Shown: positions 1 to 64,000 of the stretch, in pieces
Layout: each line of letters starts with the position of its first letter
Numbering within the stretch: the stretch's first letter is position 1
NCBI GenBank assembly: GCA_017643395.1
Contig: JAEPNP010000002.1
Span: 474,290 to 538,289 of the forward strand
Direction: 5' to 3'
DNA from: Rhodothermales bacterium
GTDB lineage: Bacteria > Bacteroidota > Rhodothermia > Rhodothermales > UBA10348
DNA length: 64,000 bases
Made by a program: the position numbers and the translations under genes
The notes under the pieces: model-generated
What the model saw: only the letters and a program-made list of their open reading frames with translations
Databases searched by the model: none
Told to the model about the DNA's origin: nothing

Positions 1-1161
1 CCGCATCTGCACCACGGCCGGGTGGTCGGGAGCCCTGACCTCCGCGCCCGCCAGATACCGGCTGGCCTGTCTCAGATCCCCTGCCCGCCCAAAGTGCAGG
101 GCCAGGTTGATCCACGGCTCCGGAGCCTGAGGGAATGTGCGAATGATGCCCTGATAGCGGGCCAACGCTTCCTCGGTCTGCCCGGACTGCAGGTACAGGG
201 TTGCCAGATTGCTTGCCAGACGGAAATCTCCCGGATCCAGCGCTACGGCCTGCTGATACGTTTCCAGGGCATCACTGAGCCGGCCGGCCAGACGCAGCCC
301 TTCCGCATACCGAACCAGATTCTCGACGCTCGGGAAGTCTCTGGCGTTCATTTCCATGCGTTCGATGGGCTGCGCGGCAGCGCGCACGGAGTCCGCTGCT
401 TCCAGAACATCGGCAGCCCGCCCATCGCCCAATCTCTGAAGGGCTTGGCCCAGCGCGAACCGGGCGGTGTAATTCCACGGTTCGGCCCGGGTAATCCCTT
501 CAAGCAGGCGCACGCCTTGCTCGGCATCGCCGTGCCTGGCCTCCAGACGAGCCAGCAGGAGCCTCAATCCGGATGCCGTAGAGTCCATCTGAAACGCCGC
601 GCGGGCTTCGCGGAGAGCTCCGTCGATATCTCCACCACGCTCCATGAACTCGGCAAGGCTCTTCCGGGCCGGCGCAAAGAGGGGGTCTCTGTCAACCGCG
701 GTCTGAAAGGCCGCGCTGGCGCTATCCAGCGCGCCGACCTGCTCCAGCGCCGCACCGCGCGCGTGCCAGACGCGGGCCTCATCGCGCACCTCTCGCTGAT
801 AGTAGTTCGATGCCGTGCGAAAGCGCCGCTGCGTGAATGCCACATTGCCGCGATTCAGCCACGCGCCCGGGTAGGAAGGATCGGCCTCGAGCCCCAGCGC
901 ATACAGGCTGTCTGCGGCCGCGTATCGGCCCATGGCAAGCTGCACGCCGGCCTGAAAAATGAGCGGGGTCGGGTGCCCCTGGGCCCGGGCCTCGGCCGAA
1001 TCTGCCAGCACCAGCGCCAGGAGAAAATCACCCGCCGACTCAGCCTCCGCCGCGCGGTCCAGCCAGGCCTGGGCCTCCGCAGGCAACGGAGTGCGAGATA
1101 CCTTGGCGCCACCACAGGCGGTGCCGGCCACGATGCAAAGAAGGAGAAGCAATACGCGCAT
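1..1161 (-). CDS. TPR-repeat lipoprotein (3' end outside window)
   Basis: The minus strand is open from an ATG at 1161 to the window edge, giving 387 residues without a stop. The N-terminus is a short hydrophobic signal ending in a lipobox-like GTAC, so it is probably an exported lipoprotein. The rest is alanine- and leucine-rich helical repeats of about 34 residues with TPR signatures, for example NLATLYLQSGQTEEALARYQ near residue 330 and a PWINLALHFGRAGDLRQA unit close to the edge. TPR proteins act as protein-binding scaffolds; the partner is unknown. Similar TPR proteins often accompany CRTAC1/FG-GAP proteins and multiheme cytochromes, both found elsewhere in this window. The divergent neighbour is an Rrf2 regulator. 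Confidence 0.85.
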   Translation of the reverse strand, partial: MRVLLLLLCIVAGTACGGAKVSRTPLPAEAQAWLDRAAEAESAGDFLLALVLADSAEARAQGHPTPLIFQAGVQLAMGRYAAADSLYALGLEADPSYPGAWLNRGNVAFTQRRFRTASNYYQREVRDEARVWHARGAALEQVGALDSASAAFQTAVDRDPLFAPARKSLAEFMERGGDIDGALREARAAFQMDSTASGLRLLLARLEARHGDAEQGVRLLEGITRAEPWNYTARFALGQALQRLGDGRAADVLEAADSVRAAAQPIERMEMNARDFPSVENLVRYAEGLRLAGRLSDALETYQQAVALDPGDFRLASNLATLYLQSGQTEEALARYQGIIRTFPQAPEPWINLALHFGRAGDLRQASRYLAGAEVRAPDHPAVVQMR

Positions 1162-1224
1162 GCTGGCGCGCGAACCCACCCCGTGCTCTGCCGTTCCGTA
1201 TTCTGGACACTCTACTCTTCATTC

Positions 1225-1653
1225 GTGTTTTCCTCCGCAGCTCAATACGCCGTTCGAGCCACCGCCTACCTCGGCTCCCTGGAACAGGACGGCTTCGTGC
1301 CCGCCCGGTCTATTGCGGGCGAACTGAACATACCGCCGACGTTTCTCTCGAAGGTGCTGCGACAGCTGGTCGATGCGGGCATCCTGTCCGCCTATCGCGG
1401 GCCCACAGGAGGCGTTCGGTTGGCCCGACCCGCGTCACAGGTGTCTGTGCGACAGATCGTGGAGGCGATCGACGGGGACGCCCTGTTCACCGAGTGCATC
1501 CTTGGACTGCCAGGCTGCGGCAATCGTAAGCCGTGCCCCATGCATGAGGCCTGGGCGGTGCATCGTTCGGCGCTGGCGGAGGAGTTTGAGCGGCAAACGG
1601 TCGATACGCTGTCGACTGCGTATACCCTGGGCGATCTGCGTCTGGGCCCCTGA
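1225..1653 (+). CDS. Rrf2-family Fe-S transcriptional regulator
   Basis: Encodes about 142 residues from a GTG at 1225, chosen because Rrf2 proteins begin with a FSSAAQYAVRA-like helix; the longer upstream reading frame is antisense to the TPR gene. A winged helix-turn-helix covers residues 1-75 (PPTFLSKVLRQL recognition helix, YRGPTGGVRLA wing). Three cysteines lie in CILGLPGCGNRKPCPMH, the position of the iron-sulfur ligands in IscR/NsrR-type members, so it probably senses NO, redox state or Fe-S status (family knowledge). It converges on nosY, 13 bp away, and is the natural candidate to control the nos operon together with the second Rrf2 gene at 8162-8599. Confidence 0.9.
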   Translation: MFSSAAQYAVRATAYLGSLEQDGFVPARSIAGELNIPPTFLSKVLRQLVDAGILSAYRGPTGGVRLARPASQVSVRQIVEAIDGDALFTECILGLPGCGNRKPCPMHEAWAVHRSALAEEFERQTVDTLSTAYTLGDLRLGP

Positions 1654-1665
1654 CTGGAGACGCTC

Positions 1666-2460
1666 TCAGAAGTCGTGCCGGGCAAACGCCCGCCGAGTCA
1701 GCATGAACGGCACGCTCAGCCACACCAGCAGCGAGAAACCGGCCAGCGCGAGCCCCTGGAACCCGCCGAGGTAGCGACTGAACACCGCTCCGGTATAGCC
1801 CATGAGCGCTTCTGCCTCGAGGGCCAGCATGAGCAGCACCCGGCTCAGATCCACGGGATTGAGCAGCATCAGAGCCAGGAGCGGCTTCTCCAGCGGATAG
1901 CGGGACAGCGCTTCTACGGCCACCAGGATCAGACCGTCATAGGCGACGGACATCAACAGCCAGACGGCAAGCGCTGTGCCCACGCAGCGCACCCGGTCGG
2001 CGACATGCGTGGCGATGAGCAGAGCGAGTGCCGTGAAGATCCATGTCAGAGCCACCGCCAGCAGAATCAGTTGGCCAAGCTGGGCCAGTACTTCGGTCGA
2101 CAGAAAGCCATGCAGCAGAAACGGCGCGCCCAACGCCAATGCGAGCCCGACGGATTCGGGAAGTGCCAGGCCCAGGTACACTCCTGTAAACAGCGTACCG
2201 CGATCCATCGGTTGTGTGAGCAGCAGTTTCAGGAAGTCCCGAATGCTGTAGAGGTGCATGGCGCCGAATACGAGGGCCCCGAGCGGGACCAGCAGGAGCA
2301 CCACATTTACCAGCGACGCCATCGCCCTTTCCCCACTTCCTGCCATGAGCACCAGGGCTTCGGCGGCCACGAAGTAAATCAGGGTGTGGTGCAGCATCCA
2401 ACGGCTCTTGAGGGCGTCGCGAAACTGGTATGCGATGATGGTTCGAAGGGTGCCGTTCAT
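1666..2460 (-). CDS. nosY: NosY, ABC transporter permease of the Nos system
   Basis: Integral membrane protein of 264 residues with about six hydrophobic segments (around residues 23-40, 48-68, 96-115, 125-150, 158-180 and 235-252). In N2O-reducing bacteria NosY pairs with the ATPase NosF and the periplasmic NosD to supply sulfur for assembly of the CuZ centre of NosZ. The ATG at 2460 overlaps the end of nosF by 4 bp (ATGA), showing translational coupling. It is the last gene of the nos operon and ends 12 bp from the convergent Rrf2 gene. Assignment rests on position after nosF plus the ABC-2 permease character. Confidence 0.88.
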   Translation of the reverse strand: MNGTLRTIIAYQFRDALKSRWMLHHTLIYFVAAEALVLMAGSGERAMASLVNVVLLLVPLGALVFGAMHLYSIRDFLKLLLTQPMDRGTLFTGVYLGLALPESVGLALALGAPFLLHGFLSTEVLAQLGQLILLAVALTWIFTALALLIATHVADRVRCVGTALAVWLLMSVAYDGLILVAVEALSRYPLEKPLLALMLLNPVDLSRVLLMLALEAEALMGYTGAVFSRYLGGFQGLALAGFSLLVWLSVPFMLTRRAFARHDF

Positions 2461-3194
2461 GCCACTTCACGGGTCAGGAGTTGGGCGATGGCACGCTCCA
2501 GCCGGGACTCGCCGGTCTTGGCCTGCAGGCCTTCGAGCGTTCCGTCGAACTGGATACGACCGTCCATGAGGAACACCACGCGAGAGCACAGCTCCTCCAG
2601 ATCGGCCATCACGTGAGAGGTAAGCAGCACCGTGGTCCCGGCCTGCACGCGTTGCCGCACATAGTCCTTCAGGCTGGCCGAGGCGACCGGATCCAGCCCC
2701 GCAGTCGGCTCGTCCAGAATCAGCACCGGCGGCTCAAACATGAAGGCCAGCACGGCGCTGAGCTTCTGTCGGGTGCCACCGGACAGGGTCGACGCTGGTT
2801 TGTCAAGGTCCTCTCCCAGAGCGAAACGGCGAATCAGGTCCGCTTCCACACTTTCCACTCCGGGCCGGAACGAACGGACGAGTTCAATGAGCTCTCGACC
2901 GGTCAGACCCTCGGGAAATGCAGGCGACTGCGGCATGTAGCCGATATACCGGCGATACGCGTGGGCTCCATGCACAGACTCGCCGAACACCTCAACCTCG
3001 CCCGCGTCCGCGCCCACCAGCCCCAGCACGATCTTGATCAGCGTCGTCTTGCCGGCGCCGTTCGGACCGATGATGGCCACGGACTCACCTGAGCAAAACG
3101 TCACATCCACGCCACGGATTACCCGCAACGGACCAAAGGCCTTCTCGACGCCTTCCAGGGCAAGCGGTGGGCTCTGATCTTGAACGACTCTCAT
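2457..3194 (-). CDS. nosF: NosF, ABC transporter ATP-binding protein
   Basis: A 245-residue ABC ATPase. Walker A is GPNGAGKTT (about residues 44-52), the signature is LSGGTRQK, and Walker B is VLILDEP followed by a TAGLDP D-loop region and a switch histidine in LLTSHVM. It powers the NosDFY machinery for CuZ maturation, at the inner face of the cytoplasmic membrane. Its start overlaps nosD by 4 bp and its stop overlaps nosY by 4 bp. All catalytic motifs are present and length is normal. Confidence 0.95.
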   Translation of the reverse strand: MRVVQDQSPPLALEGVEKAFGPLRVIRGVDVTFCSGESVAIIGPNGAGKTTLIKIVLGLVGADAGEVEVFGESVHGAHAYRRYIGYMPQSPAFPEGLTGRELIELVRSFRPGVESVEADLIRRFALGEDLDKPASTLSGGTRQKLSAVLAFMFEPPVLILDEPTAGLDPVASASLKDYVRQRVQAGTTVLLTSHVMADLEELCSRVVFLMDGRIQFDGTLEGLQAKTGESRLERAIAQLLTREVA

Positions 3195-4510
3195 GGCTGC
3201 TCTGTCGGATTCATGGCGGGCGATTCGTCGACAATGCCCACAGGCGTCAGAAGCGGCAACGCGCGTTCCATCGCGTCCAGCAAAGACACGAACGCGCTTC
3301 CAAGGAGCACCAGGGCCGGTTCCTGGCGCTCGACCAGCACGGCGTAGAGTTTGACCGGGTAGAACGGCTGGTCCCCCCAGCCGTCGCGGTCCAGGTCGTA
3401 GCCGCGGTACCGGTCCCAGTAGTTCTGGTGGAAGCTGCTTCCCCTGGTCTTGCGGCCGTTCGTGGAGACGTCGAAGGTGTTGCCGAGGAAGACGTTTTGG
3501 TTGAATACGTTGTCCTGCGCATCGGCCATCACGCGCACTGCCCAGCCATTGCGCGTGAAGTGATTCCCCGTCACTTCCATGCGATCCGTGCTTTCTACGT
3601 GAAGCGCAACGGAGTTCGCTTCGAACGTGTTGGCGATCAGGCTTCCGCCCTTGATCTCCTTCAGCAGGAGCCCGAAGGCGGAAGGTCCCCAGGACTGCCT
3701 GAAACGGTTACGCTCCATGCGCACCTGATCCGCATACATGACGGCGACGCCCGCTCCGTTGCGCTCGAATTCGTTGCCGACGTAGGCGCAGCGATCCGAG
3801 AACATGAAGTGGAGGCCGTATCGCAGGTTGTCGGACGAGGTGTTGCTCTCCACGTGACCGTCCGTGGTGAACTCGAGGTAGATGCCGTCCCGGTGGCCGG
3901 AGATGCGGTTGCCGACTACGGTCAGCGAGTCCGAATACCACGCGTGCACGGCGTTGCCGCCGTTGACCTCTCGATCCGGCGTGCCCGTGAACACGTTGTG
4001 TGACACCGTGCAGTTTGACGCACGCGCCAGGTACACACCGAAGAAAGTGTTCTCGAAACGGTTGCGGGCTACCTCACACTCGGACGAGTCGGTGAACTTG
4101 ACGGCGGCACGATCTTCCATGAATGTGGTGCCGGTGTTGGTGAACACGAAGCCCTTCACTGTCACGTTGTCGGCTGTGATTTCAAGCAGACCGTGCTCGC
4201 CCTGCCCATCGATTACCGGCCAGTCCTGTCCGATCAGGGTCAGTGGACGGGCGATGCGCATGGTGCCCGGCATGTAGGTCCCGGCTGCGACGCGCAGGGT
4301 GTCTCCCGGTGCGGCGGCGGCGACGCGTGCGGCGAGCGAGAGGCCGGCCTGGACTGCGCGGGTCTGCAGCAGGTGGGCCGCGTCGGCCCGTTCAGGAGCC
4401 TGGACCGCCTGGGCCTGCGGCAGTTGGGGCGCCGCGCTCGCCCGTTCGGGAGCCTGCGCGGGCCCCGGAGATCCTGCCAGAAGCAGCGCTATGGCCAGCA
4501 CGCGCAGCAT
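3191..4510 (-). CDS. nosD: NosD, periplasmic Cu-centre maturation protein
   Basis: About 439 residues starting at the ATG at 4510, which shares its A with the nosL-fusion stop (TGATG); a GTG 42 bp upstream is possible but overlaps nosL. The first 20 residues form a Sec signal peptide (LRVLAIALLLAGSPGPAQA). The body is a right-handed parallel beta-helix of the NosD/CASH type, with repeated N-x-F and GVxxxD turns and many asparagine-rich rungs from residue 60 to 400. NosD works with NosF and NosY in delivering sulfur to NosZ. The linker after the signal is rich in Ala, Gln and Pro and is of low complexity. Confidence 0.93.
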   Translation of the reverse strand: MLRVLAIALLLAGSPGPAQAPERASAAPQLPQAQAVQAPERADAAHLLQTRAVQAGLSLAARVAAAAPGDTLRVAAGTYMPGTMRIARPLTLIGQDWPVIDGQGEHGLLEITADNVTVKGFVFTNTGTTFMEDRAAVKFTDSSECEVARNRFENTFFGVYLARASNCTVSHNVFTGTPDREVNGGNAVHAWYSDSLTVVGNRISGHRDGIYLEFTTDGHVESNTSSDNLRYGLHFMFSDRCAYVGNEFERNGAGVAVMYADQVRMERNRFRQSWGPSAFGLLLKEIKGGSLIANTFEANSVALHVESTDRMEVTGNHFTRNGWAVRVMADAQDNVFNQNVFLGNTFDVSTNGRKTRGSSFHQNYWDRYRGYDLDRDGWGDQPFYPVKLYAVLVERQEPALVLLGSAFVSLLDAMERALPLLTPVGIVDESPAMNPTEQP

Positions 4511-5559
4511 CAGTGTATGTGTTCCGCAACGGCCGGCGTCAATTCGCCCCACGACAGCACACTGCCATCGCGTTCCGTGGCCAGCGCCAGAGCCGCGACC
4601 TCATCCGACACGGCCATGAGGCCGCCCCCCATCGGGCTGCGGATGGCCGACGACTGCACAAAAAACGCCTCTTCGGCCGGAATCAGCTGGCCCGGGCGGG
4701 CCGAATCCGTCACCCACAATTGCGCGACATCGTCGGCCCGCCCTGCGTGCACGTAACCCACCATGCACTCAACGGAATCGAATTTGTAGACCTTGCCGGT
4801 GCTCGTGACGAGCTGCGAGGCAAAGACCGGTTCGCTGATGGTCATGCGGCAGAAGGCATCGGTGTCCTGGCCGAAGACAAAGGGCTCGGGACCGGGCTGA
4901 CCGCATCCGGTTACCAGAAGGGCGAAACCCGCAGCTACCGCGCCCCCCAAACGTCCGGCCACCCGCGTCGTGCGCTCGGAGCGCCAGCTCTGCCAGGCCA
5001 GCGACATGCCAACGCCCAGCGAAATAAACGCCGCCCAACCCCCCAGCGCCGGCCACGAGTGGGCCGTGAAGTTCAGCAGCTTCTTGCTGCCGATAATCGG
5101 CGGCTGGTACGTCATGCCCGGCACCTTGATGGCCGCATGTTCGGTGTCCAGATTGTGACCGTAGTCGTAGGCCCACAACCAGAAATCGGCGAGCCCGGCG
5201 AGCGCCACCAGGAGGAACACCCCGCACCAGGTGTACAGCAGGGATCGTTTGCCCACGGCCGCCACAGCCAACCCGGACACGATCAGAAACGCAACGATCC
5301 AGGGCATGATGCGCAGCTCCGGAATGGCGTCCGGCTCGATGCGCTTCATGCCGATATAGTGATTCAGGTTATTGATGTTGCTGAGGTCGTGCGGCTTCTG
5401 CCCCTGCACGTCCGTCAGCATGATTTTCAGGCCCAGACCCTCGGGGTACTGCGGCGCCTCCAGCGTGATATTCCACAGAGGCGCGGCGTACATGACCAGC
5501 AGCAGCAGGCTGGCCAGTGCAAGGGTGATTCGGGCACGCTTCGTCATGGTCTTCTCCAT
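4510..5559 (-). CDS. nosL: Membrane protein-NosL fusion (copper chaperone)
   Basis: 349 residues with two parts. Residues 1-205 are membrane-embedded: helices near 10-30, 85-105, 108-130 and 170-195, with a large periplasmic segment after the first helix. Residues 215-349 match NosL, the Cu(I) chaperone for NosZ: a hydrophobic stretch with a lipobox-like LLVTGCGQ (about residues 213-220), then DAFCRMTI, VFASQLVTSTGKVYKFD and the SVECMVGY block. NosL is normally a separate lipoprotein of about 170-190 residues. Here a single reading frame joins it to the membrane protein, so the internal lipobox is either unused or only a vestige. It lies between nosZ and nosD. Confidence 0.88.
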   Translation of the reverse strand: MEKTMTKRARITLALASLLLLVMYAAPLWNITLEAPQYPEGLGLKIMLTDVQGQKPHDLSNINNLNHYIGMKRIEPDAIPELRIMPWIVAFLIVSGLAVAAVGKRSLLYTWCGVFLLVALAGLADFWLWAYDYGHNLDTEHAAIKVPGMTYQPPIIGSKKLLNFTAHSWPALGGWAAFISLGVGMSLAWQSWRSERTTRVAGRLGGAVAAGFALLVTGCGQPGPEPFVFGQDTDAFCRMTISEPVFASQLVTSTGKVYKFDSVECMVGYVHAGRADDVAQLWVTDSARPGQLIPAEEAFFVQSSAIRSPMGGGLMAVSDEVAALALATERDGSVLSWGELTPAVAEHIH

Positions 5560-5657
5560 TCAGGGGGCCGGATCATGGGCGATGGGACCTGTGAAGACCC
5601 CATCGCCCGGGAAACCCGACGGCCGGAGCGCGGGGGACGCCCCGGCCGCGCGCAGGT

Positions 5658-7616
5658 CTAGCCGGCGTTGTGCGTCAGGGCGACGCCGGATCCGCGCGGC
5701 GATACCCGCACGTATCCCTGCATTTCCTGGTGCAGTGCCGAGCAGAAGTCCGTGCAGTAGAACGGATACACTCCCTCGCGCTGCGGGCGCCAGACCGAGG
5801 TCCGCGTTTCTCCCGGCATGATGAGCAGTTCGGACGTCTGCTGTCCCGTGATCGCAAATCCGTGCGGCACGTCCCAATCCTGCTCGAGGTTTGTCACGTG
5901 GAAGTAGACCGTATCGCCGACCCGGATGCCCTCGATGTTGTCCGGAGCGAAGTGGCTGCGGATGGAACTCATGTACACATGCACCTCGTTGCCGGTGCGC
6001 TCAACCCGGGCCTCCGCCTCGGACTTGATCGCGTGCGGATGGGTGTTGTCTGCCAGTTCGTACATCTGGACCTGGCGCTCGGTGACGAGTTCGGCTCGAA
6101 TGGCCTGCGCATAGTGCGGCTCGCCCATGGTCGGGAAGTCGAGCAGCATCTCCATCTTGTCGCCGGAGATGTCGATCAGCTGTGCCGAGTGCGCCAGCTC
6201 GGGGCCAGTCGGCAGGTAACGATCCTTGGTCATCTTGTTCATCGCAACCAGATACTCGCCCCAGGGCTGCCGCCCGTCACCGCCAGGAATCATCAGGTGA
6301 CCGACCGAATAGTAGACCGGGATGCGATCCACCACGTCCCAGGTGCCCAGGCGCCACTTGACGACTTCGGAGCTGAGGAATGCGGTCGTGTAGGCGTTGC
6401 CCCTGCCGTCGAACTCGGTGTGGAGCGGCCCCAGACCAGCGTTCTCGACCTCGCCTGCGATCACAGCCTCGTACTGCAGCACCGGGATGCCGTCCACTTC
6501 GCCTTCGAAGGACTCATTGGCGATGGCCTCCTGCATGCGCGTGAACGAGTGCACCGGAATCACGGTGGCCAGCTTTCCGCCGCCGACGATGTACTCTCCG
6601 CTCGGATCCACATCAACGCCGTGGGGTGACTTCGGCGTCGGCAGGAAGTAGACCAGCCCGGCGCAGTCTTCCGGATAGATGACATTGACGCCGTTGCGCT
6701 CATGGCTCATCGCCACGCGGCTGCCGTGCATCATCATGTTGTGGCGATACTCGCCGTCCATGCGTCGGGAGCTGCCGTTTTCGACGCACTCTTCGGCGCG
6801 CTGCCAATTGACGGCAGCAATGAAGTCCTTGTCGTTCTGGGAGGCGTTGACCTCCTTGAGCGTATTGGCCTGCTCGGTATTGTAGGTCGAGAAGAAGGCC
6901 CAGCCGTGACTTGGACCCATGCCTGCGTGACTCACGTCGTAGTCATAGCCCGGCATCATGATCTGGAAGGCCACATCCATCTGGCCCGGCACGTCGGCCC
7001 TGATGAAAGAGATGTTGCCCTTGAACTGCTCCTTGTATTCGGAGATCGGGATGTCCCGCTGCGGAATTGGTACCGAGAAGCGAGTGGCCGCCACCAGATA
7101 CTCCGAGTTCTCGGTGATGAACGGGCTGGCGTGGTTGCCGGCCGAGTTCGGCACCTCGAGGATTTCTTCCGTCTCAAACGTAGCCAGATCAATGCGGGCT
7201 ACCCGCGGGGTATTGTTGGCATTGATGAAGAGCCAGCGACCGTCGGGCACGCCGTCGGTCTGTGAGAGCTGCGGGTGATGGGAGTCATCCCAGGGGATGA
7301 ACCCGTAGGAGGTCTCCAGCATCGGCTTGGTCTCTTCGGAGTAACCCCAGCCGTTTTCTGCGTGTTGGGAATACACGGCGACGGTTTTGAGGAGCCGCCC
7401 TGACGGCAGACCCATTACCGTGACCTGGCCGGAAAAGCCGCCGGACATGAAGGCGTAGTACTCGTCGTACTCGCCTGGCGGGACATAGACCTTGGAGGCC
7501 GCGACCGAAGTGCCGGACCCCATCGGTTCAGTGGATTGACAGGAGATGGCGACCATCGAAACGGTCACGAGAACCGCCAACACACCGATCATGGACTTGA
7601 GTGTGGAGCGTTTCAT
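5658..7616 (-). CDS. nosZ: NosZ, nitrous oxide reductase (clade II)
   Basis: 652 residues. Reduces N2O to N2 in the periplasm. The N-terminus is a Sec/lipoprotein signal ending SMVAISC, without the twin arginines of clade I enzymes, which marks clade II (atypical) NosZ. CuZ ligand histidines are visible in DDSHHPQLS, GNHASPF, KSPHGVDVDP, GPLHTEFDG and EPHYAQAIRA across a seven-bladed propeller. The C-terminal cupredoxin carries CuA in YCTDFCSALHQEMQGY plus an upstream HGFAI. It follows a cytochrome c gene by 71 bp and precedes the NosL fusion. All metal-binding residues expected of an active enzyme appear present. Confidence 0.97.
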   Translation of the reverse strand: MKRSTLKSMIGVLAVLVTVSMVAISCQSTEPMGSGTSVAASKVYVPPGEYDEYYAFMSGGFSGQVTVMGLPSGRLLKTVAVYSQHAENGWGYSEETKPMLETSYGFIPWDDSHHPQLSQTDGVPDGRWLFINANNTPRVARIDLATFETEEILEVPNSAGNHASPFITENSEYLVAATRFSVPIPQRDIPISEYKEQFKGNISFIRADVPGQMDVAFQIMMPGYDYDVSHAGMGPSHGWAFFSTYNTEQANTLKEVNASQNDKDFIAAVNWQRAEECVENGSSRRMDGEYRHNMMMHGSRVAMSHERNGVNVIYPEDCAGLVYFLPTPKSPHGVDVDPSGEYIVGGGKLATVIPVHSFTRMQEAIANESFEGEVDGIPVLQYEAVIAGEVENAGLGPLHTEFDGRGNAYTTAFLSSEVVKWRLGTWDVVDRIPVYYSVGHLMIPGGDGRQPWGEYLVAMNKMTKDRYLPTGPELAHSAQLIDISGDKMEMLLDFPTMGEPHYAQAIRAELVTERQVQMYELADNTHPHAIKSEAEARVERTGNEVHVYMSSIRSHFAPDNIEGIRVGDTVYFHVTNLEQDWDVPHGFAITGQQTSELLIMPGETRTSVWRPQREGVYPFYCTDFCSALHQEMQGYVRVSPRGSGVALTHNAG

Positions 7617-7687
7617 GGTGGTATCGCTTGATTACGTGTTAGGGAGCCGCGCACTCGGCGCGGGGCCCGGCTTGGCCGGGCGGTGGT

Positions 7688-8134
7688 TCATTGCGCCTGC
7701 GTGCGCAGGTATTCGAGCACGGCCCGTGCGTCGTCCTCGGAGAGTTGCTGATTCGGCATGGCCGACATGTACTGGGCCAGCATTTTCCTGACCTCCGGAT
7801 GCTTCTCGATCATCTCGGCGGGATTGAGGATCATGTTCATCACGAATGCCGGAGAGCGTATCGTCGTGACCTCAGCCAACGGCGGCCCCACGTAGCGCTC
7901 GGCCATTTTGTGGCAGGCGGAGCACTTCATCGTGAAGAGCTCCTGCCCGCGGGCGGCAAGCGCCTCGTCAATCGCTGTCAGGGAGACCGTCTGGATGGGC
8001 CCGATGCCGTTCTCCAGTTCGCTGGCCGACAGGCCCGGGGTTTCAGCAGGGGCTCCGGATTGCTCCGGAGCGCCGCTGCCACATGCAGCCAGAAGCACCG
8101 AGGCGAAGAGCAGGAGTGCGATGGCGTGTTTCAT
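7688..8134 (-). CDS. Monoheme cytochrome c lipoprotein of the nos operon
   Basis: 148 residues. The N-terminus (KHAIALLLFASVLLAACGSG) is a clear lipoprotein signal with the lipobox LAAC. One heme-binding CSACH sits near residue 72, in KCSACHKMAERYVGPPL, and the distal methionine is likely in YMSAMPNQQLSE. Class I cytochrome c fold. Given its place between the Rrf2 regulator and nosZ, it probably donates electrons to the CuA site of NosZ, as proposed for cytochromes in other clade II nos clusters. Symbol left blank because nosC names are used inconsistently. Confidence 0.92.
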   Translation of the reverse strand: MKHAIALLLFASVLLAACGSGAPEQSGAPAETPGLSASELENGIGPIQTVSLTAIDEALAARGQELFTMKCSACHKMAERYVGPPLAEVTTIRSPAFVMNMILNPAEMIEKHPEVRKMLAQYMSAMPNQQLSEDDARAVLEYLRTQAQ

Positions 8135-8161
8135 TGTGTATTTGCGAGTCTATTGTCTTGT

Positions 8162-8599
8162 TTAGGGCTCCGGCGTTTCCCGGAGGGCAGCCTCGGCCAT
8201 CGAGACCGTGCCGTGGCGATCTGCCACCTCCCTCAGGGTCACCCGGTCCATGGCCCACAGCATGCGCGCCGGTGTGAATCCCGGTAGCACACACATGCCC
8301 TGTGCGGGGTGATCGAGCCCGAGGAAGCACTCCGTCCCTTGCATGCGGCTGTCCAGGATGCGCACCAGATCAGCGAGTGAGAGGCTATCGGAACCGGGGT
8401 TCCACCGGCACCCGCCTTTCGGGCCGCGCAGCGTTTCGATGACTCCGGCCTGTCCGAGGGTATGCAGCGTCTTGGCAAGCACGGACTTCGGCACACCAAG
8501 CGATCGGCTGAGGTCTCGAACCTTGAGGAACTCCCCCTCGGGTGCCCGGCTGAGGAGAATCGCCGCCTGGAGTCCATATCGGAATGTCTTCGAGAACAT
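8162..8599 (-). CDS. Rrf2-family regulator heading the nos operon
   Basis: 145 residues, winged helix-turn-helix in residues 1-75 (FSKTFRYGLQAAILLS, VPKSVLAKTLHTL, RGPKGGCRW). The cluster-binding loop is altered: it keeps two cysteines in ECFLGLDHPAQGMCVLPGF, but the middle cysteine of canonical Rrf2 proteins (present in the paralogue at 1225-1653) is replaced around an Asp-His. It may bind an Fe-S cluster with a non-cysteine ligand or none. It lies 28 bp upstream of the cytochrome gene in the same direction, so it is probably the first gene of the nos operon and autoregulatory. Confidence 0.9.
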   Translation of the reverse strand: MFSKTFRYGLQAAILLSRAPEGEFLKVRDLSRSLGVPKSVLAKTLHTLGQAGVIETLRGPKGGCRWNPGSDSLSLADLVRILDSRMQGTECFLGLDHPAQGMCVLPGFTPARMLWAMDRVTLREVADRHGTVSMAEAALRETPEP

Positions 8600-9308
8600 G
8601 GTTGATGATTTCGGAGTCGCTTGTCTCTAATTACGGCCGGGCGTGTGATTTCCAAAGGCCTCGATGCGTGATTCATGCAACCTTCTCTATTTCGGACAAT
8701 GGTGTCGCAAATTGGATTACGGGACTCGGGTCGCGCCTGGTGCTCCCCGGCGCCGTGGAGCCCGCGGAGTGGAATGGCGGCGCCGGATTACGCCTGCGCG
8801 CCGGGGTGGTCGGGTGGCACCTCCCGCGACTTCCCGGGGGCGGCGGCGTGGCGCCCCCCTGCCCCTGCGCCGCCCCGAGCGCCACCGAGTGGAATGGAGC
8901 CGCCGGATTACACCTTCACGCGCCGCGCGGCCCGCCCCAAGTGGGAAAGCCCCCCCACATTACACCTTCACGGCGCCAGAGACGCGTGCGGAGTGGAATG
9001 GAGCCGCCGGATTACACCTTCACACGCCGCGCGGCCCGCCCCAAGTGGGAAAGCCCCCCCCACATTACACCTTCACGGCGCCAGAGACGCGTGCGGAGTG
9101 GAATGGCCCCGCCGGATTACACTTTTGCGCTCGTCGGCGTGCGATTGACGCCACCGGGACCCCGCGCCGAACGCTCCACGGGCGAGCACCCGGAGCGCCG
9201 CGCCGAACGCGCCAAACCCGCCAGCCGCCCCAGACCCGCCGCGCCGCAAGCTCCCCCGTAACGCCACACCGGTCGGCGCGCACCCAAGCGCGAACCCGAT
9301 CTTGAGGC
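8600..9308. other. Long gene-free intergenic region
   Basis: About 700 bp between the divergent Rrf2 gene and flavoenzyme gene. The left 160 bp is comparatively AT-rich and must hold the nos operon promoter reading left, though I see no clear known Rrf2 or FNR operator. The middle is a tandem repeat array (separate entry). The right 180 bp is extremely GC-rich with runs of CGCC/CGAAC. Forward reading frames across it translate the repeats into Arg/Pro-rich text and look non-coding. Confidence 0.7.
8767..9128. repeat. Tandem repeat array, 52-bp period (104-bp super-unit)
   Basis: Units beginning AGTGG(A/G)AA occur at 8768, 8888, 8940, 8992, 9044 and 9097: the last five are spaced 52, 52, 52 and 53 bp. 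Each contains a conserved block ending in ATTACACCTTCAC (exact at 8907, 8959, 9011 and 9064; degenerate near 8787 and 9116) followed by about 20 variable bases. Two unit types alternate, so 8887-8990 and 8991-9095 are nearly identical 104/105-bp copies differing by one C in a homopolymer and a few substitutions. The array looks like a recently duplicated pair built on an older 52-bp repeat. Confidence 0.85.
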
Positions 9309-10679
9309 ATGGAGCACGCAGACCACATCATCATTGGCACCGGCCAGGCCACCGGCACCCTGCTCGGCAAGCTCATTCCCACCGGCGAGCGCATCGTGGT
9401 CTTCGAGGGCCACAAGGTGGGCGGAAGCTGTGTCAACTACGGCTGCACGCCGACCAAGACCCTGGTCGCGAGCGCGCGCGCCGCGCACATGGCGCGCAGG
9501 GCGGCGTTCTACGGCGTCGACATCCCGGAGCCGAAAATCGACTTCGCGCGAGTGCGCGAGCGCATGAACAAGATCCGGAACGACAGCTCCGACGGCCTGG
9601 CGAGCTGGATGGAGGGATCCGAGAATGTGACCCTCATCCGCGACTGGGCCTCATTCGAGGGGCCGCGCACGGTGGTCGGCGGTGGCCGGCGATTCGAGGC
9701 GAAGCGGATCTACATCAACACCGGAACACGCCCCTCCGCTCCGCCGGTGCCGGGGCTGGACGCGGTGCCGTGGCTGGATTCGGAGAGACTGCTGGCCCTC
9801 GAGGAGCTCCCCTCCCACCTTGTAATTCTGGGGGGAGGGTACATCGGCGTCGAGTTCGCCCAGGTGTTTCGGCGTTTCGGCTCAGAAGTCACGGTCCTGC
9901 AACTGGGAGACCAGCTCATGCCGCGGGAGGACCGCGACGTGGCCGAGAACGTGCGCGAAATCCTCGAATCCGAGGGCGTGCGCGTCGTGCTGCAGGCTAC
10001 CACTCACGACGTGCGCGAGGTGGAGGGGCGCATCGAACTTGCCGTGTCGACGCCTACCGGCGCACAGCCGATCTCCGGCTCGCACCTGCTGGTGGCCGCC
10101 GGTCGCAAACCGAACACGGAGCGGCTACAGCTCGAAAACGCGGGCATCGAGAAGTCCGACCGCGGATACATCGTGGTTGATGACCGCTGTCGCACGTCTG
10201 TCGATGGCGTCTTCGCTGTCGGCGACGTAAACGGCGAGGGGGCGTTTACCCACACGGCCGTCAACGACGCGGAGATTGTGCTGGACGCGCTGTTTGGCGG
10301 CACGCGCACGATCTCCCAGCGCCTCCCCATCTACGCGCTGTTCAGTGACCCGCCCCTGGGCCGGGTGGGGATGAGCGAGAAGGAGGCCGTCGAGAAGGGA
10401 CACAGCGTTCTGAAGGCCACGCGGCCGATGAGCAAGATCTCCCGCGCCAAGGAAATGGGAGAAACGCAGGGCTTTGCCAAGCTCCTGGTCGATGCGGACT
10501 CCGATCTGATTCTGGGAGCCGCCATCCTCGGCCCGGGTGGTGATGAGATCATCAACATGTTTGCGGCCATTATGCATAGCGGCATCCCCTGTCGCAGTTA
10601 CCGGGAAGTGGTCCTGGTGCATCCGACCGTATCGGAGCTCATGCCTTGGGTGCTAGACGGATTGCAGCCCGTCGAGTAA
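9309..10679 (+). CDS. FAD-dependent pyridine nucleotide-disulfide oxidoreductase (mercuric reductase-like)
   Basis: 456 residues. N-terminal FAD site HIIIGTGQATGTLLG with the unusual Gln-Ala-Thr, redox-active disulfide CVNYGC (about residues 40-45), second Rossmann motif ILGGGYIGVEFAQ (about residues 173-185) for NAD(P)H, FAD contact VFAVGDVNGEGAFTHTA, and a C-terminal dimer-interface VHPTVSELMP with the catalytic histidine. This is the dihydrolipoamide/mercuric reductase fold. It lacks the N-terminal HMA domain and C-terminal cysteine pair of true MerA, and no mer genes are nearby, so the substrate is unknown. A GAGG ribosome site lies just before the ATG. Confidence 0.9.
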   Translation: MEHADHIIIGTGQATGTLLGKLIPTGERIVVFEGHKVGGSCVNYGCTPTKTLVASARAAHMARRAAFYGVDIPEPKIDFARVRERMNKIRNDSSDGLASWMEGSENVTLIRDWASFEGPRTVVGGGRRFEAKRIYINTGTRPSAPPVPGLDAVPWLDSERLLALEELPSHLVILGGGYIGVEFAQVFRRFGSEVTVLQLGDQLMPREDRDVAENVREILESEGVRVVLQATTHDVREVEGRIELAVSTPTGAQPISGSHLLVAAGRKPNTERLQLENAGIEKSDRGYIVVDDRCRTSVDGVFAVGDVNGEGAFTHTAVNDAEIVLDALFGGTRTISQRLPIYALFSDPPLGRVGMSEKEAVEKGHSVLKATRPMSKISRAKEMGETQGFAKLLVDADSDLILGAAILGPGGDEIINMFAAIMHSGIPCRSYREVVLVHPTVSELMPWVLDGLQPVE

Positions 10680-10708
10680 CCTCGACCACGGAAGCGACCT
10701 GCACAAGA

Positions 10709-10743
10709 GAAAACCCCTGCCGCCCGAAGCGACAGGGGTTTTC
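10709..10743. terminator. Bidirectional intrinsic terminator
   Basis: GAAAACCCCTG at 10709-10719 pairs perfectly with CAGGGGTTTTC at 10733-10743 around a 13-base loop. The A and T tracts flank a GC-rich core, so it can terminate the flavoenzyme gene and the convergent SnoaL-like gene, whose stops lie on either side. Confidence 0.88.
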
Positions 10744-10770
10744 ACCTGACGGCAGAATTCCCTGACTTGA

Positions 10771-11148
10771 CTAGAACCCGTACAGGAAGCGCTCGTGAAC
10801 GATCTTCCCGTCCTTCCAGCGCTGCACGGCAACCTGGACGTAGTTCTTGTCTCCCCATTCCTTATGGGTGTAGTCGAAGTGCCATTTGACGAAGGCGAGC
10901 CCATTGTCTTCGTCGACGGTGATGTCCTGCACTTCCGCCCCGCGGAACGCGGTGAGGTTGGCAACAAAGTCCTCTTCAAACTTGCGGCACGCATCGAAGC
11001 CGGCACGATCGCCGGTGAAGTTGTCGGCCATAACCACGTCGTCGGCGTAGAACTTGTCGAAGGCCTCCAGAATCTGCCCCTGGAGAATCATGGAGTTCAG
11101 CTCTTCGACGCTCTCGCGAATGCTGGTGGCTACAAGGAGGTCGCTCAT
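10771..11148 (-). CDS. SnoaL-like / NTF2-fold protein
   Basis: 125 residues, a typical length for the SnoaL-like cone-shaped alpha+beta barrel. Features: an N-terminal helix followed by FDKFYADDVVMADNF (the usual short strand with acidic pocket residues), an ACRKFEEDFVANL helix, then beta strands ending in NYVQVAVQRWKDGKIVHERFLYG. No signal peptide. The fold is shared by limonene hydrolases, ketosteroid isomerases and many unknown proteins, so the reaction cannot be told. It stands alone with an overlapping palindrome just upstream. Confidence 0.8.
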   Translation of the reverse strand: MSDLLVATSIRESVEELNSMILQGQILEAFDKFYADDVVMADNFTGDRAGFDACRKFEEDFVANLTAFRGAEVQDITVDEDNGLAFVKWHFDYTHKEWGDKNYVQVAVQRWKDGKIVHERFLYGF

Positions 11149-11177
11149 GGTATTGGAAAGTTTGGTGATACCCCTTT

Positions 11178-11202
11178 TAGTTGTTACAACAACTATTGTT
11201 GC
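11178..11202 (-). promoter_or_regulatory. Overlapping palindromes, putative operator
   Basis: TAGTTGTT-AC-AACAACTA (11178-11195) is a perfect 18-bp palindrome, and CAACAA-CTA-TTGTTG (11188-11202) is a second one overlapping it. They lie 30-55 bp upstream of the SnoaL-like gene start, within a locally AT-rich patch, which suits a repressor or activator site. No adjacent regulator gene is visible. Confidence 0.5.
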
Positions 11203-11239
11203 GCCACCTTTGTTAAGCGTGCGTTAAGCCGGTCAACCC

Positions 11240-12445
11240 TCAGTCCTCATCCCCGCGGGCAAACGGGAGCCGATTCACGGCAAGGTTTCCGTTGCTCATG
11301 ACCGCCAGCACATCCTGCACCCGGCGCACATCCTCCAGAGGGTTTCCGTCTATCACCACGAGGTCCGCCTCAAACCCGACTGCAATGCGCCCGATTCGAT
11401 CTTCCATGCCCAACATGGCCGCTGCGACGGTCGTCGCGGCGCGAATGGCTTCAACTGGTGACATGCCGATCCGGGCAAAGTTGACGATCTCCGTGCCGAC
11501 CCGCGCGACGCTTTCCGGACCGTAGGCGGTGTCCGTGCTCGTTACAATCGACACGCCGGCCGCGTGCGCCGCAGCGATCGCGCGCTCCAGATTCGGCAGC
11601 ATGTGTTGTGCGCGGATGATCAGGACCGGATTGTCGTAGTCGCCGCCGGGCAGAAGCAGATCCTCGACAATGGTGTAGGTGGGTACCAGGTAGGTGCCTC
11701 GTTCCTTCATGAGGGCGATGGTGCCATCGCTCAGATAGGTCCCGTGCTCGATGCTCCGGGCACCTGCCAGAACAGCCGCCCGCGCACCCTCGTCCCCATG
11801 TGCGTGTACCAGAACCGGCGTCTCCCCCGCCTCCTCCACAATGACCCTCAGTTGGGCTTCGGTGTAGACCTGCTTGCGGGGATCGGTATTAGGAAGCCCG
11901 GCCCGTTCCGTACCTCGCGTCTTCACCCAGTCGACTCCCCGGTCCTTGTTCACCGATACCACCTGACGGAGCTCATCGTCCGTGTTTATTCCGCGATGCA
12001 GGGTTGCGAGTCGGGCATCGCCCAGAATGCGATCCCCCGGATCGGGCGTGACAAACGTGCCGGTGGCAAGCATCTCCGGTCCGGGCAGCACGCCTTCCCG
12101 CACCATCTCCCGCAGCGTGACGTCCTGATACGCCGGCGTGTTTGCACTGCGGGCCGTGGTCACTCCGCTGGCGAGGGCGCGCTCCATACCCGCGACCGTG
12201 GCAATGTGCACGTGGGCATCCACGTACCCGGGCAATACAAACCGGCCCTCGAGATCGTGCACAGCGGCACCCTCGGGGACCTCGACGTCGCCCAGCGCCG
12301 CGATCCGGCCGTTCTCCACGACGAGTGTCCCGTTCACCACCTCGCCCGTCGCAGGGTCGAGCAGATTGGCGTTGATGAATGCCGTGGTCTGGGCCGAGGC
12401 CGCCCCGCAAACTGAACACGCGAGGACAAGGATGAGAGCTTTCAT
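11240..12445 (-). CDS. Exported metal-dependent amidohydrolase
   Basis: 401 residues. The N-terminus KALILVLACSVCGAASAQT is a Sec signal peptide. The amidohydrolase superfamily TIM barrel follows: metal-binding HxH in YVDAHVHIATV (about residues 75-85), later histidines in PVLVHAHGDEGA and RSIEHGTYLS, and the catalytic aspartate in SIVTSTDTAYGP. A small beta-sandwich is formed by the first 60 and last 50 residues (VGFEADLVVIDGNPLEDVR). Closest in style to imidazolonepropionase-like or Xaa-Pro peptidase-like secreted amidohydrolases; substrate unknown. No carboxylated lysine is obvious, consistent with a mononuclear or alternative binuclear centre. Confidence 0.88.
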   Translation of the reverse strand: MKALILVLACSVCGAASAQTTAFINANLLDPATGEVVNGTLVVENGRIAALGDVEVPEGAAVHDLEGRFVLPGYVDAHVHIATVAGMERALASGVTTARSANTPAYQDVTLREMVREGVLPGPEMLATGTFVTPDPGDRILGDARLATLHRGINTDDELRQVVSVNKDRGVDWVKTRGTERAGLPNTDPRKQVYTEAQLRVIVEEAGETPVLVHAHGDEGARAAVLAGARSIEHGTYLSDGTIALMKERGTYLVPTYTIVEDLLLPGGDYDNPVLIIRAQHMLPNLERAIAAAHAAGVSIVTSTDTAYGPESVARVGTEIVNFARIGMSPVEAIRAATTVAAAMLGMEDRIGRIAVGFEADLVVIDGNPLEDVRRVQDVLAVMSNGNLAVNRLPFARGDED

Positions 12446-12531
12446 GCGAGCTGGCGATTTCCTTCGTGCAATCTAGTCAGCGATGGCGTTCGTGCTTGCC
12501 TCTGCTGCGGACCCGTCCCTACTCTGTGCCC

Positions 12532-13107
12532 ATGCCGAGTCGTCGATCCTTCCTCAAGTCGTCGGCAGCCGCCGTGGGCGGCTCCTGGGCCGTCTACGCT
12601 ACCCCTTCCCTGGCACTCTTCGAACTGGCCTGCGCCAATCGGGATGCCGGCCGCTACCAAACGCTGACCGCGGACCAGGCCGCCGAGGTGGATGCGCTCA
12701 CCGCGCTGATCGTTCCGTCTGATGAGACCGGACCCGGGGCCCTCGAGGCCGGGGCTGTATGGTACATCGATGCGGTCGTCTCCCAGGACCCGGGGGAACT
12801 GACCGAATTGCAGGATGGATTGACGATGGTCTCCGAAGCCGTCGCCGAACGATATCCCGGGCAGGACCGCATCGCCCATCTGCAACCGGCCGAACAGTTG
12901 GCCGTGGCGCAGGCCATCCAGGACTCGGGATTTTTCCGGGGACTGCGCGATGCGACGATCACCGGTATGTTTGCCCACCCCAAACACGGCGGCAACCGCG
13001 ACAAGCTGGGCTGGCAACTGCTCGGCTTCGACGACCGACACGCCTGGCAACCACCTTTTGGACATTATGACGCCCCCTACCATGAAGCGCCTGATTCCTC
13101 TTCTTAG
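12532..13107 (+). CDS. Gluconate 2-dehydrogenase subunit 3-like protein, Tat-exported
   Basis: 191 residues from the ATG at 12532, chosen because it starts a twin-arginine signal (PSRRSFLKSSAAAVGG); an upstream ATG-containing extension is implausible. The mature part has LTADQAAEVDALTALIVPSDETGPGALEAGAV, shortened here from the typical subunit 3 pattern in which Pro-x-Asp-x-x-x-Pro-Gly-Ala precedes a helical body. Subunit 3 binds the GMC flavoprotein subunit and carries it out by the Tat route. It precedes a RidA-like lipoprotein (26-bp overlap) and a GMC enzyme, forming one operon. No cytochrome c subunit follows. Confidence 0.88.
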   Translation: MPSRRSFLKSSAAAVGGSWAVYATPSLALFELACANRDAGRYQTLTADQAAEVDALTALIVPSDETGPGALEAGAVWYIDAVVSQDPGELTELQDGLTMVSEAVAERYPGQDRIAHLQPAEQLAVAQAIQDSGFFRGLRDATITGMFAHPKHGGNRDKLGWQLLGFDDRHAWQPPFGHYDAPYHEAPDSSS

Positions 13108-13522
13108 TGTATTTGTGCTCGTAGGCTGCGCCGCGCCGCAGGCCCAGGATGCACCCGAGCCCGACGTCGAGTACTACCCGTTCGGCGGATCAGCTCCGCT
13201 TTCGGAGGCCGTTCGCGTCGGCGACATGATTTACCTGTCCGGCAAACTCGGGCTGTCGCGGGACGGCGAGCAGGGCATTCAGGCAGAGACACGCCGCACC
13301 ATGGAGGCGATCAAGAGTTCGCTTGAGGAGAAGGGCTCGTCGATGGCCCATGTCGTCAAATGCACCGTCTTCCTCGCAGATATGGCCGAGTGGGGCGCGA
13401 TGAACGAGATCTATCGTGAGTACTTCCCGGAGAACCCGCCGGCACGCAGTGCGGTCGGCGTGAACGGTATGGCCGGCAACGCCCGCGTGGAGATCGAGTG
13501 CATGGCAACGACCGGCTCCTGA
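13082..13522 (+). CDS. RidA/YjgF-family lipoprotein
   Basis: 146 residues from the ATG at 13082, selected because it gives a lipoprotein signal (KRLIPLLSVFVLVGCAAPQ, lipobox VGC). The mature domain is a complete RidA fold: SEAVRVGDMIYLSGKLG, TRRTMEAIKSSLEEKGSS, VVKCTVFLADMAEWGAMN and the active-site arginine and glutamate in NPPARSAVGV and RVEIECMAT. RidA normally hydrolyses reactive enamines/imines in the cytoplasm; export of this member as a lipoprotein is unusual. Sitting between the two subunits of a sugar/alcohol dehydrogenase suggests it acts on, or protects against, a product formed in the periplasm. Confidence 0.9.
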   Translation: MKRLIPLLSVFVLVGCAAPQAQDAPEPDVEYYPFGGSAPLSEAVRVGDMIYLSGKLGLSRDGEQGIQAETRRTMEAIKSSLEEKGSSMAHVVKCTVFLADMAEWGAMNEIYREYFPENPPARSAVGVNGMAGNARVEIECMATTGS

Positions 13523-13525
13523 CGC

Positions 13526-15163
13526 GTGCGCCGCTTTTCCCAGCGTGAGGAAGTAGACTTTGTGGTGATTGGCTCCGGCGCCGCCGGGGGTGTCATGGCC
13601 AAGGAGTTGTCGACGGCGGGGTTCAGCGTCGTCGTACTCGAGCAGGGACCCTACCTGACCAAGGAGGGCTTCAGGCACGACGAGATCGGCGGCCGTGAGG
13701 CGCGCGGGCTCGGCCACCTGGAGAACTACACGCCGCAGAAATTCCGCACGGCCGCCGATGCCGAGATTCAGGACCGCGGCGCGCTGTTCTATCTGCCGAT
13801 GGTGGGTGGCACCAGTGTGCACTTCACCGCCAACTACTGGCGGTTCCGCGAGATCGACTTCATTGAGCGCAGTCTGTTCGGTCCGGTAGCCGGAACCGGT
13901 ATCGAGGATTGGCCCATTACCTACGCAGACCTCGAACCCTACTACACCAAGGTGGACTGGGAGGTCGGCGTCTCCGGCGGGCCGAATCACTTCGATCCGC
14001 CGCGCTCGCGACCCTATCCGATGCCGCCGATGCCCATCAAGAGCTCGGGCGTGCTGTTCAAGGAGGCGTGCGAGCGTCTGGGCTGGCACTCCGATCCGGC
14101 TCCCATGGCCATCCTGTCTGAGCCTTATGACGGCAGGCCGCCCTGCATCCACTGCGGATTCTGCATGGGCAACGGGTGTGAGGTGGACGCCAAGTCCTCC
14201 AGCCTCGTCAGCATGATTCCCAAGGCGGAGGCATCAGGCAACTGCGAAATCCGCCCGCTCTGCACGGCCTCTCGCATCGATACGAGCGATGCGGGGCGCG
14301 TAACCCGCGTGGTCTATTTCGATGGCGAAGGTCAGGAAGTGGCTCAGCCCTGCAAGGCCGCCGTGGTCTGCGCCAACGGGTGCGAGAGCCCGAGGCTGCT
14401 CTTGATGTCTGACTCGAATCGATTTCCCGACGGACTTGGCAACTCGGGTGGCGCCGTGGGCAAATACATCCTGGACAACGGCCAGGTGCACGTGTACGGC
14501 CAGTTCGAGGAGCCCATGAACGAGTTCAAGGGGATCCAGGTCACCCAGATCTGCTGGGATTTCTACGACACCGATCCCTCACGCGGCTTCTGGGGAGGGG
14601 GCGGCATGGATGCCCGCTTTCAGTTTGGGCCGGTCAGCTTTGCCCGGCGCGGCCTGCATCCCGATCAGCCCACGTGGGGCGCCGAGTACAAGCGTCTCGT
14701 GTCGCACTACTACAACCGCACCATCGACGTCAACGGCCACACCACGACGATCCCTCTCGAGACCAACAACGTGGTGCTGGACAGGGACAATGTGGACCGT
14801 TACGGGCGTCCGGGACTGATCGTAACCCTTAAGGATCACCCCGACGACATCGCCGTCCAGGAGTTCTTTGTCGAGCGCTGTGCGGAAATCGTCTCCGCCA
14901 TGAATCCCACCCGCATGTGGAGTCGGCCGGTGGGCACACGCGGAGGTCAGGTTCACCTGCTCGGTACCTGCCGGATGGGCAACGACCCACGCACGTCTGT
15001 CGTGGACCGCTACCACCGGGTGCACGATGTGCCGAACCTCTTTGTCTGCGACGGATCGAGCTTTGTGTCTTCGGGGCGTGGCCAGCCCACCATGACGATA
15101 CAGGCCCTCGCATTCCGGGCCGCCGATCACATTGCCGAGTTCGCCCGGCGGGGCGAGATCTAG
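13526..15163 (+). CDS. GMC-family flavin oxidoreductase (dehydrogenase large subunit)
   Basis: 545 residues from a GTG at 13526, three bases after the RidA stop. FAD-binding Rossmann motif VIGSGAAGGVMAKELS at residues 12-27, a substrate cap region, a cysteine-rich CIHCGFCMGNGCEV segment near residue 215 and the C-terminal GMC signature LLGTCRMGNDP with GRGQPTMTIQALAFRAAD. The pattern matches gluconate 2-dehydrogenase / fructose dehydrogenase large subunits, which oxidise sugars or alcohols in the periplasm and pass electrons to a cytochrome. It carries no signal itself, consistent with Tat hitch-hiking on the subunit 3 protein at 12532-13107. Substrate is not predictable. Confidence 0.92.
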   Translation: MRRFSQREEVDFVVIGSGAAGGVMAKELSTAGFSVVVLEQGPYLTKEGFRHDEIGGREARGLGHLENYTPQKFRTAADAEIQDRGALFYLPMVGGTSVHFTANYWRFREIDFIERSLFGPVAGTGIEDWPITYADLEPYYTKVDWEVGVSGGPNHFDPPRSRPYPMPPMPIKSSGVLFKEACERLGWHSDPAPMAILSEPYDGRPPCIHCGFCMGNGCEVDAKSSSLVSMIPKAEASGNCEIRPLCTASRIDTSDAGRVTRVVYFDGEGQEVAQPCKAAVVCANGCESPRLLLMSDSNRFPDGLGNSGGAVGKYILDNGQVHVYGQFEEPMNEFKGIQVTQICWDFYDTDPSRGFWGGGGMDARFQFGPVSFARRGLHPDQPTWGAEYKRLVSHYYNRTIDVNGHTTTIPLETNNVVLDRDNVDRYGRPGLIVTLKDHPDDIAVQEFFVERCAEIVSAMNPTRMWSRPVGTRGGQVHLLGTCRMGNDPRTSVVDRYHRVHDVPNLFVCDGSSFVSSGRGQPTMTIQALAFRAADHIAEFARRGEI

Positions 15164-15172
15164 CTCTCGCTC

Positions 15173-17125
15173 CTACACGAGGAGCGCGTCCGTGTGAACT
15201 TCGACCAGCGCCGGTCCTTTGTGGTCGAGGGCCGCCTTCAGCATTGCATCCAGCTGCCCGTCTTCCTTCACTTCGACCCCCATCGCACCGCATTGTCGCG
15301 CGAACCTGGCGAAGGACGGGTTGCTGAGCCCCGTCTTCCAGACGTCCCACGAGCCGGCGCGTTGCTCTTTTGAGATCTTGCCCAGTTCGCTGTTGTTGAG
15401 CACCACGTGGGTAATGTTCATGTGGTACTGGACCAGGGTCGTCAACTCCGCGAGGTACTGCCCCAATCCTCCGTCGCCGGAAATCGATACTACCTGCCGG
15501 CCATGCCAGGTTGTGTCCGGTTCCTGAGTGGCCGCCCAGGCACCCATCGCTGCCGGCAAGGCATATCCGATACTGCCCAGGTAACCAGACATCAGCACAG
15601 CCTGGGACGTGGCTTCGAAGTAGCGTCCAAATGAATAGGTGTTGTTTCCCACATCCACGGCAATCACCGCGTCCGGGTCAATGTGCCGGTTCAACGCCTG
15701 GAACAACGAGGCAGAACTGATGCCGTCACCGGAGTCCTCTCCGACTCGCCGTTCCTTTTCGGCCCGCCAGATTGCCCATCGTTCCCGGATTTCGTGCGAC
15801 TGATCCTGCGCGGCAGGTTGCGTGAGTGCGTCGGCAAACATGCGCGCCGTGCGGCCGATCGCACCCATCAGGGGATGGTCGATGGCATGGAATCGCGCCA
15901 GGGCCAGCGGGTCGAAGTCAACCTGGATGGTCGGGATCTTGCTTGTGATTCCGGTGTGGTTCGAGAACGACGCACCGAACACGAGCAGCAGATCCGCCTC
16001 GTTCATGAAATAGCTGGCGATGGGCGTGCCAGACCGCCCCAGCACTCCGCAGCCGAGGGGATGATGGTCTGAAATCAGTCCCTTGCCCTTGAAGGTGGTC
16101 AGCACCGGGCACCGCAGCTTCTCGGCAAGCTCCGTTACTGCCTCCATGTCATACCGGGCCCCGTGTCCGACGATGATCACAGGTCGGCGGGCTGCCGCAA
16201 GGGCTTCCGCCGCCCGCTGAAACCCCTCTTCGGGCGGAGCGATATCGCGGTCTGGCAGGCGCCCATGGGGACTGCCCGCCTCGGCGGTCGGGGCGGGAAT
16301 GTTTTGGACCTCATCGGGAAAAATCAGGTGCGAGACTCCCCGGTTCAGGATGGCCGTGCGCGCGGCCAGATTGACCAGCTCGGCATGCCGGGAGCCGGGC
16401 AGCACGGATTGACTCCACTGCGCCACCCCACCATAGGCTGCCTGCAGGTCCACCTCCTGAAACGCGCCCGGTCCGAGGACCTGCGTATCGACCTGGCCGG
16501 TCAGTGCAATGACGGGCGAGCGGTCTACGTGGGCATCCCAAAGTCCGGTGATGAGGTTCGTGGCACCCGGCCCTGCGATGGCGAAACAGGCGGCGGGCCG
16601 CCCCGTCAGTTTCCCGTACGCCGAGGCCGCAAAGGCCGCAGCGCCTTCGTGACGGATCCCGACAAAGCGCAGCTTTCCGGACGCCTCTTGCCTCCGGAGC
16701 GCATCGGCCAAACCGAGATTGGAATGTCCAACCATACCCCAGCACGCGGAGATGCCCCAATTGACCAGGGTCTCCGCCATGACGTCCGAAACGGTGCGCT
16801 CGTGCTCAGGCTCCGGCGGCAGTTGCACGTAGACTCCGTCCGCGCGCTCCTCGACTGGGTAGGTCTCGACCCCATCGTCAAAGCCGGGGGCCTTGCCGGA
16901 GATCGGGTCGTAGTCCCAGCCGTGCCATGGGCATCGGAGCAGGCCGTTCTCTATCGAGCCTTCTCCCAACGGCCCACCTTGATGGGGACAGCGATTGTCG
17001 AGCGCCCCGTACCGTCCGTTGAACCGGGTCATGCACAGCGTGCGCAGCCCACAACTGACGGACTTGACGCGTCCGTCTGGGAGTTCATCAGGTCCCAGTA
17101 CGCGTTGCCATTCAGGTGAAGCCAT
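15173..17125 (-). CDS. Rieske [2Fe-2S]-TPP-dependent enzyme fusion
   Basis: 650 residues. Residues 1-105 are a Rieske ferredoxin domain with all four ligands (C46, H48 in CPHQGG; C65, H68 in CPWHGW). Residues 107-650 are a complete pyruvate oxidase/acetolactate synthase-type enzyme: TPP-activating glutamate in IRHEGAAAFAASAYGKLTG, AGPGATNL, a central domain with RRPVIIVGHGA, and the TPP/Mg motif SGDGGLGQYLAEL followed about 26 residues later by LNNSELG. A 2-oxo acid decarboxylase/oxidase that can hand electrons to its own Fe-S domain is the natural reading; no FAD requirement can be judged. It converges with the GMC operon, 9 bp apart. Confidence 0.9.
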   Translation of the reverse strand: MASPEWQRVLGPDELPDGRVKSVSCGLRTLCMTRFNGRYGALDNRCPHQGGPLGEGSIENGLLRCPWHGWDYDPISGKAPGFDDGVETYPVEERADGVYVQLPPEPEHERTVSDVMAETLVNWGISACWGMVGHSNLGLADALRRQEASGKLRFVGIRHEGAAAFAASAYGKLTGRPAACFAIAGPGATNLITGLWDAHVDRSPVIALTGQVDTQVLGPGAFQEVDLQAAYGGVAQWSQSVLPGSRHAELVNLAARTAILNRGVSHLIFPDEVQNIPAPTAEAGSPHGRLPDRDIAPPEEGFQRAAEALAAARRPVIIVGHGARYDMEAVTELAEKLRCPVLTTFKGKGLISDHHPLGCGVLGRSGTPIASYFMNEADLLLVFGASFSNHTGITSKIPTIQVDFDPLALARFHAIDHPLMGAIGRTARMFADALTQPAAQDQSHEIRERWAIWRAEKERRVGEDSGDGISSASLFQALNRHIDPDAVIAVDVGNNTYSFGRYFEATSQAVLMSGYLGSIGYALPAAMGAWAATQEPDTTWHGRQVVSISGDGGLGQYLAELTTLVQYHMNITHVVLNNSELGKISKEQRAGSWDVWKTGLSNPSFARFARQCGAMGVEVKEDGQLDAMLKAALDHKGPALVEVHTDALLV

Positions 17126-17214
17126 GGAAGCCGCCGGTAGGTTGGCCTCGAAGCTACGCGATCCCTGGCAGAGCGTCCGGGTTGGTAAGTCTCCTCAGCG
17201 CCACTCAGCCAGGA

Positions 17215-17499
17215 TCAGGCAGGAAGATCGGCCGTCCATGCGGGGCCGTTGGGCTTGCGCAGGCTGCCGACAAAAATCTCGTATTCGATGGCCGGGCCGT
17301 CGCACTTGAGCAAGAGCCAGCCTGTCGGCAGGTTGCCTACGATTCGACGGGCCTTTTCTTCCTCGGTGCACTCGGCCAGGAAGACCGGCGCATGCTGGAT
17401 GACAGGTACTGGCTCCGGGTTCTCCCAGGCCAGATTCAGGGTTGCTTCTCGGGTAGCGGTAGCGGACATGACACACTTGGTAACTCGCGTGTTGACCAT
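17215..17499 (-). CDS. Small unknown protein, LAWENP family (paralogue A)
   Basis: 94 residues from an ATG at 17499 directly after the leader helix; a second in-frame ATG at 17469 would remove ten residues and begin closer to the conserved part. No signal peptide or membrane segment. It shares with paralogues at 17733-18032 and 18042-18314 the order L-x-LAWENPEP, then LAEC about 14 residues later, then an A-x-RI(V/L)xxLPTGW helix, and a final IFVG strand. The regularity suggests a small alpha/beta domain of 75-80 residues. I do not recognise the family. It is preceded by its own copy of the duplicated leader. Confidence 0.8.
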   Translation of the reverse strand: MVNTRVTKCVMSATATREATLNLAWENPEPVPVIQHAPVFLAECTEEEKARRIVGNLPTGWLLLKCDGPAIEYEIFVGSLRKPNGPAWTADLPA

Positions 17500-17582
17500 G
17501 CCCGCGTAGATATGGTCGAGAAACTTCGTGCAACGCCTGGGGCGCGTACGCGGGCCAGACAAGGCCTGTCTGACCGGGCACG
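17500..17582 (-). ncRNA. Structured leader of paralogue A (putative cis-regulatory RNA)
   Basis: Reading on the minus strand: CGTGC (17582-17578), a hairpin CAGACA/TGTCTG (17572-17567 with 17561-17556), GCCCGCGTA (17555-17547), a hairpin CGCC-CCA-GGCG (17544-17534), GCACG (17531-17527) and TACGCGGGC (17508-17500) immediately followed by the ATG. The 9-bp pairing GCCCGCGTA/TACGCGGGC crosses the 5-bp CGTGC/GCACG pairing, which would give a pseudoknot ending at the start codon. The copy at 18343-18433 keeps the long elements unchanged while both hairpins change sequence but stay paired. Function unknown; a DNA-level inverted repeat is the alternative. Confidence 0.5.
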
Positions 17583-17672
17583 AAGTGGTTATCGGATTTC
17601 GGGAGACCCGATTTAAGTGCTTGTGGAAAACTCCCGGTTCGGCTGGTTCTCGGTGCAGGCACACCCCAACCG

Positions 17673-17727
17673 CGTCCGGACCCCGCGATGTTCGCGTTCC
17701 GGCAGGCTCGTCCGCGGGGTCCGGACG
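17673..17727. other. Perfect 15-bp inverted repeat between paralogues
   Basis: CGTCCGGACCCCGCG (17673-17687) and CGCGGGGTCCGGACG (17713-17727) are exact reverse complements around a 25-base loop. It lies between the end of paralogue C (17733) and the leader of paralogue A. No T-tract follows on either strand, so it is not a textbook intrinsic terminator; it may protect or attenuate the upstream transcript, or be a recombination remnant. Confidence 0.7.
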
Positions 17728-17732
17728 TTCGG

Positions 17733-18032
17733 TCAGGCAGCTCTGCGCTGCGAGCCGGTCTTGACGAGTCTCAGGGGCGTGGGTTCGGTTCCCTGGTAAA
17801 CTGCGTAGACGACCTGCTCACCGCTTCGTCTCTCCCGCACAAAGCCGGAGTCGAGCAGCCGCAGAATGTGATCTGCGTGCCGCCGACTTCGACATTCCAG
17901 AACGAGTTCCGGGTGGCTGGTGACGATGGTAGCCGGCACCGGGTTGTTCCAGACCAGCCGCAGGGGCGGCGGGCCGGAACTGTGGTGGGTCTTGGATCGC
18001 TTCTCCGGACGGAGTATTGCCGCTTCAGTCAT
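17733..18032 (-). CDS. Small unknown protein, LAWENP family (paralogue C, divergent)
   Basis: 99 residues from an ATG at 18032 with a good ribosome site (AGAGGTGAG) seven bases upstream, 9 bp after the stop of paralogue B. The core is a diverged form of the family: LRLVWNNPVP instead of LAWENPEP, LVLEC for LLAEC, then a HADHILRLLDSGF helix and VYAVYQG. The N-terminal 20 residues and the C-terminal tail are rich in Arg and Lys and differ from A and B. It has no leader of its own and is probably co-transcribed with B. Confidence 0.8.
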   Translation of the reverse strand: MTEAAILRPEKRSKTHHSSGPPPLRLVWNNPVPATIVTSHPELVLECRSRRHADHILRLLDSGFVRERRSGEQVVYAVYQGTEPTPLRLVKTGSQRRAA

Positions 18033-18041
18033 CGCTCACCT

Positions 18042-18314
18042 CTAGGCTGCCAGCCGCACGGGGTGCAGCTGTATGCGAGGAGTCTTCTGGGCACCTACGA
18101 AGACCTGAAACATCAGGCGATCGCCGCGTCGCTTTTCCACCATCCATCCGGTGGGAAGTGATTCGAGAATGCGCATGGCTTTCGAGCGATGCCGGCACTC
18201 GGCCAGCAGGATGCGCTCATAGTGGTCTACATAGGAGGGCTCGGGATTCTCCCAGGCCAGGGTCAGGTGTGAAGTGGGTGCTTCGTTGGGGAGGTTCTCT
18301 GCAAGTACGGGCAT
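18042..18314 (-). CDS. Small unknown protein, LAWENP family (paralogue B)
   Basis: 90 residues from the ATG at 18314, which lies one base after the stop of a tiny leader ORF (TGA-A-ATG). Conserved core: LTLAWENPEP, ILLAEC, SKAMRILESLPTGW, FQVFVG. Identity to paralogue A in these blocks is high while termini differ. No signal peptide, no membrane helix, and no known catalytic motif; the conserved Trp, Glu/Asn-Pro, Cys and Gly-Trp suggest a small ligand- or protein-binding domain. It is the first full gene after the leader at 18343-18433 and is followed by paralogue C. Confidence 0.8.
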   Translation of the reverse strand: MPVLAENLPNEAPTSHLTLAWENPEPSYVDHYERILLAECRHRSKAMRILESLPTGWMVEKRRGDRLMFQVFVGAQKTPRIQLHPVRLAA

Positions 18315-18315
18315 T

Positions 18316-18342
18316 TCACATGGGGGATGTGATTTCGGCCAT
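18316..18342 (-). CDS. Putative leader peptide of paralogue B (8 residues)
   Basis: The ATG that ends the conserved leader helix (GGGCATGG) opens a frame reading MAEITSPM then TGA, one base before the ATG of paralogue B. In paralogue A the same ATG is instead in frame with the protein. Either this is a translated leader peptide coupled to B, or a frameshift has separated the original start from B. Too short to judge by coding statistics. Confidence 0.35.
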   Translation of the reverse strand: MAEITSPM

Positions 18343-18433
18343 GCCCGCGTAGATATGGCCTTTATGTAGCGTGCAACGACCCCGGAGGGTCGCGTACGCG
18401 GGCCAGACACGGTAAAGTGCCAGACCGGGCACG
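18343..18433 (-). ncRNA. Structured leader of paralogues B-C (putative cis-regulatory RNA)
   Basis: Second copy of the element at 17500-17582. On the minus strand: CGTGC (18433-18429), a GGCAC/GTGTC hairpin, GCCCGCGTA (18403-18395), a hairpin CGACCC-TCCG-GGGTCG (18392-18377), GCACG (18374-18370) and TACGCGGGC (18351-18343), then ATG. The inner hairpin is 6 bp with a UUCG-like TCCG loop, versus 4 bp CGCC/GGCG in the other copy, so pairing is kept while bases change. The spacer before the final helix strand is unrelated in sequence but similar in length. The upstream 60 bp is AT-rich and likely holds the promoter. Confidence 0.5.
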
Positions 18434-18497
18434 CAATGATGTATATCGTTTACATTTACACATCCTTAAGCCCTTATCTGCAATATTTTGACAGGTG

Positions 18498-18511
18498 GTC
18501 GGTTTACCGAC
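18498..18511. terminator. Short palindrome at the end of the vWA gene
   Basis: GTCGGT-TT-ACCGAC is a perfect 6-bp stem spanning the stop codon of the vWA lipoprotein gene. On the minus strand it is followed by CACCTGTCAAAATATTG, lacking a clean T-run, so it is only a weak terminator candidate. Confidence 0.35.
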
Positions 18512-20228
18512 TCGCTGTCTGGGCCAGGCGGTCGTAGTCGTCGACGAGCGCGAGGAAGTCCGACCGGTATCCCCGGTGATCCTGTCCCTTGCCCATCCTG
18601 GCCAGCCGCCGGACCTGCTCCAGGCTGGCGGCGCCTTTGTATTCCGAGTCCCGCAGGATCATGCCGAACGCGGCGACGGCTGCCGAAAAGGCAAAATCTG
18701 CGGTGACCGCCGTGCCGCGATCCGGCTCCTGCAGCGCATGCACAATGCGCTCACTCGACTCCGAATCAGGAGCCTTGTACCGCAACTTCAGCGTCAGCAG
18801 CTCCCCGGAGGTGGCAGCGAGGGTCCTCCCCGGTGCCTGATAGCGCAACTCATCCACCGCTCTGGCTGCGCTCGATTCAACGCCCACCGGCACAAGTTCG
18901 TAAAGCGCCGTGACGGTGTGCCCAGCGCCCAGTTCTCCTGCATCTTTCGTGTCGTCGTTGAAGTCGGCGTCGGCCAGCAGCCGATTTTCGTACCCTATCA
19001 GCCGGTAGGCCTGGATGTGCGCGGGATTGAACTCGATCTGCAGCTTGACGTCCTTGGCGATGGTGTGCAGGGTGCCGCCGAGTTCGCTCACCAACACCTT
19101 GCGCGCCTCCAGCTCCGAGTCGATGTAGTAGTAGTTGCCGTTCCCGTGGTCGGCAAGCTGCTCCATCTTGTTGTCCTTCAGGTTGCCCGTGCCGAATCCG
19201 AGCACCGTGAGATAGGTGCCCTGGCGGCGGCGGTCCTCGATCAGCCGAACCAGTTCGGCGTCGCTTGACACACCGACGTTGAAGTCGCCGTCGGTGGCCA
19301 GGATTACCCGGTTGATCCCGCCGGCGATGTGGTTGCGGCGGGCCGTGTCGTACGCCAGTTGGATCCCTGCCGCCCCTGCCGTCGATCCTCCGGCCTGAAG
19401 CTGGTCCAGTGCCTTCAGAATCGTCTCCGCATTATCTCCGGAAGTAGGCGGCAGTACCATGCCGGCCGCGCCGGCGTAGACCACGATCGACACGCGATCA
19501 TTCTCTCCAAGCTCCGCGGTCAGCATGCGGAAGGCCTTCTTCAGCAGGGGCAGCTTGCTCTGCTGATTCATCGAGCCGGATACATCCAGCAGGAAGACAA
19601 GATTGCTCGCGGGGCGTCCCACAAGGTCGATTGGCGCTCCCTTCAGGCCGACGTGCAGCAGCTGGTGCTCCGCGTTCCATGGCGCCGGCCCCACCTCCAT
19701 GACGGTCGAAAATGGCTTGCCCGCCTCTGGGTTCGGATAGTCGTAAGAGAAGTAGTTGATCATCTCCTCGATGCGCACTGCGTCCCTGGGCGGCGCGATG
19801 CCGTCTCGGATGAATCGGCGCACATTGCTGTATGAGGCCGCATCCACGTCAATCGAGAACGTGGAGAGCGGATCATCCGTCACGTTGAGAAAGCCGTTCT
19901 CCCGGATACGCGTGTAGTCCTCGGTGCTGAAATCCGGGTCCCATCCCGCACGCAAGGGCGGGCGGGCAATCTGCTGCGTAGCCTGGATGGCCATGGCGTG
20001 ACCCGCCTTGACCGCCCTCTCGTAGTTGACCACGATTTCGTCCAACTGCAGACCGGTCGCGATGTCCTCCCTCTCATCCGGAGCGTTGGCCTCGGGTACC
20101 GGGACCTCGACAGTCGCCTCCGGCTCCTCTTCCGGGGCCGCTTCCTGTGCGCTCCGGGGCGCCGCGCATCCGATAAACAGAATTCCGGCAAGCAGGCCGG
20201 CCGACAGTGGTCGGAGAATCGTCTTCAT
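18504..20228 (-). CDS. von Willebrand factor A domain lipoprotein (YfbK-like)
   Basis: 574 residues. Lipoprotein signal LLAGILFIGC (Cys about residue 21), then an acidic Glu/Pro-rich linker (residues 28-55). The segment STFSIDVDAASYSNVRRFI is the N-terminal domain typical of YfbK-type proteins; the vWA domain starts near residue 207 with an intact metal-ion-dependent adhesion site, DVSGS at 215-219, plus the downstream ATDGDFNVG. The C-terminal 180 residues match the DUF3520 region that follows vWA in this family. Probably anchored in the envelope and binding another protein through Mg2+/Ca2+; the partner is unknown. Monocistronic. Confidence 0.92.
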   Translation of the reverse strand: MKTILRPLSAGLLAGILFIGCAAPRSAQEAAPEEEPEATVEVPVPEANAPDEREDIATGLQLDEIVVNYERAVKAGHAMAIQATQQIARPPLRAGWDPDFSTEDYTRIRENGFLNVTDDPLSTFSIDVDAASYSNVRRFIRDGIAPPRDAVRIEEMINYFSYDYPNPEAGKPFSTVMEVGPAPWNAEHQLLHVGLKGAPIDLVGRPASNLVFLLDVSGSMNQQSKLPLLKKAFRMLTAELGENDRVSIVVYAGAAGMVLPPTSGDNAETILKALDQLQAGGSTAGAAGIQLAYDTARRNHIAGGINRVILATDGDFNVGVSSDAELVRLIEDRRRQGTYLTVLGFGTGNLKDNKMEQLADHGNGNYYYIDSELEARKVLVSELGGTLHTIAKDVKLQIEFNPAHIQAYRLIGYENRLLADADFNDDTKDAGELGAGHTVTALYELVPVGVESSAARAVDELRYQAPGRTLAATSGELLTLKLRYKAPDSESSERIVHALQEPDRGTAVTADFAFSAAVAAFGMILRDSEYKGAASLEQVRRLARMGKGQDHRGYRSDFLALVDDYDRLAQTASR

Positions 20229-20357
20229 AGTCGTCTGAGTCTGTGTGGAGGACCCTCAATTATGAAGACACAACGAAGCGGCGGGAGTTGTTATTGCTTG
20301 CCGTACGGGCCCGTGCCAAGGCCGGACTACCGGTTTTGGCGCCCGAACTCCCGCGCC

Positions 20358-21065
20358 TCAGCCGCCGAAGACTGCCCTGACCAGTGTAGGCAACGTCTCG
20401 CCGCTAGGCCCGAGAACGACCTCTTGCATGGCGTGGGCGATGGCCGAGTGCTCGACGTTCAGCTCCACCGTGTAGGCGCCGGCATCTGCCGCTGCCAACG
20501 GGAGGCCTGCGGCGGGGTACACCACCGCACTTGTGCCGATCGACAGGAACACCTCCGCGCGGACGGCCGCCTGATGGGCGGCCTCAAACACCCCGTCCGG
20601 CAACATCTCCCCGAACCAGACCACGTCGGGGCGGATCAGGCCGCCACAACCACATCGCCCGCCATCAGCTGCGGGCCTGCGACAGTCCAGACAATAGTTG
20701 CGCGTCAGGTTGCCGTGGAGTTCCAGCACCTTTGTCGAGCCCGCTTCCGTGTGCAGATTGTCCACGTTTTGCGTGACGAGCGTGAACTCCGCGATTCGGC
20801 CCTCGAGCTCGACCAGGGCCAGGTGCCCGGGATTCGGCGCAGCGTTCTGCACGATCTCACGCCGGTGCGCATACCAGTCCTGCACCAGCTCCGGGTTGGC
20901 CAGGAAGGCATCCATGCTGGCCAGCTCCTCTGGTTTGAAGCGTGCCCATAGGCCGTCCGGGTCGCGAAATGTCGGAACGCCACTCTCGGCGCTCATGCCC
21001 GCACCGGTGAGCACCGCCACCCGGCGGGCGTTGCGGAGGCGGGCGATGAGGTCTGCGCTGAACAT
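20358..21065 (-). CDS. cobB: NAD-dependent protein deacylase, sirtuin (CobB-like)
   Basis: 235 residues from the ATG at 21065; an ATG 39 bp upstream would overlap the divergent gene start. Sirtuin motifs in order: AVLTGAGMSAESGVPTFR (NAD site), the class III YxxR pair in WYAHRRE that favours desuccinylation/demalonylation, TQNVDNLH with catalytic HGN in LELHGNLTRNYC, a zinc site of two cysteine pairs (CLDC; CGCGG), and GTSAVVYPAAGLP. Removes acyl groups from lysines using NAD. It is divergent from the ligase-exonuclease operon, with 57 bp between starts. Confidence 0.94.
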   Translation of the reverse strand: MFSADLIARLRNARRVAVLTGAGMSAESGVPTFRDPDGLWARFKPEELASMDAFLANPELVQDWYAHRREIVQNAAPNPGHLALVELEGRIAEFTLVTQNVDNLHTEAGSTKVLELHGNLTRNYCLDCRRPAADGGRCGCGGLIRPDVVWFGEMLPDGVFEAAHQAAVRAEVFLSIGTSAVVYPAAGLPLAAADAGAYTVELNVEHSAIAHAMQEVVLGPSGETLPTLVRAVFGG

Positions 21066-21122
21066 GGGCCCCGAATCTAGCCCACGAACCGCTTGGTGAC
21101 GCACGTGTCTAAGCGGCCCTCC

Positions 21123-22112
21123 ATGGCCGAATTGCTGACCATATCACCCGCCGGACTGTACTGCGAGGCCGGCGACTTTCACATCGACCCCTGGAAGCCG
21201 GTTGCGCGCGCCGTGATCACGCACGGACACTCGGACCATGCTCGACCCGGGTCGGCGGCATACCTGACTGCAGAGCGCGGTGTAGCCATCGTCGAGGCGC
21301 GTACCGGGGGAGCCGTTGAGGGCATCGCCTACGGGGAGTCGCAGCGGATGGGCAACGTGACACTCAGCCTGCATCCTGCCGGGCATATTCTGGGATCGGC
21401 CGTGGTGCGTGTCGAACGCGACGGCGAGGTCTGGGTGGTGACCGGAGACTACAAAGCCGACCCGGATCCGACGTGCGCACAATTTGAACCGGTGCGCTGC
21501 CATACTCTGATCACCGAGTGCACATTTGGGTTGCCGATCTACCGCTGGCCGGATGCGTCCGAGGTGTTCGCGCAGATGAACGCATGGTGGCGCGCCGCGG
21601 CGGCGGAGGGCAAGACCGCCGTGGTGTTTTCATACGCCCTGGGCAAGGCGCAGCGTGTGCTGGCGGGCGTGGATGCTTCCATCGGCCCGATCCGGACCCA
21701 CGGGGCGGTCGAGGCCATGAATGATCGGTACCGGTCGGCAGGAGTGGCCCTGCCACCGACGTCGCCGGTCATGAGCGGCCGGGTAGAGCCGGGCTCGCTT
21801 GTGATTGCGCCGCCAAGTGCCGGACGATCGCCCTGGATGCGCCGCCTCGGCGACACAACTACCGCGTTTGCCTCGGGCTGGATGATGGTGCGCGGTCGGC
21901 GCAGACAGCGAAGCGTGGACCGGGGGTTCGTACTGAGCGATCATGTGGACTGGCCCCAGCTACTGGATGCGGTGGCTGAGTCCGGTGCGGAGCGCGTCCT
22001 TCCGACGCACGGCAACACCGAGGTTGTCGCGCGCTGGTTTCGGGAGCAGGGGCTGGAATCGCAGCCCCTGCCGACGCGATTCAGCGCCACGCCGGAGGAC
22101 GACGAGGAGTGA
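21123..22112 (+). CDS. Ligase-associated DNA exonuclease (metallo-beta-lactamase fold)
   Basis: 329 residues from the ATG at 21123 (a GTG at 21093 is in frame but less likely). Metallo-beta-lactamase/beta-CASP type: metal motif THGHSDHARPG near residue 35, HPAGHILGSA, VVTGDYKADPD, and a late SDHVDWP plus LPTHGN. Family members named ligase-associated 3' exonucleases are linked to ATP-dependent DNA ligases. Here the stop codon overlaps the ligase start by 4 bases (GTGA), confirming the pairing and a DNA repair role. Confidence 0.92.
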   Translation: MAELLTISPAGLYCEAGDFHIDPWKPVARAVITHGHSDHARPGSAAYLTAERGVAIVEARTGGAVEGIAYGESQRMGNVTLSLHPAGHILGSAVVRVERDGEVWVVTGDYKADPDPTCAQFEPVRCHTLITECTFGLPIYRWPDASEVFAQMNAWWRAAAAEGKTAVVFSYALGKAQRVLAGVDASIGPIRTHGAVEAMNDRYRSAGVALPPTSPVMSGRVEPGSLVIAPPSAGRSPWMRRLGDTTTAFASGWMMVRGRRRQRSVDRGFVLSDHVDWPQLLDAVAESGAERVLPTHGNTEVVARWFREQGLESQPLPTRFSATPEDDEE

Positions 22113-23701
22113 AGCGATTCGCCGAGCTGTACGCCGCCCTGGACGCCACCACGAAGACGAACGAGAAGGTGGCGGCCATCCGTGCATACTTCGAAGTAGC
22201 GCCGCCGGAGGACGCCGCCTGGGCCGTGTATTTCCTGTCGGGAAAACGGCCAAAACGACTTGTGCGCAGCCGCGACCTGCGCGCCTGGGCCACCGAAGCC
22301 GCAGGGATTCCCGATTGGCTGTTCGCGGAGTCGTACAGCGCGGTGGGTGACTTCGCGGAGACGGTGGCCCTCCTCCTGCCCGCCGAGGGCCAGGGCGACT
22401 CTCCTGCGTTGCATCGGATGATGTCCGAGCGCATCCTTCCGCTGCGCAACATGCTGGAGGATCAGCAGAAGACGGCGCTCATGGTGCTATGGGCATCGCT
22501 GGGCCGGACCGAGCGTTTTGTCTTCAACAAACTCATCACCGGTGGCTTCCGGGTGGGAGTTTCGCGCAAGCTCATGGTGCGAGGGTTGGCCGAGGCATCC
22601 GGGATTCCGGCCGAGGTGCTGCTCCACCGGCTCATGGGCCACTGGGAGCCGACCGCGGAGTTCTTCAACCGGCTGGTGGACCACAATACGGATGATGCGT
22701 CTGTAAGCAGGCCATACCCGTTTTGCCTGGCACACGCTCTGGAGAAGCCGGTGGAAGAGCTAGGGGCGGTGACTGTCTGGCAGGCTGAATGGAAATGGGA
22801 CGGGATCCGGGCCCAGGTTGTCGTTCGTGGCGGACAGGTATACATCTGGTCACGTGGGGGCGAGCTGATCACGGACGCCTATCCCGAGGTGGTCGAGGCG
22901 GCGTTCCGGCTACCGGAAGGCACCGTGCTGGACGGCGAACTCCTGGCCTGGAATAACGGCGTGCTGCCGTTTGACCAGATGCAGCGGCGAATAGGCCGCA
23001 AGAAGGTCGGCCCGAAGCTGCGCAAAGAGGTGCCGGTCGTGCTGTTGGCATACGACCTGCTGGAGGCAGACGGCGAGGATCTCCGTGCGGTGGCTTTGAG
23101 TGACCGCCGCGCACGGTTGGAGGCGCTGCTGGGCGTCTGGCCGGATCCTCACCTTTCCACTTCCGATGTGGTTCGGGGGCAGGACTGGTCCGACCTGGCC
23201 GCGTTTCGCGCCGAAAGCCGGGACCGTGGCGTCGAGGGACTGATGCTCAAACGCCTGGATGGCCCCTACGCAGCCGGACGCCCCACCGGCCTGTGGTGGA
23301 AATGGAAAATTGCTCCACGCACCGTGGACGCCGTGCTCATATATGCTCAGCCCGGCCACGGAAAACGCAGCGGCCTCTACACCGACTACACCTTTGCAGT
23401 GCGAGACGGTGACGCCCTTGTGCCTTTTGCCAAGGCTTACTCCGGGCTCTCGAATGAGGAAATCCGGGAGGTCGATCGCTTCGTGCGCCGCAACACGGTG
23501 GAGCGATTCGGCCCGGTCCGCAGCGTGAAGCCGGAACTGGTGTTCGAGATTGCTTTCGAGGGTATCTGGCGCTCGAAACGGCACAAGTCGGGCATCGCGG
23601 TGCGATTTCCGCGCATGGCACGCTGGCGACGGGATCTGGGCCCTGCGGATGCCGATTCGTTGGCCGATCTGGAATCGATGTTGGGCAACGCGCATGCATA
23701 G
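22109..23701 (+). CDS. ATP-dependent DNA ligase
   Basis: 530 residues starting with GTG inside the exonuclease stop. N-terminal DNA-binding helical domain (residues 1-200), adenylation domain with the AMP-accepting lysine K229 in EWKWDGIRAQ, motif III LDGELLAW, motif IV RGVEGLMLKRLD, motif V GLWWKWKIAPRTVDAV, and a C-terminal OB domain ending in FPRMARWRRD. All nucleotidyltransferase motifs are present. This is the type paired with the MBL exonuclease and, in many bacteria, an Lhr helicase and PdeM phosphoesterase; neither of the latter follows here. Confidence 0.95.
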   Translation: MKRFAELYAALDATTKTNEKVAAIRAYFEVAPPEDAAWAVYFLSGKRPKRLVRSRDLRAWATEAAGIPDWLFAESYSAVGDFAETVALLLPAEGQGDSPALHRMMSERILPLRNMLEDQQKTALMVLWASLGRTERFVFNKLITGGFRVGVSRKLMVRGLAEASGIPAEVLLHRLMGHWEPTAEFFNRLVDHNTDDASVSRPYPFCLAHALEKPVEELGAVTVWQAEWKWDGIRAQVVVRGGQVYIWSRGGELITDAYPEVVEAAFRLPEGTVLDGELLAWNNGVLPFDQMQRRIGRKKVGPKLRKEVPVVLLAYDLLEADGEDLRAVALSDRRARLEALLGVWPDPHLSTSDVVRGQDWSDLAAFRAESRDRGVEGLMLKRLDGPYAAGRPTGLWWKWKIAPRTVDAVLIYAQPGHGKRSGLYTDYTFAVRDGDALVPFAKAYSGLSNEEIREVDRFVRRNTVERFGPVRSVKPELVFEIAFEGIWRSKRHKSGIAVRFPRMARWRRDLGPADADSLADLESMLGNAHA

Positions 23702-24362
23702 TCCGGTCCGGCCCCTCGGCTACTATTTGCGCATGATGCTTGTCGCGTATGCGGTCTGGGCTGCCCTGTTTATCGGAATAGGGATCCTGACGGCGGATCT
23801 ACCGGGCTACGACCTCCGCATCGGCCTCGACCACGCGATTCCGCTCTGGGAGTGGACGGTGTGGATCTACAGCTTCTGCTACATCATCCCCGTGTTTGCC
23901 GTGCTCGCCGTGCAGGACGGACATCGTCTGAACAGGCTACTGGTAGCCGTCTTCGTCTCGACCCTGTCGGCGGCCGTGGTCTACGCGGCGGTGCCGGTCA
24001 TCTACCCGTATCCCGAGATCGCGGACACCGTGTCGGGCCGATTCCTGGCCTGGCAGGTGGCGCTGGACTTTGAGCCAGGCGGCAACAAGTTGCCCAGCCT
24101 GCACGTCGCCAACGCGTTCCTGGTGTGGCTGGCCGTGCGATCCCGCGGCCGCGCGTGGTCCTGGGCGCTCCTGGCCGCGGCCGTGATTATTTCGGCCTCT
24201 ACACTGACTACCAAGCGGCATCTGGTGGGCGATGTGGTCCTGGGCACGGCCTGGGCCTTCTGGGCCTGGTGGGCGTCGGGCATTCTGCACCGCCGGTGGT
24301 TTGATCGTGGGGTACCGGGGCGCGAGAGTTTGCTGAAGCGGGTCGGTATGCTGCGTTCGTGA
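23694..24362 (+). CDS. PAP2-family membrane phosphatase/phosphotransferase
   Basis: 222 residues from the ATG at 23694, overlapping the ligase stop by 8 bp. About six membrane helices. The active-site motifs of the PAP2/inositolphosphotransferase superfamily are present: LPSLHVANAFLVW (catalytic His in PSLH) and TTKRHLVGDVVLG (His and Asp of the last motif). The first motif KxxxxxxRP is not obvious. Likely acts on a lipid phosphate at the outer face of the membrane. It is probably read through from the ligase operon but has no evident link to repair. Confidence 0.85.
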   Translation: MHSPVRPLGYYLRMMLVAYAVWAALFIGIGILTADLPGYDLRIGLDHAIPLWEWTVWIYSFCYIIPVFAVLAVQDGHRLNRLLVAVFVSTLSAAVVYAAVPVIYPYPEIADTVSGRFLAWQVALDFEPGGNKLPSLHVANAFLVWLAVRSRGRAWSWALLAAAVIISASTLTTKRHLVGDVVLGTAWAFWAWWASGILHRRWFDRGVPGRESLLKRVGMLRS

Positions 24363-24769
24363 TGTCCCGCCGGTCGGTCATATCGCTGCTCGGCGTCCTG
24401 ATCCTGGTGGCACTGTACCTCGTTCAGGTTTCCTCCGGGCCGGGCGACATCGAGACGGCGTTTGAGGCTGGACAGTCCGATGTGTGGCTTTCCGGCGAGG
24501 GCACGGTCGTGCGGACCCTGCCCGACGACAACGAAGGATCGCGCCACCAGCGCTTCATCGTGGAGTTGGCCTCTGGTCACACGGTGCTCGTTTCCCACAA
24601 CATCGATCTGGCTCCCCGCCTGGACGGGCTCGAGGTCGGAGACCTTGTGTCCTTCCACGGCGAATACGAATGGAACGACCGCGGTGGGGTCATTCACTGG
24701 ACACACCACGACCCCGACGGGCGACGCATGGGTGGCTGGGTCGAGTTTGAGGGACAGCAGTACCGGTAG
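24362..24769 (+). CDS. Small exported/anchored DUF3465-like protein
   Basis: 135 residues. The ATG at 24362 shares a base with the preceding stop (TGATG). One N-terminal membrane segment (VISLLGVLILVALYLVQV) anchors an exported OB-like beta domain containing GEGTVVRTLPDD, HQRFIVELASGHTVLVSHNIDL, GDLVSFHGEYEWND and GVIHWTHHDPDGRRMGGWV. This block pattern matches DUF3465, a small family of unknown function. The Trp-Thr-His-His-Asp segment is its most conserved part. Confidence 0.85.
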   Translation: MSRRSVISLLGVLILVALYLVQVSSGPGDIETAFEAGQSDVWLSGEGTVVRTLPDDNEGSRHQRFIVELASGHTVLVSHNIDLAPRLDGLEVGDLVSFHGEYEWNDRGGVIHWTHHDPDGRRMGGWVEFEGQQYR

Positions 24770-24835
24770 GTCCGGCGTGAATCGAAATCCGGGCATCTCC
24801 GTAGACGGCTCGACCACACACTCCTCCCTCCCGTC

Positions 24836-25645
24836 ATGTCCGACTCCCGCCGCTACAGCGAAGAGGCCATCGCCGAAATATTCCGCCAGGCCGCCGAAGC
24901 GCAGGCCGATGCGCGGAATCGTGCGGGCGCACCCGACGGGCTCACGCTGGAGGAGATCCAGGAGATTGGCGCTGAAGCAGGCCTTTCACCAGAGTTCGTG
25001 CGCAAGGCGGCCGAGCGGCTGCACACCCAGGTCCGGACAGACCCCGCTCCTTCCTTGTTTGGCCTCGACATCGGCGTGGCCCGTAGCGTCGATCTGCCCG
25101 GGCGCGTGACCGAGGCCCAGTGGCACGACCTCGTTGGAGACCTCCGGCACACATTCCGCGCAAAAGGCAAGGTCCACGAACACGGCGCGTTCAAGGAGTG
25201 GTCGAACGGTAACCTGCATGTGATGCTCGAGCCGAACGGCGACAAACATCGCCTTCGCATGCGAACCATGAAGCAGACGTCCCGTGACCTCATGTTCGGC
25301 GGGGTGACGGTGGGTACCATGGGCCTGCTCTTCATGCTCTTCATTTTGACCGTGCGGGGTGCTGCCGATCCTGATGCCCTTGTTACGGCTCCGCTCTTCA
25401 TCGGGGGCATCATCATGGCCGCCATTGGCTACCTGCAGCTTCCTCGCTGGTCTGAGACGCGTAGCCTCCAGATGGAGGACATCGCTCGGCGGGCGGTGGA
25501 GCGCATGCAGGATCACGCTGAACAGGCGGCGAATCGGGAGGCATTGCCGGCGGCTGAGGCCGACGCCGAGCCCCTGCTGGAGATGGAGGATGCGGAGACT
25601 GAGCCGGCGATGGAGCCGAGGAGGCTTGGACGGGAGCGGTCGTAG
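24836..25645 (+). CDS. Two-TM protein with N-terminal helical domain, function unknown
   Basis: 269 residues. N-terminal 65 residues form a helical domain (YSEEAIAEIFRQAAEAQ, LTLEEIQEIGAEAGLSPEFV), a pattern seen before membrane segments in several uncharacterised Bacteroidota proteins. A central beta-rich region (residues 80-145) is followed by two membrane helices near 155-175 and 185-205 and a highly acidic, Glu/Ala-rich tail that ends in an Arg cluster. Possibly a sensor of envelope state; no enzyme motif seen. Starts 66 bp after the DUF3465 gene. Confidence 0.75.
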   Translation: MSDSRRYSEEAIAEIFRQAAEAQADARNRAGAPDGLTLEEIQEIGAEAGLSPEFVRKAAERLHTQVRTDPAPSLFGLDIGVARSVDLPGRVTEAQWHDLVGDLRHTFRAKGKVHEHGAFKEWSNGNLHVMLEPNGDKHRLRMRTMKQTSRDLMFGGVTVGTMGLLFMLFILTVRGAADPDALVTAPLFIGGIIMAAIGYLQLPRWSETRSLQMEDIARRAVERMQDHAEQAANREALPAAEADAEPLLEMEDAETEPAMEPRRLGRERS

Positions 25646-25759
25646 GGAGTCGCGGATTTGTTAACGCGATGTGAGAGGACGTGCCGGGATGGGTGAATGC
25701 AACCTGGGCGGGGATACACTGTTACGAAAGCTCAGCCTTGTCCCTCTGTTAGGAAGGGA

Positions 25760-26008
25760 ATGACCATGACACCGACCACGATCTCTCTCCTGCAGCGGGT
25801 CCTGAGCCTGAGCGACCGCGATCGAGCCATCTTCGCCGATATGCTCGTCCAGAGTCTTTCGGGCTTGGAGCCGGCCAAGGTCGAAGATGCATGGTTGGCG
25901 GAGGCCGTGCGCCGGGCCGAGGCAATTGACCGTGGCGAAGAGACCACCGTTCCCTGGGAAGAAGTGAGGGAACGGCTACATGCACAAATCAGGGACTCCG
26001 GAGCTTAG
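25760..26008 (+). CDS. Addiction-module antitoxin (TIGR02574-type)
   Basis: 82 residues, with an AGGAAGGGA ribosome site directly upstream. The pattern of an N-terminal helix pair (LLQRVLSLSDRDRAIFADMLVQSL) and a C-terminal EDAWLAEAVRRAEAIDRGE helix ending in VPWEEVRERL fits the small addiction-module component family that pairs with RelE/ParE toxins. The stop overlaps the downstream toxin start by 29 bp, typical of such operons. Confidence 0.88.
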   Translation: MTMTPTTISLLQRVLSLSDRDRAIFADMLVQSLSGLEPAKVEDAWLAEAVRRAEAIDRGEETTVPWEEVRERLHAQIRDSGA

Positions 26009-26297
26009 ACTCTCCCGGCAGGCTGAGCGCGACCTGAATTCAGCTACCGCATGGTACCTGGCAGACTCACGGTCGGCCGCTGCCAGCTTTGTTGAGCAGG
26101 TCGAGCAGGCTTTCAGGCTAATCCTGGAGTTCCCCAACGTTGGAGTGCCCTTGGCGACCGGTTACCGGAGAAGCAATCTCCAGGCATTCCCGTACGCCGT
26201 CATCTACCGGGTTACCTCTGATGCGGTCGAGGTTCTGGCCGTCGCCCATCACCGTCGGATGCCGGGATACTGGAGAGGACCCGAACCGGAACCATAG
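25980..26297 (+). CDS. RelE/ParE-family toxin
   Basis: 105 residues with the ParE-type fold: LRLSRQAERDLNSATAWYL helix, a FVEQVEQAFRLILEFPNVGVP helix-turn (shown here within the 20-residue limit only as its ends FVEQ and VGVP), a strand AFPYAVIYRV, and the terminal AVAHHRRMPGYW that carries the usual C-terminal basic/aromatic residues. Expected either to inhibit gyrase (ParE) or cleave mRNA (RelE). It overlaps the antitoxin reading frame. Confidence 0.9.
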   Translation: MHKSGTPELRLSRQAERDLNSATAWYLADSRSAAASFVEQVEQAFRLILEFPNVGVPLATGYRRSNLQAFPYAVIYRVTSDAVEVLAVAHHRRMPGYWRGPEPEP

Positions 26298-26305
26298 AGG
26301 TCATG

Positions 26306-26527
26306 CTAGTCCCGCTCGCGTCCTTCCCTCACAAGCTCCACAATCTCCTCTCGCGTTAGGCCCGCGTCGATCGCAGGGACGTCCAATGGAGAACACTCGC
26401 TGACAACCGGGCGAAGGGAGAACTCGGTACCGTCTCGTCTCTTGATCCGGATCTCTCCGTCTTCGGAGGCCTGATCGAGGACCGAGGCCAGCTGCTGGCG
26501 CGCTTCTGAGTACGTGTACACTCTCAT
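26306..26527 (-). CDS. Phd/YefM-type antitoxin
   Basis: 73 residues: VYTYSEARQQLASVLDQASE, then IRIKRRDGTEFSLRPV, the Phd/YefM DNA-binding fold, and a short acidic helical tail that should neutralise a toxin. It directly precedes (2-bp gap is between its stop and the next coding segment in genome order; it is transcribed first? no: the PIN remnant at 26529 lies upstream) a truncated PIN toxin on the same strand. In most Phd-VapC pairs the antitoxin comes first; here the remnant lies upstream of it only if read on the plus map, so the order is toxin remnant then antitoxin. Confidence 0.8.
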   Translation of the reverse strand: MRVYTYSEARQQLASVLDQASEDGEIRIKRRDGTEFSLRPVVSECSPLDVPAIDAGLTREEIVELVREGRERD

Positions 26528-26528
26528 T

Positions 26529-26816
26529 TTAGACCTCTAGGAGTGAGATTCCCAGTTCGGCGGCTACTTCACGTTGCCTGCCATCCAGCGTCAGGAGTGG
26601 CGCCCTGTACTGCCGCGCGCACTGAAGGACGTAGGCATCGTATGCGTAGATCCTTGCGCGGACTGCCAGTTTAAGCGCCTCTCCGTGATCAATGTCCGGG
26701 GTCCGGATTGCGATCGTCTCGAAGATGGCCAGCGCTTTGGAGACCTGCCGGGCTGAGAGGCGGCCCCTCTTCAGCGCTGCTGACAACGCATTTCCAATCT
26801 CGAACGGGTTTCTACC
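26529..26816 (-). pseudogene. VapC-type PIN toxin, 5'-truncated remnant
   Basis: The frame preserves the C-terminal two thirds of a PIN ribonuclease: NPFEIGNALSAALKRGRLS with the second acidic residue, YAYDAYVLQCARQY with the third and LLTLDGRQREVA with the fourth. The N-terminal strand with the first catalytic aspartate is missing. Upstream codons up to a stop contain no ATG, GTG or TTG and no PIN-like sequence; the only available start is a TTG at 26786, inside the domain. It is therefore probably non-functional. The break lies next to the complete VapBC-like pair at 26934-27591, hinting at a rearrangement between modules. Confidence 0.75.
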
Positions 26817-26933
26817 TCTGACCCTGTGAGGACCTTCGCATAACCCCGGCCGAGTAGTGCACGCGGAACCGTAGCTACACGCGGCGCATTGTTGCTACGT
26901 CCGTTACACAACCAGCCTTTGGCCCCTCTAGAG

Positions 26934-27200
26934 ATGAAAAAGGAAGACCAGGTCTGGTTTGGTATGCGTCTGACGCCCGAAGAAAAATCGCGGATCAAGC
27001 GGCTCGCCCTGCTGCAGGGAATCTCGGCGAAGGCCGCGTTGCTGGACCTCGTCGATCGCGAACTCGAACGGATCGATGGGCAGAAAGGCACATTCTTCGA
27101 AGGGATCGAGGACCTCATCGGGTCGGTCGAAGGGCCGGGCGACCTCTCCACGAACCCGAAATACATGGAAGGCTACGGGGAGGATATTGACCCTTATTGA
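26934..27200 (+). CDS. Antitoxin of VapBC-like pair
   Basis: 88 residues from the ATG at 26934 (the longer frame upstream has no support). A short strand QVWFGMRLTPEEKSRIKRLA with two following helices resembles a ribbon-helix-helix antitoxin, and the acidic C-terminal part (FFEGIEDLIGSVEGPGDLS) would wrap the toxin. It overlaps the PIN toxin gene by 14 bp. A GTAGCTAC palindrome with a related GTTGCTAC copy (26871-26898) lies upstream and may be its operator. Confidence 0.82.
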   Translation: MKKEDQVWFGMRLTPEEKSRIKRLALLQGISAKAALLDLVDRELERIDGQKGTFFEGIEDLIGSVEGPGDLSTNPKYMEGYGEDIDPY

Positions 27201-27591
27201 TGCCGGTCCACTTGTCGCGCTTCTCGACCACAGGGATCAGCGCCACACCTGGGCCAAACACACCTTGCGCTCGCTTCAAGCGCCCTTGCTCACTTGCGAG
27301 TCCGTGATCTCGGAGTCCCATTTCCTCCTACGAGCACGAACCCATGACGGCTGTGAGCGCCTGAACGCTCTGCTGGAACGGGGCAAGATTGAGGTCCGAT
27401 TCTCCTTTGCGGATCACCGGGCGGTGGTGCTCAATCTCATGGCTCGCTACAGCGACGCGCCGATGTCATTCGCGGACGCCTGCCTTGTCCGGATGGCCGA
27501 ACTCGCTCCGTCCCGAATCATCACCATGGACCGTGGCTTCGAGCGCTTCCGAACGAGTGATGGCCGGCGACTCCAGCTCATGACGCCCTGA
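27187..27591 (+). CDS. PIN-domain ribonuclease toxin (VapC-like)
   Basis: 134 residues from a TTG at 27187, chosen because it opens the domain right at TLIDAGPLVALLD and gives the normal overlap with the antitoxin; no ATG or GTG is suitable. All four acidic residues are visible: Asp in LIDAGP, Glu in CESVISE, Asp in SFADACLVRMA and Asp in IITMDRGFERFR. Expected to cut tRNA or rRNA when released from its antitoxin. Complete, in contrast to the neighbouring VapC remnant. Confidence 0.88.
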   Translation: MTLIDAGPLVALLDHRDQRHTWAKHTLRSLQAPLLTCESVISESHFLLRARTHDGCERLNALLERGKIEVRFSFADHRAVVLNLMARYSDAPMSFADACLVRMAELAPSRIITMDRGFERFRTSDGRRLQLMTP

Positions 27592-27595
27592 CCCC

Positions 27596-29500
27596 CTACC
27601 GCCGCACCGGCCGAAACTTCTGTACCCTCTTGTACTGATCCACCTCGGTCGTGTACACGTTCCCGTGCGCGTCCATCGCCAGGTTGTGCAACCAGCCGAA
27701 CTGTCCGGCCTGCCGGCCGCCGCGACCAAAAGACCCGACCACCTCCAGGCTCGAGCGCAGCAGCACCCACACGGTTTGATTGGTGCCATCCGGCACGTAG
27801 AGATAGGTCTGGTCGGCATCGCGTGAGAGCTCGATGTCCCAGACACTGCCCATCGCCCGGGTATTGGGGGCCACGAAGCCTTCTTGCAGGAACTCTCCGT
27901 CCTTGGTGAACACCTGGACGCGGTTGTTCACGCGGTCGGCCACGTACACCTTGCCGTCGTCCGCAATGCGCACACCGTGCACGGGGCTGCGGAAGGACTC
28001 CTGGTCCTGTCCGGGCTCCCAAGCGGGCAGATCATCATCGTGGGGCTCCGCGCCATACGCTCCCCAGTGACGCTTGTAGGCGCCGGTCTCTGCATCGAAC
28101 ACCACGATACGACGATTCCCGTAGCCGTCGGCGATGTACGCCTCGCCGCCAACGACCGCGATGTCCGCGGGCTGACCGAGCAGGGTCTGGCTGTCGGAGC
28201 CTCCGGTCTCGCCCCACTCCCCGATCTGGAGCAGCTTCTTCCCATCCGGCGTGAACTTCATCACCACCTGGTCACCGCCACCGTTGGAGCCGATCCAGAT
28301 GTTGCCGTCCGGATCCACGACCAGCCCGTGCTCAGAGCGGGGCCACCGCATTCCGGAATCCGGTCCGCCCCAGGCACGGAGCACATCGCCCTCCGGAGAG
28401 AACTGAATCACAGACGGTGCTGGCCGACAGCACGACGAAATCGGCGGATCCTGAACCAGTCCGGCCTCCCGCGCAGAAAGCGTCAGCGGCCGCTGCAGCA
28501 CCCAGATGTTGCCGTCGGCATCGACATCCACGCCCGATGCCTGCCCCAGAATCCAGTTGTTGGGCAGCGGCTTGGGCCACGAAGCATCCACCTCAAAGGA
28601 GGTCGGCGCCTGGATGACGGAAGGCGCTGCATGGTGCGCCACGTCCATCATGTTGACGATCGTGTTCGTGAGCGTGCCGAGGTGCTCGATCTCCACATCG
28701 ATCTCGTCACCGTGCTCCATCACACGGCGCGCACCCTGCACGCGACCGACCGTGCCTGTAAAGATCAGGTCCCCGGGCTGCAGGGTCATGTACCGGCTGA
28801 TGTAGGAAATCAGGTTCGGCACGCCGTTGGCCAACTCAGTCGTGCGTCCGGTCTGGACAACCTCTCCGTTCAGTCGCACCTCCACACCCAGGTCCAGGTA
28901 ATTCACGCCCGTCACAATCGCCGGGCCGATGGGCGCCCAGGAGTCGGTGCCCTTTGAAATAAGTCGCGTCGGGTGGTCCAGTCCCGCGCGCTCGCCATAC
29001 CACGTGTTCTCGCTGAAATCATTGCCCACCGTCACGCCGAAGATGTGGTCCATGGCGTCGGCCTCCGGGATGTGTCGCCCGCCCTTGCCGATCACGAGCA
29101 CCAGCTCGCCCTCGTAGTTCAGGTTACCGGCCTCCTCGGGCAGCTCAACCGCATCACCCGGACCCCGCAGACTGGTCGGCATCTTGGCGAACCAACGCGG
29201 ATTCGGCACCGGACCCGTGCGTCCCGCTCCGCGCGTATTGACCGCCACGCCGATCACTTTCGGCACCTGGGCAGGATCGATCGGACTCAGCAGCTTGACC
29301 GCCGACACCGGGAAGGTGCGCCCAGTGCGCGTGCCCGGCTCCAGCACGTTGTACCCGGCATGCTCGTACACGGTCTCGCCTACCAGCTCCCCGTACGCGA
29401 GCGTCTCTCCGGCCTGGAATCGCACATAATGACGGGCATCCTGCGCTTGAGTGGGCAGCACCAGGACCAAAAGTAGCAGAATCGCAGGGAGGGACTTCAT
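27596..29500 (-). CDS. Exported FAH-domain / NHL-propeller fusion
   Basis: 634 residues with a Sec signal (LPAILLLLVLVLPTQAQ). Residues 75-285 are a fumarylacetoacetate hydrolase domain: VIGVAVNTRG, metal-binding NYEGELVLVIGKGG, GVTVGNDFSENTW, KGTDSWAPIGP, LANGVPNLISYISRYMTLQ and DLIFTGTVGRV. Residues 300-634 are a six-bladed NHL propeller with repeats such as SGVDVDADGNIWVL, HGLVVDPDGNIWIGSN, PADIAVVGGEAYIADGYGN, HGVRIADDGKVYVADRVNN and HNLAMDAHGNVYTTE. FAH enzymes are normally cytoplasmic and cleave 2,4-diketo or oxalo acids; an exported fusion is unusual. It is the last gene of an operon after a PQQ dehydrogenase (29-bp gap). Confidence 0.9.
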   Translation of the reverse strand: MKSLPAILLLLVLVLPTQAQDARHYVRFQAGETLAYGELVGETVYEHAGYNVLEPGTRTGRTFPVSAVKLLSPIDPAQVPKVIGVAVNTRGAGRTGPVPNPRWFAKMPTSLRGPGDAVELPEEAGNLNYEGELVLVIGKGGRHIPEADAMDHIFGVTVGNDFSENTWYGERAGLDHPTRLISKGTDSWAPIGPAIVTGVNYLDLGVEVRLNGEVVQTGRTTELANGVPNLISYISRYMTLQPGDLIFTGTVGRVQGARRVMEHGDEIDVEIEHLGTLTNTIVNMMDVAHHAAPSVIQAPTSFEVDASWPKPLPNNWILGQASGVDVDADGNIWVLQRPLTLSAREAGLVQDPPISSCCRPAPSVIQFSPEGDVLRAWGGPDSGMRWPRSEHGLVVDPDGNIWIGSNGGGDQVVMKFTPDGKKLLQIGEWGETGGSDSQTLLGQPADIAVVGGEAYIADGYGNRRIVVFDAETGAYKRHWGAYGAEPHDDDLPAWEPGQDQESFRSPVHGVRIADDGKVYVADRVNNRVQVFTKDGEFLQEGFVAPNTRAMGSVWDIELSRDADQTYLYVPDGTNQTVWVLLRSSLEVVGSFGRGGRQAGQFGWLHNLAMDAHGNVYTTEVDQYKRVQKFRPVRR

Positions 29501-29529
29501 CGGGCGATGGGGTCTTGAGTGGGTGTCGG

Positions 29530-31470
29530 CTATTCGGGGAGGGCGAGTGCGACAATGCGCGCCGTCACATCCGGCGCGTCTGCCACGGACAGCAGGATGT
29601 ACTGGCGCCCGTTGTGCATGTAGCTCATGGGCGCCGTGTTCGTTGTGGCCGGGATGGAGAGCCGTGCCACCTCCTCTCCTGTCGCCTTGTCGAGTGCATG
29701 GAGGACCGGGTCTCCGGAGCGACCCTCGCCGTAATACAGCAGCGACTTCGTCACCAACACATTGGCGTGACTACGTTTGCCGGTAACCGGGAGATCGACG
29801 CCCTGTAGAGCAGGGTGGTCTTTGACGGATTGAGGCGTATCGCCATTCGGGATACTCCAGGCCAGCGTGCCGTCATTCAGGTTCAGCGCGACAATCGAGC
29901 CCCACGGCGGCCTGAGCAGAGGCAGGCCCTGCGGCCCGCGGATGCCGCCCGGGCCCAGTGAGACGTAGGCCGACTCGGAAGGCCCGCGGATGGTGCGCTC
30001 CCGGCCCGGGATCAGCGCAATCACACTGTGACCGCGCTCAGTAGCGACGTAGAGCATGCCTGTCTCGGGATCAACGGCCGAGCCGCCAGGGATGTTTGCG
30101 CCCCCGTTGGCGCCCGGCACGACAAACGTGCCGCTGGTCCCGTCTTCGTGATCCGCCAGCGACGGAGGCGTGTACAGCGGACCCATGCGATAGCGGGAGG
30201 CCAGTTCGCGGGCCTGCTCCTTGATCTCCGGCGTGAAGTCGATGAGGTCGTCATCGGTGATACCCTGCAGCTCAAACGCTGGCGGCTTCGTCGGGAAGGG
30301 CTGCGTAGGCGACGCCACCTCACCCGGCGCATCGGAAGCGGGCACGGGGCGCTCTTCCATCGGCCAGACCGGTTCGCCCGTTTCGCGATTCAGCACGTAG
30401 GCAAATCCCTGTTTGGTGGTCTGGACGACGATGGGCACCACGGCCCCATCGACCGTGACATCCATCAATTTGGGCGCATTCGGCGTGTCGTAGTTCCAGA
30501 CGTCGTGATGCACCATCTGGAAGTGCCAGCGGCGCTCACCCGTCTCGACATCCAGGGCGATGAGGCTGGTTCCGTACAGGTTTTGTCCCAGCCGCTCGCC
30601 GCCGTAGTAGTCGTTGGTGGGCGTGTCGGTCGGGATGTAGACGAGTCCGAGCTCGGAATCAGCGCTGAGCGGGGCCCAGGCCGAGACGTTGCCGGTGTAG
30701 CGCCAGGAGTCGCCCTCCCAGGTGTCGTTGCCGAACTCACCTTCCTGTGGCACCACGTTGAAGCGCCACTTCATCATGCCTGTGCGTGCATCGTACCCGC
30801 GGATGTGTCCCGGCACGTTCTCCTTCCGGTCCGGGTAGTAGCCGCGGTCGTGTGAGTTACCGACCACGATCACCCCGTTGACCACGATCGGCGGACTGGA
30901 TGAGGTGATGTCGCCGGAGTCCAGGATTCCGCGGTCCGCATCGACCGGATAGTCCCCCATGCCCAGGTGCAGATCCACCATGCCGTTCATGCCGAAGTGC
31001 GGCACGGGCTGCCCCGTCACGGCGTCCAGCGCCACCATGTAGTAGCCGGCCGTGATCAGGTAGATCGTGTCCCGGCCATCCACCGTGGCAAAGGCCACGC
31101 CCTTGCCGTAATTCTTGCGGGTCGAGGCCTCCCAGCGTGGATTCTCCCGCATGCGCCACATCCAGAGCGTTTCACCGGTTTCCGGATCCAGGCAAACCAC
31201 CGTTCGGCGCTCTCCTGCGACGGTGTAGAGTTTGCCGTTGGCGTAAATGGGGGTGGCGCGATAAATGTATTGGGTGTTCGGCCCAAAATTGTTGGCGTGC
31301 CATGTCCAGGCCACTTCCAGGTCAAGGAAGTTGTCCGCGTCGATCTGGTCCAGCGGGGCATACCGCGTGGATCCTTCGTCAGCGCCCCAGTGCGTCCACT
31401 CCACCGCCTGGGCCTGGGCCCCGGCGACCATGGTGACGCACATTGCAATAACGGAAGTAAGCCGGGTCAT
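29530..31470 (-). CDS. PQQ-dependent quinoprotein dehydrogenase
   Basis: 646 residues, Sec signal ending AGAQAQA. Eight-bladed quinoprotein propeller of the glucose/alcohol dehydrogenase superfamily: EWTHWGADEGSTRYAPLDQI at the start, repeated tryptophan-docking motifs (LDPETGETLWMWRM, YDARTGMMKWRFN, LDVETGERRWHFQ, LNRETGEPVWPMEE), DITSSSPPIVVNGVIVVG and HHDVWNYDTPN. Oxidises a sugar or alcohol in the periplasm with PQQ and passes electrons to a cytochrome. The cytochrome gene upstream overlaps by 4 bp. No adjacent Cys-Cys disulfide of methanol-dehydrogenase type is seen, so a glucose-type substrate is more likely, but not certain. Confidence 0.92.
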   Translation of the reverse strand: MTRLTSVIAMCVTMVAGAQAQAVEWTHWGADEGSTRYAPLDQIDADNFLDLEVAWTWHANNFGPNTQYIYRATPIYANGKLYTVAGERRTVVCLDPETGETLWMWRMRENPRWEASTRKNYGKGVAFATVDGRDTIYLITAGYYMVALDAVTGQPVPHFGMNGMVDLHLGMGDYPVDADRGILDSGDITSSSPPIVVNGVIVVGNSHDRGYYPDRKENVPGHIRGYDARTGMMKWRFNVVPQEGEFGNDTWEGDSWRYTGNVSAWAPLSADSELGLVYIPTDTPTNDYYGGERLGQNLYGTSLIALDVETGERRWHFQMVHHDVWNYDTPNAPKLMDVTVDGAVVPIVVQTTKQGFAYVLNRETGEPVWPMEERPVPASDAPGEVASPTQPFPTKPPAFELQGITDDDLIDFTPEIKEQARELASRYRMGPLYTPPSLADHEDGTSGTFVVPGANGGANIPGGSAVDPETGMLYVATERGHSVIALIPGRERTIRGPSESAYVSLGPGGIRGPQGLPLLRPPWGSIVALNLNDGTLAWSIPNGDTPQSVKDHPALQGVDLPVTGKRSHANVLVTKSLLYYGEGRSGDPVLHALDKATGEEVARLSIPATTNTAPMSYMHNGRQYILLSVADAPDVTARIVALALPE

Positions 31471-31901
31471 GGCAGGCCTCCGGTCGAGTCGGGTTGAGGG
31501 GATTCGATGAGCACGAGCTTGAGTCGGCGGGTCGATGCGGGAAGCGCCTCGGCGCCCTCCGGAAGCCCGTTCAATCGGAGCAGGAACGCGATGACCGCGG
31601 CATATTCACTGCCCTTCAGGCTGCCCGGCGAGTCTTCCGGCATCGTGTTTCGGATATCGCGAAAGAGCGCATCGGCCGTTTGCCCGGACCACGACTCCAG
31701 GAAGGTCTCCTGAAAGTCGGCGGGCTGGTGGCACTCCCCGCATCGCACCTCAAAAAGCTCGAGGCCACGATCGGCCTGTTCGGTCGTGAATACGCCGGTA
31801 CGTGTGGAAACCGGCTGGGGATCTTCGTCCTGCGCGCGAGAGGGAGTCGCCAGCAGGAGCGCCGCGGCCGCAAAGGCCGCCAAACGGAGGGAAGGGCGCA
31901 A
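31467..31901 (-). CDS. Exported monoheme cytochrome c
   Basis: 144 residues. Signal peptide LRLAAFAAAALLLATPSRAQ, then one CGECH heme site in FEVRCGECHQPADFQE (about residue 55) and a probable distal methionine in RNTMPEDSPGSL. The MPxDxPGSL block is typical of cytochromes partnered with PQQ dehydrogenases. It heads the operon cytochrome c - PQQ dehydrogenase - FAH/NHL protein and is the likely electron acceptor of the dehydrogenase. Its stop and the next start overlap (ATGA). Confidence 0.92.
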   Translation of the reverse strand: MRPSLRLAAFAAAALLLATPSRAQDEDPQPVSTRTGVFTTEQADRGLELFEVRCGECHQPADFQETFLESWSGQTADALFRDIRNTMPEDSPGSLKGSEYAAVIAFLLRLNGLPEGAEALPASTRRLKLVLIESPQPDSTGGLP

Positions 31902-31990
31902 ACGTCTTCAGGGGTTGGCTGCCCAAATGTAGACGGAGCGCGGGATCGAGAACAGAGGGGAGCCGAGACGTGGGGTGTTGCGTAGTGATT

Positions 31991-32013
31991 AGCACCGTCC
32001 TCTATAAGGTGCT
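31991..32013 (+). promoter_or_regulatory. Inverted repeat before orphan antitoxin
   Basis: AGCACC (31991-31996) and GGTGCT (32008-32013) flank an 11-bp spacer containing TATAAG, a possible -10 element. It ends 6 bp before the antitoxin ATG and is placed as an autoregulatory operator would be. Confidence 0.4.
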
Positions 32014-32019
32014 GGCAAG

Positions 32020-32229
32020 ATGAACAACTCTACCGAACGGTTCGTGACGGACAATCAGGGAAATCGTGTCGCGGTGTTAATCGCGATGGATCGCTACACC
32101 GAGCTACTGGAGGCGTTCGAAGAACTCGCAGACATCAGGGCCTACGATCAGGCCAAGTCCTCTGGAGACGATGCCATCCCGTTTGAGGAGGCCGTCAGGG
32201 AGATCGAGTCGACGTCATCCGGGTTGTGA
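32020..32229 (+). CDS. Orphan antitoxin-like protein
   Basis: 69 residues: RFVTDNQGNRVAVLIAMDRYTELLEAFEELADIRAYD followed by an acidic tail (only ends quoted: RFVTDNQGN and DIRAYD). A strand-helix pattern with V-A-V-L-I-x-x-x-x-Y-x-E-L-L-E is shared by Phd/RelB-type antitoxins. No toxin gene follows: the next gene is an SDR oxidoreductase 44 bp downstream. It may be the survivor of a lost pair or act on a toxin elsewhere. Confidence 0.75.
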   Translation: MNNSTERFVTDNQGNRVAVLIAMDRYTELLEAFEELADIRAYDQAKSSGDDAIPFEEAVREIESTSSGL

Positions 32230-32273
32230 CAGTCGTGGACTTGGGACATCGTAGAGAGATCTATCGGTAGCAA

Positions 32274-32936
32274 ATGAAACGCACAGCCCTGGTCACCGGC
32301 GCAAACCGCGGCATTGGCTTTGAACTCTGCCGCCAACTCCGCGACGTCGGCCACAAGGTCTGGCTCAGCGCCCGCAACCCGGAGGCCGGTATGGCCGCAG
32401 CTGACGAGCTTGGCGTTCAGTTCGTGCGCCTTGACCTCGCGGACCCGGGGAGCATCCGGGAAGCACGCTCGGTGGTCGGCCCCGTGGACATCCTGATCAA
32501 CAACGGGGCGATCCTCGAGAGTGGCGACCTGCTCTCGGTCACCGGCGATGCCATCGAGCGCTCGGTGCGCATCAACCTTGAGGGCGCAATCCACTGCATC
32601 CGCGCATGGGCCCCTGATATGGTGTCGCAGGGCTGGGGGCGCATTGTCAATGTTTCCAGCGGCTGGGGATCGTTCGACGATGGACTCGGCGGACCGATGG
32701 CCTATTCGGTGACCAAGGCAGCTCTGAACGCCCTGACGGTCAGCGCCGCACGCACGCTCCCACCCGAGGTCAAATGCAATGCCATCTGCCCCGGCTGGGT
32801 ACAGACCGACATGGGGGGCGCGGGCGCGTCCCGGACAGTCGAGCGTGGTGCTGCAAGCGTGCTGTGGGGTGCTACCCTACCGGATTTCGGGCCCACCGGC
32901 GGATTCTTCCGGGACGGCCGGCGGATTGCGTGGTGA
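32274..32936 (+). CDS. Short-chain dehydrogenase/reductase
   Basis: 220 residues with the classical SDR features: cofactor motif ALVTGANRGIGFELC (residues 4-18), DILINNGAI, catalytic Ser in IVNVSSGWGSF, and Tyr/Lys in MAYSVTKAALNAL. The later AICPGWVQTDMGG is the usual substrate-binding loop start. NAD(P)-dependent oxidation or reduction of an unknown alcohol/ketone; a carbonyl-reductase-like protein by the GANRGIG motif. The stop TGATCA is shared head-on with the convergent ExbB-like gene. Confidence 0.92.
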   Translation: MKRTALVTGANRGIGFELCRQLRDVGHKVWLSARNPEAGMAAADELGVQFVRLDLADPGSIREARSVVGPVDILINNGAILESGDLLSVTGDAIERSVRINLEGAIHCIRAWAPDMVSQGWGRIVNVSSGWGSFDDGLGGPMAYSVTKAALNALTVSAARTLPPEVKCNAICPGWVQTDMGGAGASRTVERGAASVLWGATLPDFGPTGGFFRDGRRIAW

Positions 32937-33278
32937 TCACCCCCCGCTCCGATACCGGATCGCGGTCCACCCAGCCAGCGCAAGCGTAAGCACGGACAGT
33001 CCGGTCACGGTCGTTACAAAGGAGACCTTCAAGCCTCCGGCAAGCATGGCCGGGCTGACCCCGCCCATCGCCTCGATGGCATCCAGCGCAGAAATCAGGC
33101 CCAGCGTCTGCCCAAGAATTCCCCACACCGCGGCGAACACGCCCACGTGCAGGAGTAGCGCGGTCCGGCGGGCGTCGGGCTTTACGAACCCGGCGATGAT
33201 GAGGCCGATTACCGCCAGTAGGAGGAGCGTGAGCGGCACCATGAACATGGGTCCGCCGGTGTTGATGAGTTCGAACAT
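32937..33278 (-). CDS. Short MotA/TolQ/ExbB-type proton channel protein
   Basis: 113 residues from the ATG at 33278, where the first hydrophobic helix begins (FELINTGGPMFMVPLTLLLL); a longer frame upstream lacks family similarity. Three membrane helices near residues 8-30, 40-62 and 85-105. The middle part AVWGILGQTLGLISALDAIE and PAMLAGGLKVSFVTTVTGLS match the conserved pore helices of ExbB/TolQ/MotA. About half the length of ExbB, and no ExbD/TolR partner is adjacent, so what it drives is unknown. Confidence 0.85.
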   Translation of the reverse strand: MFELINTGGPMFMVPLTLLLLAVIGLIIAGFVKPDARRTALLLHVGVFAAVWGILGQTLGLISALDAIEAMGGVSPAMLAGGLKVSFVTTVTGLSVLTLALAGWTAIRYRSGG

Positions 33279-33418
33279 GGGAGTCGCGTAGTGTGATGAC
33301 CCCAACCTAGCACGACGCCCCTGAAATCGGATGGCCAGGCGGGCGTCATCCACCGACGCCCACCCGTAGTTCATCGATTCAGGCCACTGAGGGACGTCCG
33401 CAGCCCTAGTTTGCGGTC

Positions 33419-34147
33419 ATGAAACGGGCGATGGGCTGGGCCGCATTCTGGGCGCTCGCAGCCACCTTCTACATTCAGTATTTCGGGCGCGAGGGTGCCG
33501 ATGTCTTTCGCATCGCACTCCCTCTCCTGGCAGTAGCCTTTGCTACCGAGCTCACCATCGGCGGCGTGCTGCTGCCCCGCTACCTGCTGCGCGGCCATCG
33601 CACCGAGTTTCTGGTGTACACCTGCTACACCGTGGTTCTGAGCTTCTGGCTTGTGCTGGGTCTCGTGGTCGGCGAGTTCATGGTTGCCGGCTACCGGATC
33701 GACGCCATGAGTCCTGCCGCACTGGACCGTACCGGGCTGCTCATGGGCGTGTACGTCGTCGTGGCGGTCGCTCTCTGCATTCGCCTGATCGGCCACTGGG
33801 ACGGACTGCAGGCTGAACTGGCGGGCTCGCAACGGGCGGCCAAGCCGCTCGAGATTCAGGTGGACCGCCGGACCGTGCGGCTGGCGCCGGAGCGCATCGC
33901 CTGGCTGGAGAGCGCGGGTGACTACGTGCTGGTCAATACGGACGACGGCCAGCACATGACCAAGGCCCGGCTTGGACAACTGGCGGCCCGGCTCGAAGAC
34001 GCAGGCTTTCTGCGCGTGCACCGCTCGTTTGTCGTGCGTCGGGACGCGGTGGATGTGGTCTCGGCTACCGAACTGCAGATCAGGGGAACGACCATACCGG
34101 TGTCACGCACCTACCGGGAGGCGGTCAGAGAGGCACTGGGTTCCTAG
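33419..34147 (+). CDS. Membrane-anchored LytTR DNA-binding regulator
   Basis: 242 residues. About four membrane helices in residues 5-130 (AAFWALAATFYIQYF, LLAVAFATELTIGG, VLSFWLVLGLVVGEF, MGVYVVVAVALCIRLI), then a LytTR domain from about residue 142: IAWLESAGDYVLVNTDDG, RLEDAGFLRVHRSFVVRRDAV and TIPVSRTYREAVREAL. LytTR domains bind DNA by beta-strands and usually belong to response regulators; this type has no receiver and is presumed to respond to a membrane signal directly. Targets unknown. Confidence 0.9.
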   Translation: MKRAMGWAAFWALAATFYIQYFGREGADVFRIALPLLAVAFATELTIGGVLLPRYLLRGHRTEFLVYTCYTVVLSFWLVLGLVVGEFMVAGYRIDAMSPAALDRTGLLMGVYVVVAVALCIRLIGHWDGLQAELAGSQRAAKPLEIQVDRRTVRLAPERIAWLESAGDYVLVNTDDGQHMTKARLGQLAARLEDAGFLRVHRSFVVRRDAVDVVSATELQIRGTTIPVSRTYREAVREALGS

Positions 34148-34179
34148 CGTGTCCGGGGGTGCCCGGCGTGGCGAGGGGT

Positions 34180-34195
34180 GCCTGCCTGAGCAGGC
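34180..34195. terminator. Hairpin between convergent genes
   Basis: GCCTGC-CTGA-GCAGGC, a 6-bp stem with tetraloop, sits in an 81-bp gap between the LytTR and Ppx/GppA stops. It is surrounded by repeated GGGGTGCC/TGCCCGGC segments that can extend pairing. No T-tract, so only a candidate. Confidence 0.4.
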
Positions 34196-34228
34196 TGCCC
34201 GGCATCGCGCGGGGTGCCCCCGTCTCGC

Positions 34229-35746
34229 TCACGCGACAAGCAGCCGGATCCTGCGCTCCACGAGCGACTCTAGCAACGGCAGGGCCTGTCGCTCGGTGTC
34301 CCACTGCTCCACCGACGCATCGCCGGCCGCCGTGATGACGAGCGTGATGCCTCTCGACCCCCAGTCTGCTACCTCGACATTGGTGACGTTTCCGTTGCGC
34401 CCCCGCTCCAGGTACTCTGCCACCCGCAGAAAGGCGGCGAGCCAGCGCAGCGTCACCCGGTCCTCGTTGGTGAGCAGCCTCCGGAAAACCCCCGGTGTTG
34501 GCGTTCCCTTCCGGTGATAGCGCGTCAGGAGCGCAATGATCGCCGTCTGCCGCGCCGTGAAGCCCGGCAGGCCGTTCATCACCACCAGCGACTGTGAATG
34601 ATGGTGATGATCGTGATAGCCGAGAACGGTGCCGACATCATGCAGCACGGCGGCGGCCTGCAGCAGTTCGCGCTCCTCCGGGCCGAGGCCGGCTTCCGCA
34701 TGGAAGTCCTCAAAAAGCTGCAATGCCAGGTGGGCCACCCGGTCGGCGTGGTCCCGGCGCACCTTGTAGCGGCGTGCCAGGCTGTTCACCGAGAAACTGC
34801 GCAACCCCGGGCCGGTCGGCGGGGTCCCCGCAAAGAAGTGCTCCAGGAGTAGCCCCTCCCGAAGCCCATTGACGCTCGTGTGGCAGACTTCCGTCTCCAG
34901 GAGCATCATCAGCTCCTGCAGCACGATCGCGCCGGCGGGGAGAATGTCGGCCCGATCCGGATTGAGGCCGGGGATGCGCGCCCGCTTGTTTCGGGGCACG
35001 GACAGAAACCGGTTCACGAGTTCGTCCACGCGGGCGCGCTCGATCTGAAACCCCCGAAGCGTGGGCATGGGCCAGTTCTGGCGCGCGTGTTCGATGTAGC
35101 CCAGATTGCGGATCGAGCCACCCAGGCCGGCGAGTCTATGGCCCTCCGTCAGGGGCGTCAACCACGAACACGCGGCGAACCGAGTCCGGATTTCAGCACG
35201 CAGCGCATCCACCTGTTCGGGCGATGGGGGGTCTTCTGCCAGAAACGCCTCGGTCAGTCGCAGCGCACCCAGCGGGAAGGAGGTGCCGTCCTGCCAGCGG
35301 CACTGCACGACACGGCTTACCTGGGCACTGCCGCCGCCGATGTCGACGACCAGCCCATCGTCCATGGGGACCTCTGCCAGCAAACCAAGCGCCCCGTATC
35401 GAGCCTCGTCCGCAGGGCTCAGCACGCGCAGGGTCCAGCCGGCGGCATCGTGCGCCCGGGCCAGGAATTCGGGACCGTTCGCGGCATCGCGCACGGCGCT
35501 CGTGGCCGTTGCAATCACGTGGTCCACGCCCACGCTGTCGCAGAAGTGCCGGAAGAGGCGAAGTACGGCGATGCCTCGGTGCATCGCGGCGCTGGACATG
35601 CCGTCCTCATCCATGCCGGCGCGGAGCCGAACCACTTCCCGGATTTCATCCTCGAGGAACCACGATTCCCCATCCAGAAGCCGAAAAATCACAAGGCGGC
35701 CCGTATTGGACCCCATGTCGACGACGGCTACGCGGGTGTTGCTCAA
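34229..35746 (-). CDS. Exopolyphosphatase / guanosine pentaphosphate phosphatase (Ppx/GppA) with HD domain
   Basis: 505 residues. N-terminal actin-like ATPase fold with VAVVDMGSNTGRLVIF, ATATSAVRDAANG, LVVDIGGGSAQVSRV and GLGGSIRNL, the phosphate-binding motifs of Ppx/GppA. The C-terminal third is an HD-type domain (AAAVLHDVGTVLGYHDHHHHS, here residues HDVG then a histidine run). It hydrolyses polyphosphate and/or pppGpp in the cytoplasm. A polyphosphate glucokinase is encoded at 58824-59579, so the host evidently uses polyphosphate. Divergent from the gene at 35829. Confidence 0.92.
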   Translation of the reverse strand: MSNTRVAVVDMGSNTGRLVIFRLLDGESWFLEDEIREVVRLRAGMDEDGMSSAAMHRGIAVLRLFRHFCDSVGVDHVIATATSAVRDAANGPEFLARAHDAAGWTLRVLSPADEARYGALGLLAEVPMDDGLVVDIGGGSAQVSRVVQCRWQDGTSFPLGALRLTEAFLAEDPPSPEQVDALRAEIRTRFAACSWLTPLTEGHRLAGLGGSIRNLGYIEHARQNWPMPTLRGFQIERARVDELVNRFLSVPRNKRARIPGLNPDRADILPAGAIVLQELMMLLETEVCHTSVNGLREGLLLEHFFAGTPPTGPGLRSFSVNSLARRYKVRRDHADRVAHLALQLFEDFHAEAGLGPEERELLQAAAVLHDVGTVLGYHDHHHHSQSLVVMNGLPGFTARQTAIIALLTRYHRKGTPTPGVFRRLLTNEDRVTLRWLAAFLRVAEYLERGRNGNVTNVEVADWGSRGITLVITAAGDASVEQWDTERQALPLLESLVERRIRLLVA

Positions 35747-35828
35747 TTGGGTGTGCAGTGGTTGCGCGCAATCTACGGGCGAACCCTGAAATGGCTATTG
35801 CCGTAGACGCGGCAAACCTCCCGAAAGC

Positions 35829-36176
35829 ATGGAAGACCTCCTCCGGTATATGTTCGCCTACTTCTGGGTCTGGATTCCCATCCTGGGTATTCTGGCAGGC
35901 TCGTTCAGCGAGTGGCTGAAGCACAAGGAGAAGCTCGCCAAGCTCGGTCAGTCAACAGGCGATCTGGAGACGGAGGTGGATTCCCTCAAGTCCGAGCGCG
36001 CCGACCTGATTCGGCGCCTTCAAAACCTCGAGGCCATCGTGACCCACGAGGTCTGGGAAGCGCGCCAGGAAAAGGATCCGGTGAGACGCGCCGCCAGAAT
36101 CGATGAGGCCCTGCTGGAGGTTGAGCCCTCAGATGCAGAGCGGGCAGCGAAACTGGCGGGTAGGCTCAGGAGCTGA
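35829..36176 (+). CDS. Single-TM coiled-coil protein, PspB-like
   Basis: 115 residues. One membrane helix near the N-terminus (FAYFWVWIPILGILAGSF) followed by a charged coiled coil with heptad spacing (LETEVDSLKSERADLIRRLQ; residues 45-75). The arrangement recalls PspB, which has a membrane helix then a short coiled coil, but PspB is about 75 residues and no psp genes are near. Function unknown; likely a scaffold at the inner membrane. Confidence 0.7.
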   Translation: MEDLLRYMFAYFWVWIPILGILAGSFSEWLKHKEKLAKLGQSTGDLETEVDSLKSERADLIRRLQNLEAIVTHEVWEARQEKDPVRRAARIDEALLEVEPSDAERAAKLAGRLRS

Positions 36177-36233
36177 GTTACAGGTTCGGCGCAAGGGTCC
36201 TCTAACAGGGAAACCATCCATGGGACTCGAGGT

Positions 36234-36533
36234 ATGTCCAGAAACCCTGTACATGTTTTGCCGCAAGACGTTACCTATACCTATGCCAGGGCACATCTGG
36301 CCAAGCTATGGGACGAGGCGATCGCCGAACGCGAGCCTGTCATCATCCACCGTCGCGGAAAGGAAAGCGTAGCACTGATCCCGGTCGATGAGTTGGACAG
36401 CATTCAGGAAACGGCTCATCTCCTCCGCTCGCCAGCCAATGCACAGCGCCTCTTCACTGCGCTGACACGGTCCCACCGGGAGCAGCTCCCGGCACAGGAC
36501 CCCGGGGATCTGGCCAAGTCCCTGGGACTGTGA
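36234..36533 (+). CDS. YefM/Phd-family antitoxin
   Basis: 99 residues with the YefM pattern: VTYTYARAHLAKLWDEAIAE, EPVIIHRRGKESVALIPVDE (DNA-binding fold), LDSIQETAHLLRSPANAQRL and a C-terminal toxin-binding tail. The stop overlaps the GTG start of the YoeB toxin by 4 bp. Expected to bind and repress its own promoter. Confidence 0.93.
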   Translation: MSRNPVHVLPQDVTYTYARAHLAKLWDEAIAEREPVIIHRRGKESVALIPVDELDSIQETAHLLRSPANAQRLFTALTRSHREQLPAQDPGDLAKSLGL

Positions 36534-36796
36534 ACGCGGCCCGGGAGGCCGTCTTTCACCCCGAGTTTCGGGAGGATCTCTCCTGGTGGATTGAGAAGGA
36601 TCGGCGCACCGCGATTCGGCTGATGAAACTGGTGCAGGAAATCCTGAGGGATCCGTTCTCAGGCCTCGGAAAACCCAAGCCGCTGCGCCACACAGATGGC
36701 ACCGTCTGGTCCAGACGGCTGACGCAGGAGCACCGCCTGGTGTATCGGGTCATCGGCCACCGGATCGAGTTCCTACAGGCGCGATACCATTACTAG
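36530..36796 (+). CDS. yoeB: YoeB-family mRNA interferase toxin
   Basis: 88 residues from a GTG overlapping the antitoxin stop. Canonical YoeB features: AVFHPEFREDLSWWIEKDR, RIMK-like helix IRLMKLVQEILRDPFSGLGK, PLRHTDGTVWSRRLTQEHRL (shown to 20 residues) and the C-terminal ARYHY with the catalytic His and Tyr. The Glu in EHRLVYRV and Arg residues form the RNase site. Cleaves mRNA at the ribosome. Complete module. Confidence 0.95.
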   Translation: MNAAREAVFHPEFREDLSWWIEKDRRTAIRLMKLVQEILRDPFSGLGKPKPLRHTDGTVWSRRLTQEHRLVYRVIGHRIEFLQARYHY

Positions 36797-36802
36797 CGGC
36801 CG

Positions 36803-38575
36803 CTAGCGCCTTTCAAAGTAGACCACCCCTCCGGACACGCCGCCCATCACAAGGTCCTCATCCCCGTCCCCGTCCATGTCGGCAAATTCCGGGGACACCA
36901 ATACCGGGGTCGGTACGTCGAGCGCCCCGCGCGCGGTGAATTCCGGGACCATGGGCGTTCCGGAGTTTTCAAACACCAGGATGCCGTCCAGTTCGGAGCC
37001 GATGAACAGGTCAAAGTCGCCGTCGCCGTCCCAGTCGCTGAATGCCGGTACGCTTCGGCGACCGATATCGATCTCCAGGTACTCGTCCGAAACCAGCTGG
37101 AAGTCGGGCGATGTGGTCGTGCCTTCATTCCGGTAGAAGTTGATGGTACCGGACGCCTCCCCCACGAACAGGTCCAGGTCTCCGTCTGCATCGATGTCCA
37201 CAAGGCGCGGCGACGAGTTGGAGCCCCGGGTCAGCTGGATGTACTTGGCTGCGACGTAGGTGTATTCGCCATCGTCGTTCCGGAAGTAGGCAATGTCCCG
37301 GTTCCACTTCCCCACCAACAGGTCCAGGTCACCGTCCCCATCCAGGTCTCCGGGGGCGACCGTCTGGTGAAACGTGTCGGCCAGCGCGACAATGCCGTCC
37401 TCACGGTACACGCCGCCCTCGTTGCGCCACACATACACCCGGCCCGCGCTGTTGTCGTCGGGCTCAATCTTGTTGGCCAGCGTGAAGTCCAGATCGCCGT
37501 CACCGTCCACGTCGAACACACGCGGCACCGAATCGGAGCCGACATCGATCATCGGAATCAACTGGGACGTACGCGTTTCGAACCGCTCCGGCTCAGTCTG
37601 CTCGAGGTAGTACAGGTTCTCGACTGTCGTGGAATTCGCGTTGAACGCTCCTCCCAGCACACCGACGGCCATGTCCATGTCCCCATCGCCATCCACATCG
37701 GCGGCGCTGGGCGCATTGTAGCCACTGGTCTCGATGGGGTCATTGAGCGGGAAGGGCGCCGGCTCGCCGCGCATCGACGCCTGGCCGCAGCTGCCACGAT
37801 TCCGGATGAGGAGCACGCCGGCTTCGAAGAAGTCCCCCCAGAAGAGGTCCTGATCGCCGTCTCCGTCCACATCACCGAAGGTCATGGTATTGGCGCCATG
37901 CCTGGACTGTCGTTCGCCAATGATCTCGATATCCTCAAACCGCTCGGTCACGAGATCAAAGCGCGGCACGCGTTCGGAGTCGTAGCCGATGGACTCGAAC
38001 CGCTTGATCATGCCGGTGACCAGCCCGACGAAGAGGTCGATGTTGCCGTCACAGTCGATGTCGACCAGATTCGGGATGTTCTGCCGGTCGGCGAACAGCG
38101 GCCGTCCGTCTGCCGTGCGCAGCGTGTCTACCGCGAGCGTGAATTCGGGCGATGCGGCCGTGCCCTCATTTCGGAAGTAGCGGATGTGGCTGAAGCGCTG
38201 TTCGGCCAGCAGATCCTGGTCGCCGTCCTGGTCCAGATCAACGAACCGGTACCACTCGCCGATGTCCAGATTCTGGTAGTGGTCGGTACGCCAGACATAG
38301 CGGTCCTCGGAGCGCTCAAAAAACCGCAGCATACCCGACTCTTCCTGGATGAAGAGGTCCAGGTCTCCGTCTGCGTCGATGTCCACGTACTGCGGACGAG
38401 GCACGTTGAAACCACCCAGGAACGGCTGCAGCAGTGTTTCACCATCGGCACGCTGAATCGTGACCGGTGCCACATCGCGCGTCCACATGGGCGCCTCTTC
38501 AGCGTCGGGCTGCAGCACTACCGGGCCGCCCGAGCAACCTGCAAGAATCAGAAGAGCGGCGGCGAGTCGTTTCAT
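36803..38575 (-). CDS. FG-GAP/VCBS-repeat lipoprotein
   Basis: 590 residues. Lipoprotein signal LAAALLILAGCSGG. The rest is about twelve repeats built on D-x-D-G-D-G-D-L-D-L-F calcium-binding loops (for example VDIDADGDLDLFIQEESG, FVDLDQDGDQDLLAEQR, VFDVDGDGDLDFTLANK, DLDGDGDLDLLVGKWNRD), the integrin-alpha-like FG-GAP propeller. Likely a surface or outer-membrane protein binding Ca2+ and partners. Its ATG overlaps the stop of the YncE-like gene at 38572-39654, so both are one operon. Confidence 0.92.
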   Translation of the reverse strand: MKRLAAALLILAGCSGGPVVLQPDAEEAPMWTRDVAPVTIQRADGETLLQPFLGGFNVPRPQYVDIDADGDLDLFIQEESGMLRFFERSEDRYVWRTDHYQNLDIGEWYRFVDLDQDGDQDLLAEQRFSHIRYFRNEGTAASPEFTLAVDTLRTADGRPLFADRQNIPNLVDIDCDGNIDLFVGLVTGMIKRFESIGYDSERVPRFDLVTERFEDIEIIGERQSRHGANTMTFGDVDGDGDQDLFWGDFFEAGVLLIRNRGSCGQASMRGEPAPFPLNDPIETSGYNAPSAADVDGDGDMDMAVGVLGGAFNANSTTVENLYYLEQTEPERFETRTSQLIPMIDVGSDSVPRVFDVDGDGDLDFTLANKIEPDDNSAGRVYVWRNEGGVYREDGIVALADTFHQTVAPGDLDGDGDLDLLVGKWNRDIAYFRNDDGEYTYVAAKYIQLTRGSNSSPRLVDIDADGDLDLFVGEASGTINFYRNEGTTTSPDFQLVSDEYLEIDIGRRSVPAFSDWDGDGDFDLFIGSELDGILVFENSGTPMVPEFTARGALDVPTPVLVSPEFADMDGDGDEDLVMGGVSGGVVYFERR

Positions 38576-39654
38576 CGGCTGACGCCGCGGCTGCCGACCC
38601 CGCTGGGAAGATTGCCGATGTGAAACACCTTGACGATCTCATTGGTCGCGGTGTCGATCACGGTCACCATCCCGTGACCTGAGTGATCCATGGTTGCCCC
38701 GGGCGACATGTCCATGGGCGCGCCCGTGTTCTGCTGAGAGACGTACAGGAAACGGCCGTCCGCTGACAGGGCGGAGCCGTGGGGCTGCGCCATGCCCTGG
38801 CCCTCTATGACCGTGACGACGCGCATCTCCTGCGTATCAACCACCGTTACGGCATCGGCGCCTTTGTTCGGCACGAACGCGTGACGGCCGTCCGCGGCAT
38901 ACACCGGGTGCCAGGGGCGGTCTCCGACGTCGATCGTACCGCGGATGCTGACTTCAGGGGCATTGGACAGGTCCAGGAAGAAGAGTCGGCTGGTCAGTTC
39001 ACCACCGGCGATGGCAGACTGCCCGTCCGGAGCGATCGCGAACTGAACGAGGGAGTGAATCTCGCCGGGCAGTTCCATGAAGACCCCATCGCCCGATTCC
39101 TGGTCCAGAACGATCATTCGGTTCTCCGCAAGGCTCGCCGAAAGCACGAAGTCTCCGTCCGGGGTCACGGCCAGTGCGTGGGGGCGGGGGAAAAAGATGT
39201 CGACCTCATCGACTTCCATGGTGCTGCGCTCGATGACGCCGATGCTCTGCGGCGGGTTGACCGCGCTCATGGAGCGCCCCACATACAGGAGGTCATCGCC
39301 GGCGCTGAGCTGCAACATGCCCGGTACCTGGAATTCCGCGGTGCCAACCACCTCGTTGTCGCGGTTGAACTTGAGAACACGATTGGCGCTGATCATCGAG
39401 AGATACCAGTACGAACCGTCGGGCTCGACCGCCACGTGGTGCGGCTTGGCATTCTCGGGGTAGCCGAGCTCGGTCAGGTCGACGGTATCGACAATCTCGT
39501 TGGTCGCCGCGTCGATCACGGTGACCTTGGCCTCGCCCTGGTTGCACACGTAGATGTAGTCCGTGTCGACTACGGTTGTGACGGTCTGTGCGGATGACGC
39601 GCAGCCGAGCAGCAGGCAGACCAGGAGCAGAGCAGACGTAAGGGTAGCTTTCAT
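38572..39654 (-). CDS. YncE-like beta-propeller lipoprotein
   Basis: 360 residues, lipoprotein signal TSALLLVCLLLGCASS. Seven-bladed YVTN/YncE propeller with repeats such as VTVIDAATNEIVDTVDL, PHHVAVEPDGSYWYLS, PHALAVTPDGDFVLSAS, DAVTVVDTQEMRVVTVI and VTVIDTATNEIVKVFHI. A short Met/His/Asp segment (GAPMDMSPGATMDHSGHGM) near residue 320 could bind copper or another metal. Exported; function unknown. Co-transcribed with the FG-GAP lipoprotein. Confidence 0.9.
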   Translation of the reverse strand: MKATLTSALLLVCLLLGCASSAQTVTTVVDTDYIYVCNQGEAKVTVIDAATNEIVDTVDLTELGYPENAKPHHVAVEPDGSYWYLSMISANRVLKFNRDNEVVGTAEFQVPGMLQLSAGDDLLYVGRSMSAVNPPQSIGVIERSTMEVDEVDIFFPRPHALAVTPDGDFVLSASLAENRMIVLDQESGDGVFMELPGEIHSLVQFAIAPDGQSAIAGGELTSRLFFLDLSNAPEVSIRGTIDVGDRPWHPVYAADGRHAFVPNKGADAVTVVDTQEMRVVTVIEGQGMAQPHGSALSADGRFLYVSQQNTGAPMDMSPGATMDHSGHGMVTVIDTATNEIVKVFHIGNLPSGVGSRGVSR

Positions 39655-39705
39655 TTCAGGGGCAGCCGTGTTGTCCGTCTGAAAACGTGGGGCAGACGGA
39701 GAAAG

Positions 39706-40698
39706 ATGCAGGAATGGCGACGGGCGGCCGGTGCGATTTTAAGGAAGACGGATCCGCCCCACCAGTGCGGAATTGGGTCGGACGTGGAAGTCCCCTCGCC
39801 AAACTGTCCGGATTGCTCATGCGCTGCGGAATCGCTCGGCAGAATTCCGGACACGCATGTCTTCGGGGGCTTGTTCAGCGAAGAGGTGGTGCCTGGCGGA
39901 CATCTATATCGCTGTAAGACATGCAGCCTGGGGTTTCGACACCCGGTGATGACTCGCGCGCAGCTGGCGGAAATGTACCAGACCGTCGACCCGGCCCTGT
40001 GGGCCTACGAGCCCCAACAGCGATCCGACTGGGTGCTCACTCGAGCGTTTCTCCCGTCCTCGGCGGCTCACCTCGACGTCGGCTGCTTCGATGGTGCGTT
40101 TCAGCGCTGGCTCGGCGTATCCGACCTGGCATTCGGCATAGAGATCAACGCCGGCGCTTCGGACAGGGCACGGCGATCCGGCATCACCATTCTGGGGGCC
40201 ACGGCAGCCGACCTGCCCGAGCATGCACGATTCGACGCCATCACGGCTTTCGACGTGATCGAGCATGTGCATGACCCATTGGCGTTCGTCAGATCCCTTG
40301 CGAACCACCTCAATCCCGGCGGCCGGCTGATCCTGAGCAGCGGCAATCTGGACGCTCCAAGCTGGCAGGTCATGGGCGCGGCCTATTGGTACTCGGCTCT
40401 GGCCGAGCACCTCTGCTTCATCAGCCCGAAATGGAGCGCCAACGCGGCATCGGCGTCCGGTCTCCTGCTCGAAGAAGTGATTCCTTTTTCCCACGCAGGT
40501 GAAGCTTCGCTCACGAAGCGAGTGGCGGAAGTCGCCAAGAACCTGCTCTATCGTGCTTCACCCCACTTTTCTGTCTGGCTCCGCAAACGAGGCATGGGAG
40601 AGTACGACCTGGATCAGTACCCCGGGATGGCGCTCTATCCTCCCATCTGGCTCACAGCCAGGGATCAGATTCTCGTTGTCATGCGGCAGCCTGCGTGA
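39706..40698 (+). CDS. Class I SAM methyltransferase with zinc ribbon
   Basis: 330 residues from the ATG at 39706 (GGAG nearby); a GTG at 39784 would start just before the zinc ribbon. The N-terminal CPDC and later CKTC form a zinc-binding ribbon; the SAM site is HLDVGCFDGAFQRWL with the acidic ITAFDVIEHVHDPLAF. This C-methyltransferase/O-methyltransferase type is common in polysaccharide and sugar-modification loci. The last 20 bp overlap the convergent O-antigen ligase-like gene. Confidence 0.88.
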   Translation: MQEWRRAAGAILRKTDPPHQCGIGSDVEVPSPNCPDCSCAAESLGRIPDTHVFGGLFSEEVVPGGHLYRCKTCSLGFRHPVMTRAQLAEMYQTVDPALWAYEPQQRSDWVLTRAFLPSSAAHLDVGCFDGAFQRWLGVSDLAFGIEINAGASDRARRSGITILGATAADLPEHARFDAITAFDVIEHVHDPLAFVRSLANHLNPGGRLILSSGNLDAPSWQVMGAAYWYSALAEHLCFISPKWSANAASASGLLLEEVIPFSHAGEASLTKRVAEVAKNLLYRASPHFSVWLRKRGMGEYDLDQYPGMALYPPIWLTARDQILVVMRQPA

Positions 40699-42139
40699 CC
40701 TCACCACGCTCCCTCACCGCCTCGATGCCTCCGAGAACCCCCATCGTGCATCCAATCATGAACATGGAATCATTCACGTACAGGGGGTTCGATGTGATGG
40801 CTGCCACGGCGTAGGCCGCGAGCACCGAAAAGCCTGCCAGCGCAAACACGCGGCGCCGCATGGGAAGGGCCGAACTGCGATAGCTGCGCACGCCGGACCG
40901 CATTGCTGCACCCCAGACGTACACCACCATGAGGAATCCCCACAGGCCGAATTTGAAGAACAGGCCCACGTAGGCGTTGTGCAGGAAGGAGGTAACGTGG
41001 GTGAAGGGCGGCAGGTAGCTCAGGTCCCAGAATCCGAACTGGAAACCCATCCCGTAGCCGAGAATCGGATTCTGCTTCACGAGCTCCATGACGACCGCTG
41101 TTTCGCGCCATCGGTTCACCAGCGAGATGTCTTCGGTGGCCGCAGACCCGATCGAAAGCACCCGGTCCAGGATGCCGGTGGCCACGAGCACAAAGACATC
41201 GCCAAGCACGAGGTAGGCTACGCCGACCAGACCGATCAGCGAAATCATCCCGGTTGAGATCAGTTGCCGACGCTGGCGTCCCGGAAGGACCAGCATCAAC
41301 ACCGCGCTGGCCGCAGCGAACGCGATCCAGTAGCCACGGGTCTGCGACAGAACGAGGCCGGCGAGGTTGATGGCGAATACGGCCGCCGAGAACCACTTTT
41401 CGCGCGTGTCCTTCGTGTGCAGATAGAGCAGCAGGGCCCCGAACAGCGGGATCAGCAACAACGACGCATTGACAACCGTGCGACCGGTGGTGACCTGCCA
41501 GGCATAGTTGGCCTGGATCAGGATCTGCTGGTAATTGACGAAGTTGCGCAGCAGGACATAGGTGATCACCAGCATCATCGCAGCGAGCACGACGGTCAGT
41601 CCGTACCGGTGTCGCTGCACCGCCTCCCGAACCGGGAAGTACAGGGCGAAAAAGGACAGGCTCAGCCACTCTCCGATATAAAATCGGATGCTGCCGCCGA
41701 ACAGCCAGGTCAGTCCGACCGAAGCGGTGGCTAGGATCAGAAACACCAGCAGGACGCGCGCCATGCGCCCTTCGATCACGCCCTCCTGGTACAGGAATCC
41801 CCTCGTGAGAAACCAGTGGCCCAGGAACGCCAGATAGTACAGACCCCACAACACCTCACTCGACTGGGTGCCGTCCTCGTACCCCATGATCACGATGAAG
41901 CTGACGATCAGCGTGAACAGGTTCAGCAGCGGGCGCTGGAACCAGTACCACCCGAGCGCCCCAGCCAGCATCAGACCCGCCAGGTAGGGCAGGAGCGTTG
42001 GGCCGGACCAGACGAGGAAAACGATGATCAGCAGGCCCAGCGACAGCCCCCCCGCCAGTGCCAACCGACCGAGTCGTGGCACCACCCATCGCGGATCGGC
42101 GATGCGGCGCGTTGTGTTGACGAGAACTTCGTTGGGCAA
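40679..42139 (-). CDS. O-antigen ligase/polymerase (Wzy/WaaL-like)
   Basis: 486 residues with about twelve membrane helices. The large periplasmic loop between residues 330 and 385 carries the family pattern NRWRETAVVMELVKQNPILG, YGMGFQF and THVTSFLHNAYVGLFFKFG, where the His-Asn segment is a hallmark of O-antigen ligase/polymerase proteins. Joins glycan repeat units or attaches them to a lipid acceptor at the periplasmic face. Part of a glycan locus with the GT4 gene that starts 46 bp away in the opposite direction. Confidence 0.88.
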   Translation of the reverse strand: MPNEVLVNTTRRIADPRWVVPRLGRLALAGGLSLGLLIIVFLVWSGPTLLPYLAGLMLAGALGWYWFQRPLLNLFTLIVSFIVIMGYEDGTQSSEVLWGLYYLAFLGHWFLTRGFLYQEGVIEGRMARVLLVFLILATASVGLTWLFGGSIRFYIGEWLSLSFFALYFPVREAVQRHRYGLTVVLAAMMLVITYVLLRNFVNYQQILIQANYAWQVTTGRTVVNASLLLIPLFGALLLYLHTKDTREKWFSAAVFAINLAGLVLSQTRGYWIAFAAASAVLMLVLPGRQRRQLISTGMISLIGLVGVAYLVLGDVFVLVATGILDRVLSIGSAATEDISLVNRWRETAVVMELVKQNPILGYGMGFQFGFWDLSYLPPFTHVTSFLHNAYVGLFFKFGLWGFLMVVYVWGAAMRSGVRSYRSSALPMRRRVFALAGFSVLAAYAVAAITSNPLYVNDSMFMIGCTMGVLGGIEAVRERGEVTQAAA

Positions 42140-42185
42140 GTCGCTCGGGACAGGGGTACCTAGGGAGTCGGGCCCCTAACGTACC

Positions 42186-43295
42186 ATGTCAGAAAGCGTT
42201 CGCACCATAAATCTCTGTGCCCTGGGGGATCCCAGAAGTCCGCGCACGTGGTCGGGTACTCCCGCCCACATCACTCGCGAGCTGCAGGAGGCGAACCGGC
42301 TCCAACAGGCCTTTGACGTCGAACCGGGGCGGTTGGAAAAAGCCCTGCTCGCCGGCCTCTCGGCGCCCCTTTTTGGCCGTTACGATTTTCAGCGCCACCC
42401 GCTCAGACGCCTCCGGGCCGCCGCGCGATGCGCTCGCGCGACCGCCGCTTCAGGAAGCAGTCACACCATCCACATGGGGTCGCTGACCCTCCCGTTCCGC
42501 CGGGCGCCGCAAGGTCAGCATCACTACCTGTTTTGCGATGCGACCTGGAATCTCTGGAAGGCGGGTGCCACAGACATGGCTCACTTCCATCCCCGCCTGG
42601 TTGAAAGCGCCGAGCGGCTTGAACGTCAGGCCTATGAGCAGGCCGCGCACGTTTTCCCCATCGCCGAGTACGTGCGCGAAGACCTGATCAACCACTACGG
42701 ACTGGCACCGGAGAAGGTAACCGCGGTCGGCACAGGGCTTGGTCTGGTGAAGCCCTTTCACGGAGAGAAGGACGGCACCCGAAAGCGGATCCTGTTCACG
42801 GCGAAGGGCCGGTTTTTTGATAAGGGAGGGCCGCTCGCGGTTCAGGCGTTTCGGTTGGCACGCGAACAGGATCCAGAGCTCGAACTGACCCTGGTAGGGT
42901 GCGAGGATGGCCTCCAACTTCCGCCTACGCAGGGGATGACGACCCTTGGCTTCGTGCCGTTCGAGGAGCTGCAGCGCCTGTTCGAGACCCATCACCTTTT
43001 TCTGCTTCCCGCCACAAATGAGCCGTGGGGTCTCGTGTATCTCGAGGCCATGGCCTGCGGCATGCCCATCGTGGGACTAAACCGAAACAGCTTTCCCGAG
43101 TTGAGCGGTGGAGGCCGGTTCGGCTGGGCCCCTCCGGCAGAGACCCCGGAGGCGTTGGCCCAGACCCTGCTGCATGCCTTTGCCGATCGTGCTCGCCTGT
43201 ACCAGATGGGCAGGCGCGCCCGAACACGATGCCTGCGGGAGTACACCTGGGGCGGCACCGTTCGCACCATGATCGACGTGATTGACAGTCAATGA
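42186..43295 (+). CDS. Glycosyltransferase family 4 (GT-B)
   Basis: 369 residues. GT-B fold with VTAVGTGLGL, the nucleotide-sugar region KRILFTAKGRFFDKGG, LVGCEDGLQLPP, GFVPFEELQRLFETHHLFLLP (quoted ends GFVPFE and FLLP) and the EX7E motif EPWGLVYLEAMACGMPIVG. Retaining sugar transferase acting in the cytoplasm. The N-terminus (GTPAHITRELQE) resembles the glycine-rich acceptor loop. Stop overlaps the STELLO-type gene by 4 bp. Confidence 0.9.
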   Translation: MSESVRTINLCALGDPRSPRTWSGTPAHITRELQEANRLQQAFDVEPGRLEKALLAGLSAPLFGRYDFQRHPLRRLRAAARCARATAASGSSHTIHMGSLTLPFRRAPQGQHHYLFCDATWNLWKAGATDMAHFHPRLVESAERLERQAYEQAAHVFPIAEYVREDLINHYGLAPEKVTAVGTGLGLVKPFHGEKDGTRKRILFTAKGRFFDKGGPLAVQAFRLAREQDPELELTLVGCEDGLQLPPTQGMTTLGFVPFEELQRLFETHHLFLLPATNEPWGLVYLEAMACGMPIVGLNRNSFPELSGGGRFGWAPPAETPEALAQTLLHAFADRARLYQMGRRARTRCLREYTWGGTVRTMIDVIDSQ

Positions 43296-44269
43296 GATTC
43301 ATCGCCATTACCAGCATCTTCCCGCCGACTGAAGCGGTGAGACTCTTCGCAGGCAGGGACTCACACGCGCTTATCGTAGCCGGCGACCGCAAGAGCCCGG
43401 ACACCTGGGAGTGCGCCGGGGCGGAGTTTCTCGATGTGCAGACGCAGCTCGACAGCGGCTTCCGGCTGGCCTCGCTACTGCCATTCAATCACTATTGCCG
43501 CAAGCTCATCGCCTACCTGACGGCCGTGCGGCGCGGAGCCACTGAAATCGTGGACACCGACGACGACAACCTTCCGTATGACGACTGGTCGTTTCCGGCA
43601 TTTGACGCTGCCTACCCGACCATCGGCGCTCAGGGGTACGTCAACGTGTATCGGCGCTACACCACGGCGCCCATCTGGCCGCGCGGTTTCCCGCTGTCCC
43701 TGATCACGGAGTCGCTCCAGACTCCGCCGGAAACCTCTGCCGAGAGCCCCTGCAATGTGGGCATCTGGCAGGGGCTCGCGGATGAGGATCCAGACGTGGA
43801 TGCCGTATACCGACTCACGGACGACACTCCGGTGACCTTTGCCAAAGCCGGTCCCGTCGTGCTGGAATCCGGCGCCATGTGCCCGTTCAATTCCCAGAAC
43901 ACGGCATTCCGTCCGGAGGCCTTTCCTCTCCTGTACCTTCCCTCGACGGTGACCTTCCGTTTCACGGACATCTTGCGGGGCATCGTGGCGCAGCCCATCC
44001 TTTGGGCCGCCGGTCTGCAACTCGGATTCCTGGACGCCACCGTGCGCCAGGTCAGAAATCCGCACGACTACATGGCGGACTTCCGCTCCGAAGTGCCCAT
44101 GTATCTGCACGGTGAGCAGGCCTTCGATATTGCGCGGTCCACAGCAAGCAGTTCCTTCTCGGTCGCCGACAACCTGCACCGGGTATACGAAGCGTTGCAT
44201 ACGGCGGACATCGTGCAGACCGAGGAGATCACCCGCCTCGAAGCGTGGCTCGGCGATCTCACCGGATAG
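43292..44269 (+). CDS. STELLO-type (DUF288) glycosyltransferase
   Basis: 325 residues. Contains the acidic sugar-nucleotide site EIVDTDDDNLPYDDW (about residues 86-100) and a second conserved block DDTPVTFAKAGPVVLESGA with CPFNSQNTAFRP, the pattern of DUF288/STELLO proteins. STELLO proteins are plant Golgi glycosyltransferase-like proteins with bacterial relatives in surface glycan clusters. No signal or membrane segment. It begins inside the GT4 stop and ends inside the T9SS cargo gene start, so the three are translationally coupled. Confidence 0.85.
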   Translation: MRFIAITSIFPPTEAVRLFAGRDSHALIVAGDRKSPDTWECAGAEFLDVQTQLDSGFRLASLLPFNHYCRKLIAYLTAVRRGATEIVDTDDDNLPYDDWSFPAFDAAYPTIGAQGYVNVYRRYTTAPIWPRGFPLSLITESLQTPPETSAESPCNVGIWQGLADEDPDVDAVYRLTDDTPVTFAKAGPVVLESGAMCPFNSQNTAFRPEAFPLLYLPSTVTFRFTDILRGIVAQPILWAAGLQLGFLDATVRQVRNPHDYMADFRSEVPMYLHGEQAFDIARSTASSSFSVADNLHRVYEALHTADIVQTEEITRLEAWLGDLTG

Positions 44270-46515
44270 TGCCGGGGATTGCGGTTGTCGCCGTGCTGGC
44301 GGCCGCTGCTTCCTTCTTCAACCCCGAGCCCCCCGCCCGGTTTGTGGCGCTGGGCGGCGATGGGGGCATCTACCTGGAATGGGAGGCCAGCCCGACACCT
44401 CGGGTCGAGAGTTACCGGATTTTCCGGAGACGTGACGGGGATTCGCTCTACTTCCCCGTCATTCGTGTCCCGGAGGTTCAGAAGTCCTACTTCGACACCA
44501 GCGCGGTGGGCGGTGTGTCCTACTGGTACCGCATCCGGTCCATCGACTTTTTCGCGAGGGCCGGACCTTTCTCGGACAGCGTGTCCGCGCGCTTTCTGGA
44601 CACGCTGCCGCCCGGGCCACCGGACTCCCTGCAGACCGAAGGCAGCGAACGCGGCCTGTTTCTCCGCTGGGTGGGCCCCGAAGATCGGGATGTAAACGGC
44701 TACGAGGTGTTCAGGGGGCAAGCGGGCGATCCCTTGCGTGCCCATCTCGAGAGTTCGGAACCCCAGATACTGGACTCCCTGGCCGCCATCGGCGTTGAGT
44801 ATCGGTATGCGGTGCGTACGGTCGACTTCTCAGGAAACCGGAGCCTGTTCTCCGACACGGTGCAGGCGGTGCTACCGGATCTTGTGGCGCCGGGCAAGCC
44901 CCGCGGTTTTGAGGCGATCGACGAGCCTTCAGGCATCCGCCTTGCCTGGCAGGCGTCGGAGGCTGCCGACCACGCCGGCTATTTGCTGGATCGTGACACG
45001 CGGCCGGATCAGGCTACCCCGCTGGCGCAGCTGGGACCCGTCACTGTCTATTTGGACACCACCGCTGCCGAGCGGGTGTTCTACATCTACCGGTTGACTC
45101 CCTTCGATGCCTCGGGCAATCTCGGAGAACCAGCCTTCGCGCAGGCACAACGTGCAGACCGGACCGCCCCGTCCACCCCTTCCGTCACCGTTGCGAACGC
45201 CGAAGGCGCACGGGTGCGTCTCACGTGGCAACCGGCCAGTGCGCCGGATCTGGAGCGCTACCTGGTCGTCGCCCGCTCGCTCGCCACAGGCGTCAGCGAT
45301 ACCACGGCCATCCCGCCCCCCCTGCACGTGTTTGAGGAAGCCGTCGAGCCCGGCGATGCCCGAACCTATCAGGTCGCCGCCGGTGATTCGACCGGCAACT
45401 CCTCGCCGTTTTCGGAGCCGGTGCTCGGCATCGCGCGTGCCGACTGGGCCCGGGTCCGTCTGCTTGGCGCCGGCTCCACGCCGGGGCTGCGCGCACTGCC
45501 CGGCACCGGTACCGAGCTGCCGGGCTCGCTAGCCGAGGATCCCCTGTCAGGTGAGCCCGTGGGCACGTCCTCGCCTGCCGAGGCCTTCTGGTATTCGGGC
45601 GATGGACTCCGTGCCGACTCTGCCGCACAGGTGCCGCTGGACGGACTGTTTTTCAGGCACCCGGTCACGGCCGGCTGGAACTACGTCGGCAATCCGTTCG
45701 ATATCACCGTGGACTGGCTGCGCGTCCTGGAGGCGTCCGGAACGGCCGGCTCGCTCCTCGCTTATCGGGACGGTATCTGGCAACCGGTTCGAAGGCTCGT
45801 GCCCGGCGAGGGCTATGCCTGGTACAATGGCGAGGGAACGTCCGAACTTCTGATTCCGCACCTTTCCGGACCTGTGCCCGGAGTTCGATCGTCGAGTAGC
45901 GTGGTGGTCCTGGAAGCCGGACACACGACCGCCGAGATGCACCTGGACGCGACCCCCTGGGCGGACGCCTTGGCGCCGCTGCCACCCAATCCGTGGCAGC
46001 CGGAGCAACTGGCCGTACGACCTGTCGGATGGTCCGACTGGGTCTCCAGGATCGCCGTTGGTGCGTGGCCAGGGTTTGAGGTGCGCCTGCCGGTAGACGC
46101 GGAGCGCCTGTTCGTGCGAGGAGTGCCGCCTGGCATGGTCGCACTGGTCACGCCTGGATCCGGCCTTGAGTGGGCTGTTCCCGAGGCCGGCCTGGCAGTG
46201 CCGCCGGGCGGCGGATCGATGCTGCTGAGACTGGCACCTGACGTGGTGGGAGCGCCGAGGCCCATTCTGCTGCCTCCGTACCCGAATCCGGCCAGCAGCC
46301 GCTTGAGCGTCGACTTCGGCCTGTCCGTGCCGGGACCGATAAGCCTTGAACTGATAGACACGCTGGGGCGCACGGTTCGCACGCTCGAAAGGGGCACGTT
46401 TGGTGCGGGCATGCACACGGTGGTGCATCGGCCGAATCTGCCTGGGGGGACCTACCTGCTTCGACTGCGAGCGGAGGGGGTTACGCTTTCCCGGACGGTG
46501 GTGATCATTCGTTAG
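44245..46515 (+). CDS. Fibronectin type III protein with T9SS sorting domain
   Basis: 756 residues from GTG at 44245, which gives a basic signal peptide (ARRSHRIVPGIAVVAVLAAA); a GTG at 44269 is the alternative. Four to five Fn3-like beta-sandwich repeats cover residues 30-400 (for example GIYLEWEASPTPRVESYRIF, GLFLRWVGPEDRDVNGYEVF, RVRLTWQPASAPDLERYLVV). The last 80 residues form a type IX secretion C-terminal sorting domain (PPYPNPASSRLSVDFGL, LIDTLGRTVRTLE, GGTYLLRLRAEG). It should be exported by T9SS to the surface and anchored. Location next to glycan genes suggests the anchor glycan or a surface layer partner. Confidence 0.92.
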   Translation: MARRSHRIVPGIAVVAVLAAAASFFNPEPPARFVALGGDGGIYLEWEASPTPRVESYRIFRRRDGDSLYFPVIRVPEVQKSYFDTSAVGGVSYWYRIRSIDFFARAGPFSDSVSARFLDTLPPGPPDSLQTEGSERGLFLRWVGPEDRDVNGYEVFRGQAGDPLRAHLESSEPQILDSLAAIGVEYRYAVRTVDFSGNRSLFSDTVQAVLPDLVAPGKPRGFEAIDEPSGIRLAWQASEAADHAGYLLDRDTRPDQATPLAQLGPVTVYLDTTAAERVFYIYRLTPFDASGNLGEPAFAQAQRADRTAPSTPSVTVANAEGARVRLTWQPASAPDLERYLVVARSLATGVSDTTAIPPPLHVFEEAVEPGDARTYQVAAGDSTGNSSPFSEPVLGIARADWARVRLLGAGSTPGLRALPGTGTELPGSLAEDPLSGEPVGTSSPAEAFWYSGDGLRADSAAQVPLDGLFFRHPVTAGWNYVGNPFDITVDWLRVLEASGTAGSLLAYRDGIWQPVRRLVPGEGYAWYNGEGTSELLIPHLSGPVPGVRSSSSVVVLEAGHTTAEMHLDATPWADALAPLPPNPWQPEQLAVRPVGWSDWVSRIAVGAWPGFEVRLPVDAERLFVRGVPPGMVALVTPGSGLEWAVPEAGLAVPPGGGSMLLRLAPDVVGAPRPILLPPYPNPASSRLSVDFGLSVPGPISLELIDTLGRTVRTLERGTFGAGMHTVVHRPNLPGGTYLLRLRAEGVTLSRTVVIIR

Positions 46516-46532
46516 GTGTTGCACCTCAGCGA

Positions 46533-47252
46533 TCACCCGCGCCGGTAAATCACGTCCGCCTGCAGCGCCTCGCCTGTCTCCGGCACTACCTGCCCGATGC
46601 CCACATCAAACGAAACGGGCCGGTACCCGCGCTCCACGAGCCACGCGTGCACCTCGTCAAACAGCGGCTGGCCGCCGTAGAGCTCCACGAAAGACAACTC
46701 CAGCTCCAGGAGCGGGAGCCGATCCAGCTTCGCTTCCGCACCGCGCAGCACGTCCAGCTCGGTGCCCTGGGTATCGACCTTCAGGAGACCCGGACCGTCG
46801 GGCAGCGCCAACTCGGGCCACATCGCGTCCAACCGCCGTACTACCACCTCTTCCCCCCCCTGGTAGCCCGCGCCCGGAGCCAGGGCTTCGTGGGCGTCCG
46901 CCATGTCCAGCAGCGAGCTGGAGTACGAGTTGGCAGCGACGTTCAGGGTGGCCGTCCCGTTTTCCAGTCCCAGTCCGCACCGGTGTGCCTGCCAGAGCCC
47001 ATCGCCCGAGATGGTGCCTTCAAGCATGCCGAACGCGGCGGATGCCGGCTCGAACGAGTGGATGGCACCCTGGTAACCCTGATCCCGGAGGATGAGGCCG
47101 TACTCGCCTCGGTTGGCTCCCACGTCCAGCACGAAGCGTACACCGGTCGAATCCATGAGCCGCTGGCGACGCAGCCGCGCGTCATCCTCAACGCCGTATC
47201 GGATCATGTCGTACCCGAATCGGCGCAGCAGTCCCCGGACCAATCGTTTCAT
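46533..47252 (-). CDS. FkbM-family methyltransferase
   Basis: 239 residues from the ATG at 47252 (KRLVRGLLRRFGYDMIRYG). FkbM motifs: FVLDVGANRGEYGLILRDQG (SAM site), HSFEPASAAFGML, DGPGLLKVDTQGTELDVLRG and LLELELSFVELYGGQPLFDE. Methylates hydroxyl groups of sugars or lipids, usual in surface polysaccharide loci. Converges with the T9SS cargo gene 17 bp apart and is divergent from tdh by 182 bp, in which a TATCTTTG element at 47376-47383 is the only promoter-like feature. Confidence 0.92.
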   Translation of the reverse strand: MKRLVRGLLRRFGYDMIRYGVEDDARLRRQRLMDSTGVRFVLDVGANRGEYGLILRDQGYQGAIHSFEPASAAFGMLEGTISGDGLWQAHRCGLGLENGTATLNVAANSYSSSLLDMADAHEALAPGAGYQGGEEVVVRRLDAMWPELALPDGPGLLKVDTQGTELDVLRGAEAKLDRLPLLELELSFVELYGGQPLFDEVHAWLVERGYRPVSFDVGIGQVVPETGEALQADVIYRRG

Positions 47253-47434
47253 GCGTGCTGGTAGCTCATTGGAGACGGCGAGAATAGGGCGATGGCCTCC
47301 GAGGGGCAATTCAGAGGCCCGCGCGGGCTGTCCGCAATTCGCTCTTACTTCGCGAGCCGACCGGGACGCACCGATATCTTTGAGGTTTGAGGGTCCCTGC
47401 GTACCAATCCACCCTATCTCTGGAAGCCCTTCCA

Positions 47435-48382
47435 ATGATTCTGGTAACCGGCGCCGCTGGACAACTGGGCAACGACCTGGTCGGGGCCCTGGTGGCCCGC
47501 CACGGCAAATCCGCGGTCCTCGCCACCGACCTCCGGTGCTGCGACCAACTGGCGCAGACCGGCGCGGACACGGCAGCCCTCGACGTCACCGATGCACAGG
47601 CGGTCGCCTCCTTCATGGAGGAAGGTCGATTCGATCAGATCTATCACCTGGCCGGCATCCTGTCCGCCCGCGGCGAAAAGCAGCCGGATCTCTGCTGGAA
47701 CGTCAATGTGAACGGCCTCAAGAACGTGCTGGATGCCGTGCGCGGCACCAAGACCCGTGTCTTCTGGCCGTCGTCGATCGCCGTGTTCGGGCCTGACACC
47801 CCCAAACACCGCACGCCGCAGGTCACGATCAAGAACCCGACCACCATGTACGGCGCGGCCAAGGCAGCAGGCGAGCTGCTGTGCGATTACGCGGCGCGCA
47901 AGTTCGGAGTGGATGTGCGATCGGTGCGCTATCCGGGCATCATCAGCTATGGTGCACCTCCCGGTGGCGGCACGACCGACTTTGCCGTGGACATGTTCGT
48001 GCAGGCCGTTCGACACGGCCAATACACCTGCTTCGTGCGCGGTTCTACCCGACTGCCCATGATGTACGGCCCGGATGCCGTCAAGGCCGCCCTGGACCTG
48101 ATGCACGCGTCGCCGGCGTCGATTTCGGTGCGCACCAGCTACAATCTGACGGCGTTCAGCTTTTCCGCGGCGGAGCTCGCGGAAGCCATCGAGAGCCGAG
48201 TGCCCGGGTTCGTCTGTGACTATGAGCCGGATTTCCGCCAGGCCATTGCCGACACCTGGCCACAGGTGATAGACGACTCCCGCGCCAGGCAGGACTGGGG
48301 CTGGCACCCCGACTATGACATCACCGCCATGGTGGACGACATGCTCAGCCACCTGGTAGACCCCGCGACGTCCCATGTTTGA
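47435..48382 (+). CDS. tdh: L-threonine 3-dehydrogenase, epimerase-type
   Basis: 315 residues from the ATG at 47435. Extended SDR fold: [45 protein letters not shown] and catalytic [35 protein letters not shown] is the diagnostic part of this TDH type (quoted to [18 protein letters not shown]). Oxidises threonine to 2-amino-3-ketobutyrate with NAD. The next gene, overlapping by 8 bp, is 2-amino-3-ketobutyrate CoA ligase, completing the threonine to glycine plus acetyl-CoA pathway. Confidence 0.95.
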
Positions 48383-49565
48383 CACCGCCGCCGATCAGAT
48401 CCGCGCAATCCTGGACGACATCCGGGAATCCGGTCTCTACAAGGAAGAGCGCGTCATCACCTCCGACCAGGCTGCCGAGATCGAAGTCTCTGGCGGTCAG
48501 GAAGTGATCAACTTCTGCGCCAACAACTACCTCGGACTGTCCAATCACCCCGAGTTGATCAAGGCGGCTCAGCGCGGCCTGGAGCACTACGGATTCGGCC
48601 TCTCCAGTGTGCGGTTCATCTGTGGCACGCAGACCATCCACAAGGAACTCGAAGCGCGCGTCGCCGAGTTCCTCGGCACCGAGGATACCATCCTCTATGC
48701 GGCCTGCTTCGACGCCAACGGCGGGCTCTTCGAAACGCTGCTGGACAAGGAATGCGCGGTCATATCGGACCAGCTGAACCACGCCTCGATCATTGACGGC
48801 GTGCGTCTCTCCAAGGCTGCCCGGTATCGCTACAACAACGGAGACATGAACCACCTTGAGCAGTGCCTCAAGGAGGCTTCCGGGGCCAAACGCACATTGA
48901 TCACGACCGACGGGGTCTTCTCCATGGACGGGTCGATCGCCAAACTGGACGAGATCTGCGATCTGGCTGACCGCTACGGGGCCATGGTTCACTTCGACGA
49001 CTGTCACGCCACCGGATTCTTCGGCCCCACAGGTAGGGGCACGCATGAGTACTGCGGTGTGATGGATCGCGTAGACATCATCACCTCCACGCTCGGCAAG
49101 GCCCTCGGCGGGGCGATGGGCGGATTTACATCCGGTCGCAAGGAAGTGATTGAACTGCTGCGGCAGCGTTCCCGCCCGTACCTGTTCTCCAATTCGCTGG
49201 CGCCGTCCATTACGTATACCAGCATCAAGGTGCTGGACATGCTGAGTGAAACCACGGCGCTGCGTGACCGGCTGGAGAGCAACACGACGCGCTTCCGGGA
49301 GTCCATGACCTCGGCCGGCTTCGACATCAAGCCGGGCGTGCACCCAATCGTTCCGATCATGCTCTACGATGCCCGACTGGCCCAGAACATGGCCGCTGAT
49401 CTGCTTGACGAGGGCATCTACGTGATCGGATTCAGTTACCCGGTGGTGCCCAAGGGCCAGGCCCGCATTCGTGTCCAGATTTCCGCGGCCCACACGGAGG
49501 CTCATCTGGATCGCGCGGTGGATGCATTCACACGGATCGGCCGCAAGCACGGTGTGGTCAGCTAG
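48375..49565 (+). CDS. kbl: Glycine C-acetyltransferase (2-amino-3-ketobutyrate CoA ligase)
   Basis: 396 residues, alpha-oxoamine synthase family. Key parts: [71 protein letters not shown] (20 residues) and the PLP lysine in [15 protein letters not shown]. Cleaves 2-amino-3-ketobutyrate with CoA to glycine and acetyl-CoA. Length is normal and no active-site change is seen. Translationally coupled to tdh by overlap. Confidence 0.96.
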
Positions 49566-50241
49566 GCTCGCTCCCGCCCTGCTGGCAGTCACCCTTGCCG
49601 GCTGTGCCTCGTCCTGGGAAATCCGGGACCGACCGATTCCGTTTACCGATGAGCGCATCGCCCTGACGGAAGCCTATGCGGAGGCGCGCTATGGCATGCA
49701 GGGGCACCGCATCACGCCTCGCATCATTGTGCTGCACTGGACGGCGATCCCGACCCTGGAGGATTCCTACGCGGCCTTTGTGCCGGAGACACTGCCAGGC
49801 GCGCGCGGTGATATCGCCTCCGCCGGCGCAGTAAACGTCTCGGTCCCGTTTCTTGTCGACCGGGACGGCACCACCTTTCGTCTTATGCCCGAGACCTGGA
49901 TGGGCCGCCATGTCATCGGCCTGAACCACGCGGCGATTGGCGTCGAGAATGTGGGGGGCGATGACGGGCGCGACGACATGACCGATGACCAGATCCGGGC
50001 CAACGTGCGCCTCGTGGAGTACCTGGTCGAGAAGTATGCGACCATCGAATACCTCATCGGGCACCACGAATACCGCCTGTTCGAGCAACACCCGCTGTGG
50101 TTGGAGCGGGATCCCGGTTACCGCACGGAGAAGACCGACCCCGGCGACCGGTTCATGGCGGAGGTCCGGCGACGTGTGCGTGCGTTGCAACTCAAGGGTC
50201 CGGAGGAGATTCGCGCCGAATCGGAGCGCATGCCGGACTGA
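49552..50241 (+). CDS. Peptidoglycan amidase (PGRP/AmpD-like) lipoprotein
   Basis: 229 residues from a GTG at 49552, chosen because it yields a lipoprotein signal ([17 protein letters not shown]) and overlaps kbl by only 14 bp. Amidase_2 fold: [19 protein letters not shown] (first zinc histidine), [39 protein letters not shown] and [18 protein letters not shown] with another zinc His. Cleaves the amide between MurNAc and L-Ala, or binds peptidoglycan, in the periplasm. The final zinc ligand is probably the Asp of EKTDPGDRF. Confidence 0.9.
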
Positions 50242-50247
50242 GGTGAC

Positions 50248-50532
50248 TCAGGCTGATTCCTTCTCGGTATCCCAGCCCGGGAAGACGAGTACCGCAGGAT
50301 GCACCTTGAGTGCGCGAGCCAGGGTCTTGGCGCGCTCCACTCCCAGGTTGATGCGGCCGTTTTCAATCGCCGAGATGGACGATTGGGGGATTCCGGTGAG
50401 ATCGGCCAGCTGGGCCTGGGTCAGCTCCTGAAGCTCGCGCATGATGCGCACGGACTGGCCTGGAGAAACCTCAATCCGGGATCTGGCCGGCCTGAAGTCT
50501 GCGGGGTCAAACTTATCTAATGCGGTAGTCAT
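50248..50532 (-). CDS. XRE-family HTH regulator (orphan antitoxin-like)
   Basis: 94 residues from the ATG at 50532. HTH: VRIMRELQELTQAQLADLTG, IPQSSISAIENGRINLGVER (20 residues each) and KTLARALKVHPAVLVFPGW. The IENGR/NPGVE-like pattern is typical of HigA-type antitoxins and phage-like repressors. In HigBA modules the toxin precedes the antitoxin, but no ORF is found in the 200 bp upstream. That gap is AT-rich with an inverted repeat, probably its own operator. Confidence 0.88.
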   Translation of the reverse strand: MTTALDKFDPADFRPARSRIEVSPGQSVRIMRELQELTQAQLADLTGIPQSSISAIENGRINLGVERAKTLARALKVHPAVLVFPGWDTEKESA

Positions 50533-50594
50533 GGGCCGTGACCTCGGTAAGCATGGAGCCTGCCTATCAATTCTGCGATGCTCTGTGATACTCC

Positions 50595-50614
50595 ATATAC
50601 GTAATATAGTATAT
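50595..50614 (-). promoter_or_regulatory. Inverted repeat in AT-rich XRE upstream region
   Basis: ATATAC-GTAATATA-GTATAT (6+8+6) 62 bp upstream of the XRE gene start. The surrounding 60 bp is the most AT-rich in this part of the window and holds the likely promoter; autorepression by the XRE protein is the simplest reading. The intergenic gap 50533-50732 otherwise shows nothing. Confidence 0.5.
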
Positions 50615-50732
50615 ACCTTGCTTAGTATAACGGGACTGACTCCACCCCATAGAGGCCGCCACCCGCTGCACCTGTAACACATTTCGATAACCGCCCGGAT
50701 CACGCCGCCTGCGCTCGCCGTAGCTTGGCGCC

Positions 50733-53462
50733 ATGTCCAAGACCCCCTCCCGCCTGGCTCTTTGGCTGACGCTCGGCGTCATCGCCAACAGCGCGTACCT
50801 CTTTCTGGTCGACGCGGCAAGCCTGTTCTACATCGGAAACGTGGTCGGCCACCTCGTACTGGGGGTCGGAGCGGCCGTCGTCTGGCTGTTTGCCGGCAAG
50901 GGCTGGCCGGCGCGCCTCACGGCCGTGGGTGCGGTGTTCACCATCGTCAGCGGCGTACTGCTGGCCAAGATGGGGAATCTGATCCCCAACAGGCCGATTC
51001 TGTGGACGCACATCGGGTTCGCCACGGCTGCGTCCGCAGCTGCACTCTGGTGGCTGTCCAGCGCCCTGCCGAAGCAGCGTCGACTGGTTCTCGGAATGGC
51101 GGCGGCGACGGTGGCGGCGCTCCTGATCGTGCCGCAGCTCCCGTCGCCCACGCAGGATGTCATCACTAACCCGCTGCTCCCCCCGGCCACGATGGCTGGA
51201 GAGGCGATGGGCGGCGAGGACGGCCCTTTCTTCCCGAGCGCGGTCAAGACCGTCAGCGGTGACCTGATTCCGCCGGAATTTTTCCTCGAAAGCCAGACCT
51301 GTGGTCGCGTCGGATGTCACCAGGATGCCACGGCCCAGTGGAACGGCTCTGCCCACCATTTCTCGAGCTTCAACAACCAGTGGTACCGCAAGTCCATCGA
51401 GTACATGCAGGACGTGGCCGGTCTTCAGCGCCCCCAGTGGTGCGCCGGGTGCCATGACCACGCGCTGCTGTTCAGCGGGCAGATGGCGCAGCCGGTAGAG
51501 GACTTCGTGGACACGCCTGCCGCCCAGGCCGGCCTGGCGTGTGTGTCGTGCCATGCCATCAAGGAGGTCGGCTCGACCATGGGCAACGGCGACTTCACGC
51601 TGGAATTCCCGCCACTGCATGACCTCGCAACCAGCGACAACCCGGTGCTGCGCACGGTGCACGACATCCTGCTTGAACTGGACCCTGCGCCGCATCGCGA
51701 GACATTCCTGCGCCCCTTCATGCGGGAGCAGCCCTCCGAGTTCTGTTCTTCATGCCACAAGGTGCATCTGGACGAGCCCGTCAACGACTACCGGTGGCTG
51801 CGTGGATTCAACACGTATGACAACTGGCAGGCTTCCGGCGTCTCCGGTATGGGAGCGCGGTCGTTCTACGAACCGCCCGAGCCCAAGAACTGTGTTACCT
51901 GTCACATGCCGGCGGTCCCGTCTGACGAACCGGCCAGCAAGGGCGGCTACCTGAAGGCGCACCACTTCCCTGCCGCCAATACCGCCGTGCCCACGGCGAA
52001 CGGTGATTCGACCCAGCTGGCCGCCACGGAGGCTTTCCTGAAGGCGGATCAGATCCGCATCGAGGTTTTCGCAGCGGGAGAGCCCGCTGAGGTCGTGCGT
52101 GAACAATCGGCCCCGGATGCCATGGGCCAGCAGGCCACGACATTCGCCGTAGGCATGGAAGCGGGCGATATGGCTGCGGGGCTCACGGCCGCCGCGCGCG
52201 CTGTGAGAGCGCCCCTCAGGGACGGTGCGGCCGTGCTGCAACGTGGCCGCGAGGTGCGACTCGACGTTGTGGTGCGCACGATGGGCCTTGGTCACTTCTT
52301 CCCTTCCGGAACGGTGGACGCCCAGGAAGCCTGGATCGAACTCAAGGCCGAGACTCCGGACGGGCGTGTGCTTCTCTGGAGCGGCGGTCGCGATGAAGCC
52401 GGCCGGGTGGATCCGTCGGCGCACTACTACCGCAACTGGATGGTGGACGCCCGCGGCAACCACCTGGACAAGCGCAACGCCTTCGCCTCCCGCGCCGTGG
52501 TGTATGTCAACCTGATCCCGCCCGGCGCGGCTGATGTCGCACACTATCGCCTGTTCGTTCCGGACGATGTGACCGGGGAGGTCCAGGTGAGTGCACAACT
52601 CCACTACCGCAAGTTCACCTGGCAGTACACGCATTTCTCCTTCCGCGGCGAGACCAACGACGATGCCGACAAGGCCGTGGGCTACGATGACCGCATCTGG
52701 ACGCTTGCGGACCAGGTGCTGGACGTGACGGGCGACGTGGAGGAAGTACCGGACCCACCCATCGTCACGATGGCCCGGGACGAAGTCACGCTGCGCATCG
52801 CAGACGAACTCGAACAGCCGGTCTCAACCTCCGAAGACCGCGGGTGGTGGAACGACTACGGTATCGCCCTCCTGCGACAGGGCGACCTCAAGAGTGCCGA
52901 GCAGGCCTTCCGGCGTGTGGTCGAGCTGGACCCCGGCTACGCGGACGGCTGGGTCAACCTGGCGCGCGTGTATGTGGCCGAAGGTGATCTGGAACCGGCC
53001 GCCGAGGTGCTCGCCGAGGCACTTGCAGTGCGTCCCGAGTTCCACAAGGCCCTCTACTTCCGCGGCCTGTACTGGAAAGCCCTGGGCGAATACCAAAACG
53101 CCCGCGCGGACCTCACAAGCGTCGCCGAACGCTTCCCCAAGGATCGCGTGGTGCAGAACCAGTTGGGGCGGGTCAACTACCTGGACTCCGAACTCGAGCA
53201 GGCCGTTGAGGCGTTTGAACGCGTGCTGCGCATCGACCCGGAGGACCTGATGGCGCACTATAACCTGATGCTGGTGTACCGGGCCCTCGGCAATGCAGAG
53301 CGCGCCGAGCAACACGAGATTCGGTACCTGCGCTTCAAGGATGACGAGGCTTCTCAGAGCATCGCCCGTGCTGCAAGGGCCGAAAACGCCTACATCAACA
53401 ACGAGGCGCAACCGATCCACGATCACGGGTCGGCGCCGACGGGCTTCGGCGGCGGGCGGTAG
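50733..53462 (+). CDS. Membrane multiheme cytochrome c-TPR protein
   Basis: 909 residues. Four membrane helices in residues 8-135, then an exported part. Heme motifs: CGRVGCH (C190, a C-x4-CH site), CAGCH (237), CVSCH (270), CSSCH (338) and CVTCH (387). Residues 400-680 are beta-rich (LDVVVRTMGLGHFFPSGTVD, WIELKAETPDGRVLLWSGG), the form seen in cytochrome c554-like proteins. Residues 690-875 hold four TPR repeats (YGIALLRQGDLKSAEQAFRR, WVNLARVYVAEGDLEPAAEV). Likely an inner-membrane electron-transfer scaffold in the periplasm; donor and acceptor unknown. Divergent from the XRE gene. Confidence 0.88.
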   Translation: MSKTPSRLALWLTLGVIANSAYLFLVDAASLFYIGNVVGHLVLGVGAAVVWLFAGKGWPARLTAVGAVFTIVSGVLLAKMGNLIPNRPILWTHIGFATAASAAALWWLSSALPKQRRLVLGMAAATVAALLIVPQLPSPTQDVITNPLLPPATMAGEAMGGEDGPFFPSAVKTVSGDLIPPEFFLESQTCGRVGCHQDATAQWNGSAHHFSSFNNQWYRKSIEYMQDVAGLQRPQWCAGCHDHALLFSGQMAQPVEDFVDTPAAQAGLACVSCHAIKEVGSTMGNGDFTLEFPPLHDLATSDNPVLRTVHDILLELDPAPHRETFLRPFMREQPSEFCSSCHKVHLDEPVNDYRWLRGFNTYDNWQASGVSGMGARSFYEPPEPKNCVTCHMPAVPSDEPASKGGYLKAHHFPAANTAVPTANGDSTQLAATEAFLKADQIRIEVFAAGEPAEVVREQSAPDAMGQQATTFAVGMEAGDMAAGLTAAARAVRAPLRDGAAVLQRGREVRLDVVVRTMGLGHFFPSGTVDAQEAWIELKAETPDGRVLLWSGGRDEAGRVDPSAHYYRNWMVDARGNHLDKRNAFASRAVVYVNLIPPGAADVAHYRLFVPDDVTGEVQVSAQLHYRKFTWQYTHFSFRGETNDDADKAVGYDDRIWTLADQVLDVTGDVEEVPDPPIVTMARDEVTLRIADELEQPVSTSEDRGWWNDYGIALLRQGDLKSAEQAFRRVVELDPGYADGWVNLARVYVAEGDLEPAAEVLAEALAVRPEFHKALYFRGLYWKALGEYQNARADLTSVAERFPKDRVVQNQLGRVNYLDSELEQAVEAFERVLRIDPEDLMAHYNLMLVYRALGNAERAEQHEIRYLRFKDDEASQSIARAARAENAYINNEAQPIHDHGSAPTGFGGGR

Positions 53463-53521
53463 GCTCCGGCGTTACAGAATCCCGCTCCTCGGGTCATGGG
53501 AACAGAACCGCTTCGCTTTCC

Positions 53522-53542
53522 TTGCATCCATAACGGATGCAA
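53522..53542 (+). promoter_or_regulatory. Palindromic operator of VapBC
   Basis: TTGCATCC-ATAAC-GGATGCAA is a perfect 8+5+8 palindrome, followed at 53545-53551 by a third half-site CGGATGC. It lies 12-33 bp upstream of the antitoxin ATG, the expected place for binding by the VapB ribbon-helix-helix protein with VapC. Confidence 0.75.
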
Positions 53543-53554
53543 AACGGATGCGCC

Positions 53555-53815
53555 ATGGCGACCATCACCCTGAAGAACGTGCCGGACGACCTCCACAACA
53601 AGCTCAAGGCGCAGGCAGAGCGCAATAGGCGCAGCCTGAATCAGGAGGCGATCGAGATTTTGAGCGATGGGCTGGCAGACACCATTCCCTCGCCGGCGCT
53701 CGATCCCGAGGCCTTCCTGGCGCATGTCAAGAAAACCCACGACTCCATGGAGGCTCGAGGCATCTGCCTGACGAATCAGGAGGTTCTCGACGCGATCAAC
53801 TTCGGACGCGAATGA
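53555..53815 (+). CDS. VapB/FitA-type antitoxin
   Basis: 86 residues from the ATG at 53555, right after the palindromic operator. Ribbon-helix-helix: ATITLKNVPDDLHNKLKAQA, ERNRRSLNQEAIEILSDGL; then a C-terminal tail for toxin binding (FLAHVKKTHDSMEARGICLT). The RRSLNQEAI helix is typical of FitA/VapB. Stop overlaps the toxin start by 4 bp (ATGA). Confidence 0.93.
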   Translation: MATITLKNVPDDLHNKLKAQAERNRRSLNQEAIEILSDGLADTIPSPALDPEAFLAHVKKTHDSMEARGICLTNQEVLDAINFGRE

Positions 53816-54219
53816 TTGTCGCAGACACCAATCTGGTCGTGCACTTCTTTGTCCGCTCCGGTCGGACGGAGGGGGCCGATGGCGTGTTTAGCCGCGACCC
53901 GGTGTGGTGTGCTCCCTCAATCTGGAAAAGCGAGTTCCGCAACACGTTGCTCCAACTGATCAAGCACCGACGGCTCAGCGTGCCCGAGGCTGCGGCGGCC
54001 TGGGCCAACGCCACGCTTTTTGTCCGCACGGCCGAAATGGATCCTCCGGTGGAGCAGGTCCTGGATGTGGGCCTGCGGCGAGGGTTGTCGGCTTACGATG
54101 CGGAGTTTGTAGTCACGGCCCAGCGCCTTGGGCTGCAGTTGATCACCACTGACCGCGGGATTCTGTCAACCTGCCGCGAAACGGCCATCTCTCCGGAAGA
54201 CTTCTGCCGGCGGAGCTAG
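53812..54219 (+). CDS. vapC: VapC PIN-domain toxin
   Basis: 135 residues with all four acidic positions: VADTNLVVHFFV, KSEFRNTLLQLIK, LSAYDAEFVVTAQ and LITTDRGILSTC. Complete PIN ribonuclease of VapC type. Its last four bases overlap the stop of the convergent CRTAC1-like gene. Together with the antitoxin and the palindrome this is the best-preserved VapBC module of the window. Confidence 0.94.
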   Translation: MIVADTNLVVHFFVRSGRTEGADGVFSRDPVWCAPSIWKSEFRNTLLQLIKHRRLSVPEAAAAWANATLFVRTAEMDPPVEQVLDVGLRRGLSAYDAEFVVTAQRLGLQLITTDRGILSTCRETAISPEDFCRRS

Positions 54220-55823
54220 CTACCAGCCTCCAGTCGGCCTGCAGCCACGTCTGCCCAGCGCTGCACCGCCCCGTCAGGCCGGCGCACCACGACCGAATCG
54301 GCCGTTTGCGCATCATCCAGACCGAACACGGGATCCAGCTGATTCTGCGCCAGATAGCTGCCCCCACTGCGCACAAAGCGTAGCTGGCGACGGCCCTCCG
54401 TCCAGACTTCCACGACCGAGCCGACGCCGACGCCGGAGACCGTCAGACTGGCCCCGGATCGGGAATCGTTGCGCAAGAGGTGCACCGCGCCATCGTTCTC
54501 GGTTACGAGAAGGTCGGGATCACCGTCGTTGTCGTAGTCGCCCCAGGCCACCGCTCGGGCCAGCCATCCACCCTCCACCTCGAATCCGAGATCCTCGAAC
54601 GTGCCGTCGCCGCGATTCCGGAAGATCTGCGGGCTCTGCCGGAAGCGCACGTTTTCCTTCACCGTCTCGATGTGCGGCTGCACGTGGCCGTTACCCGCGA
54701 ACAGATCCAGGTCTCCGTCCAGGTCCAGGTCTGCCAGCGCCAGACCGAACGTCAGCGTCAGGAGCGACGGCTGACCGATGCGCGATGCCGCGGCGCGATC
54801 CAGGAACACGTCATTCCCCATGTGGCGGTAGACGCCGATCATCTCGGAGGAGAAGTTGCCGACGAATACCGTTTCCTCTCCGGTGTCGTCTACCACACCC
54901 GCTTCGACCCCCATGCCCGCGCGGGCCCGTCCGCGCTCGTCAAACGCGATGCCAGAGATAACCCCGATCTCCCTGAACGTGCCGTCTCCCTGATTGAGGT
55001 AGAGTTCGTCGGGCTCGGTGTCGTTGGCCAGCATGAGGTCCTGATGTCCGTCCCGGTTGTAGTCAAGAACGAGGGCACCGAGCGTCTTGCCGGTGGCCCC
55101 CGCAAATCCGGCGGCCTCGGTGCGATCCTCAAACGTGCCATCGCCCGCATTCCGATAGAAGCGGCCTGAGACGCCCGGGTACAGTTCCGGCGTGCAGTAG
55201 CCCTTGTTCTGCCCGTCCTGGCTGCAGTAGATGTCGGTTTCCGGTGTCCAGGCGACGTAACGAGCCACATAGAGGTCCAGGTGGCCGTCCCCGTCGGCAT
55301 CGAGGAACGCGGCAGCCGAACTCCAGGCCTCTTCCCCTGGCATTCCGGATGATGCCGTGACGTCGACCAGCACGCCTTCGTCATTGCGCAGCAGGGCGTC
55401 CCGGCCGAGAGAGGTGTAAATCAGGTCCGCGTCCCCGTCACCGTCGATGTCGCCGGCGGCGATTCCCATGCCGTATCCGGCCAGCCCGGACGGCTCCCAG
55501 TCCTGCTGGCGAGCAAACGTGCCGTCGCCCGCATTGCGAAACACCCGAAGCGGCGCCTCGGAGACGCCGACCCACGGCGCGCCGGCAACCAGCACGACAT
55601 CCAGGTGGCCGTCCTGGTCCAGGTCCACAAAACCGCCGCCGGCCCCCATCGTCTCGGGAAACCACATGTCTCCCTCCGCCCCATTGACATGGCGGAAGGC
55701 CCCAAGACCGGCCTCCACGGAGACGTTTGTCAAACGGATCTCATAGGCATCCGGCACACTCACGGGATCGGGGGATGAGCAAGCGGCCAGGAAAAGCGCG
55801 AAAACGAGGGGAATCAGACGCAT
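54216..55823 (-). CDS. CRTAC1-family lipoprotein (FG-GAP + ASPIC/UnbV)
   Basis: 535 residues from the ATG at 55823, the start of a lipoprotein signal (RLIPLVFALFLAACSS). Seven FG-GAP/VCBS blades with D-x-D-x-D-G loops (GGGFVDLDQDGHLDVVLVAG, GIAAGDIDGDGDADLIYTSL, AAAFLDADGDGHLDLYVARY, GALVLDYNRDGHQDLMLAND, ALADLDLDGDLDLFAGNGHV), then the ASPIC/UnbV domain near the end (GVGSVVEVWTEGRRQLRFVR, GGSYLAQNQLDPVFGL). CRTAC1-type proteins often cluster with TPR proteins and multiheme cytochromes, as with the gene at 50733. Surface or periplasmic Ca2+-binding scaffold; function unknown. Confidence 0.93.
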   Translation of the reverse strand: MRLIPLVFALFLAACSSPDPVSVPDAYEIRLTNVSVEAGLGAFRHVNGAEGDMWFPETMGAGGGFVDLDQDGHLDVVLVAGAPWVGVSEAPLRVFRNAGDGTFARQQDWEPSGLAGYGMGIAAGDIDGDGDADLIYTSLGRDALLRNDEGVLVDVTASSGMPGEEAWSSAAAFLDADGDGHLDLYVARYVAWTPETDIYCSQDGQNKGYCTPELYPGVSGRFYRNAGDGTFEDRTEAAGFAGATGKTLGALVLDYNRDGHQDLMLANDTEPDELYLNQGDGTFREIGVISGIAFDERGRARAGMGVEAGVVDDTGEETVFVGNFSSEMIGVYRHMGNDVFLDRAAASRIGQPSLLTLTFGLALADLDLDGDLDLFAGNGHVQPHIETVKENVRFRQSPQIFRNRGDGTFEDLGFEVEGGWLARAVAWGDYDNDGDPDLLVTENDGAVHLLRNDSRSGASLTVSGVGVGSVVEVWTEGRRQLRFVRSGGSYLAQNQLDPVFGLDDAQTADSVVVRRPDGAVQRWADVAAGRLEAGS

Positions 55824-55916
55824 TTTGCGTGGAGTTTGGCGCACAAACGGCGACGACGCGCGGTGGTGCCCGACCCCCACCCTACCTTCTCCAACCCTTT
55901 ACAGAGCCCCTCTCCC

Positions 55917-57035
55917 GTGATCCTCATTCTCGAGCCTGACGTCGACACACAGTCCGGCGAATATCGGCGACTGATCGACTTCCTGGACGGCATGAAGCCG
56001 GATATCCGGCATCGCATGCATCATGAGCAGGGGTCTGAGCAGCGGCTGACCGAGGTGTATCTGATCGGAAACACGGCCGCGTTGAGCACGGACAGCATGA
56101 GTACGCTGCCGTGCGTGGAGCGGGTGGTGCGGGTATCGGAATCGTACCGGGTTCTCGGCCGGCACAAGCACGACGAACGACCGACACACTTCGACTATCA
56201 GGGCCTGCGGTTCGGGCAGGACACCCTGCATGTGTTCGCCGGGCTTTGCGCGGTGGATACGCGGGAGCATGTGGAGTTCATGATGCGCGCGCTGCGGGAC
56301 AACGGCCAGAAGTGCACGCGCATGGGTGCGTACAAACCGCGCACGAACCCGTATTCGTTCCAGGGGCACGGGGCGGACTGTCTGCCGTGGGTGTTCGAAC
56401 TGGCTGGCAAGTACGACATCCGCGTGATTGCGATGGAGGTGACGCACGAGGCGCACGTGGACGAGATCGATGCGGCGCTCGAGGCCGCCGGGCGTCCTAC
56501 GGGTGTCATCCTTCAGATCGGCACCCGGAACACGCAAAACTTTGAACTGCTGAAGCGGGTCGGACACCAGACCCGGTATCCGGTGCTGTTCAAGCGCGGG
56601 TTCGGCATCACGCTGGACGAGAGCCTCAATGCGGCCGAGTACCTGGCCTCAGCCGGCAATCGACATGTGATCTTCTGCCTGCGGGGCATGAAAACGAACC
56701 TCGGCGACCCGCACCGCAACTTTGTGGACTTCAGTCATGTGCCGGTAGTGCGGGCTCTGACCCGCATGCCCGTCTGCATTGATCCGAGCCATTCGGTGGG
56801 AGGCAGGAGGGTCGATCCGGACGGCATTCTGGATGTCATGCATGTGACGGCGCAGGGGGTGATCGCCGGCGCCAACATGGTGCTCGCGGATTTCCATCCT
56901 GTCCCCAGCAAGGCGCTGGTGGACGGTCCGCAGGCTCTGCGCATGAACGAGCTCGAGCACTTCCTGGGGGACATCCAGATTGCCCGCGAAGCGTTCCTCA
57001 AACGGCAGGAGCTGGCCCGCGCACGGGCGGACTAG
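55917..57035 (+). CDS. 3-deoxy-7-phosphoheptulonate synthase (DAHP synthase, type I-beta)
   Basis: 372 residues from a GTG at 55917, where an N-terminal ferredoxin-like regulatory domain starts (ILILEPDVDTQSGEYRRLID). Catalytic barrel motifs: MGAYKPRTNPYSFQGHG, VTHEAHVDE, LQIGTRNTQNFELLKRVG, FKRGFGITLDESLNAAEYLA and CIDPSHSVGGRRVDPDG. Condenses PEP and erythrose 4-phosphate, the first step of aromatic amino acid synthesis. The metal/substrate Asp-x-His-Pro loop reads ADFHPVPSKALVDGPQAL. Ends in a 34-bp duplicated segment shared with pgm. Confidence 0.93.
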   Translation: MILILEPDVDTQSGEYRRLIDFLDGMKPDIRHRMHHEQGSEQRLTEVYLIGNTAALSTDSMSTLPCVERVVRVSESYRVLGRHKHDERPTHFDYQGLRFGQDTLHVFAGLCAVDTREHVEFMMRALRDNGQKCTRMGAYKPRTNPYSFQGHGADCLPWVFELAGKYDIRVIAMEVTHEAHVDEIDAALEAAGRPTGVILQIGTRNTQNFELLKRVGHQTRYPVLFKRGFGITLDESLNAAEYLASAGNRHVIFCLRGMKTNLGDPHRNFVDFSHVPVVRALTRMPVCIDPSHSVGGRRVDPDGILDVMHVTAQGVIAGANMVLADFHPVPSKALVDGPQALRMNELEHFLGDIQIAREAFLKRQELARARAD

Positions 57036-57077
57036 ACGGCAGGACCTGGCCCGCGCACAGGCGGACTAGACGGCAGG
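57012..57077. repeat. 34-bp tandem duplication at the convergent gene ends
   Basis: 57012-57045 and 57046-57077 are two copies (one substitution; the second two bases shorter). Each contains ACTAGAC, where CTAG holds a stop on both strands. The DAHP synthase stops in the first copy (57033-57035) and pgm in the second (57066-57068). The original junction evidently had both genes sharing one CTAG. Confidence 0.9.
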
Positions 57078-58718
57078 CGCCGCGTCAAACACAGCCGCGA
57101 CCAGCTCCCGCGCCTCATCCTGAATGCGGGTCAGGTGCGCTTCGTCCCTGAAGCTCTCCGCATAGATCTTGTAGATGTCCTCCGTGCCGGACGGACGCGC
57201 AGCGAACCAGCCGTTGGCCGTGACCACCTTGAGCCCGCCGATGGGGGCCCCGTTGCCGGGTGCGTGGGTCAGTGTCGCGGTGATCGGATCGCCAGCCAGA
57301 GAGTCGGCCTGCACATCCTCAGCAGACATGGCTTTGAGTACGGCTTTCTGCGCGCGGTCCGCCGGCGCATCAACCCGGGCATAGACCGGATTGCCGAAGC
57401 GGGCGATGAGCTCCCGATAATGATCGGAAGGATCCTTGCCTGTGACCGCCGTGATTTCCGCAGCCAGGAGATCCATAATGATCCCGTCCTTGTCGGTGGA
57501 CCATGTGGTTCCGTCCCGGCGCAGGAACGACGCGCCGGCGCTTTCTTCGCCGCCGAATCCCATGGTACCGTTCAGCAGGCCATCGACGAACCATTTGAAT
57601 CCCACCGGCACCTCGCAAAGTGTTCGTCCTAGGTCTTCCGCCACCCGATCAATCATGGCGCTGCTGACCAGGGTCTTTCCGATGGCCGCCCCTGCAGGCC
57701 ACTGGGGCCGGTTGGCGAACAGGTACCGAATGGCCACCGCCAGGTAGTGGTTGGGGTTCATGAGGCCTGTCGGCGTCACGATCCCGTGCCGGTCAAAGTC
57801 CGGGTCATTGCCGAACGCGATGTCAAAGTCGCCGGCCAGTTCGATCAGCCCGGCCATGGCGTGCGGGCTCGAGCAGTCCATGCGGATCTTGCCGTCGTGA
57901 TCCAGCCGCATGAAGCTGAACGTGGGATCCACGGTCGGATTCACCACCTCAAGATTCAGCCCATACCGTTCCGCAATCGGGGCCCAGTAGCCCACGCCTG
58001 CGCCGCCCAGCGGATCGACGCCAATGCGAAGGTCTGCGCGAGCGATCGCGTCCATGTCGACAACCCGGTCGAGGGCTTCCACATACGGAGTCACGAAGTC
58101 CCACTCGGTCACGAACTCGCCGGCCATGGCCTGGGCAACGGTAACTCGCCGCACCTCCCGATTCCCTCCGGCCATGATCTGGTTGGCGCGATCCTGGATA
58201 ATGGTCGTGGTATCGGTGTCCGCGGGCCCGCCGGTGGGCGGATTGTACTTGTAGCCCCCATCGCCCGGAGGATTGTGAGACGGGGTGATGATCACGCCGT
58301 CAGCCTCCGCACGCCCCGCGGCACGGTTGTGCTCAAGGATCGCAAAGGAGACCACCGGAGTCGGCGTGTAGCCGGCCTGAGAGGCAATACGGATGTGCAC
58401 ACCGTTTGCGGCGAAGACTTCGATCGCGGTTGCCTGGGCGGCCTCGGAAAGGGCGTGCGTGTCCATGCCCAGATACAGCGGGCCCTTGATTCCAGCCTGC
58501 CGCCTGAACTCCACAATGGCCTGACTCGTGGCCAGGATGTGGGCCTCGTTGAAGGTGCCGTTCAGACTCGTTCCCCGGTGTCCGCTGGTACCGAAGCTGA
58601 CGCGCTGGCCCACATCATCCGTATTAGGCTTGACGGTGTAGTAGCTCGAGACGAGTTGCGGGATGCGGTCGAGGCGCTCGGGAGGAACTGGCCTTCCGGC
58701 GAGTGGGTGCAGCGGCAT
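57066..58718 (-). CDS. pgm: Phosphoglucomutase (alpha-D-glucose 1,6-bisphosphate dependent)
   Basis: 550 residues, E. coli Pgm-type. Motifs: [20 protein letters not shown], phosphoserine loop [20 protein letters not shown] (20 residues), metal loop [16 protein letters not shown], sugar loop [14 protein letters not shown] and C-terminal [16 protein letters not shown]. Interconverts glucose 1- and 6-phosphate, linking glycolysis to glycan precursor synthesis. Its neighbour at 58824 is polyphosphate glucokinase, which makes glucose 6-phosphate. All key residues present. Confidence 0.97.
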
Positions 58719-58823
58719 GGAAGCAGCGGTTGTCTTTACCGGAATCTAAATCCGACACCCCCGTCCCCGGATGAAGACTGCGTCCACGAACGCTAGATTG
58801 CCGATTGACAATCCAGGCATGAC

Positions 58824-59579
58824 ATGAAGGTTCTCGGTATCGATGTAGGTGGCTCCGGCGTGAAAGGCGCCATCGTGGACGTGAAGGACGGCACCCTGCA
58901 AACCGAGCGACATCGCATCCCCACCCCCAAGCCCGCTACGCCGGAGGCCGTGGCGGCCACCGTTCGCAAGGTGGCCAGACATTTCAAATGGAAAGGCCCC
59001 ATAGGATGCACCCTGCCTGCGCGTATCCAGAAGGGAGTCGCCAAGACGGCGGCCAACATCCATGAGAGCTGGATCAATACACCCGTCAAGTCACTGCTCC
59101 AGGAGGCTACCCAGTGTCCGGTGGCGGTGCTCAACGACGCCGATGCGGCCGGCGTCGCCTCCATGGAATTCGGTGCCGGGAGAGGCCGCAAGGACCTTGT
59201 GATCATGCTGACCGTCGGCACCGGCATCGGCTCGGCCATGTTCCACCGGGGCCGCCTCATTCCTGGCTCGGAACTGGGACATCTCCCGCTGCACGGAGAC
59301 AGCGCGGAGGTCTATGCCGCCGACTCCGCACGCAAACGGGATGCCCTGTCGTGGGCCGACTGGGCGGCTCGCTTCCAGGAATACCTGGACCTGGTCGAAT
59401 TCCTGCTGGCTCCAGACCTGATTATCCTCGGCGGAGGCGTCAGTAGGCCCGGCAAGGTGAAGGAATTCCGGCACCTGCTGAACACCAGAGCGGAGTTCGT
59501 GCCGGCGGTTCTTGAGAACGAGGCCGGCATGATTGGCGCGGCCGTCATCGCCCGGAAGAAGGCTCGAAAGCGGAAGTAG
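58824..59579 (+). CDS. ppgK: Polyphosphate glucokinase (ROK family)
   Basis: 251 residues. ROK/PpgK motifs: [19 protein letters not shown], the polyphosphate/ATP site [39 protein letters not shown] (catalytic region), [10 protein letters not shown] and [13 protein letters not shown]. Phosphorylates glucose with polyphosphate (or ATP). The divergent pgm, 105 bp away, uses the product. A Ppx/GppA gene at 34229 also points to polyphosphate use. Short AATCCAG-like spacer; the TAGATTG before the ATG is a possible -7 element. Confidence 0.94.
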
Positions 59580-59588
59580 CGAGCGCCG

Positions 59589-60107
59589 TTACTGCCTGAC
59601 CGTGACCCGGTCCGGCACAATGAACGCGCCGTCAAAGGACGCCGCCACCATCGCGAGCAACTCTTCAGCCGCCTCGCGGGTGGTCAAATCCCCGATGCGG
59701 ATGCGGTAGTACGGCTGACGGAACAGGCGGTAGACGTTCATCTCCTCAGGCAGCAGACTGCCCGGTGCCAGGGTCGGCGCCCTGCGCTCCCACCAGTTCC
59801 GGACCCGCGCCTCCATGCGTTGCGCTTCTGACGGATCCAGCGTAGCCATCACCTGCACGCGATAGCCCGAGACCTCGCGCTCCACGCCGGCATCGGCGCG
59901 GTTCTGCATGAGACTCTCTGGCACGTCATGCTGCACTTCCGTGTCGATGGCGACCGGTCGATCCCGATACTGCTCGATATCGAAGGTCTCATAGTCGGCG
60001 TGTACTACCGGGCCGGGGTCGTCAGGAAGATCCACCGTCTCTACGACGGCCGCGGAGCCGCCGCATCCCGCCAATACCAAAGCAATCAGGAGTAGCGGTA
60101 TGCGCAT
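59589..60107 (-). CDS. SPOR-domain lipoprotein
   Basis: 172 residues. Lipoprotein signal IPLLLIALVLAGCGGS, a variable acidic linker, then a SPOR-type domain from about residue 85: GYRVQVMATLDPSEAQRMEA, RLFRQPYYRIRIGDLTTREA, AAEELLAMVAASFDGAFIVPD (quoted AAEELLAM and AFIVPD). SPOR domains bind denuded glycan strands at the division site, so it probably sits in the outer membrane at the septum. Its ATG overlaps the deoC stop (1 bp). Confidence 0.9.
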   Translation of the reverse strand: MRIPLLLIALVLAGCGGSAAVVETVDLPDDPGPVVHADYETFDIEQYRDRPVAIDTEVQHDVPESLMQNRADAGVEREVSGYRVQVMATLDPSEAQRMEARVRNWWERRAPTLAPGSLLPEEMNVYRLFRQPYYRIRIGDLTTREAAEELLAMVAASFDGAFIVPDRVTVRQ

Positions 60108-61015
60108 CAGTAGCTCCCCGTGCCGGTCTGACCCTTGACAATGGCGACCGATGCGCTCGCGCCGATCCTTGTCGCACCGCGTGCGATCATGCGCTCGGCA
60201 TCTTCTTTGGAGCGCACGCCGCCCGACGCCTTGACGCCCATGCGCGGTCCGACCGCGCGGCGCATCAGGGCGATGTCGTTCTCGGTAGCTCCGCCCTTGG
60301 CGAAGCCGGTGGACGTCTTCACGAAGTCCGCCCCCGCATTCTGCGACAGCACGCAGGCGATCACTTTCTCGCGGTCATTGAGAAGGGCCGTTTCCAGAAT
60401 CACCTTCACAATCACGCCCTGTGCGGTACTGCGAGCCGCGTTGACCACCGACCGGATGTCGGCCTCCACATAATCGTACCGGCCGCTGCGCATCATGCCC
60501 ACGTTGATCACCATGTCGATCTCGGTGGCTCCGTCCCGAATGGCCTGCTGCGTTTCCGCAGCCTTGGTTGTGCTCTGGGTCATCCCGTGGGGAAACCCGA
60601 CCACCGTGCAGGTGGCGATGGGCGTGCCACGCAGGACGTCGGCAGCCAGCGGTACGTAACACGGACTTACGCACACGGACGCAAAACAATATCGCCTCGC
60701 CTCCTCACACAGCCCGCGGATGTCGGCCTCGGTAGTCTCCGGTTTCAAGGCGGTGTGGTCAATCATGCGGGCCAGCGGCGGCGCAAGATCGCAGGCCGAA
60801 AACCCGGCGTCTTCCGGACGGTCAGCGCGTACCCCGAACCTGCTCGCTCCGGCGTGTACCAGATTGTCCAGATCCCTGTCAGGCGTCGCACCCGCCAGGC
60901 GGGTCGGCGCGGCAGATGCAGCCTGGTCGGAGCCGTCTCCACTGCTCGGCACCACGGGACCCCGCATCTGCTGGGTCAACCGTGCAATGAGGTCGTTGCG
61001 TTCGTGTTCGGTCAA
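60107..61015 (-). CDS. deoC: Deoxyribose-phosphate aldolase with N-terminal extension
   Basis: The catalytic part (from about [20 protein letters not shown]) has the DeoC motifs: [10 protein letters not shown], the Schiff-base lysine in [14 protein letters not shown] and VKASGGVRS with the second lysine. About 80-100 residues precede it, including [17 protein letters not shown], a helix also seen at the N-terminus of some long DeoC forms. The TTG at 61015 is a guess: the longest frame (to 61147) overlaps the divergent BtuF-like gene start, and an ATG at 60964 is the next option. Cleaves deoxyribose 5-phosphate in the cytoplasm. Confidence 0.88.
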
Positions 61016-61131
61016 GGGCTGCGGGTTTGGTGACGGAGAAGATACGCCGTCGATTCTGATTCGAATTAGGACTCGGGTTGAATCAGTGCAGGCCGGCGGG
61101 TGGAGCGTCGCCGCAATGGTATCTTTGGCCC

Positions 61132-62013
61132 ATGAAACGCGCTGCATCCGTTCTTGTCCCCCTGATCCTGGTCCTGTCCGGCTGCGCGTCAGAGCCCTCC
61201 TCCCCCGGTCCGATGATCACCGACGATCTCGGGCGTTCCATTCCGCAGATCGACCGTGCCGAGCGAGTCGTATCTCTGGCGCCCGGTGCCACGGAGCTCG
61301 CGTTTGCCGCCGGAATGGGCTCTCAGCTGGTAGCCGTCACGACCGCCGACAACTACCCACCGGCCGTGCAGGGCCTGGAGCGCATCTCGGCACTGCCGCT
61401 GAACCACGAGGCCATTGTTGCTCTCGAGCCCGACCTGATCCTGGCATCCGATCAGATCAACGATCCCCGGGAGGCGGAAGCCCTGGCGGAGGTGGGAATC
61501 CCGACCTACTTCGTTTCGGTGGGGTCGCTTCCGGACGTGTCGCGCGTCGTGCGTGCCCTCGGCGTGCTTTTTGGCGATGAAGTGGCTGCCGGGCAGTACG
61601 CGGACTCCCTGGAGGCGACCTTGCAGGCGCTGGACACGTCGAGGCGGGGGGACGCAGATCGCCCCAGCGTCATTTTCCTGATCGGAGACGACACGCTTTT
61701 TTCCTTCGGGCCGGAGAGCTATGTCCATGACATGATCCTGGTCGCGGGCGGAAGAAGTCTTACGGCCGAAATGTCTACCGAGGCGCCGGTGCTGTCCGAG
61801 GAATTCGTGCTGGCTGCCCAGCCGGAGGTCCTGTTGACTGCGTTTGATCCGGATCCCGCGCGCCTCGTGGAACTGCACCCGGGCTGGGAGGCCATCCCGG
61901 CCATTCGTGATGGACGCGTATTCCGCATCGAGCCGGACCTGGTCCTGCGAGATGGCCCGCGACTGATTGCAGGCACCCTCGCCATGCGCAGAGCGCTGAC
62001 CGCGGGCTCGTGA
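61132..62013 (+). CDS. BtuF/FepB-like substrate-binding lipoprotein
   Basis: 293 residues from the ATG at 61132 (lipoprotein signal [19 protein letters not shown]). Class III periplasmic-binding protein: [55 protein letters not shown] and [20 protein letters not shown]. Binds cobalamin, heme or Fe-siderophore for import. A TATCTTTG element (61120-61127) ends 4 bp before the ATG, suggesting a leaderless mRNA. Stop overlaps the permease start by 4 bp. No cobalamin riboswitch is visible upstream. Confidence 0.9.
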
Positions 62014-63029
62014 ACCGGATTCTCGTTGCAGTCGGCCTGGGCGTGCTGACACCGGTGACCCTCATCGCCGGCGTCGCAATCGGCAGCGTGGATGTCAGTG
62101 CGGGCGATGCGCTCTCCGTCTTCCTCAGCCGGCTCGGCACGGGTGCAGAGGCCAGTCCGACCGCGGATGCCATCGTATGGGACCTCCGCCTCCCCCGGGT
62201 GCTCATGGCGATGATCGTCGGAGGCAGCCTGGCCGTCGTAGGTGTTGCCATGCAGGCCCTGGTGCGAAATCCGCTAGCCGAACCCTACATCCTGGGCCTC
62301 TCCAGCGGTTCAGCTGCCGGCGCCGCTACCTACTATCTGGGGTACCTGCCTGCATTTGCGATGGGCATGCTCTCGATGCCTGTCGCGGCGTTTCTTGGAG
62401 GTCTGCTCACCATTACCCTGGTCTACGGCGTGGCCCGCACGGATCAGGGCCTGTCGGTAACCCGGCTGCTGCTGGCCGGCGTGGCCATGTCGGCCCTCAT
62501 GGCTGCCATCACCTCTTTTGTGATGCTGACGTCCCCCGAGCCCAACCGCATGCGGGCCGTGCTTTATTGGCTCATGGGGTCCCTCAGCGCGACGCGCTGG
62601 AGTATGCTGGCCACCCCGGCTCTCGTAGCCGTGCTTGGCTCCGTGGTGCTTGCCGGCCTCTCCCGCCCGCTGGATGCCCTGCTCATGGGAGAAGAGCCCG
62701 CACGGGCGCTGGGCGTACCGGTTGAGCGCATGAAGCACCTTCTTATTGTTCTCGCGGCACTGATGACCGGGGTCATGGTCGCCTACTCTGGTGCGATTGG
62801 TTTCGTCGGCTTGATTGTGCCCCACGCCGTGCGCAGTGTGGTCGGGGTGAGTCACCGGGTGGTCATTCCTGTCAGTCTCGTTTCCGGAGCCCTGTTTCTC
62901 GTCTGGGCGGATCTGGCGGCCCGAAGTGTGCTATCCGGACAGGACCTGCCGGTGGGCATTGCCACGGCCATTGCCGGTGTGCCCTTCTTTCTGATGTTGT
63001 TGCGCCGGCACCGGTATCCGTTCGGGTAG
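62010..63029 (+). CDS. FecCD/BtuC-like ABC importer permease
   Basis: 339 residues, about ten membrane helices. Family motifs: IVWDLRLPRVLMAMIVGGSL, AVVGVAMQALVRNPLAEPYI, LGLSSGSAAGAATY, RLLLAGVAMSALMAAITSFV, LYWLMGSLSATRW and GFVGLIVPHAVRSVVGVSHR (EAA-like coupling loop). Moves cobalamin or Fe-chelates handed over by the binding protein. The usual ATPase (BtuD/FepC) gene does not follow; the next gene is a prenyl synthase, so the ATPase must be elsewhere. Confidence 0.93.
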   Translation: MNRILVAVGLGVLTPVTLIAGVAIGSVDVSAGDALSVFLSRLGTGAEASPTADAIVWDLRLPRVLMAMIVGGSLAVVGVAMQALVRNPLAEPYILGLSSGSAAGAATYYLGYLPAFAMGMLSMPVAAFLGGLLTITLVYGVARTDQGLSVTRLLLAGVAMSALMAAITSFVMLTSPEPNRMRAVLYWLMGSLSATRWSMLATPALVAVLGSVVLAGLSRPLDALLMGEEPARALGVPVERMKHLLIVLAALMTGVMVAYSGAIGFVGLIVPHAVRSVVGVSHRVVIPVSLVSGALFLVWADLAARSVLSGQDLPVGIATAIAGVPFFLMLLRRHRYPFG

Positions 63030-63105
63030 GGCCGCCGCCTGCCGCCGCAATGGTCCCTTTGGCGCATTCACAGATTCATCGGGCAACCGCCCCTGATCGT
63101 CTGCG

Positions 63106-64000
63106 TTGCAACTTTCAATTCAGACTGAAAACCAGCCTGCCATCTCCCATACGCTGACCACACAGCCCGAGGAAGGCCGGAAGGCGGTCACGTTTTCCAG
63201 CTCGGCCGTACCGTCGATCGCGGAAATCCAGCAGCCGGTCCGTGCCGATCTCGACGCGTTCCGCACCTTCTTCCGCGACGCGATGCGCACCCGCGTGCGC
63301 CTGCTGGATCTGGTGATCCGGTATGTGCTCCGCCGCAAGGGCAAGCAGTTACGTCCGCTTCTGGTGCTGCTTTCGGCGAGGGCCACAGGTTCGGTCACCG
63401 AGACCACTTACCGGGGAGCCGCCCTGGTTGAACTCCTGCACACGGCCACGCTCGTCCACGACGACGTGGTTGATGACTCGGAGCGGCGGCGTGGCCAATG
63501 GTCCGTCAATGTGTTGTGGAAGAACAAGGTGGGCGTGCTGCTGGGAGATTATCTTCTGAGCCGGGGCCTGCTTCTCGCCCTGGACGCCAAAGACTACGAC
63601 CTGCTGCACACGGTATCGGATGCGGTGCGGCGCATGAGCGAAGGCGAACTACTTCAGCTGGAGAAAGCCCGGCGTCTGGACATAGACGAGGACACCTATT
63701 TCCGCATCATTTCTGACAAGACGGCCTCACTGCTTTCCGCCTGTACCACCTGCGGGGCTGTGAGCGTTACGGAGGACGCGGACCTCATCGACCGAATGCG
63801 ACGATTCGGGGAGCAGCTGGGCCTCGCGTTCCAGATTCGGGATGACCTGTTTGACTTTGGCGTGGCGGACGTAGGCAAACCCCTGGGCATCGATCTCAAG
63901 GAGAAAAAGATGACCTTGCCGCTCATCCACGCTCTCGGCAAGGCGTCTGCAGGCGAGCGGCGACGCATCATGCGCATCGTGCGGAAGTCGCGCAAGACGG
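63106..64000 (+). CDS. Polyprenyl diphosphate synthase (3' end outside window)
   Basis: Open frame to the window edge, about 298 residues so far; it has no stop in the window. Start uncertain: no ATG or GTG precedes the homology, and a TTG at 63106 after a stop at 63094 is used here. Trans-prenyltransferase motifs: GKQLRPLLVLL, first Asp-rich motif LVHDDVVDDSERRRGQ, GDYLLSRGLLLALDA, GELLQLEKARRL and second motif FQIRDDLFDFGVADVGKPLG. Synthesises long-chain isoprenyl diphosphate, probably for menaquinone or undecaprenyl-like carriers. Length so far is normal. Confidence 0.88.
   Translation, partial: MQLSIQTENQPAISHTLTTQPEEGRKAVTFSSSAVPSIAEIQQPVRADLDAFRTFFRDAMRTRVRLLDLVIRYVLRRKGKQLRPLLVLLSARATGSVTETTYRGAALVELLHTATLVHDDVVDDSERRRGQWSVNVLWKNKVGVLLGDYLLSRGLLLALDAKDYDLLHTVSDAVRRMSEGELLQLEKARRLDIDEDTYFRIISDKTASLLSACTTCGAVSVTEDADLIDRMRRFGEQLGLAFQIRDDLFDFGVADVGKPLGIDLKEKKMTLPLIHALGKASAGERRRIMRIVRKSRKT

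Follow-up and report, generated by a model that had tools for sequence, protein, structure and literature searches.

The two elements that precede small paralogous genes in the 64,000-nt stretch of Rhodothermales bacterium DNA analysed here (the window) belong to a structured RNA family of about 30 mRNA leaders in Rhodothermales, which is not included in Rfam 15. We consider a riboswitch-like translational switch to be the best explanation of this leader and lean towards it by a modest degree. Tests of the switch gave mixed results, and it is a well-founded hypothesis for some of the copies and a more tentative one for the others. The initial annotation of the window had placed the two elements correctly without giving their strand. 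Both are read on the minus strand, 5′ to 3′ from 18437 to 18337 (copy 2) and from 17586 to 17494 (copy 1), and the assigned starts of the genes that follow them, termed A and C, lie 22 and 24 nt past the respective element ends. The elements consist of the following parts, and R1 and R2 denote the two covariance models of the family.

18337–18437, minus strand: leader RNA copy 2, whole element of 101 nt (R1, built from copy 2 among others, 99.5 bits; R2, 81.3 bits)
18429–18433, minus strand: 5′ arm of P1 in copy 2, pairing with 18370–18374 (covariation)
18370–18374, minus strand: 3′ arm of P1 in copy 2 (covariation)
18403–18424, minus strand: P2 hairpin of copy 2 (covariation)
18395–18402, minus strand: 5′ strand of the pseudoknot in copy 2, forming eight pairs with 18344–18351 (240 of 240 cells paired in 30 copies)
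18376–18393, minus strand: P3 hairpin of copy 2 (covariation)
18337–18360, minus strand: P4 hairpin of copy 2, the loop of which is the 3′ strand of the pseudoknot, 18344–18351 (covariation)
17494–17586, minus strand: leader RNA copy 1, whole element of 93 nt (R1, built from copy 1 among others, 98.3 bits; R2, 89.3 bits)
17578–17582, minus strand: 5′ arm of P1 in copy 1, pairing with 17527–17531 (covariation)
17527–17531, minus strand: 3′ arm of P1 in copy 1 (covariation)
17555–17573, minus strand: P2 hairpin of copy 1 (covariation and computed fold)
17547–17554, minus strand: 5′ strand of the pseudoknot in copy 1, pairing with 17501–17508 (240 of 240 cells paired in 30 copies)
17533–17545, minus strand: P3 hairpin of copy 1 (covariation and computed fold)
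17494–17517, minus strand: P4 hairpin of copy 1, the loop of which is the 3′ strand of the pseudoknot, 17501–17508 (covariation)

The family was collected with covariance models. A protein profile search for the small proteins of the window gave a single homologue each in two congeners, so that 3 of 60 genomes including the bacterium's own carried the protein family, all three from the same genus, and both congener homologues have the element at the equivalent place. R1 was built from four sequences, those of the window and the congeners, and matched in 8 of 114 genomes of the order. R2 was derived from 27 copies in the loci found by R1 and matched in 9 of 244 genomes of the class, one of which (G007) was rejected: its match (L036, 30.6 bits) lacks the 5′ strand of the pseudoknot, with 0 of 8 pairs, and is false. 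A further match, L005:681–782 (E = 0.38), was also judged false; it was aligned in alignment A6 and omitted from A7. The covariance searches yielded 30 copies in eight genomes, namely four in the bacterium's own genome, one and three in two congeners, and six, six, five, three and two in five genomes of a second family, in which the RNA is present in five of six genomes. L034 was not counted separately, being probably the same record as G002:C89. Among 394 genomes drawn from the phylum, nothing was found beyond the own genome (G000) and the false G007 match under the stricter Infernal filters used for searches of more than 40 genomes, by which weak relatives may be missed. Six pattern matches in IMG/VR reached at most 18.1 bits with R2 in their loci and were taken as chance, so that this one pattern revealed no viral copies. 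Two of the loci, L021 (G000:C3:173010–173101) and L025 (G002:C181:4549–4640), retain all eight pseudoknot pairs and are followed by short ORFs that are unclear or possibly decayed.

In this family, P1 encloses P2, the 5′ strand of the pseudoknot and P3, and is followed by a short variable linker and by P4, which puts the 3′ strand of the pseudoknot into a hairpin loop as a kissing loop. All four helices named in the initial annotation exist in both window copies, and a fifth, P4, had been overlooked; its arms, GACCAT/ATGGTC in copy 1 and GGCCAT/ATGGCC in copy 2, show a compensated difference. Of the two hairpins proposed to stay paired despite sequence differences, CGCC/GGCG versus CGACCC/GGGTCG is indeed compensated, by one C-G to A-U change and two extra pairs. 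CAGACA/TGTCTG versus GGCAC/GTGTC is not compensated between the window copies, which differ by an A-U pair changed to G-U on one side only and by a T.T mismatch that copy 2 has, but becomes strongly compensatory once further copies of the family are added. The two crossing helices, which are invariant in the window, vary in the family, with both-sided changes in four of the five pairs of P1 and four of the eight pairs of the pseudoknot. The pattern is far beyond chance, and the reading as a cis-acting regulatory RNA proposed at the outset has gained support, as the pairings hold and covary in all helices of the homologous loci.

All five helices are supported by covariation. In 27 copies, 94.7% of 829 cells pair, and 24 of 31 pairs show both-sided changes; 160 cells are changed on both sides, compared with 44.4 after shuffling and 22–35 with the partners slid. 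The corresponding numbers for 31 rows, which include the false G007 row, are 196, 52.4 and 17–35. With the false row removed, a tree-aware null, in which an equal number of changes was placed independently on a FastTree tree (a home-made test, not R-scape), gave 39.3 ± 7.2 double-sided changes with a maximum of 65 in 1000 simulations, compared with 191 observed, and 689 ± 16 paired cells, compared with 874 of 922 observed; 18 of the 31 pairs reached p < 0.05. When 3828 column pairs were ranked by covariation, the top 11 were all proposed pairs, and the best pair of the pseudoknot ranked 17th. The alignment was fitted to P1–P4, which favours those helices, and not to the pseudoknot pairs, the conserved letters of which nevertheless count in the model. 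No other helix is as conserved as the pseudoknot: although its pairs are absent from the search model, 240 of 240 cells are paired in the 30 copies, and joint changes among them include GCCCGCATA/TATGCGGGC, GCCTGCGCA/TGCGCAGGC and GTCCGCGTA/TGCGCGGAC. Taken singly, only one of its eight pairs reaches significance under the tree-aware null (p = 0.020), and three are invariant. The length of the element (92–135 nt) varies, as do P2, P3 and the linker, which argues against a coding constraint. Some unpaired letters are near-invariant, namely CGG between P1 and P2 (J1/2), preceded by C in most copies, and AUC, which opens the loop of P4. The element is a conserved, structured 5′ leader domain with covariation, as is expected of a riboswitch.

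The promoters form the second constant feature of the family. Each window copy is preceded by a sigma28-like promoter identified by motif search:

18444–18470, minus strand: sigma28-like promoter of copy 2, CTTAAG-N16-CGATA
17590–17617, minus strand: sigma28-like promoter of copy 1, CTTAAA-N16-CCGATA

Apart from these two, the window has no site of CTTAAR-N13-18-CGATA; 0.05 were expected, and two sites occurred in 1 of 100 shuffles. A recognisable promoter stands upstream of 29 of the 30 copies, 22 of them sigma28-like and seven of a second type. The pattern TTAA-N15-19-CGAT, which we take to be the sigma28/FliA consensus, was found upstream of 22 copies (shuffled mean 0.19, maximum 3), and a second box pair ending in CCGTCC, a pattern written after the sequences had been seen, upstream of seven (shuffled mean 0.01, maximum 1). 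The remaining copy, L040, fits neither pattern and has CTTAAA and CCGTCC at a shorter spacing. The seven CCGTCC-type copies are confined to two genomes of the second family (G041 and G051) and precede six Peptidase_S8 genes and one small lipoprotein-like ORF; since other copies in the same two genomes have a sigma28-like promoter, the RNA occurs behind two types of promoter. In 29 copies, P1 begins 12–28 nt past the nearest box of the CGAT or CCGTCC kind. If transcripts begin about 12 nt after CGAT here, as a general rule has it, the RNA would have its 5′ end within some 0–16 nt of P1.

Judged by sequence, 22 of the 30 copies would be members of a sigma28 (FliA) regulon. A FliA-family sigma factor above the cut-off is encoded in the bacterium's own genome, and 9 of 12 genomes searched reach the cut-off with this model, which in addition gives many matches below the cut-off, presumably to other sigma factors. 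The own genome has 16 sites of CTTAAR-N13-17-CCGATA, compared with one for the reversed control. Among the genes behind them are two for flagellin and three for Peptidase_S8, and a further site is situated about 350 nt before a FliS gene. The element is present at 2 of these 16 promoter sites and absent at 14. The own-genome S8 paralogues L053, L058 and L063 have the sigma28-like promoter without the RNA, from which it follows that the leader is modular.

The genes downstream of the window elements are small and paralogous, with sizes of 84–99 aa in the window and of 84–102 aa over the protein family:

18042–18314, minus strand: gene A, 90 aa, directly following copy 2, with weak evidence of SPOR likeness, no Pfam family
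17733–18032, minus strand: gene B, 99 aa, a paralogue of gene A, 9 nt after gene A and without a leader of its own
17215–17469, minus strand: gene C, 84 aa, after copy 1

No Pfam family was found for genes A–C, and SPOR (PF05036) was not above the cut-off. A comparison of the gene family with the SPOR proteins of the genus gave an hhalign probability of 54. The structural model of the small protein (mean pLDDT 69.6) has a beta-alpha-beta-beta core; Foldseek returned no match for it at E ≤ 0.001, with SPOR chains among the non-significant ones (E 1.4–2.1). The model and the profile comparison suggest, without proving it, a SPOR-like fold of these proteins. No export signal was seen in them by eye. 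In the neighbourhood, gene B and the copy 1 promoter are separated by a very stable G+C hairpin of about 16 bp or more (17668–17730; −42.5 kcal/mol, z −3.95), which is perhaps a boundary; a search for a T-tract terminator at this place found none. At 15173–17125 on the minus strand, a 650-aa protein is encoded in which a Rieske [2Fe-2S] domain is fused before a complete three-domain thiamine-diphosphate enzyme, with the Rieske and the three TPP domains all above the cut-off.

Across the family, an ORF start could be assigned downstream on the same strand in 29 of the 30 copies (none for L025, and L021 and L033 are unclear), 16–51 nt past the element in 28 of 29 copies and 92 nt in L033. The genes are 16 Peptidase_S8, two SPOR, four of the small family of the window, three small lipoprotein-like ORFs (two of which were scanned and had no Pfam family; L023 is the third), two pilin-like ORFs (L030, with DUF7305 below the cut-off, and L031, without a family), a 49-aa ORF (L033) and two unclear short ORFs (L021 and L025); kinds without a Pfam match were assigned by eye. 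A lipobox, searched for with a simple pattern, is found in 18 of 29 downstream proteins, including 15 of the 16 S8 proteins. The S8 peptidases (L011, L012, L018, L026, L028 and others) show, by eye, repeated hexapeptides of the KVLERY/KVIERY type between the lipobox and the protease domain, and the small lipoprotein-like ORFs L022 and L023 behind the leader contain LERYF.

How such a leader might act is suggested by its 3′ end. The leader RNA would be made from sigma28-type promoters and, in two genomes, also from the second type, and P4 presents the loop that closes the pseudoknot as a kissing hairpin. If a ligand, probably a small molecule, stabilised the fold, the 3′ strand of the pseudoknot and the arms of P4 would be occupied and the start region of the mRNA would be free, so that the switch would be ON with its ligand. 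If the fold were not stabilised, the 3′ strand of the pseudoknot or the P4 arm could pair with the spacer or the start codon, and translation would be hindered. The initial annotation had suggested a possible pseudoknot closing right at an ATG; closure at the start codon is not supported. The ATG at P4 and the pseudoknot was rejected as a conserved start codon, being replaced by other letters in 26 of 30 copies, and in copy 2 its frame stops after eight codons. Gene C shares the frame of this ATG in copy 1, where it may serve as a start.

Alternative pairings with the spacer are clearest in six copies of G041 and G051, where the 3′ arm of P4 can pair over 9–10 bp with a repeat of the P4 5′ arm further downstream, as in GGACCAGAG/CTCTGGTCC; one pair of the resulting hairpin varies between A-U, G-U and G-C, and the hairpin ends 5–7 nt before the ATG. 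Spacer hairpins are stronger than those of spacer shuffles (z < −2) in 11 of 29 copies, with a mean z of −1.64, and z is above −1 in another 11, including copy 1 of the window (z 0.03, in a test that ended at the ATG). In 20 of 29 copies, arm and spacer together fold more stably than P4 by itself, in four of them by at most 0.2 kcal/mol. Downstream pairing of the P4 arm, seen in 17 of 29 copies, is not above the null of 15.6 ± 2.5. In the window, pairing with the start codon itself is conceivable:

17462–17470, minus strand: start-codon region of copy 1, CATGTCCGC, which can pair with 17497–17505 (pseudoknot 3′ strand and P4 arm); duplex −17.2 kcal/mol, p = 0.043
18308–18314, minus strand: start-codon region of copy 2, ATGCCCG, complementary to 18341–18347 (CGGGCAT); duplex −14.9 kcal/mol, p = 0.076

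In the fold of copy 1 computed without pseudoknots, GCGGGCATG pairs with CATGTCCGC around the ATG of gene C. In copy 2, the CGGGCAT/ATGCCCG duplex is absent from the minimum-energy fold, in which P4 is intact and the spacer is self-paired. Over 29 copies, the complementarity between the region of the pseudoknot 3′ strand and the start region averages −11.83, compared with −10.58 ± 0.41 after shuffling; at least one of 300 shuffle sets was better (−11.97), and swapping the partners between copies gave −11.30, a small loss. The values for six sigma28-promoter genes without the element range from −6.9 to −12.7, and the average at 41 ATG starts of long ORFs in the window is −10.68. The complementarity is modest.

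The downstream genes share no metabolic pathway that would name a ligand. A more specific form of the switch, in which a new riboswitch class, so far in Rhodothermales only, would respond to a signal linked to motility or lifestyle, for which a nucleotide second messenger would be suitable, and control whether exported proteases and surface proteins of the sigma28 regulon are translated, with the pseudoknot strand covering the start codon, is put forward tentatively, and we would sooner doubt it than adopt it.

It is also conceivable, and in our view rather unlikely, that a protein which represses or activates translation binds the leader in place of a small molecule, as with FlbT on flagellin mRNA or the autogenous leaders of ribosomal proteins. 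The presence of several copies per genome (up to six) and their link to flagellar-type promoters would suit such a protein, and there is a precedent in FlbT, which has been proposed to bind the 5′UTR of flagellin mRNA (PMC4347634). However, CsrA was absent from 12 of 12 genomes searched (the control was positive in 3 of 14), which makes control by CsrA unlikely, and the near-invariant unpaired CGG of J1/2 and AUC of the P4 loop, together with the compact pseudoknot, would fit a ligand pocket, although this is not decisive. A passive 5′ element that shields the mRNA against degradation or keeps the translation of exported proteins at a fixed level seems improbable to us. The position near the expected transcript start and the lipobox, from which most downstream proteins look exported, speak for it; but near-invariant unpaired letters together with a conserved pseudoknot are not an obvious requirement of a passive cap, and the S8 paralogues L053, L058 and L063 manage behind the same promoter without the RNA. 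A self-cleaving ribozyme or a separate small RNA, to which a pseudoknotted RNA as compact as this one, about 95 nt with a promoter of its own, might point, is very improbable, given that no Rfam ribozyme matched (E up to 10 for the window stretch and up to 1 for six loci), that the assigned start codons follow the element so closely in all but L033, and that no terminator-like site was found at 17000–18700 of the window. The two copies in the window and the several per genome could also bring to mind a DNA segment that was duplicated or is mobile and has no function as RNA; this reading is dismissed by the compensatory changes in all helices and by the promoter, which keeps its orientation and lies within a limited distance. 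The initial annotation had regarded occurrences of the RNA without the downstream gene family as a mark of such a segment. These occurrences exist, the RNA being followed by some five kinds of genes, yet pairing, promoter and orientation are kept throughout, which indicates a modular cis-acting leader and not a duplicated DNA segment.

No family of Rfam 15 reached the gathering threshold in the window, L004 or L005. With E up to 10, four matches were obtained at 17400–18500, all far below gathering, among them RF03070, which overlaps copy 2 on the plus strand (15.6 bits, gathering 41.5, E 6.8), and none was obtained in six other loci with E up to 1. The c-di-GMP-I riboswitch was not matched in the 12 genomes, nor in the controls, which deprives this negative of weight. 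Among the literature matches listed, from which many subscription papers fall outside the scope, no paper joined Rhodothermales with a riboswitch, and no title or start of an abstract dealt with the element. In ZTP-class riboswitches, a 3′ hairpin loop closes a pseudoknot with the 5′ domain, and the gene context is folate or purine metabolism. The leader described here likewise has a folded 5′ domain, a variable linker and a 3′ kissing-loop hairpin with a 3′ arm free for alternative pairing, but it has no Rfam match and its genes encode exported and motility-regulon-type proteins rather than folate or purine functions. The name flg-Rhizobiales stands for a structured RNA near flagellar genes, and the likeness goes as far as this name. 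The motif (RF01736) is listed for Rhizobiales in a table of PMC2864571; the leader differs in having no Rfam match and in a flagellar link that lies in the promoter type, not in the genes. The flagellin leaders controlled by FlbT and CsrA/FliW also exert post-transcriptional control in motility regulons through a 5′ leader, and FlbT-type control is known in other flagellated bacteria (PMC4347634). Unlike the CsrA/FliW leaders, the family here occurs where CsrA is absent, and the two flagellin loci of the promoter search have no element.

The leaders constitute a well-supported structured RNA family that is new to Rfam 15. Behind a flagellar-type promoter, they would probably control subtilases and other exported proteins of these Rhodothermales at the post-transcriptional level. 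The 30 copies, often several in one genome, and the pseudoknotted model are a direct basis for a ligand search, structure probing and reporter experiments.
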